From contig JAIOZY010000010.1 of assembly GCA_021740385.1 (NCBI GenBank), positions 1 through 64,000 on the forward strand: 64,000 nt of DNA. The letters are read 5' to 3'. Of this stretch, positions 1-64,000 are shown piece after piece. The translations under genes and the position numbers were made by a program. The notes below the pieces were generated by a model. That model was not told where the DNA came from, did no database searches, and worked only from the letters and a program-made list of their open reading frames with translations. Source of the stretch: Prolixibacteraceae bacterium. GTDB taxonomy: Bacteria > Bacteroidota > Bacteroidia > Bacteroidales > Prolixibacteraceae. Each line of letters starts with the position of its first letter. Position 1 is the first letter of the stretch.

Positions 1-498
1 CCTCCCTTTTGTCAACATAAGGAACTTGCCAATTCCCTTCAAGAAATGAAATTGGAGGAATACAAACATTTCGTCACGCTCACTCTGCCCACAAATTGTT
101 CGGCCAACCCACCGCTTTTGCGAAGGTAAGCCTGTCAACCTAATTCAGATATGTTAGACGAAGGAAAATTGACACTACCTTTTGCTTAGTTAATAAACAG
201 AAAAGATTAGAAAACATTAATGCATGACCCAAAATTATAATTTAATGATCGTAACAGTCAGATAAACAGATATGTGACTTATAGGCCTCGTTGTAGTGCA
301 CAAAACAGGTGACCAGCCTTCGCCTTTGGTTCGGGCGCCTACGCTGCTCGTCCGCTAAAACTAGTGTTACACGCGGAAAAGCCTCAGCGACAGCGTGCTG
401 GCAAAGCCAGTGACCAATATTCCCACTCAAAACAAAAAACCAAACAAAATTGGCAATACAAACAAGGTTGCCCCGGCTATAAAAGCAACTTTTCTTTT
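1..498. other. Non-coding stretch upstream of lysS
   Basis: No convincing gene is seen. The only open frame (minus strand, about 242-511) has no recognisable domain and runs through repeat-like sequence. Positions about 313-415 are GC-richer and palindromic. They contain a 25-base segment (352-376) that resembles one at 50624-50648, so this part is probably a genomic intergenic repeat. Positions 1-240 hold nothing I can name. Confidence 0.5.
352..376. repeat. Intergenic repeat copy A (CCGCTAAA...ACACGCGG)
   Basis: The 25-base segment begins CCGCTAAA and ends CACGCGG. It matches 50624-50648 at 19 of 25 positions, and the outer bases are conserved. Both copies lie in non-coding, GC-richer patches next to housekeeping genes. 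No transposase is nearby, so this is most likely a non-autonomous palindromic repeat. Confidence 0.4.
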
Positions 499-506
499 TA
501 TCTTTG
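499..506 (+). promoter_or_regulatory. -7 box of lysS promoter
   Basis: TATCTTTG is an exact match to the Bacteroidota sigma-70 -7 consensus TAnnTTTG. It lies 31 bases before the lysS ATG. A clear -33 TTTG at the usual distance is not present. Confidence 0.5.
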
Positions 507-537
507 CACAAATTTTTTCGAACAGTAAGTATTAATT

Positions 538-2244
538 ATGAGCATCAGAGAATTAAGCGAACAGGAAGTTATCCGCCGCGAGTCGTTGAAAAAACTCAGG
601 GAACTATGCATTGATCCCTACCCGGCTGCCGAGTATAAAACCACGCACAATACCGTACAAATAAAAAAAGCATTTGAAGAAAACAACGAAACACCTTTCG
701 ATGTTTGCATTGCCGGCCGCATGATGGGGCAACGCATAATGGGGAAAGCCTCGTTTGCCGAACTGCAGGACGAAAACGGCCGCATACAGTTATACGTTAA
801 CCGCGACGAGATTTGCCCCGGCGACGACAAAACACTGTACAACGATGTATTCAAAAAATTGCTCGACCTCGGCGACATCATTGGTGTGAAAGGATTCGTG
901 TTCCGCACCCAAATGGGCGAAATTTCCGTTCATGTAAAGGAACTGACCGTTTTAAGCAAATCGATCCGGCCGCTTCCGGTTGTAAAAGAAAAAGACGGGC
1001 AGGTTTTCGATGCCTTTTCCGATCCCGAAATGCGCTACCGCCAGCGCTATGTCGACCTGATTGTGAACCCGCAAACCCGCGAACATTTCAAAAAGCGCAC
1101 GGTGATAATGAACACCATGCGCCAAATGTTCAACGAACATGGGTACCTCGAGGTTGAAACCCCCATATTGCAACCCATACCCGGCGGCGCAGCAGCACGG
1201 CCGTTTATTACCCACCACAATGCGCTCGACATTCCGCTCTACCTGCGCATTGCCAACGAGCTGTACCTCAAGAGGCTCATTGTAGGAGGCTACGAAGGCG
1301 TGTACGAATTTTCGAAAGATTTCCGCAACGAGGGGATGGACCGCACCCACAATCCCGAGTTCACCGTGATGGAAATTTACGTGGCCTACAAAGACTACAA
1401 CTGGATGATGACCTTTGTTGAAGAGATGATTGAGCGCGTTGCACTGGCCCTGCATGGCACAACAAAAGTGCAGGTTGGTGAAAACATCATCGATTTTAAG
1501 CGGCCATACAAACGCATCAGTATGCTCGATTCGATTAAAGAACACACCGGCATCGATATTTCAGGAATGGATGAAAACCGGTTGCGCGAGGTGTGCAAAA
1601 AACTCGAAGTTGAAATTGACGACACCATGGGCAAAGGCAAACTGATTGATGAAATATTTGGCGAAAAATGCGAAGGCAGCTACATCCAGCCAACATTCAT
1701 AACCGATTACCCCAAAGAGATGTCGCCACTATGTAAAAAACACCGCGACAACCCCGACCTGACCGAACGTTTCGAATTGATGGTGAACGGCAAAGAGTTA
1801 TGCAATGCCTACTCGGAACTGAACGACCCCATCGACCAGCTTGAACGCTTCCAGGAGCAACTCAGGCTATCGGAAAAAGGCGACGACGAGGCAATGTTCA
1901 TCGATATGGACTTTGTGCGTGCACTGGAATACGGCATGCCTCCTACATCGGGCATGGGCATTGGCATCGACCGGCTGGTTATGTTTATGACCAACCAGTC
2001 GTCAATTCAGGATGTGCTTTTCTTCCCGCAAATGAAACCCGAGAAAAAAGCCGTTGAACTGACCGAAGAAGAAAAACTGGTGATTAACCTGCTCAAAGCA
2101 CAGTCGCCCGTTGACCTCAGCGAGCTGAAAGAAAAAAGCGGCCTGAGCAATAAAAAATGGGACAAGGCCATCAAAGGCCTGACAAAACACAAGCTGGCCA
2201 AGGTTAATAAAAGTGAAGAGGGACTGACGGTGGAGATGGTATAA
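538..2244 (+). CDS. lysS: Lysine--tRNA ligase, class II
   Basis: Charges tRNA-Lys with lysine in the cytoplasm. The N-terminal half carries the OB-fold anticodon-binding region (about residues 50-150). The class II catalytic core follows, with motif 2 starting [14 protein letters not shown] at residue 262 and motif 3 GMGIGIDRL at residue 472. At 568 residues it is about 60 longer than the E. coli enzyme. The extra C-terminal part (from about residue 508) is charged and resembles a small helical or winged-helix appendage, which I recall from other Bacteroidota LysS proteins. The ATG at 538 follows a -7 box at 499-506. It stands alone, with the next gene 117 bases downstream. Identification is secure; the role of the tail is unknown. 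Confidence 0.97.
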
Positions 2245-2361
2245 ATATTGTACTTCAACACATTTCAATAAAAAAACATCTCTGGAAGGTGGAATTTTTC
2301 AAGTAATTATTCTATTTTTAACGGTTCAATTTTAACATTAAAAATTTAACAAACCACTCTC

Positions 2362-5300
2362 ATGAATATTATTGCAGCCCCTCAGGTTGAGAAGGTAAAA
2401 TTTTTCCTTATTCCTTTACTTGTAAGCTTCAACTTTTTTAGTTATTCGCAACCAAGAACCAACACTGATTTTTTAAATGCTTTTTCGCAACAGGAAAGGA
2501 CAAAGTTTCAAATGAAAAAAAGTGAAGCAGAACGTTGGGCTGTAAGAAACAACAAACCAATACGTTTCACAAGCGACAGAGTGTTTTATGAATTGCAATA
2601 CATTTCAGATGACAGCATTCCACAATATTATCGAACCACAAATGTAAATGCGGCTGCTACGATCTTAACAAACAAGGTACACCCTTCAGGCGGACTCGGA
2701 TTAAGCCTTACTGGTTCGGGGATGACAGTTCATGAATGGGACGGTGGAAGTGCTTTGACAACCCACCAGGAATTCGGATCAAGGGTGACCGTTGGTGACG
2801 GAAGCTCCGATAATTTTCATGCAACACACGTTGCAGGTACAATCATGGCTTCGGGTGTTGATCCAAATGCAAAAGGGATGGCCTACCAGGCCGACCTGCG
2901 ATCGTTCGACTGGAATTCAGATGTTTCCGAAATGGCTACCGAAGCCGCTAGCGGAGCACTTGTCAGTAACCACTCCTATGGTTATAACCGTGGATGGTAC
3001 TACTCAAGTAGCGGTGATTGGATATGGTATGGAAACACTTCCATAAGTACAACTGAAGATTACCGGTTTGGATTTTATGACAGCAATTCAGAAAACTGGG
3101 ACATCATTGCCAACTATGCACCTTATTACCTTATTTGCAAAGCGGCAGGGAACGACAGGGGTGAATACCCAGGTGCAGGAGCGCCCTATCCTCCCGATGG
3201 CCCTTACGACTGTATAGGGCAACTTGGTGTTGCCAAAAATATCCTTACAATTGGTGCAGTTAACGACATACCCGGTGGGTATACCGGCCCGTCCGATGTG
3301 GTCATGTCATCATTCAGTTCATGGGGACCGGCAGATGACGGACGCATAAAACCCGATATTGTAGCCAACGGTGTTGGACTTTATTCAACCTACAATTCCG
3401 GTAATGATAGTTATGCTTCTATGAATGGCACATCAATGGCTACCCCATCGGTAACCGGCTCACTGGTACTTCTGCAACAACATTACAACAACCTCAATAG
3501 CAGCTATATGCTTGCCAGCACCTTGAAAGCGCTCGTCATTCACACAGCCGATGAAGCAGGGCCAAATGATGGCCCCGATTACATGAACGGCTGGGGATTG
3601 ATGAACACGGCCAAAGCAGCCAACCTGATAACCACCAATCAAAACAACAATGTCATTTCAGAACATCTGCTATCCACTGGTTCAAGCTACACCCGCGATG
3701 TCGTTGCAAACGGTTCTGAACCTTTAAAAGCTACCATTGTATGGAACGATCCTTCAGGCACCCCACCCCAAGCATCGCTCGATCCCTCTACCCCGATGCT
3801 GGTTAATGACCTTGATTTACGAATCACCCAATCGCAAAATACGTTTTACCCATGGAAACTCGACAGGGATAATGAAGGGAATGCGGCAACAAACGCAACG
3901 AAAAACGATGTTGATAATGTGGAAGTTGTATTCATCTCAAATCCTGTCCAGGGAGAAACATATACCATTACAGTTGACCATGACGGTTCACTTAGCGGTG
4001 GTTCGCAGGTGTTTTCATTGATCGTTTCGGGCATAGAACCATCGGTTGGCCCCGATGCCAACTTTACGGCCGACAATACATTGCCCTTGATTGATGAAAC
4101 CGTAAGTTTTACTGATCTTTCAACCAATATTCCCACCAGTTGGAGCTGGAGCATTTCCCCCACAACCTTTTCGTACGTTGAAGGCACAAGTGCAAACTCT
4201 CAAAACCCCAAAGTTGCTTTCGAAGCAGAAGGGGATTATACCGTATCGCTAACGGTTACAAATGCTCAGGGAAACGACACGGAAACAAAAGTGAATTATA
4301 TATCTGTACAAGGTTGCGGCATTTTCTCATTGCCCTTTTATGAAAGTTTTGAAGACGGACAGGTTCCCCCCGATTGCTGGACTTCAATTGACAATGATGG
4401 CGATGGATACGGATGGGACATTGGCAGCACCGGGTACGCTCCTTTCGATGGCACATATATAGCCTTATCCGAATCGTGGAATGATACACCATTAACACCC
4501 GACAACTGGCTGATAACGCCCCAGCTCGCACTTACAACTGACAGTGTTACTTTAAAATACGCCATAAAGGCACAAGACCCAGACTGGATTGAAGAAAAAT
4601 ACTCAGTTCTGTACTCAACAACCGGAAACAACATTGGCGATTTTAATCATATTACTACACAGACAATCTCAACTACCGATTGGATGAATATAACAATCAC
4701 CTTAACAGGTTTTTCCGGACAAAATGTATATTTTGCATTCAGGCATTGGGATTGTACTGACTGGTACCAGCTTGTGCTCGATCACATCCGTGTTGAAGAA
4801 TATGGCGTACCTGAAGACTACACGGTTGCCGATGTTGTTTTGTCCGACGGGGAATCGGATTGCTTTAATGCTACCAATACCTTAACCGTTGCCGGAGGTG
4901 GAACAACCGTTGAACTCATGAGCGGCTCATCGGCTACGTTTATTGCCGGCGGAAATATCCGTTTTCTGCCCGGATTTCATGCCCATTCAGGCAGCGAAAT
5001 GGATGCCCATATCACTACCGACGACACCTTCTGCGACCAACTTTTAAGCCCAACCTCTACTGCACTGGCAACGTACAGTATGAAAAGCACCACGGTTAAC
5101 CAAACCGAAACGGAATTCAAAAAACAAGACCTGTCTCAAAAAACCATTAAAAACATACAGGTTTACCCCAACCCAACATCGGGTTTGTTTAATGTTGAAT
5201 TGCACAATTTTGAAAAACCCGTTCAGCTCATGGTGTTTAACCAACAAGGCGCCGTTGTGTTAAAAACCGAAAAAGGAATAGCAAACAAGGCAACTTTCGA

Positions 5301-5385
5301 CCTTTCGAACGCGCCTAAAGGCATGTACGTGGTTAAAGTTGCCGATCAAAACGAATTCTTTACACGGAAAATAATGCTGGAATAA
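2362..5385 (+). CDS. Secreted subtilisin-like (S8) peptidase with T9SS sorting domain
   Basis: A predicted extracellular serine protease. A signal peptide (residues 1-30) precedes an S8 domain with the triad Asp127 (HEWDGG), His156 (HATHVAGT) and Ser358 (NGTSMATP). After a beta-sandwich region come a PKD domain (about 563-648) and a cleaved-adhesin/choice-of-anchor-J-like domain (about 650-815, ending in the DHIRV strand). Next is the Cys-containing FLPGFHAHSGS module shared across this island (about 820-895). Last is a T9SS type A sorting domain (about 930-1007, starting VYPNPTSG). It is the first of six T9SS cargo proteins here and is followed after 65 bases by the HTSHGSQ protein. Substrate unknown. 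Confidence 0.93.
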   Translation: MNIIAAPQVEKVKFFLIPLLVSFNFFSYSQPRTNTDFLNAFSQQERTKFQMKKSEAERWAVRNNKPIRFTSDRVFYELQYISDDSIPQYYRTTNVNAAATILTNKVHPSGGLGLSLTGSGMTVHEWDGGSALTTHQEFGSRVTVGDGSSDNFHATHVAGTIMASGVDPNAKGMAYQADLRSFDWNSDVSEMATEAASGALVSNHSYGYNRGWYYSSSGDWIWYGNTSISTTEDYRFGFYDSNSENWDIIANYAPYYLICKAAGNDRGEYPGAGAPYPPDGPYDCIGQLGVAKNILTIGAVNDIPGGYTGPSDVVMSSFSSWGPADDGRIKPDIVANGVGLYSTYNSGNDSYASMNGTSMATPSVTGSLVLLQQHYNNLNSSYMLASTLKALVIHTADEAGPNDGPDYMNGWGLMNTAKAANLITTNQNNNVISEHLLSTGSSYTRDVVANGSEPLKATIVWNDPSGTPPQASLDPSTPMLVNDLDLRITQSQNTFYPWKLDRDNEGNAATNATKNDVDNVEVVFISNPVQGETYTITVDHDGSLSGGSQVFSLIVSGIEPSVGPDANFTADNTLPLIDETVSFTDLSTNIPTSWSWSISPTTFSYVEGTSANSQNPKVAFEAEGDYTVSLTVTNAQGNDTETKVNYISVQGCGIFSLPFYESFEDGQVPPDCWTSIDNDGDGYGWDIGSTGYAPFDGTYIALSESWNDTPLTPDNWLITPQLALTTDSVTLKYAIKAQDPDWIEEKYSVLYSTTGNNIGDFNHITTQTISTTDWMNITITLTGFSGQNVYFAFRHWDCTDWYQLVLDHIRVEEYGVPEDYTVADVVLSDGESDCFNATNTLTVAGGGTTVELMSGSSATFIAGGNIRFLPGFHAHSGSEMDAHITTDDTFCDQLLSPTSTALATYSMKSTTVNQTETEFKKQDLSQKTIKNIQVYPNPTSGLFNVELHNFEKPVQLMVFNQQGAVVLKTEKGIANKATFDLSNAPKGMYVVKVADQNEFFTRKIMLE

Positions 5386-5450
5386 ATTTTTTCCAAAAAA
5401 CGGGTAACCTTTTCCCTCTTTTGGGAATAAATAAACAAAACCGAAATCTT

Positions 5451-6866
5451 ATGAAGAAAATATTCTTTATCGCTATTACTTTGTTTATTTTTAAGGCAGC
5501 CATGCCACAGCTCATCATTGACCACAACCATACCGATATTACCGATTTAACGGAAAGCCAGATTAACCTGGCTAAAACCACCCTGCACATTGCCTACGGG
5601 CATACCAGCCACGGCAGCCAGCTTACTTCCGGTATGAACGGTTTAGTGGGTTTTGCCAACGGTGGCGGCAAAGGCCTGAGCCTGCCCGAAGACATTTTCG
5701 ACTGGAACAACGGCGGCATCGATGGCGCGCTCGACCTGCACGATTATGCCATGGGAGGAGACGTTGGATATTACCCGCAATGGTACAACAACACGGTTAG
5801 TTATCTTGACAATCCGGACAACAGCGACGTAAACGTAATTATGTGGAGTTGGTGCGGACAAGCCTCGGACAGAACCGAACAAACCATGATTGATACCTAC
5901 CTGGCTCCTATGACCTTATTAGAGAATACCTATCCTAACGTGAAGTTTGTATACATGACCGGACACCTCGATGGCACCGGGTTGACAGGCAACCTGCATT
6001 TGCGCAATGAACAAATCAGGGATTACTGCTCTGCTAACAATAAAATTTTGTACGATTTTGCCGATATTGAAAGCTATGATCCCGATGGGTTGATAAATTA
6101 TATGGAACTTAATGCCAATGACAACTGCGACTACGATAGCAGTGGTTACTCAAGGAACTGGGCAACAAGATGGCAAAACTCACATACTGAGAATACCGAC
6201 TGGTACGACTGCTACTGTGCACACAGTCAACCCCTAAACGGAAACCAGAAAGCCTATGCAGCCTGGCACCTTTTCGTGGGCATTGCCAACCGCATAAACC
6301 TCGAAAATATTCCTGCCAACCATACTGTTAGTGACACCATTGTGGACAACGGTGAAGGTGCCTGTTTCGATGCTGCCGATACCCTATCGGCAGCCGGCGA
6401 CGGCACAAATGTTGAAATTGAAAACGGCGGGGTTGCTGAATTTATTTCCGGGAACGCCGTCAGGCTTCTGCCCGGCTTCCACGCCCACAGCGGATGCAAT
6501 ATGCAGGCATACATTACTGAAACCAACAACTTCTGCAATGTAATCCCCATTGTAACCGAACAGGCACCGGCATTGAAAAATGCAGCATTCGAAACTTCGA
6601 TACATAATCCGGGGTTTGAAACATCCAACCCGTTAACCGTTAACATATATCCCAATCCCAACAACGGTATTTTCAAAATTGCTGCAACCAATGGTAATGA
6701 AAAACTCTGTATCAGGATTTTCAATAACACCGGGGCAAAGATTTATCAAAACAGCACATTACAACAAACTACAAATTTGAAACTGCAAACGCTAAAAAGC
6801 GGTATATACTTTTTACAGGCAACAACAGGGGAGCAACAAAAAACGGTGAAATTTATTATTAAATAG
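5451..6866 (+). CDS. Secreted HTSHGSQ-family protein with T9SS sorting domain
   Basis: Function unknown. The ATG at 5451 is chosen because it begins a clean signal peptide (MKKIFFIAITLFIF); an upstream in-frame start at 5421 only adds a charged leader. The globular domain (about 20-290) has striking invariant-looking motifs: HTSHGSQ at 51-57, DGALDLHD, MWSWCGQ, MTGHLDG, DFADIESYDPDG, and AHSQPLNGNQKAYAAW near its end. A paralogue at 55706-56872 keeps all of them. The order small-residue/Ser block, GH block and late His-x(6)-N block is reminiscent of SGNH/GDSL hydrolases, but this is a guess. The shared Cys module (about 295-370) and a T9SS sorting domain (about 395-471) follow. Confidence 0.75.
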   Translation: MKKIFFIAITLFIFKAAMPQLIIDHNHTDITDLTESQINLAKTTLHIAYGHTSHGSQLTSGMNGLVGFANGGGKGLSLPEDIFDWNNGGIDGALDLHDYAMGGDVGYYPQWYNNTVSYLDNPDNSDVNVIMWSWCGQASDRTEQTMIDTYLAPMTLLENTYPNVKFVYMTGHLDGTGLTGNLHLRNEQIRDYCSANNKILYDFADIESYDPDGLINYMELNANDNCDYDSSGYSRNWATRWQNSHTENTDWYDCYCAHSQPLNGNQKAYAAWHLFVGIANRINLENIPANHTVSDTIVDNGEGACFDAADTLSAAGDGTNVEIENGGVAEFISGNAVRLLPGFHAHSGCNMQAYITETNNFCNVIPIVTEQAPALKNAAFETSIHNPGFETSNPLTVNIYPNPNNGIFKIAATNGNEKLCIRIFNNTGAKIYQNSTLQQTTNLKLQTLKSGIYFLQATTGEQQKTVKFIIK

Positions 6867-6996
6867 CCCGGTACCACCATTTTTTTTCTATTTTTGAGTT
6901 TCTGACTGAAAAAATTGAGCGATTAAGCAACCAATAAAAGTTTTTTTTCTGGTCTCAAGCAGTCGGGGATGGTTGGAAACATTCAATATAGTTGTT

Positions 6997-9897
6997 ATGA
7001 TAAAAAGAATACTGGTTCTTTTTGGAGCCATGCTTTTGCTTACCTTACAGGCAAAATCGGCCTATTTTTCTTTTTTGCCCCATGAAATCACCCAACCCGA
7101 TGGTGAAAAAATTGCGTGCTTTGTTTCGGGCGATGAGTTTTACCACTGGATGCACGATAAAGACGGGTATACCATCATCCAGGCACCCGATGGGTATTAT
7201 TATTACGGGGTATCAACCGGCGACAACATTGTTCCCACTAAATTCAGGGTTAACACGGTTGACCCAAACACGCTGGCAATTAATAAATGGGAGAAAATTT
7301 CAGTAGACAAATACCGGGAATCCAAAACCTTCTTTGAAAGTTATCCGAAAACCAAAACCGCGCCACTTTCAGCACCCCATACAAATACGCTCAACAATAT
7401 CGTTATTTATATCCGCTTTGCCGATGACGATGAATTTACCGAACCCCGCCAGACTTTTGACGACAAGTTTAACCAGGTTCCCGGTACTTCAGTGCAATCG
7501 TACTACAAAGAAGTCTCATACGACCAGTTGACCATCAGTTCGACCCACTACCCGGCATGTGAATTGACCACCAACTTATCCTATCAGGACTCCCACGTGA
7601 GGGCCTATTTCGAACCTTACAACGAAACCACCAACCCAATTGGGTATACCGGCGGGAACAACGGCACCGAACGGAGAAACAGGGAACACACCCTGCTGAA
7701 AGATGCCATTGAATGGGTCAATGCCAACTCGCCCATACCGGCAGGTTTAAACATTGACGGCGATAACGACGGGTATGTCGACAATGTTTGTTTTAACATT
7801 GTTGGTGGAAACGGTGGCTGGGCTGCGCTTTTATGGGCACACAAATGGGCATTGTACTCACAAACAGTCTATATTAATGGTAAAAGGGTTTGGGAATACA
7901 CTTTTCAACCCGAGACACAGGTAAGTGTAAGCACTTTGTGCCACGAAATGTTTCATGCCCTTGGCGCACCCGATTTGTACCACTATTCGCACGACGGGTT
8001 GAACCCTGCCGGCCCCTGGGACCTGATGCACTCGGGCTTTGTCCACATGGGGGCTTACATGAAATGGAAATATGCCGACCAAAACTGGATTTCCGATATC
8101 CCTGAAATAACCTCTTCGGGAACATACACGCTTAACCCGTTAACATCGCCAACAAACAACTGTTTCAAAATTGCCTCGCCCAATTCGCTTTCGGAATTTT
8201 TTGTTGTAGAATACCGAAATAAAATGAGCGGGACATTCGATTACAATGTTCCCGGATCGGGGCTTTTGGTTTACCGGATTGACCCGTCGCGAAACGGCAA
8301 TGCCAGCGGCCCTCCCGATGAAGTATACATTTTCAGGCCCGATGGCACGCCCACGGTAAACGGCAATATTTACAATGCACATTTTTCAAGCAATGTTAGC
8401 CGAACAGCAATTAACGACTACACCAACCCCTATACTTTCTTACAGGATGGCAGCCCGGGAGGCCTCGAAATTTCAAACGTCACCTCGGCCGGCAGCACCA
8501 TTTCGTTCGATGTAAATTATGGCATCGTTGCACCACCAACCGACTTTACGGCAACTGCCGTCAGCCATACCCAAATTGACCTCACCTGGCTCCTGAACGG
8601 AGCAAGCGAACATGTTTTACTGGCCGCCAACACCACGGGAAACTTTGGCGAACCAACAGAAAGCATCTTTTACCTGCCGGGCGACACCCTACCCGGGGGG
8701 GATAACGTTATTTACAACGGCCCGCTTAATACTTTTAGTCACGTGAACTTAGACCCCAACACCGATTACTTTTATAAAATCTGGTCGTACAACTCCGATA
8801 CAACCTATTCGGTTGGAATGGAACAGCAGGCGAAAACCCTGTGCGGACCAATTTCGATATTACCATGGGGTGAAGACTTTAATGCCGGGGAAATGTTCCC
8901 CGACTGCTGGACACAGGAAGAAGTAAACGATTCGAGGGTATGGTGGTACATTACCACCGACTATTACCCCGATGGAACCGATTCCACAGCATACGATTTT
9001 TATGCCTGTTTAAGGGATTACAGCACTTCTGATAACATTTCCCGTTTAATTACACCGGCATTCGACCTGAGTGGTTATACCAATATTTCGCTTTCTTTTT
9101 GGCACAAACAAGAAACATTGGACGGTAACCGGGACGAGTTAACGGTAAAATACAGGACATCGGCAACCGGCAACTGGATTGAACTGGAAAGCTATACAAC
9201 AGTGTACAGCTTATGGACAGAAGAAGTGATTCCGTTACCTGAAACCTCTTCAGAATTTTACGTGTGTTTTGAAGGCAATGCGAAATACGGAAATGGAATA
9301 AATATTGACGATGTAACACTTACGGGAACACCAACACCCGGCACGCTGGCAATTACCGATGTTTCTTACAACCTGGGCGACGATGAATGTTTTGGTGCCC
9401 AACAAACCATTACCGTGGCCGGCAACGGCAACCCGGTCGATTTCCTGAGCGGCTCAACAATAAACCTTATTGCAGGTGAATCGATTAACTTCCTGCCCGG
9501 CTTCCATGCCCACAGCGGCAGTTACATGTATGCCTGGATCACCACAGAGGGAACTTTTTGCGATGAACTTCCGGAACAGGTTATTGTAGAAGCTACAAAC
9601 CAAAACAGCAAGTCTGTTTCCATCGGAGATGAAAACAATAAGGTACCAGATGTAAATAGCGATCCGTTTATGAAAGTCTATCCCAATCCAACCCACGGCC
9701 GGGTAAAAATTGAACTTAGCAATATAGAAGGAAGTACGCTGATTACAGTAACCAACAGCTTGGGGGCCATTATTTACCGTTCGGAATGTACCGGGAATTT
9801 TAAAGAACTGGAACTCCCGAAAATGCATAAAGGGTTGTGTTATATTTTTATAAATAACGGGCATAAAATATTGATGCAAAAACTAATGGTATATTAA
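6997..9897 (+). CDS. Secreted M6-family metalloprotease with T9SS sorting domain
   Basis: A predicted extracellular zinc protease of the M6 (immune inhibitor A-like) family. The ATG at 6997 starts a signal peptide (MIKRILVLFGAMLLL); a TTG at 6973 is in frame but less likely. The zinc motif is HEMFH at residues 316-320, followed by GAPDLYH. Then come a fibronectin type III-like domain (about 511-611), a choice-of-anchor-J/MAM-like domain (about 615-785), the shared Cys module with FLPGFHAHSGS (about 787-861) and a T9SS sorting domain (about 890-966). The anchor-J domain closely resembles the one in the next gene (shared FEGNAKYG and IDDV strands), which points to exchange between neighbours. 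Confidence 0.9.
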   Translation: MIKRILVLFGAMLLLTLQAKSAYFSFLPHEITQPDGEKIACFVSGDEFYHWMHDKDGYTIIQAPDGYYYYGVSTGDNIVPTKFRVNTVDPNTLAINKWEKISVDKYRESKTFFESYPKTKTAPLSAPHTNTLNNIVIYIRFADDDEFTEPRQTFDDKFNQVPGTSVQSYYKEVSYDQLTISSTHYPACELTTNLSYQDSHVRAYFEPYNETTNPIGYTGGNNGTERRNREHTLLKDAIEWVNANSPIPAGLNIDGDNDGYVDNVCFNIVGGNGGWAALLWAHKWALYSQTVYINGKRVWEYTFQPETQVSVSTLCHEMFHALGAPDLYHYSHDGLNPAGPWDLMHSGFVHMGAYMKWKYADQNWISDIPEITSSGTYTLNPLTSPTNNCFKIASPNSLSEFFVVEYRNKMSGTFDYNVPGSGLLVYRIDPSRNGNASGPPDEVYIFRPDGTPTVNGNIYNAHFSSNVSRTAINDYTNPYTFLQDGSPGGLEISNVTSAGSTISFDVNYGIVAPPTDFTATAVSHTQIDLTWLLNGASEHVLLAANTTGNFGEPTESIFYLPGDTLPGGDNVIYNGPLNTFSHVNLDPNTDYFYKIWSYNSDTTYSVGMEQQAKTLCGPISILPWGEDFNAGEMFPDCWTQEEVNDSRVWWYITTDYYPDGTDSTAYDFYACLRDYSTSDNISRLITPAFDLSGYTNISLSFWHKQETLDGNRDELTVKYRTSATGNWIELESYTTVYSLWTEEVIPLPETSSEFYVCFEGNAKYGNGINIDDVTLTGTPTPGTLAITDVSYNLGDDECFGAQQTITVAGNGNPVDFLSGSTINLIAGESINFLPGFHAHSGSYMYAWITTEGTFCDELPEQVIVEATNQNSKSVSIGDENNKVPDVNSDPFMKVYPNPTHGRVKIELSNIEGSTLITVTNSLGAIIYRSECTGNFKELELPKMHKGLCYIFINNGHKILMQKLMVY

Positions 9898-10035
9898 TAA
9901 TTTTTTCTGCTAAACCTTTTTAAAAATATGTTTAGTAAAAATTTTGCTTTTTTCTTTTTACTGTACATAATTTTTTATAGTTTAGCACAATAATTGCGAG
10001 TTAATAGGGAGAGTTTACATTCTAACCAAATCTGT

Positions 10036-13000
10036 ATGAAATTTCATTTTTTAAGGCCGTCAATTTTGTTGACGCTGGTGGTATTATTGTCTGTTAACGG
10101 CATTAATGCACAAAATCAATACTTATCGTTTACTGATAAAACGTTAAAACAAAAAGAGTCGGAAAATTCCTTTCCAACTCGTGTTGTCAACCTTGCCAAA
10201 CCGAGTACAGTAGAATTACAATATACGTTCACGGGCGCTTTCATATCGGAAAAAACAGTCAATGCTGAACGATACAACTTTATTCACATCGACGGGTTTT
10301 CGAAAATGGGGCAGGTTGGCGCCCCGGCCCTTCCGGCCAGGAATGAGGTTGTTGCATTACCCCGTGGTTCAGAAGCTTCAATTGAAATAATCAATGCAGA
10401 TTATACCGAGTTCGAGGGGTATTATGTTCACCCGGCACTCGAACCGGCTATAGATACCGAAGGTGCAGAATCGCCGAAATTTGTCAGGGATGAAGCAATT
10501 TTTTCAAAAAATGCCTGGTTTCCGCAAAGCAATGTTGAAATTGCCAGCGTCGGCCTCAGCCGGGGAACGCCCCTTGCCGTGGTGCAGGTTACTCCCGTAC
10601 AGTTTAACCCGGCAACCCGAAAAATACGGGTTTGCACCAACATCGAATTCAGTATTACGCCCGTAGGGGGCGAAGCAAACTTCGATTACATAAGCCGCGA
10701 AAATTCAATCACCTATACCAACAACCTGAAAAAAGCGGTCATCAACTCCGCAAGCATCCCCGATGGTATTTCCGAAAACACGACTCCGGCAATGCCAACA
10801 GAAAGCGCAACACCAAAAAACTACATCATCATTACCCATTCGGAATACCTTGATGAAGCCATGCGGCTGGCAAACTGGAAACGGCAACTGGGCTATACAG
10901 TTGAAGTAGTCTCCCGCTCAAGCTGGACAGCCGAAGAGGTTAAAACAGAAGTACACGATCGTTACAGCGCCTGGACACCAAAACCCGACTACATGCTCAT
11001 TATTGGCGACCATACCGGCGATTATGCCGTGCCGGGAGAAATTCATCAGGATCCCAGCTATGGTGACAATTTTGCGACCGACACCTATGTAGTATGCATG
11101 GACGGAAGCAGTGACCACGTGCCCGACATGGGCAAGGGACGCATCGCTGTTTCATCGCTTGCCGAAGCAACAATTGTCATCGACAAAATCATCAACTACG
11201 AAAAAACACCGCCAACGAGCAGCAGCTTTTATGAAAACGCGTTAAATTGTGCCCAATACCAAGACACTGACAACAACGATGGTTATGCCGACCGCCGGTT
11301 TTGCCATACCAGCGAAGACATCAGGGATTATTTACAGGATGAACAAGGGTATACGTCAACACGTGTATATTATAGAAATACAAACTCCGGATGTGCAGGT
11401 GTTGATACCCTGCGATATAACAACGGCTACTTCTCCGATGGCCAGCTCCTCCCTGCCGAATTACGTTCCCCCTCTTTCAACTGGAGCGGGGGATCAAGCG
11501 ACATAACCACCGAAATTGATGCCGGGAAATTTTTGGTTTTCCACCGCGACCACGGGTACGTTGGTGGCAGCGGATGGGCCCATCCCTATTACACAACATC
11601 AACCATGACCAACCTTTCAAACGGTGATTTATTACCTGTTGTTTTCAGCATGAACTGCCATACCGGGGAATTTCAGCTTTCAAATTGTTTTGCCGAAAAA
11701 TTCCTGCGAATGGAAAACAAGGGGGCCGTTGGCGTTGTTGCAGCAGCTTATTACAGTTACAGCGGTTACAACGATGCACTCTCGATAGGGATGATTGATG
11801 CCATCTGGCCCGACCCGGGCCTATACCCCGATTTTGGAACAGCCGGAAACGGAGGAACATACACCATGGGCGGTACCGAAGGGATTTATACCCTGGGCGA
11901 TGTGGTAAACCAGGGATTGTATGCCATGACCCAAAATTACTGGAACAATACCTACACCTTCGAGCTCTTTCACTACTTTGGCGACCCGGCCATGAAAATA
12001 TGGACGGCCAACCCCAACGATACCATCATTGCTGCCACACACGGTTCAACCATTGATTGCACACAAAGTACTTTTGCCGTGTCGGGCTCACACCCTTACG
12101 CCACGGCAACGCTCGTTTGTAACAATTCCCTTATTGGAAAAACCACCCTCGATGCAAGCGGGAACGGGAATATACCCTACGCGCTCACCACTTCGGGCGA
12201 TGTAACCCTGACGGTTTCAAAACATAACTGTGTGCCGTATACCGGTACGCTAACCCAAACCTGTACCAATTTTCCACCCGAGGTTAACCTTATTGAAGCA
12301 ACAAACGAGGGAAGATATTCGGCCACCATTGGCGGCATTATCATAGACGACTTTGGAAATACCGTTAACGAAAGCGGTGTACTATACAGCACGAACCCCG
12401 ATTTTGATTTTAACCTCCCCGGAACCGTGCAACTGGAAACATCGCCGGTAACCACCATCGATTCATTTTTGTTTGACCTGACAGGGTTAACGGCCAGCAC
12501 AACCTATTACTACATGGCCTATGCCATTAATGCCGTGGATACCGGTTTAACATCCGTTGGTACTTTTACTACCGACAACGATATTATTTTTGGCAAGCTT
12601 GTGTGCGAAAATTTTGAGAACGGCGGCATAATACCCGATGGCTGGACCCAGGAACAGGTTAACAGCTCGGGAATAGACTGGATGTTCATTACCGGGAACG
12701 GCGACAGTAATCCGGCAACGGCACATTCCGGCACCTACAATGCCTGCCTGCGAGACATTAATACTGCCGAAAATAAAACCCGGCTGATCAGCCCGGGATT
12801 CGACCTGAGCAACTGGAACGATGTAACCCTAAGCTTCTGGCACACACAGGCATTATGGAGTCCCGATCAGGATGAACTGACCGTTTATTACCGCACCTCG
12901 GCATCGGGGAGCTGGACCGAACTGGCCACCTACACTTCCGATATTCCCACGTGGACGGAAGAAACGATAACACTACCGGAAACCTCCGCCGACTTTTACC

Positions 13001-14940
13001 TTTGTTTTGAAGGAAATGCAAAATACGGTTACGGTGTATGTATTGACGATGTGGCCTTTAAAACCAGCGGCCCCGTGGCCATGACCGACTCCCTCGCGCT
13101 GGTGGCCCTTTATAACGCAACCAACGGGGCGAACTGGACCAACAACACCAACTGGCTTACCGGCCCGGTAAACACCTGGCACGGCATTACGGTTGAAAGC
13201 GGCAGGGTTACCGAGATTGATCTGTACTTTAATAACCTTAACGGTGCACTTCCAATAGAAATTTATTTTATTGACCAATTGGAGAACCTAAGCCTGGGTC
13301 AAAATTCAATAACTGGCGAATTATCACCGCTAATAGGGAAACTGGAACAACTCAACATTTTAGATTTTAATTATAATGATTTGACAGGAATTATTCCTGA
13401 TGAGCTTATATACTTGACCAGCTTGTCAACACTTAATTTAAGGTACAACTCCTTCGACATAGATGGCTACCCGGAACACATCAACCAAATGACCTCGTTA
13501 AATACACTATACCTTTGCGGATGCAACATAACCGAATTGCCTGCCTCGCTGGCAAATCTTACTAACCTGCGTAGATTCTGGTGCGAAAACAACAGCATCT
13601 CGGGCACAATACCCGATTTCATTAATCAATTAACCAATCTCACCTCATTAAATTTAAACGGGAATAACTTAGAAGGCGGTCTCGACAACCTGGAAAACCT
13701 TACATCATTAAGTGACCTGATATTGTCTTACAACAATTTATCCGGTGAAATTCCCGCGTGGATTGGTTCATTTGGGAACCTCTTATGGCTTTCGCTAAAT
13801 TACAACTCGTTTTCCGGACTACTGCCCGAAGAGTTCAGTAACCTTTCAAAACTAAGTTGGTGTAATTTAAACAACAACCAGTTACGGGGTGATTTGCCGT
13901 CGTCTCTATCGGAATCGTTTTCACAAAAAACAACAAGTAATGACGGAGACTTGTCGTTACCTGCTATGCAAAACATACAGTTTGTAGAAAAAGATGGCCG
14001 GATAATTACCTTTTACAACGATGAACAGGCTGAAGCGTTGGGAAGTCTATCCACCTTTAATGTAGAAAACAACCATTTCTCCTTTGCCAACCTGGCGGCC
14101 TCGGGCATTACTCCCGGAAGCATCGGTACCTTTACCTATTCGCCACAGGATACTGTTTTTTCAATCGAACAAAACGGGGGAACCCTTACCGCGCTCGATG
14201 GCAATGAACCCAATAACCAATACACATGGTTTAAAAATGGCATGCCGATACCCACGTCTAACCGTTCGATTGATATTACCGAAAGCGGCACATACCGGTT
14301 TGAAGTGACCAATACCGTTTATACCGGCATGACCCTCAGCTCGGACAGCATGTGGTATGAAGCGCCCATCGTGCCGGTCAACAACCAGGTGTCAAATACC
14401 ATACTTGGCGACGGGGATTCGGACTGCTACAATGCCCAAAACATCCTTACCGTGGCCGGCGATGAAACCGATGTAATCCTGCAAAACGGATCAGCAACCA
14501 CCTTCATTGCCGCATACTCTATCCGCTTCCTGCCCGGCTTCCACGCCCAAAACGGCAGCTACATCGATGCCCACATTACCACCAACAGTTCGTTCTGCGA
14601 CAATTTGCCCGAACAGGTTATTGTGGAATACACCGCGCCGGAAACGTACAAAAGTGAACGCACAGAACAGGAAAAAATCGCTCACAATGATTTTATTGCT
14701 GTTCCCTTAATGATTGTTTACCCGAACCCGACAACAGGCATCGTCAATGTTGAATGGAAAGGTTTTGAAGAGCCCGTACAAATAACCCTCTTTAATGCCA
14801 TCGGGACAAAAATAGTGCAAAAAACACTGCATAATGAAACAAGGGCAAACGTAAACCTTTCGAACCACAGAAAAGGGATCTATTTTGTAAAAATTCAAAA
14901 CTCTCATTCACAGCAAATTCAAAAAATATTGCTGTTCTAA
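10036..14940 (+). CDS. Gingipain-like C25 peptidase with LRRs and T9SS sorting domain
   Basis: A 1634-residue predicted secreted cysteine protease. The ATG at 10036 starts the signal peptide (MKFHFLRPSILL); an in-frame TTG at 9994 is less likely. Residues about 30-250 resemble the C25 propeptide and about 265-660 the peptidase, with catalytic His506 (HRDHGYVGG) and Cys541 (MNCHTGEF). Then come an Ig/FN3-like part, a choice-of-anchor-J domain (about 853-1013) and a leucine-rich repeat domain (about 1015-1300, plant-like LxGxIPxE units). A region shared with the CBM9 protein downstream, the Cys module (about 1448-1528) and the sorting domain (about 1556-1634) complete it. A protease-LRR fusion is unusual for this family. 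Confidence 0.9.
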   Translation: MKFHFLRPSILLTLVVLLSVNGINAQNQYLSFTDKTLKQKESENSFPTRVVNLAKPSTVELQYTFTGAFISEKTVNAERYNFIHIDGFSKMGQVGAPALPARNEVVALPRGSEASIEIINADYTEFEGYYVHPALEPAIDTEGAESPKFVRDEAIFSKNAWFPQSNVEIASVGLSRGTPLAVVQVTPVQFNPATRKIRVCTNIEFSITPVGGEANFDYISRENSITYTNNLKKAVINSASIPDGISENTTPAMPTESATPKNYIIITHSEYLDEAMRLANWKRQLGYTVEVVSRSSWTAEEVKTEVHDRYSAWTPKPDYMLIIGDHTGDYAVPGEIHQDPSYGDNFATDTYVVCMDGSSDHVPDMGKGRIAVSSLAEATIVIDKIINYEKTPPTSSSFYENALNCAQYQDTDNNDGYADRRFCHTSEDIRDYLQDEQGYTSTRVYYRNTNSGCAGVDTLRYNNGYFSDGQLLPAELRSPSFNWSGGSSDITTEIDAGKFLVFHRDHGYVGGSGWAHPYYTTSTMTNLSNGDLLPVVFSMNCHTGEFQLSNCFAEKFLRMENKGAVGVVAAAYYSYSGYNDALSIGMIDAIWPDPGLYPDFGTAGNGGTYTMGGTEGIYTLGDVVNQGLYAMTQNYWNNTYTFELFHYFGDPAMKIWTANPNDTIIAATHGSTIDCTQSTFAVSGSHPYATATLVCNNSLIGKTTLDASGNGNIPYALTTSGDVTLTVSKHNCVPYTGTLTQTCTNFPPEVNLIEATNEGRYSATIGGIIIDDFGNTVNESGVLYSTNPDFDFNLPGTVQLETSPVTTIDSFLFDLTGLTASTTYYYMAYAINAVDTGLTSVGTFTTDNDIIFGKLVCENFENGGIIPDGWTQEQVNSSGIDWMFITGNGDSNPATAHSGTYNACLRDINTAENKTRLISPGFDLSNWNDVTLSFWHTQALWSPDQDELTVYYRTSASGSWTELATYTSDIPTWTEETITLPETSADFYLCFEGNAKYGYGVCIDDVAFKTSGPVAMTDSLALVALYNATNGANWTNNTNWLTGPVNTWHGITVESGRVTEIDLYFNNLNGALPIEIYFIDQLENLSLGQNSITGELSPLIGKLEQLNILDFNYNDLTGIIPDELIYLTSLSTLNLRYNSFDIDGYPEHINQMTSLNTLYLCGCNITELPASLANLTNLRRFWCENNSISGTIPDFINQLTNLTSLNLNGNNLEGGLDNLENLTSLSDLILSYNNLSGEIPAWIGSFGNLLWLSLNYNSFSGLLPEEFSNLSKLSWCNLNNNQLRGDLPSSLSESFSQKTTSNDGDLSLPAMQNIQFVEKDGRIITFYNDEQAEALGSLSTFNVENNHFSFANLAASGITPGSIGTFTYSPQDTVFSIEQNGGTLTALDGNEPNNQYTWFKNGMPIPTSNRSIDITESGTYRFEVTNTVYTGMTLSSDSMWYEAPIVPVNNQVSNTILGDGDSDCYNAQNILTVAGDETDVILQNGSATTFIAAYSIRFLPGFHAQNGSYIDAHITTNSSFCDNLPEQVIVEYTAPETYKSERTEQEKIAHNDFIAVPLMIVYPNPTTGIVNVEWKGFEEPVQITLFNAIGTKIVQKTLHNETRANVNLSNHRKGIYFVKIQNSHSQQIQKILLF

Positions 14941-15463
14941 CCCTTATATCCGATAACGACAAAGAGTCATTATTAAAGGACTTTATAAAAAGAGTGCCTT
15001 AATGGCACATGTATAGCGGTGTTTTCCAATAATGTATATGGAATGAGAAATGCCTGTTGTTATAAAATTTCAGGGCACAGGTTTTGCTGAAAGCCCGGGA
15101 AATTTTACCTGGAGTGTAATGAGGCAACCCCAGGCTTAAGGGCAAAAACAAAATCTGAACTTAAAACATCCATGCAATGAACAAATCTTTATTATGTCAT
15201 TAATTGTGTTAACATATATATTTGACTTGTTCTTTTAAGTATTTCTGCCATTTTATCATCAAAATTGGCCTTTTCAATAACATTATATGAAACGAGCATG
15301 TAAGACATTTACATCCAAGAGAATAATTAAATTGCATGCGAGTTCCATACGATGCCAATTGAAATAAATAATTTAATCGTATGAAAAATAACCCTTTATA
15401 TTTTGTTTTTTACTTTTTACCCTGTATATTGAAATTATCCTTTAAAACAAAAACAATTCTGTT
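14941..15463. other. Intergenic region with structured segments
   Basis: No gene seen in 523 bases. Positions 15093-15143 can fold: GCCC (15093-15096) pairs with GGGC (15140-15143), and inside it CCTGG (15108-15112) pairs with CCAGG (15130-15134). A -7-like TATATTTG lies at 15217-15224 without a convincing -33 box. The 3' part (15285-15383) holds a structured element also found upstream of the GLUG gene. Confidence 0.5.
15285..15383 (+). repeat. Upstream structured element, copy 1
   Basis: The element begins ATATGAAACGAGC and includes GCGAGTTCCATAC. It ends with an inverted repeat, ATACGAT (15348-15354) with ATCGTAT, just before the 15464 gene. The same outline recurs at 21287-21357 ahead of another T9SS gene. 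The loop between the two conserved halves differs in length and content. It could be a 5' leader structure, a regulator site or a palindromic mobile repeat. Confidence 0.5.
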
Positions 15464-18136
15464 ATGAAAAACAAAATTTTACCTGCATTTTTCTTTTTGT
15501 TAATTATCTTAGCATCTGTATTGTTTTCCCCAACATCATTAAACGCACAGTCCATAACCATTTTCGACCCGGAAACCTTCGACCCGGCCGATTTACCTGC
15601 CGGCATGGAAATAGTGGAAAACAATGGCTATACAAACCTACAGGTCATTCTAAACGGTTGGAACTCGGTACTCGATATTCCCGAAGTTAGCATTGACAGT
15701 AGCATGATTGCCACCATCAACTTTAAATATACCATGTGCGATGCAACCGCGGCTACATATTCCCTGGATGATATCAGGGGCACTGTTCAATTAATGGACA
15801 CCATTAATAAAGTTGACGATCCGTGGAACCCAGGCTTGATGCCTTCAAAAACCGGTATGATCCAGGATCCGGTAACCGGTGTATGGGAATGGTCAACAGC
15901 CGATGTGGTTTCAACGATGCAAATGGTCCACCAAATCCAGTTTTTTTCCCAGGAAAAAACTACCTGGGGAGCCAATACCGGCGACACGATATGGGTTGGT
16001 AAAATTGAAGCCGTTAAATATCCCTCGCATACCGAAATATTCAAAACCGAAACAGCCCCCGTAATTGATGGCACTGAAGATGCTGTATGGGCCAATGCCC
16101 AGGCACACCCGCTTGAACTCAACTACAGAAAAAATACACCAACCGTTGAAGCCTATTGGAAAGCCATGTGGTGCGACTCAGGCATGTTCGTGCTGATCAA
16201 TGTACTGGACGATGACCACTGGCCTTCGTGGGAAGTTGGTGGAAACCCGTGGGATTACGACCATGGCGAAGTCTATTTCGATGTAAACGAAAACCTCGAC
16301 GATGGCCTGGGCGCTGCCGACGGTGATGGGCATTACCAGTCGGCACCCGCTTTTGCTGACGGCAGTTACGGGGTAACACAAACCAACCCAACATCCAACA
16401 ACATACCGGGAGATATTTATGCTTACCAACTTGACGGTGAAAACTGGGTTAGGGAACACTTCTTCAAATTCAATAATTTTTTGGATTATTTTGGATTTCC
16501 GTTAGATAAAAGCGGTTTCCTTAACCTGTCACAAATTGGGTTTGATGTTTGCATTAATGACCAGGACGAAGGAGTTACCACTTCGCCGCAAACCAAAGTG
16601 TGGCATAACTTTGGCCGGGTAACAAGCAACTGGTACAACATGGACGATGCCGGTACCATAGCACTGGTGGAAGGACCAACAAATATAACAGATTCACTGG
16701 CATTGGTAGCACTCTATAATGCAACCGACGGCGATAACTGGGCACACAATGCCAACTGGCTTACCGGTTATGTTGATACCTGGTACGGGATAACCGTTAC
16801 CGATGGCCGGGTAACTGAAATTAACCTAAGAAATAATTACCTGACAGGTTCATTGCCCCCGGAAATTGGCAACTTTTCCGAGTTAAAAAAATTGTATTTG
16901 AGCAATAATGTAATAACAGGAACCATTCCCGCTGAACTCTGGAACCTCACAAACCTTATTGAGCTCGATTTGGTTATAAACCAACTAACAGGAAGTATTC
17001 CTTCCGATGTTGAAGACCTGATAAACCTTGTAGTACTAAATTTACAACAAAACCAACTCTCAGGCAGTATCCCGGCTGAAGTGGGAAGTCTTACAAACCT
17101 GGAAGATTTAGACTTTACTTTTAATGAACTCACTGGAAACATCCCGGCTGAAATAGGAAATCTTTCAAACCTTAGTTGGCTGGGATTTGGTCACAATCAA
17201 TTATACGGAAATCTCCCGGATCTTACAGGTTTATCCAATTTATCCTTCTTTTGGTTATATGCCCGAAATAACTTTTTTACTTTTTCAAATATTGAAGCAT
17301 CGGGACTACTACCCGGAGATATCAACACATTTAACTACTCGCCCCAGGATACACTGTTGGCCATTCAGCAGGACGGCTCAAACCTCACTGTAATTGATGG
17401 AAATGCAACCAACAACCAGTACCAATGGTACAAAGATGATGTTTTACTTACAGCCGATACACGCACGATAGCTACTGAAGGCCCCGGAGAATACAGGGCA
17501 AAGGTAGATAATACCGACTATCCCGACCTTACGCTCTACTCCGATACACTGACGGTTGGAACCCCGGTAGTGCCTGATAACGAACAAGTCTCGAATTATG
17601 CACTGTCGGACGGGAACTACGACTGTATAAATGCGCTGAACACAATCACCGTGGCCGGCGATGGGACAACAGTTGATTTCTTTAGCGGGTCTTCGGTAAC
17701 GTTGATTGCCGGACATTCCATTAACTTCCTGCATGGCTTCCATGCACATTCGGGAAGTTACATGGATGCCCACATCACTACCAACAACACTTTCTGCGAC
17801 GATTTGCCGGAGCAGGCTATTGTGGAATATACCGCGCCGGAAACGTACAAAAGCAAGACCGTTGAAGAAGAACGCATAAACAAAAACATCATTGGGGAAG
17901 AACCAATGATGGCGGTATTCCCCAACCCCAACAGTGGGCAGTTCAACATTAAACTCAACAATTTTAATGGCGAAACACGGCTGATCATGTTTAACACAAT
18001 GGGGCAAAAAGTTTACGATGAAACCGTGAACGAAAAACAAATTACGGTTGGCTTACCCCACATTAAACAGGGGCTTTATTTTATAAAAGCCATTAATAAC
18101 AACAAACAATACGACCAAAAAATCGTGATAAAATAA
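15464..18136 (+). CDS. Secreted CBM9-like/LRR protein with T9SS sorting domain
   Basis: A predicted surface protein, probably a binding protein without an enzyme domain. A signal peptide (residues 1-28) leads into a beta region. A CBM9/DOMON-like domain follows (about 189-405; APVIDGTEDAVW, then WDYDHGEVYFD, typical of CBM9-type sugar-binding domains). The LRR domain (about 405-605) starts with the same DSLALVALYNAT segment as the LRR part of the C25 peptidase upstream. The Cys module (about 704-782) and T9SS sorting domain (about 812-890) end the protein. The linker after the Cys module is nearly identical at DNA level to that of the C25 gene, which suggests recent duplication or gene conversion. 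Confidence 0.85.
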   Translation: MKNKILPAFFFLLIILASVLFSPTSLNAQSITIFDPETFDPADLPAGMEIVENNGYTNLQVILNGWNSVLDIPEVSIDSSMIATINFKYTMCDATAATYSLDDIRGTVQLMDTINKVDDPWNPGLMPSKTGMIQDPVTGVWEWSTADVVSTMQMVHQIQFFSQEKTTWGANTGDTIWVGKIEAVKYPSHTEIFKTETAPVIDGTEDAVWANAQAHPLELNYRKNTPTVEAYWKAMWCDSGMFVLINVLDDDHWPSWEVGGNPWDYDHGEVYFDVNENLDDGLGAADGDGHYQSAPAFADGSYGVTQTNPTSNNIPGDIYAYQLDGENWVREHFFKFNNFLDYFGFPLDKSGFLNLSQIGFDVCINDQDEGVTTSPQTKVWHNFGRVTSNWYNMDDAGTIALVEGPTNITDSLALVALYNATDGDNWAHNANWLTGYVDTWYGITVTDGRVTEINLRNNYLTGSLPPEIGNFSELKKLYLSNNVITGTIPAELWNLTNLIELDLVINQLTGSIPSDVEDLINLVVLNLQQNQLSGSIPAEVGSLTNLEDLDFTFNELTGNIPAEIGNLSNLSWLGFGHNQLYGNLPDLTGLSNLSFFWLYARNNFFTFSNIEASGLLPGDINTFNYSPQDTLLAIQQDGSNLTVIDGNATNNQYQWYKDDVLLTADTRTIATEGPGEYRAKVDNTDYPDLTLYSDTLTVGTPVVPDNEQVSNYALSDGNYDCINALNTITVAGDGTTVDFFSGSSVTLIAGHSINFLHGFHAHSGSYMDAHITTNNTFCDDLPEQAIVEYTAPETYKSKTVEEERINKNIIGEEPMMAVFPNPNSGQFNIKLNNFNGETRLIMFNTMGQKVYDETVNEKQITVGLPHIKQGLYFIKAINNNKQYDQKIVIK

Positions 18137-18301
18137 AAATAATTTTTTAATACATTCTTGCCAAGACAATGTGCCCCACCGGTTTTTACTTAAATATAAA
18201 CCAGCAGGGAACTGCATTTTTGAATACCGGAAAAAAAGAAAACACAATTATTCACAGACTTTTACTATTTTAGGGATTCCCAATTATCAATAATTGAAGC
18301 A

Positions 18302-20371
18302 ATGCGTTTCCCTGTACCATTAAATACACAGTCCCCATCATTTTTCAAAACCTTAAATGCTACAGGTTTTTTAATAACCCTCGCCTTCATTTCGTTTGGC
18401 AACAATAAACTCGACTCGCTTCTTTTCGAAATCAAAAAACCGCATCACGATACGGTTAAATTTGAATTGCTGCTCGAAATCGGCGACTGCTATTACTTCA
18501 ACAATTTTGATACGGCCATGGCTTATTTTACCGAAGCCCGTGAACTAACTGAAACAAACCTGGAAAAAAATAAAAAAAAGAACAAACGCCTCAATTTTAA
18601 ATACCAACAACAAAAAGCAAAAGCAATACGCTACATTGCCTATGTATATCAAAACCGGGGCGACCTGGTCACTGCTTCCGAATTGTACTTTCAGGCGCTC
18701 GAAATTGGTGAGTCAATCGGGTGCAGTTTGAATATCTACAACTCGTACAACAACATTGCAATCATAAATTACACGCGTGGCGAATACGACGTTGCCCTCG
18801 ACTATTTTCAGAAAGCCATTGAAATAACCGAAAAAACGGGAAACCGTTTCGGACGGATGAAACTTTACAACAACATGGGGGTTTTGCTTTACGACATGGG
18901 CAAAGAAACCGACAGCATTCCCAAACGAATTGAACATTTTAAAAGCGCCCGCGATAATTTCGATAAAGCCCTGCAACTACGAATCGAATTCAATGACCAA
19001 TGGGGACAAATGCTGTGCTACAATAACCTGGGAAACCTCACCAGGGATGAAGCGAAATTGACAGATAATGCTGTACCGATGAAAGAAAACCTTTCAAAGG
19101 CAATCGATTACTACAACCGGTCTTTCGTGCTGGCAAAAGCGCTAAACGATTTGATGGGCATGTCGAAAGCTACCGGCAACAAAGCAGAACTGTATTTAAT
19201 GCTGCACGAACTTGACGGTATTTCCATGGGCATATCCTGGCCCGACAGTGCTGTTTATTATGCAGGCGAATCGTATCGCTATGCCAACGGGTTAAATTCG
19301 ACACCTCAAAAAAACAATGCAGCCCTTGTCGCGAAAAAAGCCTTCGAACTATCGGGAGATATTACTAAGGCACTCGAATTTGCAAACATTTACATCGAAA
19401 CACGCGATGAACTTTTCTCGGCAGAAAAAACAAAATCGCTCGATGAAATGCGCGTAAAATACGAAACCGAGAAAAAAGAGAACGAAATACAACTGCTCAG
19501 CAAAGAGAATGAATTGAAAGAAATCCGCATCAGGAACGAAAAAAGGGAAAAATTCCTGTTCGTGATTATTGCTGTTACCGCAATTGCATTATCGGCCATG
19601 TTTTTCGTGCTGTTTTACAACCGCCAAAAAACCGGCAGGCTGTTGAAAACAAAAAACGAAGAACTGCAAAAACTCAATACAACAAAAGATAAGTTCATTT
19701 CCATTCTTGCCCACGACCTTAAAAACCCCCTTTCGGCATTTCTAAACATAACATCAGCATTGACCAACGATTACGATAACATTGATGATAAGCAAAAACG
19801 AAAGTTCATACATAAAATCCACCAATCGGCACTTCAAATTAACAACTTACTGAAAAACATGCTTGAATGGGCCGTGGTAAAGCATAAAACCGATACCACA
19901 AATTATGAAAAAATGAACTTATCGGGTACCATTGATTATGTTACTGAAACACTTTCGGGTTTAGTTTCCGATTACAAGGCTGAAATAAAAAACAGGGCTT
20001 CGGAACAAATTCACGTTTATGCTAATAAGGCTTACCTCATCGCGGTTTTCAACAATTTAATCACCAATGCCCTCAAATTTTCCGAAAACGATAAAACCAT
20101 AACAATCAATGCCTTTACCGAAAAATACCGGGCCGTAATATCGGTTGAGGACAAAGGCATAGGCATTGCCCCCGGGGATATCGAAAAACTATTCAGGCTC
20201 GATGTTGACACCCGGACAATCGGGAAATCCGATCGCGGGAAAAAGGGCACCGGAATGGGGCTCATCCTCTGCAAAGAGCTAATTGAAAAAATGAACGGGG
20301 GCATACACATTGAAAGCGAACCTGGCAAAGGTTCAAAATTTATTTTTACCTTACCGCTTGTGAAACCATAA
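18302..20371 (+). CDS. TPR-containing membrane sensor histidine kinase
   Basis: Sensor half of a two-component system. An N-terminal hydrophobic segment (about 18-32) exports a region of TPR-like helices (about 45-370). A coiled coil and one transmembrane segment (about 418-440) lead into the cytoplasmic kinase. The phospho-acceptor is His471 in LAHDLKNPLSAF, and the ATPase domain shows GTGMGLILCKELIEKMNGG near the end. The response regulator gene starts 11 bases after the stop, so the two are co-transcribed. Its place inside the T9SS cargo island suggests control of, or response to, secreted protein production. The ligand is unknown; TPR sensors of this layout are common in Bacteroidota. Confidence 0.92.
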   Translation: MRFPVPLNTQSPSFFKTLNATGFLITLAFISFGNNKLDSLLFEIKKPHHDTVKFELLLEIGDCYYFNNFDTAMAYFTEARELTETNLEKNKKKNKRLNFKYQQQKAKAIRYIAYVYQNRGDLVTASELYFQALEIGESIGCSLNIYNSYNNIAIINYTRGEYDVALDYFQKAIEITEKTGNRFGRMKLYNNMGVLLYDMGKETDSIPKRIEHFKSARDNFDKALQLRIEFNDQWGQMLCYNNLGNLTRDEAKLTDNAVPMKENLSKAIDYYNRSFVLAKALNDLMGMSKATGNKAELYLMLHELDGISMGISWPDSAVYYAGESYRYANGLNSTPQKNNAALVAKKAFELSGDITKALEFANIYIETRDELFSAEKTKSLDEMRVKYETEKKENEIQLLSKENELKEIRIRNEKREKFLFVIIAVTAIALSAMFFVLFYNRQKTGRLLKTKNEELQKLNTTKDKFISILAHDLKNPLSAFLNITSALTNDYDNIDDKQKRKFIHKIHQSALQINNLLKNMLEWAVVKHKTDTTNYEKMNLSGTIDYVTETLSGLVSDYKAEIKNRASEQIHVYANKAYLIAVFNNLITNALKFSENDKTITINAFTEKYRAVISVEDKGIGIAPGDIEKLFRLDVDTRTIGKSDRGKKGTGMGLILCKELIEKMNGGIHIESEPGKGSKFIFTLPLVKP

Positions 20372-20382
20372 GGAAATCCGAT

Positions 20383-21036
20383 ATGGAAGAGATAAAAGTA
20401 ATCATTGTTGATGACCATCAGATTGTACGCGACGGAATAGAAGCACTTTTATTGTCAAACAAACAGATAAAAATAACAGGGTCCGTATCGGGTTACGAAA
20501 GCCTTTTGCCTGAAATATCGAATCAAAAACCCGACGTAATCATTCTTGATATTGCCCTGCCCGGCAAATCGGGAATTGAAATAGCTAAAGAGCTGAAAGA
20601 AAAACATGAAGAAATAAAAATACTGATGCTTTCGGCCAATGCCGATGAAAACAACATCACGGAATCGATCAGGGCCGGTGCCGACGGATTTTTGCCCAAG
20701 GACACCCCAAAAGAAGAACTTACTGAAGCAATTCTCCTTGTTCACAACGGCGAGAAATATTTTGGCGCCAACCTTTCAAAGGTGATCTACAACAGTTATG
20801 TCCATTTTATAAAAACAGGCCAAAAAAAGGATACTTCTCCCCTTTTATCGGAAAGGGAAACCGAAATAATCAAACTGCTTGCCGAAGGTTACAGCAGCAA
20901 AGAAATCTCTGAAAAAATTTTCATCAGCCCCCGCACAGTCGAATCGCATAAAGCAAACATCATTACAAAACTCAACCTAAAAAATACAGCCGGACTCATC
21001 GTGTATGCCATAAAAAACGGCATCATCAATATTTAA
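20383..21036 (+). CDS. NarL/FixJ-type response regulator
   Basis: DNA-binding partner of the preceding kinase. The receiver domain has the acidic pair at residues 10-11 (VDDH), phospho-acceptor Asp56 (DVIILDIALPGKSG), Ser84 and the conserved Lys of FLPKDTPKEE. The LuxR-type HTH occupies the C-terminus (LSERETEIIKLLAEGYSSKEI). It is not a PorX homologue: PorX carries a PglZ-type output, whereas this is a plain LuxR HTH. Targets cannot be read from the sequence; the flanking surface-protein genes are the obvious candidates. Confidence 0.95.
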   Translation: MEEIKVIIVDDHQIVRDGIEALLLSNKQIKITGSVSGYESLLPEISNQKPDVIILDIALPGKSGIEIAKELKEKHEEIKILMLSANADENNITESIRAGADGFLPKDTPKEELTEAILLVHNGEKYFGANLSKVIYNSYVHFIKTGQKKDTSPLLSERETEIIKLLAEGYSSKEISEKIFISPRTVESHKANIITKLNLKNTAGLIVYAIKNGIINI

Positions 21037-21388
21037 CCCGCGCGTTTTTGGGGGCTTTAAAAAACACCGCAAGGTTCTATTCATCTGTGTTCATAGTCTA
21101 TTCTATTGAAGATAGTAAATTTTGTTGTTACCGGGTTATTTCACAAAATACCGGCACTGCAAACACCATTATTGCACAATTTACTTAGTGAAATTGGGTA
21201 ATTTTTCGGATTGACCCGGCTTTTCAGCGGGCTTACCTTTACTGCACGAAATCTTGTTAAGGGCAAAACAAAACTTTTTGCGTTTGATATGAAACGAGCC
21301 CCGAATTGTCGGGGCGAGTTCCATACAATTCCTTATAAACAATTAATTTAATCGTATAAAAAACCGGAAACAACTAATATCCACTTCT
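21037..21388. other. Intergenic region upstream of the GLUG gene
   Basis: No gene in 352 bases. A short stem with GCAA loop (ACC-GCAA-GGT) lies near 21066. The 3' part (21287-21357) is the second copy of the structured upstream element. Confidence 0.5.
21287..21357 (+). repeat. Upstream structured element, copy 2
   Basis: Same outline as 15285-15383: ATATGAAACGAGC, then a hairpin GCCCCGA-ATTG-TCGGGGC (21298-21315), then GCGAGTTCCATAC and a terminal AATCGTAT. It lies 32 bases before the GLUG gene. The hairpin belongs to the same palindrome type found in the degenerate tRNA copies near 60188. Confidence 0.5.
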
Positions 21389-23977
21389 ATGAATACTTCA
21401 GCAAAAAAACAGACTTTCCTTTTTATTTTGAGCATTTTCTTCTGCATGAATGCCATGGCACAATTTGCCGGGGGAACCGGTACGAAAAAAAATCCCTTTG
21501 AAATTGAAACAGCCCAACACCTCAACAACGTGCGGTTCTATATGGGTGAGCAGTATTATTTCGTCTTGCAAAACAACATCAATTTAGAAACCTACCTTGC
21601 CAAGGGAGGTGACGGATGGGACTTGTGGGGAGCTGAAGGCTGGCTGCCCATTGGAGATGACACAACCCCCTTTGAAGGAAAATTTTACGGAAACGGAAAT
21701 AAAATTTCTGGGCTGTACGTTAACAGGCCCGACAGTAATTATGTGGGGCTCTTTGGTGCAATTGGAACCCCCGGTGAAATAAATTCACTCCACATCAAAA
21801 TGGGGTTAACATCTGAAATAGCAGGCAATAACTACGTTGGAGGAATTTGTGGAAGATTGCGTGGAACAATAAGCAATTGCTCATTAAATGGCTCGCTCTC
21901 CGGAGAGTTTGGGGTTGGCGGAATTGCCGGCTTAGTCAACAACATGGGAAACATTGAGAACTCATTTACTTCGGGCGAAATTTTCTGTAACAACTACGGA
22001 GGCGGTTTTGTTGGTTACACTTCAAGTAATGCAACAATTCTGAACTGCTATAGCCACACCAATGTTAACAAAACCGGTGGATCTGAATGTTTTGGTGGTT
22101 TTGTGGGCAGACATACTCAATCATCGATTGTGAACTGCTATTCAACAGGTTGGGTAAAAGAAGGCAGTACTGTTCAAACCAACAGAGGGTTTGCCGGACG
22201 AATTGATACCGGCGAAGGATATGAAATGACCGGCTGCTTTTGGGATACCGAAACCTCGGGCGCAAGTTCTTCTGCCGGCGAAGCCACCGGAAAAACCACG
22301 GCCGAAATGACCACCGGGGCACTTACATATCCCAACTTTTACATCCTTGAGGGCTGGGACTTTAAAGGCGCTTGCAACGAGGATGTATGGAACATTGGCA
22401 ACGGCCGGAACGGTGGTTACCCCTATTTCAACCGACAATACCCCGACGACCCGCCCTTTGCCCTATTTGCCGGTGGCGACGGTTCAGAAAGCGACCCTTT
22501 TCAGATAACCTGCGCCCAGCACCTCGATAACGTACGAAACTACCTGGGATCAAGCCATTCCGACAAACATTTCATTTTAATGAACGACATTAACCTGTCG
22601 GACTACCTCGAAGAAGGGGGTGACGGATATGCCAAATGGAGCGACGACCGTTGGTTGCCCATAGGCGGTAGTGGTTCTGAAAACATTTTTTATGGAAAAT
22701 TCAACGGGAACGGGCATGTACTGTCTGAATTATCAATAATAAGGCCTACAACTGAATTTGTCGGACTTTTTGGAAATGTAGGGCTAAACGGGGAAATAAA
22801 AAACCTGGGCATTTCTTCGGCATGGATCTATGGCGAAGACTATGTCGGCGTTATAACCGGCTCGTGCGGTTACGGGGGCTGTTCAGAACCCGGAGGTACC
22901 ATCGAAAATTGTTTTGTGACAGATGGTTGGGTATATGGATACGGTGTTGTAAATGGCAGTGGTGGCTTAACCGGCCAGTTAAGGGGCGGGCAAATCAACA
23001 ATTGTTTCGCGATGGCCAATGTTACCGATGAAAACTATTCAGGAAATAGCTGTGGCGGTTTTGTCGGAAAAATTTTATTCGATGGAGTAATAAACAATTG
23101 CTATTCAACCGGCTGGATAAAACAACAGGAAACCATCAAAACAAACAAAGGGTTTTGTGGAAGCACTCTGGGTGAATACGAAATAACCGGCTGTTTTTGG
23201 GATACCGAAACCTCGGGCGCAAGTTCTTCTGCCGGTGAAGCCACCGGGAAAACCACGGCCGAAATGACCACCTACTCCACTTTTTTCAATGCCGGCTGGG
23301 ACTTTTTAGATGAAAGTACTAACGGCAGCAACGATTATTGGGGCATTAATTCAGAAGACAATGGCGGTTATCCTTTCCTTGCATGGCAGGGATATGAAAA
23401 CGATCTCAATACCATACCCGGAAATTTACAACTATTGGGACAAAACCTTACCGACGGCGACACCGAATGTTACAACGCCCATAATTCCATCAGGGTTGGC
23501 GGCACGCCGGCTGTAAACCTCCAATCCGGTTCATCGGCCACCTTTATTGCCGGTTATTCTATACGCTTTCTGCCGGACTTCCATGCCCACAGTGGTAGCT
23601 ACATGGATGCCCACATTACCACTATCGGTTCGTTCTGCGACGATTTGCCCGAAAGTACTGTTGTGAAATACACCGAACCAGTAGCCCATAAAAGCAAAAG
23701 TATTGAAAAAGAAGAAAGCATCCAGGGTAGCATTATGGCTGAACCTTCGGTTAAGGTTTACCCCAACCCGAACAACGGGGAGTTCACGGTGGAATTACAA
23801 CATTTTGATGGAGAAACCCGGGTGATGCTCTTTAACTCCACCGGGCAACTAATACACAATGGATTGACCACTGACAGGGAAATGCAGCTAATCATACCCC
23901 ATGCAAAAAGCGGAATGTATTTCATTAAAACGGTGAATAAAGACAACCAGTTCATGCAAAAAATAGTGGTGAGATGA
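21389..23977 (+). CDS. Secreted GLUG-repeat protein with T9SS sorting domain
   Basis: A predicted surface adhesin-like protein. After a signal peptide (residues 1-24) come two homologous halves (about 25-340 and 350-680). Each opens with FAGGxGxxxxPFxIxxAQHL and contains GLUG-type repeats (GGFVGRHTQSSIVNCYSTG). Each half also contains the segment CFWDTETSGASSSAGEATG, encoded by almost identical DNA (22229-22315 and 23185-23272). This points to a recent internal duplication or conversion. The Cys module (about 686-754; here FLPDFHAHSGS, Asp in place of Gly) and the T9SS sorting domain (about 786-862) end the protein. No enzyme domain is visible. Confidence 0.88.
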   Translation: MNTSAKKQTFLFILSIFFCMNAMAQFAGGTGTKKNPFEIETAQHLNNVRFYMGEQYYFVLQNNINLETYLAKGGDGWDLWGAEGWLPIGDDTTPFEGKFYGNGNKISGLYVNRPDSNYVGLFGAIGTPGEINSLHIKMGLTSEIAGNNYVGGICGRLRGTISNCSLNGSLSGEFGVGGIAGLVNNMGNIENSFTSGEIFCNNYGGGFVGYTSSNATILNCYSHTNVNKTGGSECFGGFVGRHTQSSIVNCYSTGWVKEGSTVQTNRGFAGRIDTGEGYEMTGCFWDTETSGASSSAGEATGKTTAEMTTGALTYPNFYILEGWDFKGACNEDVWNIGNGRNGGYPYFNRQYPDDPPFALFAGGDGSESDPFQITCAQHLDNVRNYLGSSHSDKHFILMNDINLSDYLEEGGDGYAKWSDDRWLPIGGSGSENIFYGKFNGNGHVLSELSIIRPTTEFVGLFGNVGLNGEIKNLGISSAWIYGEDYVGVITGSCGYGGCSEPGGTIENCFVTDGWVYGYGVVNGSGGLTGQLRGGQINNCFAMANVTDENYSGNSCGGFVGKILFDGVINNCYSTGWIKQQETIKTNKGFCGSTLGEYEITGCFWDTETSGASSSAGEATGKTTAEMTTYSTFFNAGWDFLDESTNGSNDYWGINSEDNGGYPFLAWQGYENDLNTIPGNLQLLGQNLTDGDTECYNAHNSIRVGGTPAVNLQSGSSATFIAGYSIRFLPDFHAHSGSYMDAHITTIGSFCDDLPESTVVKYTEPVAHKSKSIEKEESIQGSIMAEPSVKVYPNPNNGEFTVELQHFDGETRVMLFNSTGQLIHNGLTTDREMQLIIPHAKSGMYFIKTVNKDNQFMQKIVVR
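22229..23272 (+). repeat. Near-identical internal DNA repeat pair in the GLUG gene
   Basis: Segments of about 87 bases at 22229-22315 and 23185-23272 differ at only a few bases, far less than the rest of the two protein halves. The span given covers both copies. Confidence 0.75.
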
Positions 23978-24126
23978 CAATCTGGAATAATGTATCCTGA
24001 ATAATTCAAAAATAAATACATCTTAGTGAATATTAGTGCCTTGGTGGCTAAAAACATATTGCCCCTAAGACTCTAATACACAAAAGAAACACAAAGTATA
24101 TGAATTAAGAGGGCTAAGTGGCTTCG

Positions 24127-25374
24127 CTATACAATGGCCGATTTTTCAGCCTCACCGGCAAAAACATGTTGTTCAATTTTTCGCATAAAGGATATTCGGT
24201 TCGACTGCATATTACTTCTCCGCTTCTTTACAAAAGCGTAACTGAAAGGTGAATATTTTTCAAATTCATCCAGATAGTGTTTATCCCAGTATTCACTGTT
24301 TTTGCCTATGGCTTCAATGGCCAGTATCCGGATGCTTTTATTCATGAGCCCCATCATGGGTTTGGGGTCATCGGTATCAAAACAACTCAAATCAGCTAAA
24401 ACCGTGGCAGTTGCATTCAGGGTTTTGTTGGTATAATGCTCAAGCATAGCTTCCTTGTGTGCCCGGGTAAAGGCCGTTTCGAGCCCCCCGCTCATATCTT
24501 CTGAAATATCCTGAATATCGTCGATGTATTGCAACACAACCCCAAACCCGAAACAAAATTCCTCTTGTGCCGGTGAAAGGCTTCCTTTTACAAGGTAACC
24601 ATCGGCCAAAACAGATGTCCCTCCTTTTTCGATGCAAATCGACAACAGCTCGTCTTCGCCGGGTAGAGCGGCAGAATCCATCAGCCTGATACTTTTTGTT
24701 TGGGCATCGTGTATGGATAGAAGACTCTGATAAACTAGCGGATAAGCAGTCCTGTCCCAATCCGATTCAATAAGGGCAACAAGGTCGAAAACCAATTTTT
24801 CTGCCGGGTTTGCGGCCAACACTTTTTCGCCGGTAAGCCTTTTCCTGAAACGGTTGCTGAAGGCTACCTTTTCCTGTGCCGAAACATGCGGGTCGTCGAG
24901 GTAATTGTCGGAATAGGGGTATAACATGCTGTAGGCAAAAACCGAGGGCGTTAAAACAACCGGTTGCCCCATCATAACCTGTAAACTATTTACGATCCAC
25001 AAATTACGGCAGGCCTGAAAAATATCTTCAATGGATATGTCCGGATCGAAATCACGGGCCATTTTCATAAAATCGGTTGTAACCGGCATAAAACCCTTAC
25101 GGGTTATGATGCTCAGTTCGCTATCGGTGTAATTGAACGAAGTACGAAAGAGTACCCCAAGCTTTTCCATTAACTGTCGTTTATACGCTTCGTTGTCTAA
25201 AACATCGCCAGTATCGCTTCTGTTCCCGGGGTTTGCACTCAAGGCAAATTTTTCGAGTGCCCGCTCTCGAACAGTTTTCTCTTCGGTTGGAATAACGGCA
25301 CCCAAACACGGAAAATCTCCCGAAATTTTGTTCCAAATTTTAACCTGGTTGTTTACGAGTTGTTGTATATTCAT
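24127..25374 (-). CDS. Class I isoprenoid-synthase-like protein
   Basis: A predicted all-alpha terpenoid synthase related to the squalene/phytoene synthase (trans-IPPS head-to-head) family; reaction unknown. Counting from the ATG at 25374 (415 residues), the first Asp-rich motif is DNYLDD at 156-161. The second is in the context FGVVLQYIDDIQDISED (DDIQD at 285-289), which matches the family pattern of an FG-x-LQ-x(3)-D-x(2)-x-D-x(2)-ED helix binding Mg-diphosphate. At 415 residues it is longer than bacterial CrtB or HpnCD. No other isoprenoid gene is adjacent. An in-frame upstream ATG at 25404 would add 10 residues. It could be a terpene cyclase, a prenyl-coupling enzyme or a degenerate member. 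Confidence 0.65.
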   Translation of the reverse strand: MNIQQLVNNQVKIWNKISGDFPCLGAVIPTEEKTVRERALEKFALSANPGNRSDTGDVLDNEAYKRQLMEKLGVLFRTSFNYTDSELSIITRKGFMPVTTDFMKMARDFDPDISIEDIFQACRNLWIVNSLQVMMGQPVVLTPSVFAYSMLYPYSDNYLDDPHVSAQEKVAFSNRFRKRLTGEKVLAANPAEKLVFDLVALIESDWDRTAYPLVYQSLLSIHDAQTKSIRLMDSAALPGEDELLSICIEKGGTSVLADGYLVKGSLSPAQEEFCFGFGVVLQYIDDIQDISEDMSGGLETAFTRAHKEAMLEHYTNKTLNATATVLADLSCFDTDDPKPMMGLMNKSIRILAIEAIGKNSEYWDKHYLDEFEKYSPFSYAFVKKRRSNMQSNRISFMRKIEQHVFAGEAEKSAIV

Positions 25375-25547
25375 GGCCTTAATTATTTTTCCCACGTTTT
25401 CCATGCAACAAAAAAATGAAATTTAAATTGAGAATGCTGCCAAAAAAAGGCGAATGACCGATTTTTACCTGTGAAAAGAGAAACATAAGCGGGAATTTCT
25501 TCGTTGTAACTTATATCAAAACAACAGATAATTAAACTTGAAATACC

Positions 25548-26183
25548 ATGAAAAGATTTAAAAAATTCCTGCAAACCACACTATTGGGCGGAGTAGCAGC
25601 CATTTTGCCCATTGGGTTGGTTATTATTGTATTCCGCTGGATAATCATGCTCATTGAAAAATACCTCAGGCCGCTGGTCGATTTGTTTGAAACAAGCAAC
25701 CGCATGGGAACCATCATTGTATACTGCATTGCTTGTGCAGCAGTGATAACGGTTTTTTTCCTTATCGGGTTGTTTATCCGCACGCGGTTCGGCAACCTGC
25801 TTATGGACTACCTCGAAAGCAATTACCTGATAAAAATTCCGGGGTATAAAACGGCACGAGAAGTGGTTAAACAGTTTTTTGGGAGCAACAAATCGTTCTT
25901 TTCCGAAGTAGTACTCATTGACATTTTTGATTGCGGCACACTCATGACCGGCTTCATAACCGACGACCACGGTGCGTTTGTAACGGTGTTTGTCCCAACC
26001 GGCCCGAACCCCACTTCGGGCAATATTTACCATGTTTCGCGCGAAAAAGTTTTCAAAAGCAAAACACCCATCGACACAACCCTTAAAACCATTATCAGTT
26101 GCGGGGCAGGCTCAGGCGAAGTTTTCTCGAACATGAGTAAAGACCCCCTACCGGTTCTAAAAAATGAAGAAAAACCGGAATAA
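25548..26183 (+). CDS. DUF502 family membrane protein
   Basis: An inner-membrane protein of unknown function. Two hydrophobic segments are clear (about 11-33 and 54-74). They are followed by the family-typical stretch with TRFGNLLMDYLE, IPGYKTAREVVKQF and VTVFVPTGPNPTSGNIYHV. Length (211) is normal for DUF502. It is divergent from the isoprenoid-synthase-like gene and stands upstream of the TetR gene in the same direction, with an 80-base gap containing a promoter, so it is probably its own transcription unit. Confidence 0.88.
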   Translation: MKRFKKFLQTTLLGGVAAILPIGLVIIVFRWIIMLIEKYLRPLVDLFETSNRMGTIIVYCIACAAVITVFFLIGLFIRTRFGNLLMDYLESNYLIKIPGYKTAREVVKQFFGSNKSFFSEVVLIDIFDCGTLMTGFITDDHGAFVTVFVPTGPNPTSGNIYHVSREKVFKSKTPIDTTLKTIISCGAGSGEVFSNMSKDPLPVLKNEEKPE

Positions 26184-26196
26184 TTTTCAAAATCAT

Positions 26197-26226
26197 TTTG
26201 CACATTAACATTGTTAATTATATTTG
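26197..26226 (+). promoter_or_regulatory. Promoter of the tetR-antiporter unit
   Basis: TTTG (26197-26200), an 18-base spacer and TATATTTG (26219-26226) form a full Bacteroidota promoter, 37 bases before the TetR start. The spacing is the same as at the SRP RNA promoter in this window. Confidence 0.75.
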
Positions 26227-26253
26227 CAGTGTCAATAAAATTGTCAATGTTAA
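26205..26253. promoter_or_regulatory. Paired operator-like palindromes around the tetR promoter
   Basis: A 13-base palindrome TTAACATTGTTAA (26205-26217) lies between the -33 and -7 boxes. A second site TTGTCAATGTTAA (26241-26253), matching it at 11 of 13 bases on the reverse complement, lies just past the expected start site. Arms ATTAACATTG and CAATGTTAAT bracket the -7 box. This is what an autoregulating TetR repressor would use. Confidence 0.6.
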
Positions 26254-26263
26254 TTAAATCGCT

Positions 26264-26851
26264 ATGGACAATAAACAAATTCAGGAAGCCCGCATGAGGG
26301 GTTATTTTATTGAAGCAACGCGCAATATATTGAAGTCGGAAGGATTAAAAAGCATCAGTGTACGGAACATTGCACAACAGGCCGGGTACTCGTATGCAAC
26401 CCTTTACAACTACTTTAAAGATGTTAAAGAACTTGTTTTTATTTGCGTGAATGACTTCCTGGGTGAAATTGAAAAAAAGCTGAAAGAAACCGCTGAAAAT
26501 GCAAGACCGGGCAAAGAAAGGATCAAATCGTTTTCGATGGGCTACATCAGATATTTTCTCGAATACCCGGGGATTTACGAGCTGTTTTACCTTGAAAGAA
26601 TGTCGGAAATAAGCAACAACGAAGAAGCCTCGCAACTAATTGTCAGCTTTTTGAAAAAAATATGCCAGCCCGATTGGGAAATAATTGAACCCGATTCAAC
26701 CAAAAGGCAACTAAAAATGGACGAAATGAATTATGTGGTTGCCGGTTTGTTGCTCTTTTATTTTAACCGGCGCGAACCATCGTCGTGGGATGCGTTTATA
26801 AAACGTTCCGAAGAACAGATCGGCAACGTGCTTGGAGGTACCCGCCCCTAA
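26264..26851 (+). CDS. TetR/AcrR family transcriptional regulator
   Basis: The N-terminal HTH is clear: SEGLKSISVRNIAQQAGYSYATLYNYFKD-type sequence at about residues 25-52. The all-helical ligand domain that follows is variable and gives no ligand. Length (195) is typical. It is preceded by a strong promoter with two palindromic half-site pairs and followed after 64 bases by a CitMHS-type antiporter on the same strand. Inference: it represses itself and the antiporter. Confidence 0.92.
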   Translation: MDNKQIQEARMRGYFIEATRNILKSEGLKSISVRNIAQQAGYSYATLYNYFKDVKELVFICVNDFLGEIEKKLKETAENARPGKERIKSFSMGYIRYFLEYPGIYELFYLERMSEISNNEEASQLIVSFLKKICQPDWEIIEPDSTKRQLKMDEMNYVVAGLLLFYFNRREPSSWDAFIKRSEEQIGNVLGGTRP

Positions 26852-26915
26852 ATGCAAACCCGTTTGATAATATTTTCATGAACCAACTGAACAACATTAA
26901 AAAACAATACAACTT

Positions 26916-28226
26916 ATGAGTCACGGAACCGTTGAAAGCATGCCCCTATGGTTATTGCTACCCTTTGCGTTGATGCTGCTTACAATTGCCATTGGCCCCA
27001 TGCTTTTTAAACACTGGTGGGAAAACAACCGCAATAAACTGATCGTTTCCCTCGTGCTTGGAATTCCATTATCAATAATTTTGATTATCCGCGGGCTTGA
27101 ACACGAGTTGGTTCACCAAATTTTGTTCGATTACGTGCCCTTTATCATATTGCTGGGTTCATTGTTTGTAATTACCGGGGGAATTCATATCAAAGGCGAC
27201 ATACAGGCCAAACCTGTCACAAACGCATTGTTCCTGGCCATTGGCGGAATACTGGCTTCGTTTATGGGCACCACGGGAGCTGCCATGTTGCTCATCAGGC
27301 CGGTAATTACAACAAACTCGCAACGAAAATTTAAAATACACACCATCCTGTTTTTTATTGCCATTGTGGCCAACGCAGGCGGCATGCTCACCCCGCTGGG
27401 CGACCCGCCACTATTCCTGTTGTTTTTAAAGGGTGCCCCTTTCGGCTGGTTCTTTACCCTGGTTTACGAATGGGCATTTGTAATGGTCGCACTATTGGTG
27501 ATTTATATAATTGTAGACAGTTATTATTATAAAAAAGAGGACGAAGCCAACATTTTGCTCGACAAAAACAACATTAAACCAATACGGCTAAAGGGGAACA
27601 TCAATTTCATATTCCTGATTGGCGTAATCCTTTCGGTGGCCTTTTTAAATGAAAACTACATCCCCCAAATAAATCAGAACCCATACCTCCGGTTTATCCG
27701 CGAAGGGATGATGCTGCTCATGGCCATCCTGTCGCTTGCATTTACAAAACGCAGCATCAGGTACAACGAAAACAAATTCTCATGGGCACCCATTGTTGAA
27801 GTGGCTTTCCTCTTTTTGGGAATTTTCATCACCATGACACCCGCGTTGCTTTACCTGAAGGAAACAGCCGACTCGTTCGGGCTGTCGAAGGCTTCGCATT
27901 TCTACTATGTTACCGGGGCGCTCAGCGCTTTTCTCGACAATGCGCCAACGGCCTTTTTATTTCACAATCTGGCCCAGGAAATGGTCGTCCTTTTCCCGGG
28001 GGCAAACCTTGTTGCAAACATACCGGAAATTTTATTGACCGCGATAAGCCTTGGTGCCGTGTTCTTTGGGGCCATGACCTACATTGGCAACGGCCCTAAT
28101 TTTATGGTGAAAGCCATTGCCGAAGAGAATAAAATTAAAATGCCCGGTTTTTTCGGGTACATGTTTAAATTCTCATTGATTGTATTGTTGCCGGTTTACA
28201 TCATCACGCAACTGATATTTTTATAG
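26916..28226 (+). CDS. CitMHS-type ion transporter / putative Na+:H+ antiporter
   Basis: A polytopic inner-membrane protein (436 residues, roughly eleven to twelve hydrophobic segments). Family-typical signatures include ASFMGTTGAAMLLIRP, NAGGMLTPLGDPPLF and FLDNAPTAFLFHNLA, matching the CitMHS/ArsB/NhaD-like fold with paired re-entrant motifs (GDPPLF and DNAPT). Bacteroidota members are usually called sodium:proton antiporters, but the substrate could equally be an organic acid. It follows the TetR gene and is likely controlled by it. Confidence 0.8.
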   Translation: MSHGTVESMPLWLLLPFALMLLTIAIGPMLFKHWWENNRNKLIVSLVLGIPLSIILIIRGLEHELVHQILFDYVPFIILLGSLFVITGGIHIKGDIQAKPVTNALFLAIGGILASFMGTTGAAMLLIRPVITTNSQRKFKIHTILFFIAIVANAGGMLTPLGDPPLFLLFLKGAPFGWFFTLVYEWAFVMVALLVIYIIVDSYYYKKEDEANILLDKNNIKPIRLKGNINFIFLIGVILSVAFLNENYIPQINQNPYLRFIREGMMLLMAILSLAFTKRSIRYNENKFSWAPIVEVAFLFLGIFITMTPALLYLKETADSFGLSKASHFYYVTGALSAFLDNAPTAFLFHNLAQEMVVLFPGANLVANIPEILLTAISLGAVFFGAMTYIGNGPNFMVKAIAEENKIKMPGFFGYMFKFSLIVLLPVYIITQLIFL

Positions 28227-28232
28227 ATAGTC

Positions 28233-28335
28233 ATTGGCGAAAGATGGCCTCGAAAGCAGATCGCTTTTCAATTTACGAAGTCAAATCCTTGCTCCAGAAT
28301 TGCATGGGTTTATCCGTCTCGTTTTTTTCGCCAAT
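28233..28335. repeat. Inverted repeat of 10 bases around an 83-base spacer
   Basis: ATTGGCGAAA (28233-28242) and TTTCGCCAAT (28326-28335) are exact inverted repeats in the 225-base gap between the antiporter and lacI. It may be a small MITE-like element or a long-range hairpin downstream of the antiporter gene. The right arm follows a T-run rather than preceding one, so a simple terminator is unlikely. Confidence 0.4.
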
Positions 28336-28451
28336 AATATGAAAAAAATAATATTCACAGGGCATTTCTGTTAAGAGTCGATATTTATTCTGCTATTGCA
28401 TCCATTTTAGCCATTTAAATAATTAATATTGCAATTAAAACACATTTTGGC

Positions 28452-29474
28452 ATGCAAGCTGCAAAACCTACAATACAGCAAATTTCTAATACTACAGGCT
28501 ATTCCGTTTCTACGGTATCGCGTGTTTTGAACGGTTACAGCAGACAATACCGGATTAGCGAAAAAGCACAAAAATTAATAAAAAAGAAGGCCGAAGAACT
28601 GAATTATAAACCCAATCAAATGGCCCGCGGACTCCGGTTAAAACGCACGTTTACCATTGGTTTGGTAATTCCCGATTTTGCCAATCCCTTTTTTGCCATA
28701 ATGGCCAAACACATTGAAAAAGCGGCTTCTCTTTCAGACTATTCAATATTGCTGGTTGATTCCGATGAAAATGCCGAAAAGGAAAAACAACAGATAAAAA
28801 ACATGATTGCCCGCGACATTGATGGCATTATTGTAGCGCCTGTTGGGACAGAAAAAAACCATTTCAACGATATCATCAAGCAGAAAATCCCACTACTTTT
28901 TATCGACCGCTATTTTCCCGATATGGATGTACCATTTTTATCATCAGACAATTTCAGGGGAGCTTACGATGCTATAAAGCTTTTTATCAGGAATGGGCAT
29001 AAAAAAATTGCCATAATTAAAGGCGACAACCGCATTGAACCGGTTAAAGAAAGGCTCAGGGGTTACATCAACGCCCTAAAGGAATCGGGCATTAACGTTT
29101 GTGAAAAATTCATTGCCGGCAATGGGTTCAGTCCCGAAAATGGATACCACACTACACTCGAACTTCTGGAATTGCCCGAAAAACCTACAGCAATACTGGC
29201 CATGAGCAACCTGATAGGACTGGGTGTTTTGCAGGCATTAAATGAAAAAAATATGTCAATTCCTTCGGACATGTCATTTATTGTTTTCGATGACCAACCC
29301 TACGTTTCATATTTAAACCCTCCGGTAACCACTGTAAAACAAAATTCTGAGATGATCGGGAAAATGGCGTTTGAGCTATTGTTAAAAAAAATAAGTGATC
29401 CCGGGCATACCCCGTCTTCTCAACTCATCCCCACCGCAATAATCGAAAGGAGATCAATCAGCCAACAAAAATAA
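28452..29474 (+). CDS. LacI family transcriptional regulator
   Basis: The N-terminal HTH (TIQQISNTTGYSVSTVSRVLNG, residues about 7-28) and hinge are textbook LacI. The periplasmic-binding-protein-like sensor domain follows (FTIGLVIPDFANPFFA; sugar-pocket region ending in VTTVKQ). Length 340 is normal. It is immediately upstream of, and co-directional with, the nucleoside/ribose cluster. Between them lies a 30-base perfect palindrome centred on CG, the hallmark of a LacI operator. Inference: it represses the cluster and is relieved by ribose, a nucleoside or an ADP-ribose product. Confidence 0.95.
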   Translation: MQAAKPTIQQISNTTGYSVSTVSRVLNGYSRQYRISEKAQKLIKKKAEELNYKPNQMARGLRLKRTFTIGLVIPDFANPFFAIMAKHIEKAASLSDYSILLVDSDENAEKEKQQIKNMIARDIDGIIVAPVGTEKNHFNDIIKQKIPLLFIDRYFPDMDVPFLSSDNFRGAYDAIKLFIRNGHKKIAIIKGDNRIEPVKERLRGYINALKESGINVCEKFIAGNGFSPENGYHTTLELLELPEKPTAILAMSNLIGLGVLQALNEKNMSIPSDMSFIVFDDQPYVSYLNPPVTTVKQNSEMIGKMAFELLLKKISDPGHTPSSQLIPTAIIERRSISQQK

Positions 29475-29528
29475 AGGCTGAAAACTCAATTATTTTCTCA
29501 AAAATATTTCCTGTAAATAAAAAAACTC

Positions 29529-29558
29529 TACATTTGCACAAACGTTTGTGCAAATGTA
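29529..29558. promoter_or_regulatory. Perfect 30-bp palindromic operator overlapping a -7 box
   Basis: The left arm TACATTTGCACAAAC is followed directly by its exact reverse complement, with the dyad between 29543 and 29544. The first eight bases TACATTTG (29529-29536) match the TAnnTTTG -7 consensus, and by symmetry so do the last eight on the minus strand. It lies 54 bases after lacI and 39 before the ADP-ribosylglycohydrolase ATG. Binding here would directly mask the promoter. Confidence 0.85.
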
Positions 29559-29597
29559 AAAGCAAAACTGAAAACTTTTAAATCTAACTCGACCGAT

Positions 29598-31169
29598 ATG
29601 CGTAAAATAAGTTTATTTACAATATTCATTCTTATGCTAATGATTGGGATATCATGCAATCATTCAAAATCTGGAGAATCATCTTTCTTCGACAAACCAT
29701 TAAAAATTACTAGAGCTGAACTAGCCGATAAAATTAAAGGTGGCTGGGCCGGCCAGGTAATTGGCTGCACGTATGGTGGCCCAACAGAATTTCACTATCT
29801 GGGAGAAATAATCCCGGACTCTTTTCCAATTGTTTGGGATTCTGCACGTATTGAATGGTATTACGACCATGAACCCGGCCTTTACGATGATGTGTACATG
29901 GATCTCACTTTTGTGGAAGTATTCGAAAAAGAAGGGCTGGATGCTCCGGCCTCTTCTCATGCTAAAGCCTTTGCTAATGCCGATTATATGCTGTGGCATG
30001 CGAATCAGGCTGCACGTTACAACATACTGAACGGCATTGAACCACCTGCATCGGGGTATTGGGAAAACAATCCGCACTCCGACGATATCGATTTTCAAAT
30101 TGAAGCCGATTTTGCCGGACTCATGTCACCGGGAATGGGCAATACTGCCTCTGAGTTTTGCGATCGTTTAGGTCATATTATGAATTATGGCGATGGTTGG
30201 TATGGAGGGGTTTATGTGGCAAATATGTACGCACTCGCCTTCGTATCTCACGATGTTAATTTCATAGCAACCCAAGCCTTAAAATCGATTCCGGAAGAAA
30301 GTGAATTCTACAATTGCATGAAAGATGTGATGAATTGGCAAAAGCAATATCCCGATGATTGGACAAAAACCTGGTTAAAAGTACAAGAAAAATGGTCGAA
30401 CGACGTAGGTTGCCCCGATGGTGTTTTTCAACCTTTCGATATTGATGCAAAAATAAACTCTGCTTATATTTTGATTGGATTACTCTACGGAGAGGGAGAC
30501 TATTCGAAAACACTTGAAATCAGTGCCCGATGTGGACAAGATTCCGACTGCAATCCAGCCAGTGCAGGAGGCATACTGGGAACAATGTTAGGTTATTCAA
30601 ATATTCCACCATATTGGAAACAAGGATTAGATAAAGTTGAAGACCGTGATTTTAAATATACCACCATTTCATTAAATGATGTATATGAAATGGGGTTAAC
30701 TCATGCCTTACAAGTTATTAAAAGCGAAGGCGGTAAAGCAAACGAGCAAATAATAACAATCGACGTTCAGCATCCACAACCAGTAAAATTGGAACAAGGT
30801 TTTGAAGGCCACTACCCCGTTGCCAGGCTATCACTCTCTGAAAAAGACCAAAACCTCACACTCAATCATACACAAATAAGTTTCGAATTTGAAGGGATTG
30901 GCTTTGCGCTCAATGGATATTCAAACAAAGAAAAACATCTGGATGACACCGTTCAATTGGTAAAAGTATATATCGATAATGTAGAAACAGAAACAGTAAA
31001 ACTACCCACCAATTTCACCATTCGTCGACACGATATTTGCTGGAAATACAAACTGAATAAAGGAAAACATACAATTAAACTGCAGTTGCTCAATCCTGAA
31101 AAAGGGTATTCGGTATGGTTGAATAAACCAATCATCTATAGCGATCAACCAGTTAATAAAGAACTATAA
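29598..31169 (+). CDS. ADP-ribosylglycohydrolase family lipoprotein
   Basis: A predicted periplasmic or surface lipoprotein of the ADP-ribosylglycohydrolase (DraG/ARH) family, which cleaves N- or O-glycosidic bonds to ribose. The lipobox cysteine is Cys20 (MIGISC). Family motifs are KIKGGWAGQVIGCTYGGP (about 46-62), YDDVYMDLTF (about 97-106) and the metal-binding GQDSDCNPASAGG (about 313-325). A beta-rich C-terminal domain (about 385-523) is added, possibly for substrate binding. It is the first gene of an eight-gene cluster and sits right behind the palindromic operator. Export of such an enzyme suggests it acts on external ADP-ribose-like or riboside substrates. Confidence 0.88.
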   Translation: MRKISLFTIFILMLMIGISCNHSKSGESSFFDKPLKITRAELADKIKGGWAGQVIGCTYGGPTEFHYLGEIIPDSFPIVWDSARIEWYYDHEPGLYDDVYMDLTFVEVFEKEGLDAPASSHAKAFANADYMLWHANQAARYNILNGIEPPASGYWENNPHSDDIDFQIEADFAGLMSPGMGNTASEFCDRLGHIMNYGDGWYGGVYVANMYALAFVSHDVNFIATQALKSIPEESEFYNCMKDVMNWQKQYPDDWTKTWLKVQEKWSNDVGCPDGVFQPFDIDAKINSAYILIGLLYGEGDYSKTLEISARCGQDSDCNPASAGGILGTMLGYSNIPPYWKQGLDKVEDRDFKYTTISLNDVYEMGLTHALQVIKSEGGKANEQIITIDVQHPQPVKLEQGFEGHYPVARLSLSEKDQNLTLNHTQISFEFEGIGFALNGYSNKEKHLDDTVQLVKVYIDNVETETVKLPTNFTIRRHDICWKYKLNKGKHTIKLQLLNPEKGYSVWLNKPIIYSDQPVNKEL

Positions 31170-31180
31170 ATCCTATTACC

Positions 31181-32179
31181 ATGTTTATCATTCAATCGTA
31201 TCCGCTTGCTGTAATCTTTTGCGTAATCACTATGCTGTGTTGGGGATCGTGGGCCAACACTCAGAAATTAGCCTCTAAAAGTTGGGGCTTCCCCTTGTTC
31301 TACTGGGATTATACTTTGGGTATTATCCTGCTTTCTTTACTTGTTGGTGTTACCATGGGCAACATGGGAAGCGAAGGACAAGGCTTTTTTACCAGTTTGA
31401 AAGAAGCTTCCCTGAATGCAATTCTACTCGCTTTGCTGGGAGGTGCCGTATTCAATATTGCCAACCTCTTGCTTGTTGCAGCTATTGACATTGCCGGAAT
31501 GGCTATTGCCTTCCCCGTGGGTATAGGCATTGCACTCGCCCTTGGAGTTACCGTTAATTATATTGCTACTCCATTAGGAAACCCGGCCCTGCTTTTTATT
31601 GGTGTGGCACTGGTAGTTGGTGCCATTGTGCTGGATGCCCTCGCCTATAAAAAAATTTCAAAAGGAAGTGCCAGTACAAAAGGCATTGTGATTTCGCTGG
31701 CAGCCGGTATTTTGATGGGCTTCTTTTATCGTTTTGTGGCTGCTTCCATGTCGGAAGATTTTGCAAAACCTGTTGCCGGATTAATGACACCGTATGCAGC
31801 AGTCTTCATCTTTTCAATTGGGATATTCCTGTCGAATTTTCTTTTTAACTCCTTTTTTATGTATAAACCGGTAAGTGGAAAAAAGGTCACGTATTCCGAT
31901 TATTTCAAAAAAGGAAATCCGAAATTACACCTGATTGGTATTTTTGGAGGTGTAATCTGGTCAATCGGATTTGTTTTTAATATGATTGCTGCCGGAAAAG
32001 CAGGATTTGCCATATCATACGGACTGGGACAGGGAGCTACGTTAATTGCAGCTATATGGGGCGTGTTCATCTGGAAAGAATTTAAATATGCCCCAAAAGG
32101 CACCAACAGGCTTCTGGCATTAATGTTTATTAGTTTTATTGCCGGCCTGGTACTGATCATTACTGCACGTTTCATCTAA
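31181..32179 (+). CDS. GRP/ureide-permease-type sugar or nucleoside-product transporter
   Basis: About ten transmembrane segments in 332 residues. It fits the glucose/ribose-porter and ureide-permease branch of the drug/metabolite transporter superfamily (MLCWGSWANTQKLASKSW near the N-terminus, FYWDYTLG, then a conserved second half with FGGVIWSIGFVFN). The gene begins 11 bases after the ADP-ribosylglycohydrolase and ends 12 bases before ribokinase, so it likely imports the pentose that ribokinase phosphorylates. Substrate assignment is inferred from context. Confidence 0.82.
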   Translation: MFIIQSYPLAVIFCVITMLCWGSWANTQKLASKSWGFPLFYWDYTLGIILLSLLVGVTMGNMGSEGQGFFTSLKEASLNAILLALLGGAVFNIANLLLVAAIDIAGMAIAFPVGIGIALALGVTVNYIATPLGNPALLFIGVALVVGAIVLDALAYKKISKGSASTKGIVISLAAGILMGFFYRFVAASMSEDFAKPVAGLMTPYAAVFIFSIGIFLSNFLFNSFFMYKPVSGKKVTYSDYFKKGNPKLHLIGIFGGVIWSIGFVFNMIAAGKAGFAISYGLGQGATLIAAIWGVFIWKEFKYAPKGTNRLLALMFISFIAGLVLIITARFI

Positions 32180-32191
32180 AAAAGATAAAAC

Positions 32192-33106
32192 ATGGGAAAA
32201 GTTCTGGTAATAGGAAGCAGCAATACCGATCTGGTGTCCCGGACCGAAAAAATGCCTAAACCCGGTGAAACCATTATTGGAAAGGAATTCCGGGTTGTTC
32301 AGGGTGGAAAAGGCGCCAACCAGGCCGTAGCGGCTGCAAGGGCCGGCAGCAATGTTGTTTTTGTTGCAAAGCTGGGAAATGACGCTTTTGCTGAAAACGC
32401 GCTTCAGGAATACCAAAAAGACCAACTAAACACGCAGTACATTTTAAACGACAAAAACGAACCTACAGGAACCGCCATCATTATTGTTGACAATCATTCA
32501 GGCCAAAATTCAATTGTTGTCAACCCGGGTGCCAATCACCAGCTAAAGGTTTCGGACATTGAAGGTATTGAAAACGAACTTTTCACACCGGGTGTGTTGC
32601 TTGTGCAGCTCGAAATACCACCTGATGTTGTACATTATGCACTGAAAACAGCATCGGAACATGGAATGAAAACCTTGCTCAACCCGGCGCCTGCCCGGCA
32701 TCTGAGCGATGAATTATTATCATACGTCGATATCATTACACCTAACGAAACCGAAGCTGAAATGCTTACCGGAATTAAGTGTGTTAATGATGAAAACATT
32801 GAAAGGGCAGCAAAAGCACTGATAGAAAAAGTTAACGATGCTGTGATCATAACCCTGGGCGAAAAGGGTGTGTTTTTCATGTTGAAAAACGGGAAAACGG
32901 GAAGTATCCCTGCCCTTAAAGTAAAAGCTGTTGATACCACAGCGGCCGGCGATGTTTTTAACGGGTACCTTGCTGCCGCATTAAGTAAACACACTGCAAT
33001 TGAAAAAGCCATTTACCAGTCGATCAGGGCAGCATCAATTTCAGTAAAAAAAGAGGGGGCACAACCTTCAATTCCTTATCTTTATGAAATCGAAAGCCAG
33101 AAATAA
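32192..33106 (+). CDS. rbsK: Ribokinase
   Basis: PfkB-family kinase converting ribose to ribose 5-phosphate in the cytoplasm. Visible signatures are GGKGANQAVAAARAG (residues 38-52), NPGANHQL, and the catalytic DTTAAGDVFNGY with Asp254 as the base. Length 304 is normal. The order permease-ribokinase and the nucleoside hydrolase and deoC downstream support ribose or deoxyribose as the sugar. Another PfkB specificity cannot be excluded. Confidence 0.9.
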   Translation: MGKVLVIGSSNTDLVSRTEKMPKPGETIIGKEFRVVQGGKGANQAVAAARAGSNVVFVAKLGNDAFAENALQEYQKDQLNTQYILNDKNEPTGTAIIIVDNHSGQNSIVVNPGANHQLKVSDIEGIENELFTPGVLLVQLEIPPDVVHYALKTASEHGMKTLLNPAPARHLSDELLSYVDIITPNETEAEMLTGIKCVNDENIERAAKALIEKVNDAVIITLGEKGVFFMLKNGKTGSIPALKVKAVDTTAAGDVFNGYLAAALSKHTAIEKAIYQSIRAASISVKKEGAQPSIPYLYEIESQK

Positions 33107-33114
33107 CCGTTGTC

Positions 33115-34494
33115 ATGTTTAAACACCTCTTCGTATTTATTATCGCATTAAACATTGCCTGCACATTGGCAGCCAAAACCCTGCCCCTTTTGCAGGTAAG
33201 TGAAAACAAACAGTACATTGAAACCGAAAACGGGGAACCTTTTTTATGGATTGGCGACACGGCCTGGGAACTCATTCACCGGCTTAACCGCCAGGAGACT
33301 GAACTGTATTTGAACGACCGGGCCGATAAAGGTTTCAACATTATTCAAACCGTAGTACTGGCCGAGTTGAACGGACTTAAAACACCCAATGCAAATGGCG
33401 ATGTGCCGTTGGTTGACCTTGACCCGACGCGGCTAAACGAAAAGTACTTCGAACACGTTGACTGGGTATTGAAAAAAGCCGAAAAACGGGGACTGTATAT
33501 TGCGCTGCTCCCAACATGGGGCGACAAGTTTAATCGGAAATGGGGTGCGGGTCCTGAAATTTTCAACCCTGTAAACGCTGAAAGATATGGTGAGCTTCTG
33601 GCCAAACGCTACCTCAATCAAAACAACATTGTGTGGGTACTTGGCGGCGACCGCATGCCCGAATCGGAAATACAATTCGAAGTAATCCGGGCTATGGCGA
33701 GGGGCATTCGAAACGTTGATCAAAAACACCTGATCACCTACCATCCTGTAGGGGGGAAAAGGGCAACCGATGTTTTTAACAACGAATGGCTCGACCTCGA
33801 CATGTTTCAAAGCGGACATTCACGAGACGCTGCTGAATACCGGTATGTATGGGAAAGCAAAAAAAACACCCCTGCCCGACCGGTAATAAACGGCGAAGCC
33901 CGCTATGAAAACATCCCCGACCATTTTTGGGAACCGGAAGAACACCCCTGGCTCGACGACAGCGATGTGCGCGTATCGGCCTACTGGAGTTTTTTTGCCG
34001 GGGCTGCCGGTTACACTTACGGCTGCAACGACATTTGGCAAATGTATAGCCTGCACCACAACCCCACGATCAATGCCCGAACCGGCTGGAAAGATGCGAT
34101 GCAATTGCCGGGTTCATCGCAAATGAAACACCTTAAAACACTTTTTACGGCTTTCCCCTGGCATGAAATGGAAAACGACCAGTCGATCATTCTGAACGAA
34201 AACCCGCGAAACGATGAATTCAGCATGAGTGCCATTAGTAAAAACCGTGATTTTTTGCTGGCACATACGCCATGGGGGCGCTCCATAAAAGTTGATCTGT
34301 CGAAAGTGGATGCCCAAAAAATAAAAGCTTTTTGGTTCAATCCCCGTTCAGGTGGCTCGTTATTTATTGGCACATTCAATGCTTCGGAAAAACCGGAATT
34401 CACCCCCTGGGCTTCGGGCCGGGGCAGCGATTTTGTACTCGTTGTTATTGATGCTTCCAACAGTTATCCCTTACCATTCGTAAATAACCAATAA
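33115..34494 (+). CDS. DUF4038 / GH140-like glycoside hydrolase
   Basis: A secreted protein with a signal peptide (residues 1-20) and a TIM-barrel-type domain recognisable as DUF4038: FLWIGDTAWELIHRLNRQETELYL, then LLPTWGDKF, VWVLGGDRMPE and VINGEARYEN. A C-terminal beta domain follows (PRSGGSLFIGTFNA). The characterised relative family GH140 contains apiosidases. In this cluster its neighbours act on ribosides and nucleosides, so the real substrate may be a branched- or pentofuranosyl compound; that is inference. It starts 8 bases after ribokinase. Confidence 0.82.
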   Translation: MFKHLFVFIIALNIACTLAAKTLPLLQVSENKQYIETENGEPFLWIGDTAWELIHRLNRQETELYLNDRADKGFNIIQTVVLAELNGLKTPNANGDVPLVDLDPTRLNEKYFEHVDWVLKKAEKRGLYIALLPTWGDKFNRKWGAGPEIFNPVNAERYGELLAKRYLNQNNIVWVLGGDRMPESEIQFEVIRAMARGIRNVDQKHLITYHPVGGKRATDVFNNEWLDLDMFQSGHSRDAAEYRYVWESKKNTPARPVINGEARYENIPDHFWEPEEHPWLDDSDVRVSAYWSFFAGAAGYTYGCNDIWQMYSLHHNPTINARTGWKDAMQLPGSSQMKHLKTLFTAFPWHEMENDQSIILNENPRNDEFSMSAISKNRDFLLAHTPWGRSIKVDLSKVDAQKIKAFWFNPRSGGSLFIGTFNASEKPEFTPWASGRGSDFVLVVIDASNSYPLPFVNNQ

Positions 34495-34505
34495 AATATA
34501 TAACC

Positions 34506-35516
34506 ATGAACCGTATACTGCATTACTTTTTTATTGCGGGCTTGTTTCTGATTTTTGCCTGCACCAGCGAAGAAACCAAACCGGTAAAAATTATTTTCGA
34601 CACCGACTTTGGCGGCGATGCCGATGACCTTGGCGCCCTGGTGATGCTGCACAACTTTGTTGAAAACAACGAATGCGAACTGCTTGCCGTAATGCTCTGG
34701 ACAAGCGAACAATATGCCGTTCAGGCCGTCGATGCCATTAACCGTTATTACAATCACCCCGATATTCCGATTGGGGTACGGAAAGCCGGGAAATACCACG
34801 AACCCTGGAACTATTGCAAACCCATTGCCGATGCGTTTCCAAACGAACTCACCTACGAAAAAGCGGAAGATGCCACAATTTTATACCGAAAAATTCTGGC
34901 TGAAGCCGATGATAACAGCGTAGTAATTGTACCCGTTGGCCCACTCGCTAACCTGCAAAACCTGATCGTATCACCTCCCGATGCCATTTCACCATTAACA
35001 GGCAAAGAACTTCTGCACCAAAAAGTGAAAGAGCTGGTTATCATGGGCGGACAATTCCCCTCGGGTGAAAACGAATGGAATTTTAACGGCAACATGCCGG
35101 GCGTGACAAAGTTTGTGCTCAATAACATTGACCTGCCCGTTACCTTCTCGGGATATGAAATTGGGGCGGCCATTAAAACCGGCGAGGAGTTTAACCAAAC
35201 CGATCCGAATACCCCGCTTTATGTAGGTTTTAAACATTTTAGCCAACACGCCCCGTGGATCAATGAAAATTACAAGGGTAAAATCCTCGACAATTCAACG
35301 TTCGACCAAACGGCTGTTTTACATGCCGTTCGAAACGGCGAAGGCCAATTCTGGGAAAAAGTTACAGGCGGTGAGTGTATTGCCGATGAAAATGGCGGCA
35401 ACACCTGGGCCGAAAATCCTGAATCGAAGCATGCCTACCTGAAACTGATAGCCGACCCGGAAAATATGGCTGCGCTGATTGAAAAACTGATGCTTTGGGA
35501 ACCCGAAAACAGGTAA
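34506..35516 (+). CDS. Inosine-uridine-preferring nucleoside hydrolase family lipoprotein
   Basis: Hydrolyses ribonucleosides to base and ribose. The lipobox cysteine is Cys19 (LIFAC), so the enzyme is exported and membrane-anchored. The Ca-binding N-terminal motif DTDFGGDADD occupies residues 32-41, and later family segments VPVGPLANL and MGGQFPSGENEWNFNGN are clear. An exported nucleoside hydrolase placed between GH140-like and GH30 genes suggests extracytoplasmic nucleoside breakdown followed by pentose uptake through the permease at 31181. Confidence 0.9.
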   Translation: MNRILHYFFIAGLFLIFACTSEETKPVKIIFDTDFGGDADDLGALVMLHNFVENNECELLAVMLWTSEQYAVQAVDAINRYYNHPDIPIGVRKAGKYHEPWNYCKPIADAFPNELTYEKAEDATILYRKILAEADDNSVVIVPVGPLANLQNLIVSPPDAISPLTGKELLHQKVKELVIMGGQFPSGENEWNFNGNMPGVTKFVLNNIDLPVTFSGYEIGAAIKTGEEFNQTDPNTPLYVGFKHFSQHAPWINENYKGKILDNSTFDQTAVLHAVRNGEGQFWEKVTGGECIADENGGNTWAENPESKHAYLKLIADPENMAALIEKLMLWEPENR

Positions 35517-35560
35517 TTTTTTCACTATACTTTCGTTTTATTAATTTAACTACCCGATCA

Positions 35561-36970
35561 ATGAGAATAACAAACATATCAGCAATTCTGATTGTAGCTT
35601 TTCTGGCAACAAGTTGCCTGAAACAGAATGCCGTTATCAGTTGGACAACAAGCAGTCCTGATGCGACATGGCAACAATCAACCATTCTTTCAACAAAAAA
35701 CACCTCCGATTCATTAATCGTTATTTATCCTGAAAAAACCGAACAGGTAATTGATGGATTTGGCGGCTGCTTTAATGAACTGGGATGGGAAGCACTTCAA
35801 GTGCTCACCCCTGCCAGACAGGAAATGATTATTGCGGCCCTTTTCGATACTGTTTCAGGCTGTAAATTTAACCTTTGCCGCATGCCAATCGGTGCCAACG
35901 ATTATTCACTCGATTGGTATAGCCACAACGAAACCCCCAGTGACTTTTACATGCAAAACTTTTCAATTGACAGGGACCGCGAACGGCTGATCCCTTATAT
36001 CAACTTTGCCAAGAAATACAATCCTGTTATCAAAATATGGGCATCGCCATGGTGCCCGCCATCATGGATGAAAACAAACAACCATTACGCGTGTAGTCCC
36101 GACGTTGTAAACGATCTTCCCAAAAGCGGGCAAGGGCGTGAAATGACCGACCAGTTCCGCATAGAAAATTCCTACCTGGAAGCCTATGCTTTCTATTTTT
36201 CAAAATTCATTTCAGCATATAAAAATGAAGGCATCGATATTTACGCGGTTCATGTACAAAATGAACCCAACTCTTGCCAGAACTTCCCTTCGTGTATTTG
36301 GACACCCGGTTCGCTTGCAACATTCATTGGCAGTTACCTGGGCCCGCGCATGAAATCCGATCATCCTCAAACGGAAATATGGCTGGGAACCATTGAACGG
36401 CCGCAAATTGAACGCATCGATACCATCCTGCAGCACCCCGAAGCAAAAAAGTACATTAAAGGGGTCGGCTTCCAGTGGGCAGGTAAAAAGGCCATTCCGC
36501 TTGTACAAAAAAAGTATCCCGGCTATGAGCTGATGCAAACCGAGACTGAATGTGGTAACGGGTCGAACAACTGGGATGCGGCCGAATATACTTTTAGCCT
36601 GATGGAACATTATTTCAACCATGGGGCTAATGCCTACCTTTACTGGAACATGGTGCTCGACCAAACCGGGAAAAGCCGCTGGGGATGGAAACAAAACTCG
36701 ATGATTACAATTGACAGCGAAACAAAACAAGTAACTTTCAACCCCGAATTTTACCTGATGAAACATTTCAGCCATTACATCCATTCCGGCAGTCATAAAA
36801 TTAAAACGTCAGACCCAGGTTGCCTCGCTTTCAAAACCAACAATGCGCTTGTAATGGTTTACTTTAACCACAAATCAGAAACAATAAAACATTTCTCGAT
36901 AGGAGGCAGAAGCTTTAAAGCAGCCCTGCCCGCTCAGTCGATAAACACGTTTGTTTATCCCTTACAGTAA
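35561..36970 (+). CDS. GH30 family glycoside hydrolase lipoprotein
   Basis: A retaining glycoside hydrolase of the glucosylceramidase-like GH30 family. The ATG at 35561 starts the lipoprotein signal (lipobox Cys near residue 19, FLATSC). The barrel shows DGFGGCFNELGWEAL, SPWCPPSWMK, the acid/base Glu235 in VQNEPNSCQN, and the nucleophile in the QTETECGNG motif (Glu328 or Glu330). The small C-terminal beta domain is typical. The specific GH30 subfamily and substrate are unclear. A 44-base gap separates it from the nucleoside hydrolase and 17 bases from deoC. Confidence 0.88.
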   Translation: MRITNISAILIVAFLATSCLKQNAVISWTTSSPDATWQQSTILSTKNTSDSLIVIYPEKTEQVIDGFGGCFNELGWEALQVLTPARQEMIIAALFDTVSGCKFNLCRMPIGANDYSLDWYSHNETPSDFYMQNFSIDRDRERLIPYINFAKKYNPVIKIWASPWCPPSWMKTNNHYACSPDVVNDLPKSGQGREMTDQFRIENSYLEAYAFYFSKFISAYKNEGIDIYAVHVQNEPNSCQNFPSCIWTPGSLATFIGSYLGPRMKSDHPQTEIWLGTIERPQIERIDTILQHPEAKKYIKGVGFQWAGKKAIPLVQKKYPGYELMQTETECGNGSNNWDAAEYTFSLMEHYFNHGANAYLYWNMVLDQTGKSRWGWKQNSMITIDSETKQVTFNPEFYLMKHFSHYIHSGSHKIKTSDPGCLAFKTNNALVMVYFNHKSETIKHFSIGGRSFKAALPAQSINTFVYPLQ

Positions 36971-36987
36971 AATTTTAAATAAATACC

Positions 36988-37701
36988 ATGAATAAAGTTG
37001 ACGAACTGGCAAAAATGATCGATCACTCGATCCTCCACCCTGCTTTTACCGATGAAGACCTGAAAAGGGAATGCGAAGTGGCTGTAAAATACAACGTGGC
37101 TTCGGTGTGTGTAAAACCTTATGCCGTGAAACAGGCGGCCGAATACATCAAAGGGTCAGACGTGGTTAACTGCTGCGTGATTGGCTTCCCGCATGGCAAC
37201 AGCTCAACAAAGGTAAAATTGTTCGAAACCGAACAGGCCTGTATTGATGGCGCTACCGAGATTGACATGGTGGTAAACATTGGCAAAGTTTTAGGCAATG
37301 ACTGGAATTTTGTGGAAACTGAAATAGAAGCCATAAACAACGTTTGCAAAAAACACGGCGCTTTGCTGAAAGTGATTTTCGAAAATGATTACTACCGGGG
37401 CCGCGACGACCTGAAAATAAAACTTTGTGAAATATGCACCCGCGTTGGCGTGGCCTGGGCAAAAACATCAACCGGGTACGGTTTCGTAAAAGGCCCCGAC
37501 GGTAAATACAGTTACGATGGCGCCACCGAACACGACCTGAAACTGATGCACGAACATTCAGGCCCCAACGTGCAGATAAAAGCAGCCGGTGGTGTACGCA
37601 CCCTCAACGACCTGCTTCGTGTTAAAGAACTGGGCTGCACCCGCTGTGGGGCAACGGCAACAATCGCCATGCTCGAGGAAGCAAAAAAGCGGTTTAACTA
37701 A
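36988..37701 (+). CDS. deoC: Deoxyribose-phosphate aldolase
   Basis: Cleaves 2-deoxyribose 5-phosphate to acetaldehyde and glyceraldehyde 3-phosphate in the cytoplasm. The Schiff-base lysine is Lys159 in AWAKTSTGYGF. EIDMVVNIG and the phosphate-binding IKAAGGVRT are present. Length 237 is slightly longer than common bacterial DeoC. It completes a path from deoxynucleosides to central metabolism within the cluster, although no phosphorylase (deoA or deoD) or mutase (deoB) is present, so deoxyribose 5-phosphate must be made another way, perhaps by the PfkB kinase. Confidence 0.95.
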   Translation: MNKVDELAKMIDHSILHPAFTDEDLKRECEVAVKYNVASVCVKPYAVKQAAEYIKGSDVVNCCVIGFPHGNSSTKVKLFETEQACIDGATEIDMVVNIGKVLGNDWNFVETEIEAINNVCKKHGALLKVIFENDYYRGRDDLKIKLCEICTRVGVAWAKTSTGYGFVKGPDGKYSYDGATEHDLKLMHEHSGPNVQIKAAGGVRTLNDLLRVKELGCTRCGATATIAMLEEAKKRFN

Positions 37702-37723
37702 CATATAAACTGACAATTACGGA

Positions 37724-39256
37724 ATGAAGCTAATCCGCTTAAAATTTGTAACTATTGCACTGGGATTGCTGCTTTTTACTGCCTGCTCCAATACACCTGT
37801 GAATTATGCCGAGGTTGAAACACCCCCTGCCCTGTTCCCCGATTACACATCGGTAACAATACCACCCAACATAGCTCCTCTGAATTTCAAAATTGAAGAA
37901 ACGGGCGAAAAATATTGCGTTGGAATCTCATCGGAAAACGGAAGGGCAATTTCATTCAAACAAGTGTCACCCGTTATTCAGATACCTTTGAAAAAGTGGC
38001 AGAACCTGTTAAGCAAAAACGCCGGTGAAAAATTGAAATTGGACATTTTTGTCAAAAATGGAACGTGGACTAAATACCAAACCGTTACCAATTACATAGC
38101 CCCCGACAGCATCGACAACACCCTTGTTTATCGAATGATCGGGGTAATAACCACCGATGCCGACAAGCAAGGCATTTACCAGCGCAACCTCTCTGATTTT
38201 GAGCAAAAAGCGATTTTCGAAAACACCTCAACACCCAAACGTTCGTGCATTAACTGCCATTCATTCAACAAAAACAATCCGGGAAAAATGACCCTTCATT
38301 TTCGCAAAGCCTACCCCGGCACGTTACTATTCGACAACGGGAAACTCACAAAATACAACACCAAAACCCCCTACACCATGTCGCCCTGCGCATACACTGC
38401 GTGGCACCCATCGGGCAAATACATCGCCTTTACCACCAACCGGCTCTACGAATTCTGCACATCGAGCTTTGAACGGACAGTGGAAGTTTACGACCAGGCT
38501 TCAGACATCATCTTGTTCAACACAGAAACCGCAACCATCAGCATATCGCCCAAAATTGCATCGGGCAGCCGCGAAAACCTGCCCAACTGGTCGCCCGACG
38601 GGAGGTGGCTTTATTTTGTGAGCGCACCAAAAGTTACCGGTGACAATTCGAACCTGGTTAGTGCAAAATACGATTTGCTGCGCATCCCGTTCAACGAAGA
38701 GAACATGGAATGGGGCGATGTTGATACGCTGCTAACATCGGCACGAACCGGTAAAAGTATTTCGTTCCCGAAAGTTTCGCCCGATGGCAGGTACATCCTT
38801 TTCGGGATGGTCGATTACGGTTATTTCACCATTTTCGATATGCGAAGCGATCTCGGCCTTTACGATTTGCACAAGCACACGTGGTCGAAGACCAATTCGA
38901 TAAACAGCCCCTCGGCCGATGGCTACCACAGTTGGTCGAAAAACGGGCGCTGGGTTGTGTTCAGCAGTAAACGAATGGACGATATCCGGGCAAGGCCTTT
39001 CTTCGCCTGGTTCGACAGTCTGGGCAATTTTCACAAACCGTTTATGCTGCCACAGGAAAACCCGCTTTACCCCGAAGGATATGCATGGCAACTTAACCGC
39101 CCCGAGCTGGTTGGCGGGCAAATTGATATTGATGCAGAAGAGTTGAAGGATTTTATAATGAAACCACCCCTGCCTGTTGTTTTCGAAGGCGATACAACCG
39201 TTGACGTAATTTCAGGCCCAACAATACTTGAGAAGGAACCGGTAAACCATCATTAG
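37724..39256 (+). CDS. c-heme lipoprotein with TolB-like (PD40) propeller
   Basis: Function unknown. A lipobox (LLFTAC, Cys about 21) anchors it. A single c-type heme motif CINCH lies at residues 175-179, followed by a TolB-like beta-propeller with repeated xxxSPDGRWxxF blades (LPNWSPDGRWLYFVS, FPKVSPDGRYILFGM, YHSWSKNGRWVVFSS). A distal Met or His ligand is not obvious. It is 22 bases after deoC and the last gene in that run. A cytochrome here is unexpected; it could be a redox partner of the hydrolases, a sensor, or an unrelated passenger. Confidence 0.7.
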   Translation: MKLIRLKFVTIALGLLLFTACSNTPVNYAEVETPPALFPDYTSVTIPPNIAPLNFKIEETGEKYCVGISSENGRAISFKQVSPVIQIPLKKWQNLLSKNAGEKLKLDIFVKNGTWTKYQTVTNYIAPDSIDNTLVYRMIGVITTDADKQGIYQRNLSDFEQKAIFENTSTPKRSCINCHSFNKNNPGKMTLHFRKAYPGTLLFDNGKLTKYNTKTPYTMSPCAYTAWHPSGKYIAFTTNRLYEFCTSSFERTVEVYDQASDIILFNTETATISISPKIASGSRENLPNWSPDGRWLYFVSAPKVTGDNSNLVSAKYDLLRIPFNEENMEWGDVDTLLTSARTGKSISFPKVSPDGRYILFGMVDYGYFTIFDMRSDLGLYDLHKHTWSKTNSINSPSADGYHSWSKNGRWVVFSSKRMDDIRARPFFAWFDSLGNFHKPFMLPQENPLYPEGYAWQLNRPELVGGQIDIDAEELKDFIMKPPLPVVFEGDTTVDVISGPTILEKEPVNHH

Positions 39257-39391
39257 TACTGAATCTGTCAGAAGTCATTGGTCATTGTTCATTTGCAGGC
39301 AGTTCACTTTTAACCAAATTACTGACTACTGACTATTGACTAACGGGGCCTACAAAACTAGAAAAGGAAAGAAACGGGAGAACAACGAACT

Positions 39392-39415
39392 AATTATTGC
39401 TTTTCGCGGGCTGCT
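39392..39415. repeat. Left 24-bp direct repeat flanking HigBA
   Basis: A perfect copy of 40398-40421, which encodes the last codons of the thioesterase. Core TATTGCTTTTCGCGGGCTGC. It sits immediately downstream of the antitoxin stop codon and marks one edge of the inserted toxin-antitoxin unit. Confidence 0.9.
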
Positions 39416-39418
39416 CTT

Positions 39419-39859
39419 TTAAACCTTCATCATATTTTTATTGGTATTCATAAGACTGGCATTACGGAAATGCCTGTTTACTTCGTTATCTAATTTATAG
39501 GGCCTATTAAATGCCTCCTGGGAAATTTTAAAATACGCTGAAAGTTTTCGTATTGTTTCTTTTGAAAGTCCTTTTTGATAATTAAGTATCTTTGAAATTG
39601 TCCCTTTTGACAAATCCAAAATTGATACCAGGTCTTTCGCCTTTAAATCATTATCTTCCATTAAGTTTTTAAGCAATTTAACCGGATCGGAGTCATTAAA
39701 AGTATTATGCTCAATATCCCATTTTTGAATTAAAAGTGTAAGCAACTCTACTTCGTCTTGTTTTTCCTGCTCTTTGCTAAAAGTCAATTCCTCCAAAATG
39801 TTGCAGTACTTTTTATATTTTTTTATATCCTTTATTACTGTATATTTTAATGTTTCCAT
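39419..39859 (-). CDS. higA: HigA-like antitoxin (XRE-type HTH)
   Basis: The antitoxin and repressor of the pair. 146 residues, with an acidic N-terminal half and an HTH at about 74-105 (LKAKDLVSILDLSKGTISKILNYQKG). It follows the toxin gene by 20 bases in the toxin-first order typical of HigBA. The stop codon lies 4 bases from the left direct repeat. Likely binds the toxin and represses the shared promoter. Confidence 0.85.
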   Translation of the reverse strand: METLKYTVIKDIKKYKKYCNILEELTFSKEQEKQDEVELLTLLIQKWDIEHNTFNDSDPVKLLKNLMEDNDLKAKDLVSILDLSKGTISKILNYQKGLSKETIRKLSAYFKISQEAFNRPYKLDNEVNRHFRNASLMNTNKNMMKV

Positions 39860-39879
39860 TTAAAAAATTTTATGCTTCA

Positions 39880-40212
39880 TTAAAAAACATCAATTATGTA
39901 TTGTCTTCCTTCTTTACAAATTTTTGAATACGCTGTATGCGCACCAATCCATTTAACAAAAAGATGAACCATCGTGTTTCCAAAGTGATACTTGCATATT
40001 AGCCTATAATTATTCCCTCCAATATTAAAAACAACTCTGTTTGAACTTTTCCCAAGAACATCTGCGCTATTAAAAGTTAATGTTATATCATTGGGTTCGT
40101 TCCAATCTACGCGCCTTATTATTGATAACCAAATCCGAAAAGACTCCTTGCTTCTGGCATTTTTCAGGACAAAATCTTCGATCGATTGTTTTTTAATTAA
40201 GTGCACTTTCAT
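39880..40212 (-). CDS. higB: HigB-like type II toxin (mRNA interferase)
   Basis: About 110 residues and basic. It fits the HigB_toxin family: RIWLSIIRRVDWNEPNDI near the middle, then VVFNIGGNNYRLICKYHF and the family-typical FVKWIGAHTAYSKI near the C-terminus. The ATG at 40212 is chosen; a GTG two codons upstream is possible. A -7 box TATCTTTG (minus strand, 40224-40231) puts the transcript start within a few bases of the ATG, so the mRNA would be nearly leaderless. Expected activity is ribosome-dependent mRNA cleavage. Confidence 0.88.
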   Translation of the reverse strand: MKVHLIKKQSIEDFVLKNARSKESFRIWLSIIRRVDWNEPNDITLTFNSADVLGKSSNRVVFNIGGNNYRLICKYHFGNTMVHLFVKWIGAHTAYSKICKEGRQYIIDVF

Positions 40213-40223
40213 AATCACACCAG

Positions 40224-40231
40224 CAAAGATA
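40224..40231 (-). promoter_or_regulatory. -7 box of the higBA promoter
   Basis: On the minus strand this reads TATCTTTG, an exact TAnnTTTG match, 12 bases before the toxin ATG. No -33 TTTG at 18-19 bases was seen; a TTTTG lies only about 14 bases upstream. Confidence 0.55.
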
Positions 40232-40397
40232 CAAAAAATGTTTCACAAAAGGAAACTGCAATTATATAAGTAATTTTTCCGTGTCAATCATTTTAAACAT
40301 TTCTATTTTTACTCAACGTTAGTTGACTTTGGCTGATAAGTGGAAATGTACCTTGAAAAAAAATTAAATCTTGGAAACAGGAAGAAAAACAGCTAAA

Positions 40398-40421
40398 AAT
40401 TATTGCTTTTCGCGGGCTGCT
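40398..40421. repeat. Right 24-bp direct repeat (end of thioesterase gene)
   Basis: Identical to 39392-39415. It covers the stop codon and last residues (AAREKQ) of the thioesterase gene, so the gene end is intact while a second copy lies beyond HigBA. Confidence 0.9.
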
Positions 40422-40822
40422 TTTAACCGTTCCACGGCTTTAGCAATCTCATCCGAAACAGTCAGCCGGCCGTTCACAATGCTGGTTGAAGTAACTTTCC
40501 CTTTCAGACATAATTTATTGTCGGGCAACCGGAAAATGTCCTGATAAAAAAGGAACTTAACACCTTCCTGCTCAAGGTGAAGTTTCACCACAAAACGGTC
40601 GCCGCTTGCCAAGGGGGTTTTATAAGCCAGTTCAACGCGGGCAACAACATTTATCATCCCCCTGTCGAACATCTCCTTAAAATCAAGCCCGATGGTTTTG
40701 ATGAATTCATGCCGGGTATGTTCGAGGTAATTCTGGTAAACCGAATTGTTAACGTGCCCCTGTAAATCGCATTCGTAATCGCGTACGGTAAATTCAAGTT
40801 CGTAATCGTATTGAGCTGCCAT
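40400..40822 (-). CDS. Hotdog-fold acyl-CoA thioesterase (YbgC/4HBT type)
   Basis: A cytoplasmic thioesterase. The ATG at 40822 is chosen since the sequence before it (to 40933) is basic and unlike the family. The active-site region VRDYECDLQGHVNNSVYQNYLEHTRHEF is the 4-hydroxybenzoyl-CoA thioesterase signature, with Asp, His and Asn in the usual order. 140 residues is typical. It is separated by 107 bases from the esterase upstream, so it may belong to the following operon or stand alone. HigBA is inserted at its 3' end. Confidence 0.88.
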   Translation of the reverse strand: MAAQYDYELEFTVRDYECDLQGHVNNSVYQNYLEHTRHEFIKTIGLDFKEMFDRGMINVVARVELAYKTPLASGDRFVVKLHLEQEGVKFLFYQDIFRLPDNKLCLKGKVTSTSIVNGRLTVSDEIAKAVERLKAAREKQ

Positions 40823-40929
40823 AGAGCAATGATTTTTTCTTACAAAGATAGTTTTTGAACTGCAAAAGCGCCACGTCTCTCTTGATGATTTTTTTGTTTC
40901 AACCACCGGATCCCGGCGGGAATTACTTT

Positions 40930-41844
40930 TCAATTACACATAAGATTAACAACTTCATTAATCACATCGTCGGTTTCCTTTATGTTTGTTACAACAACCC
41001 AGTCGTGAAACATACCGGGGTACTCAAAGTAATTAAAACCGATATTTTGGTCATGCAATAATTGCTTCAATTTGCGGGCGTCGGCAATAAAAACTTCATT
41101 GGTTCCAATAAATATTGTTATTCTGCCCAATCCCAAAAAGTCTCCATAAATTGGGCTTATCCGATAATCTGTAATGCTGGTATCTCCTGCATAATTCCTA
41201 CCCGCTTTTTTCAAAGCCTTTACATTTAACATCTTGTCGCATTTTTCATACCTGTCAATTTCGGGATTAGACATTGACACGTCGAGCCAGGGCGAAAACA
41301 GCATTATTTCATTAGGCTGCTTCAGCGTTTCATTTTTAACTTTCATGGCAAAACCCAAAGCCAAACCACCCCCTGATGAGTCGCCCATAAATATAAATTG
41401 TTTTGAAGGGAATTTGGATATCATACCCGAATAAACCGCATCAAGGAATTGATAGGTTTCTTTATATGTTGATTCGGGTGCCAGTGGGTAATCGGGCACA
41501 ATAAGCGTTGAGTTTGTGCTGTTCGTTATTTTTTCTACTAACAGCCAGTGCATTTTGGAAATATTGGCGTAATATGCTCCACCATGCAGGAAAAGTATTG
41601 CGGTATTGTCAGCGTCAATTTTTGGGGAAATTGTCCACACTTTTCTTTCTCTGAATTTTTCAACGTCAACATTAAAATTCTTAAAAAATGCTTTGGGTAT
41701 CTCTGCCGGTTCTTTGCTGTAGGTATTGTTCAGTATTTTCTTTTCCATCGATTTCTTCATGCCGGAAAGCGCCATAAAAAATTGAACAAGCTTTGATTCA
41801 ATGCTTGGTTTAACCGGATATTTGAAATCACTGGCCGAATTCAT
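40930..41844 (-). CDS. Alpha/beta hydrolase, HSL/acetyl-esterase type
   Basis: A carboxylesterase-like enzyme of the hormone-sensitive-lipase family. The oxyanion motif HGGAY is at residues 87-91 and the nucleophile elbow GDSSGGG at 154-160 (Ser156). The C-terminal PGMFHDW supplies the catalytic His, and DARKLKQ lies near the acid region. It is the last gene of a tight minus-strand run (gaps of 7-10 bases) with two FAD oxidoreductases, an SDR and a SnoaL-like protein. Its likely job is to remove or transfer an acyl group from the same unknown metabolite. Confidence 0.88.
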   Translation of the reverse strand: MNSASDFKYPVKPSIESKLVQFFMALSGMKKSMEKKILNNTYSKEPAEIPKAFFKNFNVDVEKFRERKVWTISPKIDADNTAILFLHGGAYYANISKMHWLLVEKITNSTNSTLIVPDYPLAPESTYKETYQFLDAVYSGMISKFPSKQFIFMGDSSGGGLALGFAMKVKNETLKQPNEIMLFSPWLDVSMSNPEIDRYEKCDKMLNVKALKKAGRNYAGDTSITDYRISPIYGDFLGLGRITIFIGTNEVFIADARKLKQLLHDQNIGFNYFEYPGMFHDWVVVTNIKETDDVINEVVNLMCN

Positions 41845-41852
41845 AGGGGCGT

Positions 41853-43475
41853 TTATTTAATGTTTTGCAAGCCAGAGATTGCCTTGTCGGCTGCCAGTTT
41901 TCCGGTTACGATAGACATTGGAAAACCAGAAGGGCTGTAGGTCCACTGGCCGGCCTGATAAACAGAAGGCAAAATAGTTTTGACCGAATCGTTAACCTTT
42001 AACATTTGGTTTACTGCCGGCACAAACGGATTTGTAAACGCCCAACCCGTAATGGCTCCATGAGTGTTTCCGGTCATCCTTTCAATGGTAAGTGGCGATG
42101 ACGAGAAACGGTCGCTCACCTTATCTTTTATACCTTTGAAAATGGTTTCATTCAGGATATCAATTGTAATAACTTCCATATACTCCCTGAACTCATTCGC
42201 CCAGCCACACGCATCAATCTTTTTATCCAGCACATAATCGAGAAACAGGCTTACTTCAACGCCAACCTTGCCTTCGGGAGCCAGATCGGGGTCGCGCAAT
42301 GCGGGAATGGCAACCTCAAAAGTGTTCATTCTGAAATACTGCAAAAGATAATCCTTAACCCTGGCTTTCTGCTTTTCATCATCGGATTGAATTTTCTGAG
42401 AACCAAGGAAGTCGTTAATATCCTCTGTTGCCACGCTTGTCAAGCCACCTTTATCGGGGGTATAAAAGAAATGCCCGGTACAGATGTTCTCAAAATACGC
42501 TATGTCCGCATCAACTGTGAGATAAACCGAAAAAACAGAATCACCACCTTTTAAGGGTTTGAGTTCTTCCTGTTTTTGTTTAATCACCAGGGCAATTTTT
42601 TCGTTTTTCAATTCTTCAATGGGAATAATATTGTAAAGCTGCTTGATATCGCACGCCCAAACCAGGTTGGTATACCCTGTGTGATTTCCGTTGCTATCAA
42701 CAACATATTTCATCTCAGGATTTAAACTACGAACAGAGGTTCCCGTGTTGATAACCCCTTTCTTTTCAACAATAAAATCAGTGATTTTTTCAATAATGGT
42801 TCCTGTTCCCCCTTTTGGATAATGGTAGTCGAGATAAAGGCTGAAATAGCTTAATGCAAAAGATGTGGGCGTGTTTTTGAAAAAATGCTGGGCAATAATA
42901 TCAATCAGCGCCTGGTTATTGGTAAGTCGTTTCAGGTAATCTTCAACCGGTTCGTATAGTTTATTTATTTTTCGCATTGTGAACAAAAACCGGAACAACC
43001 AGGGTACCAACTCCTTGAACAAATATTTTTTGTTTTTTGTAAAATCCATCAAAGCCAGATTATCGATTCCGTAAAGCACATCCATATAACCCATAATTTT
43101 TCTGATCGCTTTAATAATCGCAGAAACATCATTGGTATTATCGGGGTAGAATGATTTCAGGAAGGTTTCATAATCGGTAATACTTTTTTTATCGGTCACT
43201 TTGATAACTTGATCTTCAATACCAACAGAAACCGTAACCTTATCAAAATCGATGTTGATGCCCAGTTGTTTCAGCATAGGGAAAACAATGCCCGAATTTT
43301 CGATGGAACGTAAACCCGAATCGAAATACACACCGTTGCGCCCGAAGGTATGCACCAGTCCTCCCGTAATAGCTTGTTTTTCGAACAGTGCAACCGACCG
43401 CCCCGATTTGGCAATATAGGCGGCAGCCGTTAAACCGGCTATCCCTCCCCCAACTACTACAACATCGTATTGCAT
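41853..43475 (-). CDS. CrtI/CrtISO/RetSat-like FAD-dependent oxidoreductase (copy 1)
   Basis: A large amine-oxidase/phytoene-desaturase-fold flavoprotein of 540 residues. The N-terminal dinucleotide motif is VVVGGGIAGLTAAAYIAKSG, and the C-terminal FAD segment ends with PSGFPMSIVTGKLAADKAI. Relatives include carotenoid isomerases and all-trans-retinol 13,14-reductase (saturase). No CrtB, CrtY or other carotenoid gene is nearby. The adjacent gene 43483-45084 is a clear paralogue with the same length and motifs. The pair is probably a tandem duplication with divided specificity, or a heteromer. Confidence 0.85.
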   Translation of the reverse strand: MQYDVVVVGGGIAGLTAAAYIAKSGRSVALFEKQAITGGLVHTFGRNGVYFDSGLRSIENSGIVFPMLKQLGINIDFDKVTVSVGIEDQVIKVTDKKSITDYETFLKSFYPDNTNDVSAIIKAIRKIMGYMDVLYGIDNLALMDFTKNKKYLFKELVPWLFRFLFTMRKINKLYEPVEDYLKRLTNNQALIDIIAQHFFKNTPTSFALSYFSLYLDYHYPKGGTGTIIEKITDFIVEKKGVINTGTSVRSLNPEMKYVVDSNGNHTGYTNLVWACDIKQLYNIIPIEELKNEKIALVIKQKQEELKPLKGGDSVFSVYLTVDADIAYFENICTGHFFYTPDKGGLTSVATEDINDFLGSQKIQSDDEKQKARVKDYLLQYFRMNTFEVAIPALRDPDLAPEGKVGVEVSLFLDYVLDKKIDACGWANEFREYMEVITIDILNETIFKGIKDKVSDRFSSSPLTIERMTGNTHGAITGWAFTNPFVPAVNQMLKVNDSVKTILPSVYQAGQWTYSPSGFPMSIVTGKLAADKAISGLQNIK

Positions 43476-43482
43476 TAACTTT

Positions 43483-45084
43483 TTATTTTTGAGTTTTTAA
43501 TATTGCATTCGCTGCCAGCTTTCCTGTAAGTATCGACATGGGGACACCGGCAGGGCTGTAGGCCCATTGTCCTGCCTGATAAACCGATGGCAGGGGTGTT
43601 AAAACGGAACGGTCGGCAATTTGAATTTTGTTTATCACGGGCATTTCTTTCTGAAACTCCCATCCCACAATTGCCCCTTCGGAACTTCGTATCCGGTTGT
43701 GGTAACTCAAGGGTGAAAACGAAAAACGGTCCATCACCTTATCCCTGAGCATTGGGAAAACAGAATCGGCAATCACCTTAACTACACGATCCTCTATTTC
43801 AGGAATAAATTCACCAATCCACCCTGCTTCCTGTACTTTTTTGAAAAGTTCATATTCAGCGAGGAAACTAATAATCATGCCTGTTTTGCCCGGGGGAACC
43901 AGCTCACGGTCTCTTAGTCCCGGTATTGATATTTCGAACGTGTTAAGGGATATGAATTTATCGAGCCAACGAAAAATTTCCTCTTTCCCGGTATTTTGAA
44001 AATTGCTCAACAGAGTGCTGAGTTCTTTACGGTGTGTTTCGCCCAACCCTTGCCGCGACGGGGTATAAAAAAAGTGGCCGTTGGCAATTTTCCCGAAACT
44101 TTCGAGCGGCTCATCTACCTGAAGGAATAGTGAAAAAACAGATTCCCCGCCTCTACTGCTGAGCATTTTGGCCTTGGCATTTTCGAAGTTCTTCTTTATT
44201 TCGGCAGGTAGATTCTCCGTATTAGCTATTCGGTAAAGGGATTTAAGATCGGCAGCCCAAATAAGGTTTTTATACTTGTAGCTGATATCTTTATCGTCGG
44301 TAACGGTATTGTTATCAGGCGAAATACCTGCAATAACGGTTTCCGTTCTGACTTCGCCGCCCAATTCAATTATTTTATCCATTAGCAATTCCGAAAGCTT
44401 ACCCACACCACCTTTTGGGTAGAAATAATCAAGATACAGTGAAAAATAGCTCAAGGCGAAAAACGTGGGCGTATTTTTAAAAAAATGCTGAGAGATAATA
44501 TCCCGAAGCGATGGGTTTTTTACAACAGAATTCAGGTAATCCTCAACCGGAATTTGCATCCGGTTAATTTTTCCTACGGTAAACAAGAACCGTGGCATCC
44601 AGGGCAGCAGTTTTTTGAAGATGAAGGATGTATCGCGCTTCAAGTCCTTAAAAACAGGGTTTTCAATACCGTAAAGCACATCCATATACATCATAATCTT
44701 CCGGATGGTTTTCACCACCTCATCAATCTCTTTTCCACTTTCGGGGTAAAACTTTTTTAGTAAATCTCTGTATTCCGAAAGGCTGTCAAGGTTTCGGATG
44801 TGTAAAATTTCATCTTCAACCCCTAAGGAAACGGGGCTCTTTACTGACTCAAATTCAATGTTTAAATCCTTTAGCATAGGAAGGATAATGCCGGCATCTT
44901 CAAGCGCCCTTACCCCGGCATCGAATTGGAAACCATTGCGGGAAAAAGAGTTGACCAACCCGCCAGGTTCTTTATTTTTTTCAATCAGTAATACTTTTTG
45001 CCCCTCGCGTGCAAGGTAAGCTGTAGCAGTCAGGCCAGCAGCACCTGCGCCTACAACAATGGTATCATATACGGAATCGTTCAT
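43483..45084 (-). CDS. CrtI/CrtISO/RetSat-like FAD-dependent oxidoreductase (copy 2)
   Basis: Paralogue of the downstream gene (533 residues). It has IVVGAGAAGLTATAYLAREG at the N-terminus and PAGVPMSILTGKLAANAIL at the C-terminus. Segments such as QHFFKNTPTFFALSYFSLYLDYFYPKGG match the sister protein almost residue for residue. It lies 7 bases upstream of copy 1 and 9 bases downstream of the SDR, so it is translated from the same transcript. Likely reduces, desaturates or isomerises a polyunsaturated hydrophobic substrate; identity unknown. Confidence 0.85.
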   Translation of the reverse strand: MNDSVYDTIVVGAGAAGLTATAYLAREGQKVLLIEKNKEPGGLVNSFSRNGFQFDAGVRALEDAGIILPMLKDLNIEFESVKSPVSLGVEDEILHIRNLDSLSEYRDLLKKFYPESGKEIDEVVKTIRKIMMYMDVLYGIENPVFKDLKRDTSFIFKKLLPWMPRFLFTVGKINRMQIPVEDYLNSVVKNPSLRDIISQHFFKNTPTFFALSYFSLYLDYFYPKGGVGKLSELLMDKIIELGGEVRTETVIAGISPDNNTVTDDKDISYKYKNLIWAADLKSLYRIANTENLPAEIKKNFENAKAKMLSSRGGESVFSLFLQVDEPLESFGKIANGHFFYTPSRQGLGETHRKELSTLLSNFQNTGKEEIFRWLDKFISLNTFEISIPGLRDRELVPPGKTGMIISFLAEYELFKKVQEAGWIGEFIPEIEDRVVKVIADSVFPMLRDKVMDRFSFSPLSYHNRIRSSEGAIVGWEFQKEMPVINKIQIADRSVLTPLPSVYQAGQWAYSPAGVPMSILTGKLAANAILKTQK

Positions 45085-45093
45085 AATACACTA

Positions 45094-46053
45094 TCAACTA
45101 TTCAATTTAGCCATTTCTATACTTACTTTCCATAATTCATCAGCAACCTCACGGTCAAGTGCCGGTGGTGCCGGTTCTTCTTCGGTTGTTAAATTAAAAA
45201 ATTCTCCGTTAATGGCTTCAATCTCTTTTGAAGCACCCAGATAATACAGGGCCTCAGCAGAAATATCGGGCGATTTTAATGTTTTATCGAAAAAGTTACG
45301 TTTAAACCAGCGGTATATTGGGCCATTCTCCTGTCCGGTGCCTGTTTTCACAGCCCCCGGGTGCATGGCATTTATTGTAACGCCCGAATCCTTAAACTGT
45401 TCTCTAAAAACAATCATCGACAAAAGTTGAGAAGCCTTTGCCGACCCATAGCTATTTAAACCGGAATAGTGGCGTTTTTCCCAGTTGAGATCGTCGGTCC
45501 TGATTCCCCAGGCTGCAAAACGGTGGCCCTCGGAATTTACCAGTATGATGCGGGCTTTTTCCTGAGCCTTCAATTTTTCCATGAGCATGTAATTCATGAT
45601 AAACGATGAAAGGTAATGCACGACAAAAACCTTTTCAAGCCCATCGGCGGTAAGCTCTCTATTGGTAAGGTATACGCCGGCATTGTGGATAATGACATCG
45701 ATGGGTGTTTCGAGCTTGACTAATTCATCGGCAGCCCGTTTAATATCCTCCAGCTTGCTTAAATCGGCCAGAATGTAATTGCATTTTACGCCATCGTTTT
45801 TTTCAATCTCGTTGCGCAAAGCTTCCGACTTTTCCCTGTTCCGGTTTATGCAAAGCAGGTTGGCGCCCATCGATGCATATTTTTTTGCCGTAATGTACCC
45901 AATACCCGAAGTGGCCCCGGTTAGTACGACAAGTTTGTTGCTAAAACCTTCGTTACAAACTTTTGGGTTTAACCGGTTGTTCCTGATCATTGCAAATATG
46001 TTAGACCAGTGGTATTCTTTGATGTACTGTTTAATTTTATTTTTTTTCTTCAT
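45094..46053 (-). CDS. Short-chain dehydrogenase/reductase (retinol-dehydrogenase-like)
   Basis: Classical SDR with TGATSGIG at residues 45-52, the NAG motif in IIHNAGVYL, and a catalytic YGSAK (Tyr-x3-Lys). The sequence resembles the RDH11-14/WW-oxidoreductase type: an N-terminal 30-residue extension and a VLVNSEGHRFA-like strand. 319 residues. Placed 9 bases before the paired RetSat-like genes, it makes a combination of alcohol/ketone oxidoreductase and double-bond oxidoreductases acting on one lipid-like metabolite. Confidence 0.9.
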   Translation of the reverse strand: MKKKNKIKQYIKEYHWSNIFAMIRNNRLNPKVCNEGFSNKLVVLTGATSGIGYITAKKYASMGANLLCINRNREKSEALRNEIEKNDGVKCNYILADLSKLEDIKRAADELVKLETPIDVIIHNAGVYLTNRELTADGLEKVFVVHYLSSFIMNYMLMEKLKAQEKARIILVNSEGHRFAAWGIRTDDLNWEKRHYSGLNSYGSAKASQLLSMIVFREQFKDSGVTINAMHPGAVKTGTGQENGPIYRWFKRNFFDKTLKSPDISAEALYYLGASKEIEAINGEFFNLTTEEEPAPPALDREVADELWKVSIEMAKLNS

Positions 46054-46062
46054 TGATGCTTT

Positions 46063-46536
46063 TTAACCAAACTTCCGTTTCATAAACCTTCGGTAAGCTT
46101 TGCCAAACCTGGGAATGTTGTCGAAAATATCGCCCCACAAGTCGTAGTAATCACGTTGCGCAATAATTTTTCCGGCCTCATTCAATGTCAATCGGCTTGA
46201 ACCGTACACTACCGAGCTGGGGTTCTTTTTAAAACTGATGGTCATTTCCCATTCAAGAAAAATGGTTTCCCCCTCTCCTACCACCCGCAATATATTCATC
46301 TTCAAATCCTTTGAACGCTTTGTGAGTCGTTCGGTCATGGCTTTAAATTCCACCATTCCACGCAGCTCCTGAACGGTATCCCTGAAATAAATATTTTCAT
46401 CGTAATAAGGCAGAATGTGCGACCAGTCGGGCTTTCCTTCTGTGTTGTATGTCTTCGACCATAAATCCGCAACAATTTCGGGCGTCAACCTGTAATGATT
46501 TGGACTTTTCTGTTGAGTTAAACCTGAATTTTCCAT
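46063..46536 (-). CDS. SnoaL/NTF2-like protein
   Basis: A small alpha+beta barrel of the NTF2-like superfamily, 157 residues from the ATG at 46536 (an upstream start at 46590 adds 18 odd residues). The pattern WSHILPYYDENIYFRDTVQELRG, then FLEWEMTISFK and IIAQRDYYDLWGDIF, is typical of SnoaL-type hydratases, cyclases or isomerases and of non-catalytic binding proteins. It is the first gene of the saturase operon and stops 9 bases before the SDR start. A substrate-shaping or isomerase role is plausible but unproven. Confidence 0.8.
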   Translation of the reverse strand: MENSGLTQQKSPNHYRLTPEIVADLWSKTYNTEGKPDWSHILPYYDENIYFRDTVQELRGMVEFKAMTERLTKRSKDLKMNILRVVGEGETIFLEWEMTISFKKNPSSVVYGSSRLTLNEAGKIIAQRDYYDLWGDIFDNIPRFGKAYRRFMKRKFG

Positions 46537-47060
46537 TTTTAAAAATGCCGATATTTTTTCAAATTTGCAACCTGAATTACATTTTAACAAACCAGTGAAA
46601 TGAAAGTTTTTCTACTGAAGAAATACAACTGATCAGATTAATATAACACTAAGGTGCATTTCTTACTTTTCCCAAATGATATAATCAATTTTAATAGTAT
46701 TAAATAATACGGTGTGCAACTCCAAAACCGCCTTAAACATCGAGATTAAAACGTTCGAAAGCCTAAAATTAAGCCCTAATTTTAAGTGTGCCCCGTATTT
46801 TTGCCTTCTGAATTTTGCACGATCAAATCTAGTGGCAAATATTTTTTAGCCACAAAGACACTAACCAACAAGATGCATATATTTATGAATTGTCAGACTA
46901 AAATGCGAGCAGATTTCTCCTTTCCGGTAAACCGGAACTGGCTATTCGTCGTCGAAATGACACTAAGAACGAAAACTGCCATAAGTATCTGTCGGTTAAC
47001 AAAGAAGCAATCTTTTCAGGTCAATAACATTATTACCAGACACTAATGTAGGTTCAATAA
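46537..47060. other. Intergenic region between the saturase operon and the beta-helix gene
   Basis: About 524 bases without a supportable gene. It contains fragments of common intergenic repeat text: a segment with TAGCCACAAAGACACTAA near 46850 and a TCGAAATGACAC motif near 46952, the latter matching one end of the 57759-57869 element. It presumably carries the promoter of the saturase operon, but I could not find a consensus -7 box. Confidence 0.45.
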
Positions 47061-47087
47061 AAAAGGGCACCTGTTCAATGCCCTTTT
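47061..47087 (-). terminator. Terminator after the beta-helix gene
   Basis: Stem AAAAGGGCA (47061-47069) pairs with TGCCCTTTT (47079-47087) over a 9-base loop. On the minus strand it is followed by a T-rich run, 16 bases past the beta-helix stop codon. Confidence 0.85.
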
Positions 47088-47102
47088 GGTGTTATGTATT
47101 AT

Positions 47103-48944
47103 TTATGCTGTTTTTTTCCTTCTTCTAAAGAAACGTGCCAGCCCAATCAGGCCAAAGGCTCCCAGTATGGCAGCAAATGATATTGGGATAATAGCACCTG
47201 CTCCCATGTAGCCCATTACCGAATCGGTAGTGCGGCATGGTGATGAAACACGCACGCTCCAAAGTGCAGCAGTACCATCGAAAGCACCGCCGGGGCCGGC
47301 AGTTGGTTCAACAAATTGTGGATTTTCGTTGATGTTGTTACTGTATGTGCCAACATGCCCGTTTTCGGTATCGGTCAGTGTTAATGTAGGTATGCCACTA
47401 AAAAATTTCGGATCGGCCGTAAAGAATAAAATGCCGGCCTGTCCGCCCTCTATATCGGAACCGGTAATGGCCGGATTGGTATAATCGTTGGCACCACCGC
47501 AATAGCCACCCAAAATATTGTCGCCTGCAACATTGGCCGCATTTCCCCAAATGATTGAATTGGAAATGGTTACATGGTCTGTTGTAGCCTTTCCGGTGAA
47601 TAAACCCCCGGCGAATTGGGCAAGGTTATTTGCTATGGTAACATTCGTTATTGTTCCCAGAATATCTTCGCCAAAGAAAATACCGCCGCCTGTTCCTGAT
47701 GAATTGTTCACAACAAGTGCATTGTTAAGGAGAATTGTACTTACTTCTCCAAGGAAAATGGCACCTCCGCGTTCATCGGCATTGTTGTTAGAAAACTCAT
47801 TGTCAATAACCGATATATCCGCATAATAACCAATGAATAAACCGCCTCCTTTATCTTCTGCTTCATTGTTAAAAAACCTGTTGCCTGAAACCATATAATC
47901 CTGGCACTGGTTGGCAATATGAACACCACCGCCATTAATTCCGGACTCACATTTTTTTATGGTGTTGTTTGAGATTTGAACATTGAGGCAATTCTGCCCT
48001 AAATGAATTCCACCTCCGTGGCCCCCGGCAAGACAAGTTTCAAGTTCGTTATTTTTGATTGTTACACCATTGCAATCCTGACCGAAAAATAATCCTCCTC
48101 CATGCAAAGCAGCAGAAGTGTTCATCAGATTATTACCATTAATTAATATATTTTCAGAATTTTCAGCAATAAAAATACCTCCTCCTTTATCATGTGATAA
48201 AATGTTGGTAAAAGAGTTATTTAGAATATTAATAACGGAGCATTCATATGCAATAGAAACTGCACCTCCGTTACCGCCACTTTCACAAGTTGTAAATGCA
48301 TTATTTTGAAGAAGTATATTTTGGCATTCTTCTTCAATTTTTATTGCACCACCATGATTTCCTGCCTCAACATTATTGAATGAACAATTCGTTATGGAAA
48401 TGCCATCGGTTTCGCCGCCCCAGAATATTGCACCACCCTGATTAACAACTGAACAGTTAGTAAAAGAACAGTTATTAACTATAATGTTTGAAAAACCTTT
48501 AATAAATAAGGCTCCACCATTAAATTTTTCGGTATCGGTAAAGAGTGTACGGCCATAGAGGAAATTGCAGTAAATCAGTTTCGATTGTCCGTTATCGTCC
48601 ATGGCACCGTTTACCCCAAAATTTACTCCGTCTGTGTTGTCAATAATGATTCCCCGCCAACCATTAGTTGTGTTCGATGCGGTAAACGTTATTTGGCTGG
48701 CATTGGTGCCTTCGGCAACGAGTTGCCCAATCAGCCTCAGGTAATAATGCCCCTGGAAGTTGACTTCAACGCCGGGTTGAATGGTGAGTACATCTTCATC
48801 CTGAATGGTAATATTTCCATTAATGTTGTACGGAGATCCGGCTGTGGTCCATGTGCCGGAAACATCGCCACCGGCAATGTTTGTTAATGCATTTGCGCTT
48901 AAAACAGACAGCACCAATGCAGAAATGAGTAGAATATTTTTCAT
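47103..48944 (-). CDS. Right-handed beta-helix surface protein with C-terminal membrane anchor
   Basis: An exported protein (signal peptide MKNILLISALVLSVLSANA from the ATG at 48944). It has roughly twenty beta-helix coils with alternating GGA/GGG-I-x-I turns and N-x-F/L-x-x-N-x-A ladders, and ends in a choice-of-anchor-Q-like segment (VTISNSIIWGNAA). Unlike every other secreted giant in this window it lacks a T9SS sorting domain. Its tail is a Pro/Gly start, one hydrophobic segment (IPISFAAILGAFGLIGLARFF) and the basic end RRRKKTA, the layout of sortase/exosortase-type or simple tail anchors. Function unknown; probably an adhesin or envelope structural protein. Confidence 0.8.
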   Translation of the reverse strand: MKNILLISALVLSVLSANALTNIAGGDVSGTWTTAGSPYNINGNITIQDEDVLTIQPGVEVNFQGHYYLRLIGQLVAEGTNASQITFTASNTTNGWRGIIIDNTDGVNFGVNGAMDDNGQSKLIYCNFLYGRTLFTDTEKFNGGALFIKGFSNIIVNNCSFTNCSVVNQGGAIFWGGETDGISITNCSFNNVEAGNHGGAIKIEEECQNILLQNNAFTTCESGGNGGAVSIAYECSVINILNNSFTNILSHDKGGGIFIAENSENILINGNNLMNTSAALHGGGLFFGQDCNGVTIKNNELETCLAGGHGGGIHLGQNCLNVQISNNTIKKCESGINGGGVHIANQCQDYMVSGNRFFNNEAEDKGGGLFIGYYADISVIDNEFSNNNADERGGAIFLGEVSTILLNNALVVNNSSGTGGGIFFGEDILGTITNVTIANNLAQFAGGLFTGKATTDHVTISNSIIWGNAANVAGDNILGGYCGGANDYTNPAITGSDIEGGQAGILFFTADPKFFSGIPTLTLTDTENGHVGTYSNNINENPQFVEPTAGPGGAFDGTAALWSVRVSSPCRTTDSVMGYMGAGAIIPISFAAILGAFGLIGLARFFRRRKKTA

Positions 48945-49029
48945 GGTAATCATAAAGTTTGTTGGTTAAAATGGTAATTTAGCAATATCTTTTTTACAAA
49001 AATGAAAAACAAGCTGCTTTTTTTAAATT

Positions 49030-49049
49030 TTCTCCGATCAATCGGAGAA
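49030..49049. repeat. Inverted repeat between ribH and the beta-helix gene
   Basis: Arms TTCTCCGAT and ATCGGAGAA are exact complements around a 2-base centre. On the minus strand no T-run follows, so a terminator for ribH is doubtful. It may be an operator for the beta-helix gene, whose start is 86 bases downstream. Confidence 0.4.
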
Positions 49050-49186
49050 TTTTTCATAAAAAAGATTTTTCGATAAGCAGAAAAGGATGCTTAATTCGTT
49101 TAATATCACAAATTTTTCACCAGCAGCATATAGGGTGAAAATGGGGTTAAAAAATAAAAAACAAAAGCAGTTTGTATGGAGCCCTG

Positions 49187-49681
49187 TTATTTCCCTTCCT
49201 GCAGCTCCTGTTGCAGTGCCACCATTTTAATGGCAGTAATGGCGGCTTCGTCGCCTTTGTTCCCAAGTTTCCCCCCGGCACGTTCAAGGGCTTGTTTTTC
49301 GTTCAGGGTTGTTAATACGCCAAAAACAAAGGGCATGTTGTATTTCATGTTAAGTTCGGTTGCTCCCTGGGTTGTACCCTGGCATATATAATTGAAATGG
49401 GGTGTTTCGCCCTGAATAACGCTTCCGAGCAACAGTACGGCATCAACATCGGTGTATTCGGCAAAAAACTGTCCGCCCAGTGTTAATTCAAAACTTCCGG
49501 GCACGTGTTTCACCTGAATGTTTTCTTCTTTGCACCCGTGTTTGGTCAATGTTTCAATTGCCCCTTTTGCAAGGGCTGTGGTTATGTGGTAGTTCCATTC
49601 GGCAACCACAATCCCGAATTTCATGTTTTCTGCCGATGGAACAGCGTTTATATCATAATCAGATAAATTTCTTGTAGCCAT
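49187..49681 (-). CDS. ribH: 6,7-dimethyl-8-ribityllumazine synthase
   Basis: Penultimate enzyme of riboflavin synthesis: it condenses the 4-carbon phosphate with the ribitylaminopyrimidine and assembles as a capsid-like shell. Visible features are the [16 protein letters not shown] start region, [31 protein letters not shown] and the C-terminal [11 protein letters not shown]. 164 residues is standard. No FMN riboswitch was seen. It is the last of four minus-strand genes (recF, dciA-like, TPR, ribH), with a terminator-like hairpin between it and the TPR gene. Confidence 0.96.
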
Positions 49682-49710
49682 ATTGTGTGTTGATTTGAAT
49701 TAATTTAAAC

Positions 49711-49728
49711 AAAAACGGGCAGACCCGT
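49711..49728 (-). terminator. Terminator-like hairpin between the TPR gene and ribH
   Basis: Minus strand ACGGG-TCTG-CCCGT followed by a run of T. It lies 33 bases past the TPR stop and 30 bases upstream of ribH, so it may end or attenuate transcription into ribH. Confidence 0.6.
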
Positions 49729-49760
49729 AAAGCCGCCCGCTGTATGTTATGTGTTGACCA

Positions 49761-50441
49761 TTACTGGTTCAAACGGGCAATGTTTTTTTCAATGGTCGTT
49801 ATTTCGGGGTAGCTGGGGTAATTTTCCTTGATCGATTTAAAGGTATCAAGTGCTTTTTCTTTTTCACCCAATTGTTCGTAAACAAGTGCCAGTTTTGTTT
49901 GAACAAGCGGTGTTGTCATTTCATTTTCGTTAATACCGAGTGCTTTTTTGTAAGCAGAAACGGCCTTGTCATATTCTTCGAGTTCGGTATAGGCATCGCC
50001 AATGGCCGACTGTGCGAGGGGTTCAAGCAACAGGTCGTCGGTTTTGAATTTTTTGAGGTATTCAATGGCCATGTCGTATTCGCCCATGTGCAGGTACGAT
50101 ACTCCGGTGTAATACCTGGCCAGGTTGCCGGCTTTTGTTGAGCCGTAGTCGTCAATAATATCGAGGAAACCCAGCGAAATACCGTCGCCGTTAACAGCAA
50201 GGCTGAACGAATCGGTTTCGAAATGGTTTTGAGCCGGGAACATCAGTTCCAGCGCTTCGGCATTGCGCGGTGCAACGTAGTATCTTCTAATGCCCAGGAA
50301 GCCCAGCACGACAACTATAATTCCGGCTATAACGTACAATACAAGGTTGAGGTGGTTCTCGAGAAATTGTTCGGTTTTTGTCAGTGTTTCTTCAACTTCT
50401 CCAAAACCATCATTTTTTGCGTGTTTCTTATCTTTTACCAT
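49761..50441 (-). CDS. Membrane-anchored TPR protein (YfgM-like)
   Basis: A 226-residue protein with a short cytoplasmic N-terminus and one transmembrane segment (LNLVLYVIAGIIVVVLGFLG, about 31-50). A periplasmic helical region has at least four TPR units (ARYYTGVSYLHMGEYDMAIEYLKKF; AQSAIGDAYTELEEYDKAVSAYKKAL). The ATG at 50441 is preferred to 50474. This topology matches YfgM/UPF0070-type scaffolds. In Bacteroidota the gene often lies between the dciA-like gene and ribH, as here. A role in envelope protein folding is possible. Confidence 0.85.
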   Translation of the reverse strand: MVKDKKHAKNDGFGEVEETLTKTEQFLENHLNLVLYVIAGIIVVVLGFLGIRRYYVAPRNAEALELMFPAQNHFETDSFSLAVNGDGISLGFLDIIDDYGSTKAGNLARYYTGVSYLHMGEYDMAIEYLKKFKTDDLLLEPLAQSAIGDAYTELEEYDKAVSAYKKALGINENEMTTPLVQTKLALVYEQLGEKEKALDTFKSIKENYPSYPEITTIEKNIARLNQ

Positions 50442-50623
50442 TGTGTATAACTGTTTTTTCAGAATTGCCCACAAAAATAATTCTTTTTAAAAAAAACCAC
50501 TCATTTTATACAATTATTTTCAGAAAGACTGGATTCTGGATGCTGGATTCTGGATTCTCGATGCTGGCATCGCCCGACGTAGCCTTGGCGAAGGTGGTGC
50601 TTTGCCCGCCTTACCCCGCGCCA

Positions 50624-50648
50624 CCGCTAAAGCTTTAGCGACACGCGG
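50624..50648. repeat. Intergenic repeat copy B with 16-bp perfect palindrome
   Basis: Contains the perfect palindrome CGCTAAAGCTTTAGCG (50625-50640) inside the CCGCTAAA...ACACGCGG frame shared with 352-376. The surrounding 50560-50665 is GC-richer than neighbouring spacers and has further small palindromes (CCTTGGCGAAGG). Confidence 0.55.
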
Positions 50649-50715
50649 TTGGCGGAGGTGGTGAATTTGGTTCCAATGTACATCGGGATTGGAATTTGGG
50701 ATTTAGGGGTTATTC

Positions 50716-51006
50716 CTATCGAAAAAGTATCGAGTCGATCACTTTTTGCCCAACGCTCTGGTTAAGGGCAGCAACAATTTTCGATCGCATCATGAACAAC
50801 TCGTGCCTGATGACCGACGATTCGATGTGGACAACCAGCACGCGGTTATTGATGAATATTTTCTTGGTAGAATCAGCAATTACCGGCCCCAGTACATTTC
50901 CCCAATTGTTTACCAGCCGTGTTTCGTACAGTTTCTGGTCGAGGTGTTGTTCGCGTGTAAATTGCCTTATTACATCACTTATTTTCTGTGTTTCTTTTCG
51001 TCTCAT
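50716..51006 (-). CDS. DUF721 / DciA-like protein
   Basis: A small basic protein (96 residues) of the DUF721 family that includes the replicative-helicase loader DciA. Recognisable parts are LIRQFTREQHLDQKLYETRLVNNWGNVLGPVIADSTKKIFI and VLVVHIESSVIRHELFMMRSKIVAALN. Its start overlaps the recF stop by one base (TAATG), so the two are translationally coupled. Pairing with recF fits a replication or repair role. Confidence 0.85.
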   Translation of the reverse strand: MRRKETQKISDVIRQFTREQHLDQKLYETRLVNNWGNVLGPVIADSTKKIFINNRVLVVHIESSVIRHELFMMRSKIVAALNQSVGQKVIDSILFR

Positions 51007-52106
51007 TAGTTATTCAGTTTACCGTCAACAATTCGAAATATTTTATGTTCTGTAGGTATGCGCCCTACAATGTTTTCTAAGTGTTCGCGGTTTGTGTCGG
51101 TAATGAATATTTGTCCGAACTGGTCTTGCGAAACCAGCTCAATGATTTTTTCAACGCGTTTGCTGTCGAGTTTGTCAAAAATATCGTCGAGCAACAAAAT
51201 GGGTTTCAGACCGGCTGCATTTTTGAGGTATTCAAACTGGGCAAACTTCAGCGCGGTAAGGTATGTTTTATTTTGCCCCTGCGAGCCCGTTTTCTTTATG
51301 GGATATTCGCCCAAAAGCAAGGTTAGGTCGTCTTTATGGATACCCGCGTTCGTGTATTGTGTCGCCCGGTCTTTTTCAACCTCACCGGCAAGCTGTTCCC
51401 TCAGGGGAGTGTTGTTAAGGCTTGAGTTGTATTCTAAAACAACGTTTTCTTTACCCCCCGATATGAATGCATAAAAATGCTGAAATACGGGAATGATACC
51501 TGAGAGGAAGTCTTGGCGCTTTTTATGAATTTTTTCGCCGTGTTCAATTAGCTGTTCGTCGTATATCGACAATATTTCATGGTCAAACGTGCGGTTTTCG
51601 GCAAATTTTTTCAGCAGGTTGTTGCGTTGAAGCAGGGCACGGTTATAGCGAATAAGGGATTCGAGGTACCGGTGGTCGAATTGCGATATAACCCCGTCGA
51701 TAAACTTTCGGCGCTCGTCGCTGCCCCCCAATATAAGTGAAGCATCCGAAGGGGAGATCATCACCAGGGGGAAAAGGCCGATGTGGTCGCTTAACCGTTT
51801 GTATAATTTCCGGTTCCGTTTTACCTGTTTTTTGCTTCCGGCTTTATATCCGCACGATACCAACTCTTTTTCCTTCTTCCGGGTATATTGGCCTTTCAGC
51901 ATAAAATAATCGGTGTCGTGCCTGATATTTAGCGAGTCGATGGCATTGAAAAAACTTTTGCAAAACGATAAATAATAAATGGCATCGAGCATGTTGGTTT
52001 TTCCGGCGCCGTTATCGCCAAAAAAACAATTGAGTCTGGAGCAAAATTCAAGGTCGGCCTGCTCAATGTTTTTATAATTCAGTATCGATAAGTTTTCAAG
52101 GTGCAT
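51006..52106 (-). CDS. recF: DNA replication and repair protein RecF
   Basis: An ABC/SMC-like ATPase that helps load RecA at gaps. The ATG at 52106 is chosen (MHLENLSILNYKNI); an upstream in-frame start at 52142 is unlikely. Walker A is GDNGAGKTN at residues 30-38. The signature helix region SPSDASLILGGSDERRKFID and Walker B PILLLDDIFDKLD are present. 366 residues is standard. First gene of the recF-dciA-like-TPR-ribH run. Confidence 0.96.
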   Translation of the reverse strand: MHLENLSILNYKNIEQADLEFCSRLNCFFGDNGAGKTNMLDAIYYLSFCKSFFNAIDSLNIRHDTDYFMLKGQYTRKKEKELVSCGYKAGSKKQVKRNRKLYKRLSDHIGLFPLVMISPSDASLILGGSDERRKFIDGVISQFDHRYLESLIRYNRALLQRNNLLKKFAENRTFDHEILSIYDEQLIEHGEKIHKKRQDFLSGIIPVFQHFYAFISGGKENVVLEYNSSLNNTPLREQLAGEVEKDRATQYTNAGIHKDDLTLLLGEYPIKKTGSQGQNKTYLTALKFAQFEYLKNAAGLKPILLLDDIFDKLDSKRVEKIIELVSQDQFGQIFITDTNREHLENIVGRIPTEHKIFRIVDGKLNN

Positions 52107-52240
52107 ATACCAATTTTGGACAAAGTTTAAAAAAATCTGCAATTTGGGAAATAATATTTTGTATTCGTATTTGTAAATGTGAAAACATTATCCATTCCCG
52201 TTTGTTTGTGTTCAAAAAACAGTGTTGAATTATTTTTAGA

Positions 52241-53509
52241 ATGGATTTTATGAAATTGATCGGTAATTTTTTTACTGAATTGTGGCTTTTGTTCACCGAA
52301 ATGAGCCCCTACCTTTTGTTCGGGTTTCTTTTTGCCGGTATACTTCACATATTTATGCAGAAAGAAAAAGCGGGTAAAATGCTGAACGGCAATAATGTTC
52401 GCTCGGTTATGAATGCCACTTTTCTCGGTATACCGTTGCCGTTGTGTTCATGCGGTGTTATTCCGGCCGGATTGTCGTTTCATAAAAACGGGGCATCGAA
52501 GGGGGCTACGGTTTCGTTTTTAATTTCGACACCCCAAACCGGGGTCGATTCGGTGCTGGTAACCTATTCGTTGCTGGGCTTGCCTTTTGCCATTATTCGT
52601 CCCGTTGTGGCACTGGTAACGGGTATATTTGGTGGGGTAACCGCTAATATTTTCACAAAAAAAGAGCAGCGGGTAGGTACTCGGAAACCGGTTGGGATGC
52701 CCGAAAAAAAAGTGACGGGAAAAATTAAAGAGGTCTTTGTTTATGGCTTTTATGAACTGATAGAGGATATTTCCAAATGGCTCATTATAGGTTTGTTGCT
52801 GGCAGCTTTGCTGGCCGTTGCCATACCCGACGATTTTTTCACGCAGTATGTTCACCTGCCCTGGTTAAACATATTTGTTGTTTTGCTGGCATCGGTTCCG
52901 CTTTATGTTTGTGCAACCGGTTCGGTGCCCATTGCAGCGGTACTATTAATGAAAGGCCTTTCGCCCGGGGCTGCCCTGGTTTTTTTAATGGCCGGGCCTG
53001 CAACCAACATTGCTACGCTTACGGTTTTGTGGAAAGAACTGGGTAAAAAATCCACCCTTATTTACCTCGCTACAATTATCGGGGGCGCTGTGTTTTTCGG
53101 GCTGCTTATCGACTGGTTGTTGCCTGTATCGTGGTTTGAAAATTTTTCCGGCTACGGGCACCATCATTTTTTGCCTGAATGGCTTGGGATTGCTTCAGCC
53201 ATTTTGCTTATCGGACTAATGGCTAATGTACATGTTCAAAAGTTGATACATAAATTCAGAATGAAATACAGGAAAAATAACAGTTTAAGTATGGAATTAA
53301 AAAAGTACAAAGTTGAAGGTATGACCTGTAAAAACTGCAAGGCCCATGTTGAACGGGGCGTTTCGGCAGTTAATGGTGTGACAGAAGCCATCGCCGATTT
53401 TGAAACCGGCGAACTGACCGTTTCGGGCAACAATATTGATCACGATAAAATTAAGCATGCCGTTGAAAATTCCGGATACCGTTATGCCGGCATCCAGGAT
53501 AAATCCTGA
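52241..53509 (+). CDS. SO_0444-type metal efflux permease fused to an HMA domain
   Basis: A polytopic permease (about eight segments, residues 15-335) with the family motif PLPLCSCGVIPAGLSFHKNGASKG and a repeated second half (ATGSVPIAAVLLMKGLSPGAALVFLMAGPATN). A linker leads to a C-terminal heavy-metal-associated domain with GMTCKNCKAHVERGV (Cys363 and Cys366). Members of this family are proposed Cu/Zn exporters. Here the metallochaperone-like domain is on the same chain. It is divergent from recF across a 134-base gap. Metal specificity cannot be read from the sequence. Confidence 0.88.
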   Translation: MDFMKLIGNFFTELWLLFTEMSPYLLFGFLFAGILHIFMQKEKAGKMLNGNNVRSVMNATFLGIPLPLCSCGVIPAGLSFHKNGASKGATVSFLISTPQTGVDSVLVTYSLLGLPFAIIRPVVALVTGIFGGVTANIFTKKEQRVGTRKPVGMPEKKVTGKIKEVFVYGFYELIEDISKWLIIGLLLAALLAVAIPDDFFTQYVHLPWLNIFVVLLASVPLYVCATGSVPIAAVLLMKGLSPGAALVFLMAGPATNIATLTVLWKELGKKSTLIYLATIIGGAVFFGLLIDWLLPVSWFENFSGYGHHHFLPEWLGIASAILLIGLMANVHVQKLIHKFRMKYRKNNSLSMELKKYKVEGMTCKNCKAHVERGVSAVNGVTEAIADFETGELTVSGNNIDHDKIKHAVENSGYRYAGIQDKS

Positions 53510-53536
53510 AAACCAAATTACCGGTAAGCGGTTGTA

Positions 53537-54364
53537 TTAATTTTGCTGCAATTTGCCTGAAAAGAGCATATAGTTTTCCCGCTTTTTAAGCAGCAAAAGG
53601 TTAATGCGTACCTGGATGAAAACAAAAATCCGAAACAAAATGTAATGAACGTAATTGTGGCAGTTTTTACGGATAATCCAGTTTTTACTCCCTGTATAAC
53701 CTTTCATTACATGGCTGGTAATATTTTCGGCTTTTTCAACAGAAAATCCATGTTGCCTGAATGCTTCGGTATATTGTTTTTCTGTCCAGTGAAAGAAGGC
53801 CATGCGGTGTTTCCACTTTTTCGATAAATACAGCCTTTTGTTTTTCTTATTAACAATATCGGCAATAATGAATTTTCCCGAAGGTTTCAAAACCCGTTTT
53901 ACCTGGTTAAGGAACATCTCTTTTTCGGGATAATGAAATGCACTTTCGATACATAGCAATACGTCAATCGATTTATCGGGTATCGAAGCCAGTTTTTGTG
54001 CATCATCTACCTCAAAATGCAGGTTCACGTGGCCGTTTTTATTTTGTAAGGCCAGTTCAATATTGTCCGGGTTAAGGTCAATGCCTGTCATTTGAATGGG
54101 CTTAAGCTTTTCGTAAATATAGATCGATTGTATGCCATTGCCACAGCCCACTTCAAGTAACCTATGGCCGGGTGAATAAGCAATATGCGATAAGCAATAA
54201 TCGGTAAGGTTGTTCTGTCGCTGCTCAAGGTCTTCTCCTTCAGTATTATAAAACGGGTAATGCAACATTAAATGTTTGCCAAATACCTGTTGGTAAGTAT
54301 TGTTCATCGATTTGTAATACTTACGTGTTGAATTGCCTGTTGAAAACAGGTGCTTGTTTTTCAT
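53537..54364 (-). CDS. Class I SAM-dependent methyltransferase
   Basis: A Rossmann-fold methyltransferase of 275 residues. Motif I is LLEVGCGNG at 69-77, followed by GIDLNPDNIELA, DDAQKLASIPDKSIDVLLCIESAFHYPEKE and FIIADIVNKK. The layout resembles the small-molecule O-/C-methyltransferases of the Coq5/erythromycin type. A hydrophobic, basic C-terminal stretch (about 240-270) might associate with the membrane. No biosynthetic neighbours clarify the substrate. Confidence 0.85.
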   Translation of the reverse strand: MKNKHLFSTGNSTRKYYKSMNNTYQQVFGKHLMLHYPFYNTEGEDLEQRQNNLTDYCLSHIAYSPGHRLLEVGCGNGIQSIYIYEKLKPIQMTGIDLNPDNIELALQNKNGHVNLHFEVDDAQKLASIPDKSIDVLLCIESAFHYPEKEMFLNQVKRVLKPSGKFIIADIVNKKNKRLYLSKKWKHRMAFFHWTEKQYTEAFRQHGFSVEKAENITSHVMKGYTGSKNWIIRKNCHNYVHYILFRIFVFIQVRINLLLLKKRENYMLFSGKLQQN

Positions 54365-54686
54365 AGTAATCCTTTCTCCCTCATTTAATAATCGACAATG
54401 ATAATAAATTTACCGGTTTTAAAAGCATTTTTTTATTTTCTCAAAAAAGGACAATTATATATATGTCAGTTAATCAGGTTTGTATTGCATTTGCTGAATT
54501 AAAAAAAATGAATAATTCTGCTTGTTATTTTATGCAGTTAAATAAAAATGGTAAATTGCAAACATAATTGTAAGTTTTTAATAGTACTTGGTAAAACAAG
54601 GAAAAAATACTTTTATAGAGTGATAGATGTTTTTCAAATGGCACAATTCCTTTTATAAGGGAGCGTGCCATTTTTTATATTTTCCG
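54365..54686. other. AT-rich intergenic region between divergent genes
   Basis: About 320 bases, very AT-rich, with no supportable gene. It separates the minus-strand methyltransferase from the plus-strand nitronate monooxygenase-like gene. A short inverted repeat AAATGGCAC...GTGCCATTT lies at about 54637-54674, just before the plus-strand start. Confidence 0.45.
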
Positions 54687-55634
54687 ATGGATACAATAAG
54701 TAAAATATTTGGAATAAGTTATCCGGTTGTTTCGGGCGGCATGGCCTGGTGCAGTGGTTGGAAACTTGCTTCGGCTGTTAGCAAAGCCGGTGGTCTGGGT
54801 TTGATTGGCGCCGGGTCGATGCACCCCAATGTACTGCGCGAACACATTCAAAAAGCACATAAGGCAACAACACTTCCCTTTGGTGTAAACGTACCCTTGA
54901 TGCATCCCGAACAGGAAGCATTAATGAATGTCATTTCAGCAGAAGGGGTAAAAATTGTATTTACTTCAGCCGGAAGCCCCAAAAAATGGACGTCGTTTTT
55001 GCACGGCCACGGTATTGTTGTAGTCCACGTTGTATCGAGCGCAAAATTTGCTGAAAAATCGGAAGAAGCCGGGGTTGATGCCATTGTTGCCGAAGGTTTC
55101 GAAGCCGGTGGGCACGAGGGAAGGGAAGAGACCACCACTATGGCGCTCATTCCATCGGTACGGAAAGCAACGTCGTTGCCGTTGATAGCAGCCGGCGGTA
55201 TAGCAACAGGCGAACAAATGCTGGCAGCCATGGCGCTGGGTGCAAACGGTGTGCAAATTGGTTCGTTGTTTGCCGCATCGGAAGAATCGTCGGCACACCC
55301 CCATTTTAAAAAGGCGGTTGTTGAAACCGGCGAGGGCGGAACAAAGCTGGTGCTCAAAAAACTTGCCCCGGTAAGGTTGATCAAAAACGATTTTTTCAGG
55401 AGAGTAGATGATGCCGAAAGCAATGGGGCAACAGCCGAAGAGCTTAAAGAAATGCTTGGGAAAGGGCGTGCCAAAAGGGGCATGTTTGAAGGCGATTTGG
55501 TTGAAGGGGAACTCGAAATCGGGCAATCGGCTTCGCTTATTCAGGAGATTTTGCCTGTTGACACCATTTTTAAAAAACTAATTCAGGAATATAATGACGC
55601 GCTTTGCCGCTTAAAAAACAGCAGGCTGGATTGA
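54687..55634 (+). CDS. Nitronate monooxygenase-like FMN protein
   Basis: A TIM-barrel flavoenzyme of the 2-nitropropane dioxygenase/NMO family, 315 residues from the ATG at 54687. It has YPVVSGGMAWCSGWKLASAVSKAGGLGLIG at the start, DAIVAEGFEAGGHEG in the middle, and the FMN-phosphate segment PLIAAGGIATGEQMLAAMALGANGVQIGS. Family members oxidise nitronates or reduce quinones or enoyl chains (FabK relatives). Substrate not determined. It precedes the HTSHGSQ protein gene by 71 bases. Confidence 0.88.
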   Translation: MDTISKIFGISYPVVSGGMAWCSGWKLASAVSKAGGLGLIGAGSMHPNVLREHIQKAHKATTLPFGVNVPLMHPEQEALMNVISAEGVKIVFTSAGSPKKWTSFLHGHGIVVVHVVSSAKFAEKSEEAGVDAIVAEGFEAGGHEGREETTTMALIPSVRKATSLPLIAAGGIATGEQMLAAMALGANGVQIGSLFAASEESSAHPHFKKAVVETGEGGTKLVLKKLAPVRLIKNDFFRRVDDAESNGATAEELKEMLGKGRAKRGMFEGDLVEGELEIGQSASLIQEILPVDTIFKKLIQEYNDALCRLKNSRLD

Positions 55635-55705
55635 TAAACGATTATTTTGCCGTAAATTTGAAACCTGGATATTTTTTCATTTTTTACGAACCAAAATCCT
55701 GCGGT

Positions 55706-56872
55706 ATGACTCATTTTTCTTACAAATCCGTTTTTTTTCTGTTCGCTTTGTTATTCTTTTTTTCGTGCAGCCTGCATGCCGATCCGTTCGCAGGTAACGA
55801 TGAACCAATTATTGTGGATCATAACTGTACCGCAATTGAAGCTATCCCGGTGGAATATATCGACCAGGCCCGTAATGAATTAATTATTGCATACGGGCAT
55901 ACGTCGCACGGCAGCCAGTTGATAACGGGCATGGAGGGGCTCGACGGATTTATGCAGGGCAAAGGTTATGATGCCAGTACGTTTTCGTTTAACCACGATG
56001 GTTCCGATGGTGCTTTGGCCCTTCACGATGCCCCCTTCAGTAATGCTTACGATTTGGGAAACCTCGATTTTACAGCCTGGGCCGAAGCAACGCGCCAATA
56101 TCTTAACCAACACAACGAAATTAACGTGGTTATGTGGTCGTGGTGCGGGCAGGTAAGCTGGGCTTCCGATGACGATATCAACACGTATCTTTCGCTCATG
56201 AACGACCTGGAAGCCGATTTTAAAACTGTTGCTTTTGTGTACATGACCGGCCATCTTGACGGGAGCGGGGTTGATGGCACACTTAATCGGAATAACAATA
56301 AAATCAGGGATTTCTGTTTGGAAAACAATAAAATTCTTTACGACTTTGCCGATATTGAAAGTTACGATCCCGATGGAGAAACCAATTACATGGAACGTTA
56401 TGCCAACGATAATTGCGATTACATTGACGAAAACGACCGTGAAAGGAACTGGGCAACCGAGTGGCAGGATGCCCACACGCAAGGTGAGGACTGGTATTCG
56501 TGCAGCGCCGCCCATAGCCAGGCCTTAAATGGGAACCTTAAAGCCTACGCAGCCTGGTGGCTGTATGCCCGGCTGGCTAACTGGGAACCCGACAATGGAC
56601 AGGCTTCATCAATTATCGCAACAGATCCCGGAGATGTTCGCTGGTTGGTAAAAAACGGGAATTTTATGGTCGAATGGGATGAAAGAGAACCCGTAAATAC
56701 CATCCGTTTTTTCGACAGGTCGGGAAAAATGCTTTCCGAATATACAACCCCATCAGCCAAAACAGGCATTCAAAAAGCATCGATAGCAATAAATCCCGTT
56801 TTTCAGCACATGAACATTTTTCAAATTATTACAACCAGGCGGATAATTTCTGGTAAATTTGCTTCATTTTAA
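55706..56872 (+). CDS. Secreted HTSHGSQ-family protein (paralogue)
   Basis: Paralogue of 5451-6866, 388 residues from the ATG at 55706 (signal FFLFALLFFFSC; an imperfect lipobox at Cys21 makes a lipoprotein possible). All family motifs recur: HTSHGSQ at 65-71, DGALALHD, MWSWCGQ, MTGHLDG, DFADIESYDPDG, and AHSQALNGNLKAYAAW. The C-terminal part (about 300-388) lacks the Cys module. Its short beta domain (TIRFFDRSGKMLSEYTT, then IFQIITTRRIISGKF) looks like a divergent sorting domain. The family's function is unknown. Confidence 0.75.
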   Translation: MTHFSYKSVFFLFALLFFFSCSLHADPFAGNDEPIIVDHNCTAIEAIPVEYIDQARNELIIAYGHTSHGSQLITGMEGLDGFMQGKGYDASTFSFNHDGSDGALALHDAPFSNAYDLGNLDFTAWAEATRQYLNQHNEINVVMWSWCGQVSWASDDDINTYLSLMNDLEADFKTVAFVYMTGHLDGSGVDGTLNRNNNKIRDFCLENNKILYDFADIESYDPDGETNYMERYANDNCDYIDENDRERNWATEWQDAHTQGEDWYSCSAAHSQALNGNLKAYAAWWLYARLANWEPDNGQASSIIATDPGDVRWLVKNGNFMVEWDEREPVNTIRFFDRSGKMLSEYTTPSAKTGIQKASIAINPVFQHMNIFQIITTRRIISGKFASF

Positions 56873-56886
56873 AAATCAAAAATAAA

Positions 56887-57705
56887 ATGCAGCGAGGTAA
56901 TTTTTTTTTCCATAACGACCTCCTTTTAAGTGCAGCCCAGTTTAAGCATCTTAAATTTGAAGGGGTTGTTGTATACGAAGTTTTGCGGGTAATTAAGGGT
57001 TTCCCCCTCTTTTTCGACGATCATTTTGCAAGGCTTGAACATTCGTGCCAATTAATTGGTTACAAGCAACCTTTCGAAAAACAGGTTTTATACGAGCGGT
57101 TTATGACCCTCATCTCCAAAAACATTTTTTTATCGGGAAACATTAAGCTAAACGTGATTTTTAACGCTGATGGTCACCATTCGCTTTTGTATTTTATTCC
57201 GCACACCTATCCTTCGCACGAGGATTACACCAAAGGCGTTCAGGTCGGTTTTCTGGAAGCTGAGCGGGTTAACCCGGAAGCCAAGGTGGAACAGCATGTT
57301 CGTGAACAGGCCAATTCGATGCTCGAGACCCCCGGGTTGTATGAGGTTTTGCTAATTGATCACGAAGGTGAAATAACCGAGGGTAGCCGGTCGAACGTGT
57401 TTTTTGTTGATGATAACGGCCTGGTAACTGCCCCGCTTGAAAAAGTACTGAAAGGTATAACCATGGCAAAGGTTTTGGATATTGCAAAAAAGGAGAATAT
57501 CCCGGTAACATTTTCAGCGGTAAAACTGGCCGATATCGGAAATTACCCTTCGGTATTCCTTACGGGAACGTCACCCAAAATACTGCCTGTTTCCCGAGCC
57601 GGAAACCAGAACTTTAAGGCATCCCACCCCTTGGTCGGCCGACTGATGGAGTTGTATAACAAACAGATAGAAAAGAATATTCAATCTCAAATGAAGCGCT
57701 CCTGA
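56887..57705 (+). CDS. Class IV aminotransferase (PLP fold type IV)
   Basis: Related to branched-chain aminotransferase, D-amino-acid aminotransferase and aminodeoxychorismate lyase (PabC). It shows YEVLRVIKGFPLFFDDHFARLEHS at the N-terminus, a Lys in EAKVEQHVREQAN at the usual PLP-lysine position, GEITEGSRSNVFFV and the phosphate-binding VLKGITMAKVLDIA. 272 residues. No pabA or pabB is adjacent, so PabC is only one option. It begins 15 bases after the HTSHGSQ gene and may be co-transcribed. Confidence 0.85.
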   Translation: MQRGNFFFHNDLLLSAAQFKHLKFEGVVVYEVLRVIKGFPLFFDDHFARLEHSCQLIGYKQPFEKQVLYERFMTLISKNIFLSGNIKLNVIFNADGHHSLLYFIPHTYPSHEDYTKGVQVGFLEAERVNPEAKVEQHVREQANSMLETPGLYEVLLIDHEGEITEGSRSNVFFVDDNGLVTAPLEKVLKGITMAKVLDIAKKENIPVTFSAVKLADIGNYPSVFLTGTSPKILPVSRAGNQNFKASHPLVGRLMELYNKQIEKNIQSQMKRS

Positions 57706-57758
57706 GAGCTGATCCCAAAAAATTTGGGGCACAATGCGAAAATTGCAGTTGTTAAAAG

Positions 57759-57869
57759 GTGTCATTCCGATTCGCCAGTTGGCGGAGAGGAATCTCAACG
57801 AATTCGAAAAGAATTGACTATCGTCGATTTTCAATTCTCTGCCGATATGCATCGTGTTCGAAATGACAC
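57759..57869. repeat. MITE-like element with 8-bp terminal inverted repeats
   Basis: Left end GTGTCATTCCGA and right end TTCGAAATGACAC, 111 bases in all, with GC-rich palindromes inside (CGCCAGTTGGCG). A matching end (TCGAAATGACAC) occurs alone near 46952. It encodes no transposase, so it would be a non-autonomous palindromic repeat. Confidence 0.5.
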
Positions 57870-58023
57870 ACCATATATAATCTGTCATTGGAAGAAGATA
57901 ACGGATCGCATTATTATTTTTGAAGACGTTTGAAATTTTTAGTTCACAAATGAGCATTGATAAACACGGATGAAATTCACCTGACAGTGATTTTTAGCGT
58001 CACAAATTTACGGATGTTTAAAA

Positions 58024-58053
58024 AAAAGAGGCGTCAAAAACGCCTCCTCTTTG
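58024..58053 (-). terminator. Terminator between convergent genes
   Basis: GAGGCGT (58028-58034) pairs with ACGCCTC (58040-58046) over a 5-base loop, with A-rich flank on the left (T-rich on the minus strand). It lies about 22 bases past the GT2 stop codon. Confidence 0.8.
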
Positions 58054-58074
58054 GTTTTGTTTGTTCTTATTGAT

Positions 58075-59034
58075 TCAAAATTCATTGGTTTTCTCAGCAA
58101 TCTGGTACTTATTCCTGTCGGCAGAATTGCGCGATGTCAAATCGGCCAGGAAACCGGCCAGGAACAACTGTGTCCCGATGATCATTGATGTAAGAGCAAT
58201 GTAAAAATAGGGGTTATCGGTTACCAGCCTGATATGTAGCCCGTGTTGAACGGCATATAATTTGGAAATACCTACCCACAAAGCAGCAAAAAAACCGAGG
58301 ATAAACATGATGGTTCCCATGATGCCGAAAAGGTGCATCGGTCGGCGCCCAAAGCGGGAAATAAACATCACGGAAAGCAGGTCGAGCGGGCCGCGAATAA
58401 AACGTTCGAGGCCAAATTTGGTAACCCCGTATTTCCGTTCCTGGTGTTTAACTACTTTCTCGCCGATGTTTTTAAACCCCGCCCATTTGGCCAGAACCGG
58501 TATAAAACGGTGCATGTCGCCATAAACTTCAATGCTTTTAACCACCCGTTTCCGGTAGGCTTTCAGGCCGCAGTTCATGTCGTGCAGTTTAATACGGGTC
58601 ATGCGCCTTACCGTCCAGTTATAAAACTTGCTGGGCAGGTTTTTCGAGAAGAAGGGGTCGTAGCGTTTCTTTTTCCAGCCCGAGACCAAATCATACCCGT
58701 CTTTGGTAATCATTTTGTACAATTCAGGTATTTCATCGGGGCTATCCTGCAGGTCGGCATCCATGGTAATTACCACATCGCCTTTAGCTGCTTCAAATCC
58801 CGTGTGAAGGGCTGCGGCCTTCCCGTAATTACGCTGAAAGCTGATGCCTTTAAACATCGGGTTTTTTGCCGAAAGTTTTTTTACAACCTCCCATGAATTA
58901 TCCTTGCTGCCATCGTCGATAAACAGCACCTCGTAGCTGAATTTGTTTTCAGCCATTACCCGTTCGATCCAATCGGCCAGTTCGGGCAGTGATTCTTCTT
59001 CGTTAAAAAGGGGGACGATAACCGATATATCCAT
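58075..59034 (-). CDS. Family 2 glycosyltransferase (DPM1/GtrB-like)
   Basis: Transfers a sugar to a lipid carrier at the inner membrane. The ATG at 59034 gives MDISVIVPLFNEEESLPEL, the classical GT2 start. DADLQDSPDEIPEL holds the DxD motif and GLKAYRKRVV the acceptor region. Two C-terminal transmembrane segments (about 225-250 and 260-285) match the GtrB/polyprenyl-phosphate glycosyltransferase type. It follows the DUF4199 gene by 10 bases on the same strand. Sugar and acceptor are unknown. Confidence 0.9.
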   Translation of the reverse strand: MDISVIVPLFNEEESLPELADWIERVMAENKFSYEVLFIDDGSKDNSWEVVKKLSAKNPMFKGISFQRNYGKAAALHTGFEAAKGDVVITMDADLQDSPDEIPELYKMITKDGYDLVSGWKKKRYDPFFSKNLPSKFYNWTVRRMTRIKLHDMNCGLKAYRKRVVKSIEVYGDMHRFIPVLAKWAGFKNIGEKVVKHQERKYGVTKFGLERFIRGPLDLLSVMFISRFGRRPMHLFGIMGTIMFILGFFAALWVGISKLYAVQHGLHIRLVTDNPYFYIALTSMIIGTQLFLAGFLADLTSRNSADRNKYQIAEKTNEF

Positions 59035-59044
59035 TATTTGTATA

Positions 59045-59602
59045 TTATTCTTCGTCGTCAATTTCTTTCATGGCTTCATCGAAGCCTTCAGCCGATTTCT
59101 TTTTCATGAAAATGGAAGTGATGAGTGAGATGATCAGTCCGAAAAAAACACCGTTAACAACTTGTGTAACTGACATGATTGCCGGGGTCATGAGTTTTCT
59201 CTGGAATTGCATTTGTTGCTCAATCATATCGTCCGATAATCCGGCGTCTAAAAGTTTTTCTTCGGTTACGGCAATACTCTCGTCAATTAATCCCGGGTCG
59301 ATGTAACTATTAAAAATAAAAGTAAAAACGGCCAGGATGATTGATGCAAATAACATGGTGGCTACGCCTAAGCCCAGGGCTTTGCCATAGGGAAATGGTG
59401 TGTCTTCGGCAACAGCGCTTTTAAAAGCGAGTGCACAGAGAATTATTCCCAATAAATAAATGCCAATTTCAACCCATTGTTTCGATCCGTGAAAGAAGTT
59501 GTCGGTGGCATAGAAAATGGTTGTGGCGATCATACTAACCAGGGCAATGATAAAGCCCCAGAACATGGCTTTGTTCCAAAAAATTTTCTTAATGTTTTCC
59601 AT
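59045..59602 (-). CDS. DUF4199 family membrane protein
   Basis: 185 residues with about four transmembrane segments (AMFWGFIIALVSMIATTIFYA; WVEIGIYLLGIILCALAF; LGLGVATMLFASIILAVFTFIF; VVNGVFFGLIISLITSIFM) and an acidic C-terminal tail. This matches the DUF4199 family common in Bacteroidota, where it often precedes a GT2 gene as here. Probably a small membrane partner of the glycosyltransferase; function unproven. Confidence 0.88.
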   Translation of the reverse strand: MENIKKIFWNKAMFWGFIIALVSMIATTIFYATDNFFHGSKQWVEIGIYLLGIILCALAFKSAVAEDTPFPYGKALGLGVATMLFASIILAVFTFIFNSYIDPGLIDESIAVTEEKLLDAGLSDDMIEQQMQFQRKLMTPAIMSVTQVVNGVFFGLIISLITSIFMKKKSAEGFDEAMKEIDDEE

Positions 59603-59630
59603 AGGTGTTTCGATTTTTGTTCACGTTCAA

Positions 59631-59638
59631 CAAATATA
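59631..59638 (-). promoter_or_regulatory. -7 box of the DUF4199-GT2 operon
   Basis: On the minus strand TATATTTG, an exact TAnnTTTG match, 28 bases before the DUF4199 ATG. The -33 region is not clear. Confidence 0.55.
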
Positions 59639-59729
59639 CTTTATTTATTTTTTCCAGTGCATAATTTTGAAGTATGAGTAAAGGGAAACGACTTTTTATT
59701 ACAAAAATCCTGTTTGTAAAAATTTTTAT

Positions 59730-59759
59730 TTTGCCGTAATGCAAAATTTTCTACTTTTG
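59730..59759 (+). promoter_or_regulatory. Promoter of the SRP RNA - tRNA-Thr unit
   Basis: TTTG (59730-59733), an 18-base spacer and TACTTTTG (59752-59759) place the start about six bases downstream, exactly where the SRP RNA begins. Confidence 0.8.
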
Positions 59760-59764
59760 CAGCC

Positions 59765-59861
59765 GGGTAAGTCCTGTGCGACCAGCTCCTGCTGAAATTC
59801 CCCAGGGTCGGAAGGCAGCAAGGATAGGCGGTTGTAGCGGTGCGACGCAGGTAGCTTACCC
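59765..59861 (+). ncRNA. ffs: Signal recognition particle RNA (small bacterial type)
   Basis: 97 bases. The ends GGGTAAG and CTTACCC pair to close the hairpin. The apical core with AGGTCGGAAGGCAGCA-type sequence (here CAGGGTCGGAAGGCAGCAAG near 59803-59822) contains the GGAA tetraloop and the asymmetric Ffh-binding loop. A strong promoter lies directly upstream and tRNA-Thr follows after 4 bases, so both come from one transcript that must be processed. Confidence 0.95.
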
Positions 59862-59865
59862 ACCT

Positions 59866-59939
59866 GCCGAATTAGCTCAGTTGGCCAGAGCACGTGATTT
59901 GTAATCTCGGGGTCCTCGGTTCGAATCCGAGATTCGGCT
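59866..59939 (+). tRNA. tRNA-Thr (anticodon TGT)
   Basis: Acceptor arms GCCGAAT and ATTCGGC pair perfectly. The D arm is GCTC/GAGC and the T arm CTCGG-TTCGAAT-CCGAG. The anticodon loop TTTGTAA gives TGT. The anticodon stem CGTGA/TCTCG has one central T-T mismatch. CCA is not encoded, as usual in this phylum. The 3' terminator hairpin follows at 59949. Confidence 0.95.
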
Positions 59940-59948
59940 CACAAAACG

Positions 59949-59987
59949 ACCACATTTTGTTTGAATACAGAATGTGGTTTTTTTTTA
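59949..59987 (+). terminator. Terminator after tRNA-Thr
   Basis: ACCACATT (59949-59956) pairs with AATGTGGT (59971-59978), followed by a run of eight or more T. A near copy occurs after the first degenerate tRNA copy (60083-60119). Confidence 0.9.
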
Positions 59988-59998
59988 TATAGCGGGAA

Positions 59999-60073
59999 GA
60001 AGAATTAGCTCAGTTGGCCAGAACATCCCGATTGAAAGCGGGAGGGTCCTCGGTTCGAATCCGAGATTCGGCT
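59999..60073 (+). pseudogene. Degenerate tRNA-Thr-like copy 1
   Basis: The D-loop and complete T arm and 3' acceptor strand match the real tRNA-Thr, but the 5' acceptor (GAAGAAT) no longer pairs and the D stem is broken (GCTC/GAAC). The anticodon arm is replaced by TCCCG-ATTGAAAG-CGGGA with an 8-base loop. Part of a tandem repeat of about 133 bases that also copies the terminator. Not expected to be a working tRNA. Confidence 0.85.
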
Positions 60074-60082
60074 CATAAAACG

Positions 60083-60119
60083 ACCACATTTTGTTTGAAT
60101 ACAGGATGTGGTTTTTTTT
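60083..60119 (+). terminator. Duplicated terminator hairpin
   Basis: Copy of the tRNA-Thr terminator (ACCACATT with GATGTGGT, one base changed, then a T-run). It belongs to the tandem repeat unit. Confidence 0.7.
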
Positions 60120-60131
60120 ATATAGCGGGAA

Positions 60132-60217
60132 GAAGAATTGGCTCAGTTGGCCAGAACATCCCGATTGAAAGCGGGAGGGTCCTCGGTTCCCCCGACCGTT
60201 CGGGGCGAGATTCGGCT
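60132..60217 (+). pseudogene. Degenerate tRNA-Thr-like copy 2
   Basis: Same changes as the first degenerate copy. In addition the T loop is replaced by a longer insert forming CCCCGA-CCGT-TCGGGG (about 60189-60206). The 3' end ATTCGGC is kept. No terminator copy follows. This is the last unit of the array. Confidence 0.85.
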
Positions 60218-60876
60218 CACAAAGAATTTTCACGCAAAGGTGCCAGAACGTAAAGTTTTTCTGCATCCTGACGTTTTTTTTGTGATTATGTGAGGCAAAG
60301 GTTGAGGTTGAGGTTGAGATGAAAGATGGATTTATGCCAGGCTTCGGTTATTTTTCGCCGAAGTCAGGGATCACTTCAATATTCGGGTTGATAAATATTT
60401 AACACTTATCTGAAAATATTAATTATTAAGCCACTAATTCACGAATGAAAATGCATCACTTTGCAGTGATTTCATTTCCACAAATTAAACAAATGGACAC
60501 GAATGGACCACCTTGCGGTGGTTTATAATTAAAAATTCACGATTACAAGAATATTAATATTTATCTTATTGTATCAATTATTTTATTAGGTATAAGATAG
60601 AACGTTGTTTCGTGAATTCGTGGCAATTTTTATAGGAAGCCGAAGCGTCATTCAACTTGAACAGATAAAAATTATTAATTCATTTTTTTAACTTTTCAAA
60701 TATTATTTGCTTTTATAAGAACTCAACCCAAATGTTCATCTGATCCGAAGTCAGTTGCTCACATCGGCCGAGATTGAGAAAACATTCAATACTGAATAGC
60801 AAATTGCCATGCCAATGACAAGTTGAGCAAGATATATCACCAGTCATATTTAAAGCAAATTCACAAACAAAAAAAA
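60218..60876. other. AT-rich intergenic region with small hairpins
   Basis: About 660 bases with no supportable gene. It shows a GTTGAG triplet microrepeat near 60299-60320 and two hairpins with identical architecture: 60455-60470 and 60507-60522. Phrases such as CACGAATG recur, resembling the intergenic repeat text common in Bacteroidota genomes. Confidence 0.5.
60455..60522. repeat. Pair of 6-bp-stem hairpins with TTGC loops
   Basis: ATCACT-TTGC-AGTGAT (60455-60470) and ACCACC-TTGC-GGTGGT (60507-60522). Stem sequences differ while stem length and loop are the same, which suggests a repeat family defined by shape. Confidence 0.55.
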
Positions 60877-60919
60877 CGCCAAGTCGCATAAGCTTAAATT
60901 ATTACTTTGCGGCTTGGCG
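60877..60919 (-). terminator. Terminator of the pyrophosphatase gene
   Basis: CGCCAAGTCGCATAAG pairs with CTTTGCGGCTTGGCG (small mismatches) over an AT loop. On the minus strand it is followed by a T-run, 46 bases past the hppA stop codon. Confidence 0.9.
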
Positions 60920-60964
60920 CCTTTCCGTGAAAACTGTTAACGTTTTTCTTTTTTTATCTCTTAT

Positions 60965-63238
60965 TTAGAAAATACTAAAAACAACGGTTACACCGGCCAT
61001 TACAACCGAAACCATGGTCATCAGTTTAATCAGTATATTAAGCGACGGACCTGACGTATCTTTAAACGGATCGCCAACAGTATCGCCAACTACAGCAGCT
61101 TTATGCGAATCGCTTCCTTTACCACCCAGGTTTCCTTTTTCAATGTATTTCTTGGCATTGTCCCAGGCACCGCCTGAATTGTTCAGCATTACGGCCAGGG
61201 TAAACCCGGTTGTTAAACCGCCAACAAGCAGGCCAACAACGCCGGCAACACCAAGCAGGATTCCTACTGCAACGGGTACAATAATGGCAATTAATGCAGG
61301 TACCATCATTTCGCGTTGTGCCCCTTTGGTAGAAATGGCAACACATTTCGCGTATTCCGGTTTAGCTGTTCCATCAAGGATGCCCGGAATATCTTTAAAC
61401 TGACGACGAACCTCATCGACCATTGCTCCGGCGGCACGGCCTACGGCTTTCATGGTCATGGCACAGAAAACAAACGCCATCATGGCACCGAGAAATATGC
61501 CGGCCAGCAACATTGGGTTGAAGAGCGAAAGGTCGTAGAAAGAAGAAAAATCGTGCAGTGTTGCCTGCGTAATAACTACTTCATTAGCACCATCGCCAAT
61601 AACAGCAGCTTCATCGGCCACGAATTGTACACCGTTGCGTACCATTTCAATGCCGCTGTCGAGTTGGTGTTTAATCCATATTTTTACTTCTTCCATGTAT
61701 GCTGCAAGCAGCGCCATTGCTGTAAGCGCGGCTGAGCCTATGGCAAATCCTTTACCGGTAGCTGCGGTAGTATTTCCAAGCGCATCAAGAGCATCGGTGC
61801 GTTCACGGACTTCTTTGGGCAGTACGCTCATCTCTGCATTACCGCCAGCGTTGTCGGCAATGGGTCCAAATGCATCAGTAGCAAGGGTGATACCCAAGGT
61901 TGAAAGCATACCTACGGCAGCAAAGCCAATTCCGTAAACACCTTCGGCAAAATTCGAAAAACCGCCTGCAAAACCAAATGCTGCAATTATACCGCCAACA
62001 ATTGTAACAACCGGTATCCAGGTCGACATCATACCGGTAGCAATACCATCGATGATGGTGGTAGCTGGCCCTTGTTTGGTTTGGCCGGCAATGCCTCTTG
62101 TAGGTTTGTATTCATCGGATGTATAGTATTCGGTACCCTGCCCGATTATTACACCGGCCAGGAGTCCGGCAACAACCGATCCGAAAATGCCCCAGGTTAT
62201 AATGTTGAAATAAGCCATAATTGCTACGGCAACAAGAATAAGGAATGAGCTTCCGCCTGTTCCGAGCAACAGTGCATTAAGCAGGTTTTTCTGTGTTGCC
62301 GATTCTTTCGTGCGTACCATGAAAATACCTATAATTGAAAGGATAATGCCAACTGCAGCAACAATCATGGGGGCAATTACTTTAACATTCGCCACTTCGG
62401 CGCTAACCGACAGGGCAGCACCCAACGCGGCCGTTGCAAGTATTGAACCGCAATACGACTCGTACAGGTCGGCACCCATACCGGCTACATCGCCTACGTT
62501 GTCGCCTACGTTATCAGCAATGGTTGCCGGGTTACGCGGGTCGTCTTCGGGTATGCCGGCTTCCACTTTACCAACCAGGTCGGCACCAACATCAGCTGCT
62601 TTGGTATAAATACCACCACCTACGCGGGCAAACAAGGCCTGTGTTGATGCCCCCATCCCGAAAGTCAGCATAATTACGGTAATTTCTGTGAGTTTATGCG
62701 ATTCATCTGTTCCTGCTTTAACCAGGTCGAGCCCCAGGAAAGTTAACCCGTTTTGCATGTGTTCAACGGTATAAACCAGTTTTGTGAGAATGAGGTACCA
62801 TCCCGAAATGTCGAGCAGGCCAAAGCCCACAACAACAAGTCCCATAACGGCACCGCTTCGGAAAGCTACTTTTAAACCTTTGTTTAGCGACTGGCTTGCA
62901 CCTTGTGCTGTACGTGCCGATGCGTTGGTGGCCGTTTTCATACCGAGGTAACCGCAAAGGCCCGAAAAGAAACCCCCGGTTAAAAAGGCAACCGGCACAA
63001 ACGGGTTCTGTACCCCCATGTAGGCCAGTATGGTTAATATCACAACCAACACAGCAAAAACAATGATTACAACCTTGTACTGCCTGCTAATGTATGCCAT
63101 TGCACCCTCACGAACGTGCTGGGCAATTTCTTTCATCTTGTCAGTACCTTCTGAGTTTTTCATCATCGATTTGTAGAAAAACCAGGCAAAAACCAATGCT
63201 GTCACAGCAGCAATCGGTATTAAGAAGAAATAATTCAT
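60965..63238 (-). CDS. hppA: Membrane-bound pyrophosphatase, K+-dependent type
   Basis: Couples PPi hydrolysis to H+ or Na+ export across the inner membrane. 757 residues with about sixteen transmembrane segments. The substrate loop ADVGADLVGKVEAGIPEDD (about 216-233) and DNVGDNVGD (242-250) are intact, as is NSGGAWDNAKKYIE near the C-terminus. At the K+ site the sequence is GNTTAATGKG (488-497): Ala492 and Gly495, not the Lys and Thr of K+-independent enzymes. It should therefore need K+ and may pump Na+. It is divergent from the phosphatase gene. Confidence 0.96.
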   Translation of the reverse strand: MNYFFLIPIAAVTALVFAWFFYKSMMKNSEGTDKMKEIAQHVREGAMAYISRQYKVVIIVFAVLVVILTILAYMGVQNPFVPVAFLTGGFFSGLCGYLGMKTATNASARTAQGASQSLNKGLKVAFRSGAVMGLVVVGFGLLDISGWYLILTKLVYTVEHMQNGLTFLGLDLVKAGTDESHKLTEITVIMLTFGMGASTQALFARVGGGIYTKAADVGADLVGKVEAGIPEDDPRNPATIADNVGDNVGDVAGMGADLYESYCGSILATAALGAALSVSAEVANVKVIAPMIVAAVGIILSIIGIFMVRTKESATQKNLLNALLLGTGGSSFLILVAVAIMAYFNIITWGIFGSVVAGLLAGVIIGQGTEYYTSDEYKPTRGIAGQTKQGPATTIIDGIATGMMSTWIPVVTIVGGIIAAFGFAGGFSNFAEGVYGIGFAAVGMLSTLGITLATDAFGPIADNAGGNAEMSVLPKEVRERTDALDALGNTTAATGKGFAIGSAALTAMALLAAYMEEVKIWIKHQLDSGIEMVRNGVQFVADEAAVIGDGANEVVITQATLHDFSSFYDLSLFNPMLLAGIFLGAMMAFVFCAMTMKAVGRAAGAMVDEVRRQFKDIPGILDGTAKPEYAKCVAISTKGAQREMMVPALIAIIVPVAVGILLGVAGVVGLLVGGLTTGFTLAVMLNNSGGAWDNAKKYIEKGNLGGKGSDSHKAAVVGDTVGDPFKDTSGPSLNILIKLMTMVSVVMAGVTVVFSIF

Positions 63239-63372
63239 AAGCTTATTTTTTGGTTATTTAGTTTTGAAAAAAAAATCTTAGCGAATCTAAAATAAAAAAA
63301 ATGAAATGAAATAATTGATTTCAAAAAAAATGAAAGAAAGATTTTTAAAAATTAACCTTTAAGAAATACTTC

Positions 63373-63380
63373 TAATTTTG
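63373..63380 (+). promoter_or_regulatory. -7 box of the tyrosine phosphatase gene
   Basis: TAATTTTG matches TAnnTTTG and lies only 15 bases before the ATG at 63396, so the mRNA leader would be about 8-10 bases. Confidence 0.5.
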
Positions 63381-63395
63381 CAGAAAAATTTTTAC

Positions 63396-63875
63396 ATGAA
63401 GAAAAGGGTATTGTTTGTTTGCCTCGGAAACATTTGCCGGTCGCCAAGTGCCGAGGCTGTTTTTAGAAATCTGGTCAAAAAATCGGGCATGGAAAATGAA
63501 ATATTGTGCGATTCAGCCGGAATAATCGGAGCCCACAGCAGTGAACCGGCCGATTCGAGAATGAGGGTACACGCATCCAAACGAGGTTACAGGCTCGACA
63601 GTATTTCACGAAAATTTGAACCGAATATTGATTTCGATAACTTTGACTACATCATTGGCATGGACGAAGAAAATATCTGGGATTTGGAAAGGCTGGCCCG
63701 TGGAAATGATGATCTAAATAAAATTCATCGGATGACCGATTTTTCAGAAAAACATGCCGGTCAGCCGGTACCTGATCCGTATTACGGGGGTGCCAGGGGT
63801 TTTGAATTGGTGCTCGATTTGCTCGAAGATGCCTGCAAGGGTTTCTTGCAACATATAAAAAATGAAATTAGTTAA
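63396..63875 (+). CDS. Low-molecular-weight protein-tyrosine phosphatase
   Basis: Dephosphorylates phosphotyrosine. The ATG at 63396 gives MKKRVLFVCLGNICRSPSAEAVF with the CX5R catalytic loop (Cys9 to Arg15). The general acid is Asp in VPDPYYGG near residue 130. 159 residues is normal. No tyrosine kinase or capsule gene is adjacent. Its stop codon directly abuts the next ATG. Confidence 0.93.
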   Translation: MKKRVLFVCLGNICRSPSAEAVFRNLVKKSGMENEILCDSAGIIGAHSSEPADSRMRVHASKRGYRLDSISRKFEPNIDFDNFDYIIGMDEENIWDLERLARGNDDLNKIHRMTDFSEKHAGQPVPDPYYGGARGFELVLDLLEDACKGFLQHIKNEIS

Positions 63876-64000
63876 ATGCGAAATTTGATAAAAACAACGG
63901 CCTTTCTGGCCATTGTTGCCTGTTTGCTGTGGTCCACTGCTTTTGCCGGTGTAAAAATCGGGTTGAAGTATATGCCCCCGTTGCAATTTGCTGGCATCCG
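63876..64000 (+). CDS. EamA/DMT family transporter (5' part, cut by window end)
   Basis: The ATG follows the phosphatase stop codon with no gap. The visible 41 residues (LIKTTAFLAIVACLLWSTAFAG, then VKIGLKYMPPLQFAGI) match the first transmembrane helix and loop of EamA drug/metabolite transporters. The rest lies outside the window. Confidence 0.75.
   Translation, partial: MRNLIKTTAFLAIVACLLWSTAFAGVKIGLKYMPPLQFAGI

Follow-up and report, generated by a model that had tools for sequence, protein, structure and literature searches.

Loci for ribose and nucleoside scavenging in Bacteroides combine a LacI regulator with a permease, a ribokinase-like kinase, a nucleoside hydrolase and an ADP-ribosylglycohydrolase. 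Operators of the LacI family, as described in the excerpted text of a survey, are even palindromes with a central CG and a usual length of 16 to 22 nt, and the range from 140 to 30 bp upstream holds more than 75% of the sites (PMC4052901). Promoters of the primary sigma factor of Bacteroidota, again according to an excerpt, carry TAnnTTTG at -7 and TTTG at -33 (PMC7366714). Here we analyze a 64,000-nucleotide stretch of DNA from a Prolixibacteraceae bacterium (referred to as the window), in which a perfect palindrome lies between a lacI gene and a cluster of ADP-ribose, ribose and nucleoside genes (Table 1). Its core very probably is an ordinary LacI-type operator, whereas its long arms are unusual.

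Table 1. Coordinates of the palindrome, its parts and the neighboring genes in the window
Feature	Position	Strand	Remarks
Perfect zero-loop palindrome, arms of 15	29529..29558		Centre 29543/29544
Left outer arm, complementary to 29552-29558	29529..29535		Arm covariation in sites behind lacI
Right outer arm	29552..29558		Arm covariation in sites behind lacI
Putative operator core GCACAAACGTTTGTGC (consensus used, GYRCAAACGTTTGYRC)	29536..29551		Recurs beside LacI relatives; predicted binding site
TACATTTG, likely -7 box of the cluster promoter	29529..29536	+	Ends 8 bases left of the dyad centre; same register in many relatives
Mirror TACATTTG	29551..29558	-	2 of 13 sites with a sense-strand box
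LacI-family regulator gene	28452..29474	+	PF00356; PF13377/PF00532
ADP-ribosylglycohydrolase family protein, first cluster gene	29598..31169	+	PF03747
Remaining cluster, likely regulated	31181..37701	+	Ureide/sugar-type permease, PfkB kinase, apiosidase-like protein, nucleoside hydrolase, GH30, DeoC

Results

A preliminary description of this DNA had reported a perfect 30-bp palindrome between lacI and the first gene of the cluster, longer than usual for LacI sites. This holds in all three respects. TACATTTGCACAAAC followed by GTTTGTGCAAATGTA matches positions 29529-29558 exactly, with no loop and with arms of 15, and the symmetry stops at the next flanking pair (C/A); lacI ends at 29474 and the cluster gene starts at 29598, both on the plus strand, so that lacI runs towards the cluster; and even motifs in the excerpted LacI survey measure 16 to 22 nt (PMC4052901). 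At the base composition of the window, arms of at least 15 are expected by chance 7.7e-5 times per window and 0.006 times per genome of this size. Among the other zero-loop palindromes of the window, the longest has an arm of exactly 8 and is the sole one to reach that length. A search of the whole 4,889,453-base assembly with up to 3 mismatches gave no second match to the palindrome. We rejected a candidate second operator in the genome, the sole other match to the inner 22 bp at up to 3 mismatches (G000, contig 14), which falls within a 606-codon open frame. The regulator gene, which also encodes a sugar-binding domain, scored 37.4 bits for PF00356, compared to a cut-off of 27, and the best PDB matches of its protein include CcpA, a ribose operon repressor and PurR. 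Judging from their spacing and strand, the cluster genes are presumably cotranscribed. The apiosidase-like protein and the GH30 enzyme (33115-36970) are odd partners for a pure ribose/nucleoside pathway.

The site is an even palindrome with a central CG, as LacI-family operators are in the survey excerpt (PMC4052901), and its centre lies about 54 bp before the start codon, within the range of 140 to 30 bp given there. The part that recurs elsewhere, 16 to 18 bp, fits the usual length of even motifs, and only the 30-bp symmetry exceeds it. With up to one mismatch, TGYRCAAACGTTTGYRCA occurred in 28 of 140 genomes of the family, some of these matches falling within unrelated genes, and a reversed control pattern occurred in 6 of 140. 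Exact matches were present in 4 of 393 genomes of the order and 4 of 395 of the phylum, the window's own counted in each, with 0 control matches. Besides the window's, six genomes carried the exact core: three had a LacI relative within the examined stretch, and three had none there, one of these with the core inside an open frame.

To compare sites, we used 40 loci picked for their LacI relatives, 2 of which had been brought in by the operator pattern itself. We kept those sites that had a central CG and no more than 2 mismatches, 49 in all, at 34 loci; 6 loci had no kept site and 1 gave no lacI frame. Left out before counting were five sites with 3 mismatches, sites not centred on CG, sites within lacI and sites at a distance of over 600 bases. 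Thirteen of the kept sites lie behind lacI, meaning that an open frame of more than 110 codons (in most cases unannotated) follows on the lacI strand within 328 bases. Twelve are proximal upstream sites, no more than 30 bases from the called start of lacI, and 24 are distal, elsewhere upstream; one site counted as upstream sits 14 bases inside the called lacI frame. The core was found beside LacI relatives 37 to 66% identical to the window LacI. In a relative of the same genus, TATGTTTGCACAAACGTTTGTGC occupies the same gap, and the next gene there is a permease. In G465, which belongs to another family of the same order and has a LacI 57% identical, a 40-bp perfect dyad precedes an ADP-ribosylglycohydrolase gene (PF03747, 132.7 bits). 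Because the CG-centred core recurs beside related lacI genes in other Bacteroidota, the palindrome very probably serves the neighboring LacI-family regulator as its operator, as had been proposed. Conservation upstream of related clusters, in turn, was found in part: the core, the sense-strand -7 box and the self-complementarity are kept in the same-genus relative and in G465, but the exact 30-bp sequence is not. Four of the loci (L052, L057, L058 and L067) carry, near position 1501, a different, CC-centred element consisting of tandem GCAAACCTTTG-type repeats before genes; in three of the four the downstream gene codes for a 324-residue protein with a GAGGFIGGHL-like start.

The outer eight bases of the palindrome read as a Bacteroidota -7 box, TAnnTTTG, on the plus strand (29529-29536) and, as had been noted before, on the minus strand (29551-29558). 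In the window as a whole this word is no commoner than chance (65 found, 72 expected). We scanned 90 offsets from the dyad centre for exact TAnnTTTG on the sense strand. Behind lacI, the box ended at -8 in 4 of 13 sites and was found at no other offset. Proximal upstream sites had it in this register in 7 of 12 cases, with four matches at other offsets, and distal sites in 2 of 24, with one match elsewhere. The register was thus occupied at 11 of 25 sites near lacI versus 2 of 24 distal ones (Fisher p 0.008), counts which include the window itself as one of the 11, are inflated by common descent and reflect a register partly forced by the operator's own TG. Since many of the sites share ancestry, such counts speak more for retention than for repeated independent acquisition, and 14 of the 25 sites near lacI have no exact box in register. 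The box differs at its two free positions between the window (TACATTTG), the genus relative (TATGTTTG), G465 (TAGATTTG) and G182 (TATTTTTG), all in the same register. These data support the proposal that repressor site and promoter share bases. TTTG occurred 17 to 23 bases upstream of the register box at 4 of the 13 sites with a sense-strand box, at 20 bases in G465 and G182; no TTTG was found at this distance, i.e., near -33, from the window box. On the opposite strand of the distal sites, exact TAnnTTTG stood at a fixed +32 in 10 of 24, and in 8 of these 10 the inner TTTG of the operator lies 20 bases upstream of the box, where a -33 element would be. At eight loci (L061, L063, L064, L069, L072, L073, L075 and L078, around position 1501), the inner TTTG of an operator in a divergent gap takes the -33 place of the divergent promoter.

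Beyond the core, the three classes of sites differed. Symmetry of outer pairs 10 to 19 reached 6.7 of 10 behind lacI (p 5e-5 when right arms were exchanged among sites), compared to 3.1 at proximal (p 0.90) and 4.2 at distal upstream sites (p 0.055). The window site has 7 of the 10. At least 9 outer pairs were observed in 4 of 13 sites behind lacI (G465, G394, G302 and G108) and in 0 of 36 others. Perfect arms measure 20 in G465 and 19 in G394 and G302, which belong to one genus; the arm of 18 in G108 has one mismatch. These long dyads fall into three LacI clades, each supported in a tree with a weak backbone: the window, its same-genus relative and G465; G394 and G302; and G108 and G016.

The arms behind lacI also covary. 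Over the 11 pairs outside the core, all 13 sites (set A3, 12 of them distinct) scored 0.463, compared to 0.194 for shuffled sites (0 of 500 as high) and at most 0.197 for slid ones; thirteen sites are few, and relatedness survives the shuffle control. All 11 pairs had changed on both sides. Seven of the 13 (set A1, which omits one identical copy, one weak second site and four sites of another operator type) scored 0.576. Control sets from upstream of lacI gave 0.161 for the 12 proximal sites (A5; slid, up to 0.271), 0.261 for the 24 distal sites (A6; shuffled, 0.217, with 43 of 500 as high; slid, up to 0.262) and 0.205 for 9 of 24 upstream sites (A2; slid, up to 0.220). What is retained in the long dyads behind lacI is thus their self-complementarity, while their sequence changes. 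These arms therefore probably either function as a hairpin or derive from one.

In the first of these senses, the dyad behind lacI would be transcribed from lacI, and its stem would end, trim or stabilize the lacI mRNA and keep read-through from entering the operon. We consider this conceivable, though not favored. The symmetry, the four nearly complete dyads and the covariation just described all point this way, as does the same-genus site, whose ten outer pairs comprise 6 standard and 4 G.U pairs in the lacI sense. However, over the 13 sites, G.U pairs number 8 in the lacI sense and 7 in the antisense; there is no strand preference overall, so an RNA role of the arms is not demonstrated by them. 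The reverse complements of set A1 covary too (0.429), 5 of 13 sites behind lacI have five outer pairs or fewer, and exceptions occur upstream, with 8 outer pairs in G148 and 7 each in G675 and G085. A role as intrinsic terminator of lacI was rejected, as the stem lacks a following U-run on the strand of lacI and the terminator-like call is on the minus strand. There, at 29526-29561, the palindrome is followed by TTTTTTT, as in an intrinsic terminator of transcripts from the minus strand; in the same-genus relative the T-run is missing at this place. G465 carries a further inverted repeat directly behind lacI, which also counts against a functional hairpin. This long repeat, CCTAGATTA...TAATCTAGG, follows a second operator-like site, a weak one (L086, about 2520-2600 on the reverse strand), and the 40-bp dyad lies about 200 bases further on. 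Fairly long dyads in the window's own genome are not confined to sites behind lacI, either. Among its seven further LacI genes, of which four were compared (L110, L111 and L113 were excluded), L108 has a dyad centred on CG, AAATTGTACAATC/GATTGCACAATTT, which pairs at 13 of 14 inner positions, lies 29 bases upstream of a lacI-type gene and has no TAnnTTTG in the window's register. We therefore claim no genome-wide rule and tie long dyads to sites behind lacI with caution.

In the second sense, template switching at the operator palindrome (quasipalindrome correction) would have lengthened and perfected the arms without selection. In E. coli, according to the excerpted account, this process turns imperfect inverted repeats perfect or more perfect (PMC7202029). 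It would account for new sequence with retained symmetry, alike on both strands. Taken alone, however, it leaves the concentration behind lacI unexplained, unless it is linked to transcription, and we regard it, too, as a conceivable rather than a favored origin of the arms.

That the outer symmetry arose by chance around a normal operator of 16 to 20 bp is improbable. The same-genus site, with only 8 perfect inner pairs, and several other ordinary sites behind lacI would fit this idea, but the long dyads appear in three supported LacI clades (arms of 15 and 20; 19; and 18 with one mismatch), and the covariation exceeds both shuffled and slid controls.

A second, antisense promoter into lacI, with the symmetry selected for a -7 box on both strands, is highly improbable: although both boxes are in register in the window and G465, and the upstream site G675 has an in-register box on the other strand only, the mirror box occurs at just 2 of 13 sites with a sense-strand box and not in the same genus, no TTTG lies 17 to 23 bases upstream of it in either the window or G465, complementarity runs past its TA in G465 and G394, and the two free positions of the box (columns 8 and 9) covary across sides, for which a mirror box has no need. 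We rejected it as a conserved function; the mirror promoter element seen in the preliminary description is probably a by-product of symmetry.

Discussion

We read the palindrome as the operator of the LacI regulator encoded upstream, placed over the -7 region of the promoter that would drive the ADP-ribose/ribose/nucleoside cluster, with a probability of about 0.8. A repressor dimer bound at the core would mask both the -7 box and the start site, so that RNA polymerase would be excluded until the dimer is released by a ligand, probably a sugar. Transcription is predicted to start near 29539-29540, about 7 bases past the midpoint of the -7 box. Binding and repression by the regulator, its ligand, the start site and any role of a hairpin are predictions from DNA sequence. 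The reading as a LacI-type operator that has bases in common with a -7 box is sound, and such an element would be of an ordinary kind; the covarying arms are the part that deserves a second look. In the literature searched, with subscription papers mostly outside its coverage, we found no report of the operator/-7 register or of covarying operator arms, and we claim no novelty.

With a start at 29539-29540, the operon's own transcript would begin inside the left arm, making the full hairpin impossible in it. The hairpin that the outer arms, which reach beyond the core, probably form or derive from would lie either in lacI read-through transcripts or in replicating DNA. Among transcripts, only one started upstream, such as lacI read-through, could form the full hairpin, which makes a read-through hairpin attractive. 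An extension, which we think rather unlikely, is a double-purpose class of Bacteroidota LacI operators, in which repressor would bind the core on top of the -7 box while the covarying arms form an insulating hairpin in lacI read-through RNA. If true, one element would govern both initiation and read-through in a co-directional lacI-operon arrangement.

The reading as an operator over the -7 box provides a ribose/ADP-ribose cluster with an operator and a promoter that can be tested. In addition, one LacI operator consensus appears in two recurring layouts on Bacteroidota promoters, with its outer TTTG within the -7 box or its inner TTTG at a divergent -33. The arms raise the question of why self-complementarity extends past the core that the repressor would read, and why it does so mainly behind lacI.

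Comparison with known systems places the locus as follows. The gene set of the cluster is like that of the ribose/nucleoside scavenging loci of Bacteroides, going by the general description of these loci. The centre of the palindrome, AAACGTTT, presumably resembles operators of the PurR/RbsR type; the PDB matches of the regulator to CcpA, a ribose operon repressor and PurR indicate likeness, not orthology. Compared to the Bacteroidota primary-sigma promoter of the excerpted report, the window has no TTTG at -33 and its -7 box overlaps the operator, but TACATTTG stands at a sensible distance from the gene and many relatives have the box in register (PMC7366714). LacI/GalR-family operators, as far as the survey excerpt describes them, are matched in the even palindrome, the central CG, the lacI neighbor and the distance to the start codon; unlike their even motifs of 16 to 22 nt, self-complementarity covers 30 bp in the window and reaches as much as 40 bp in a relative (PMC4052901).
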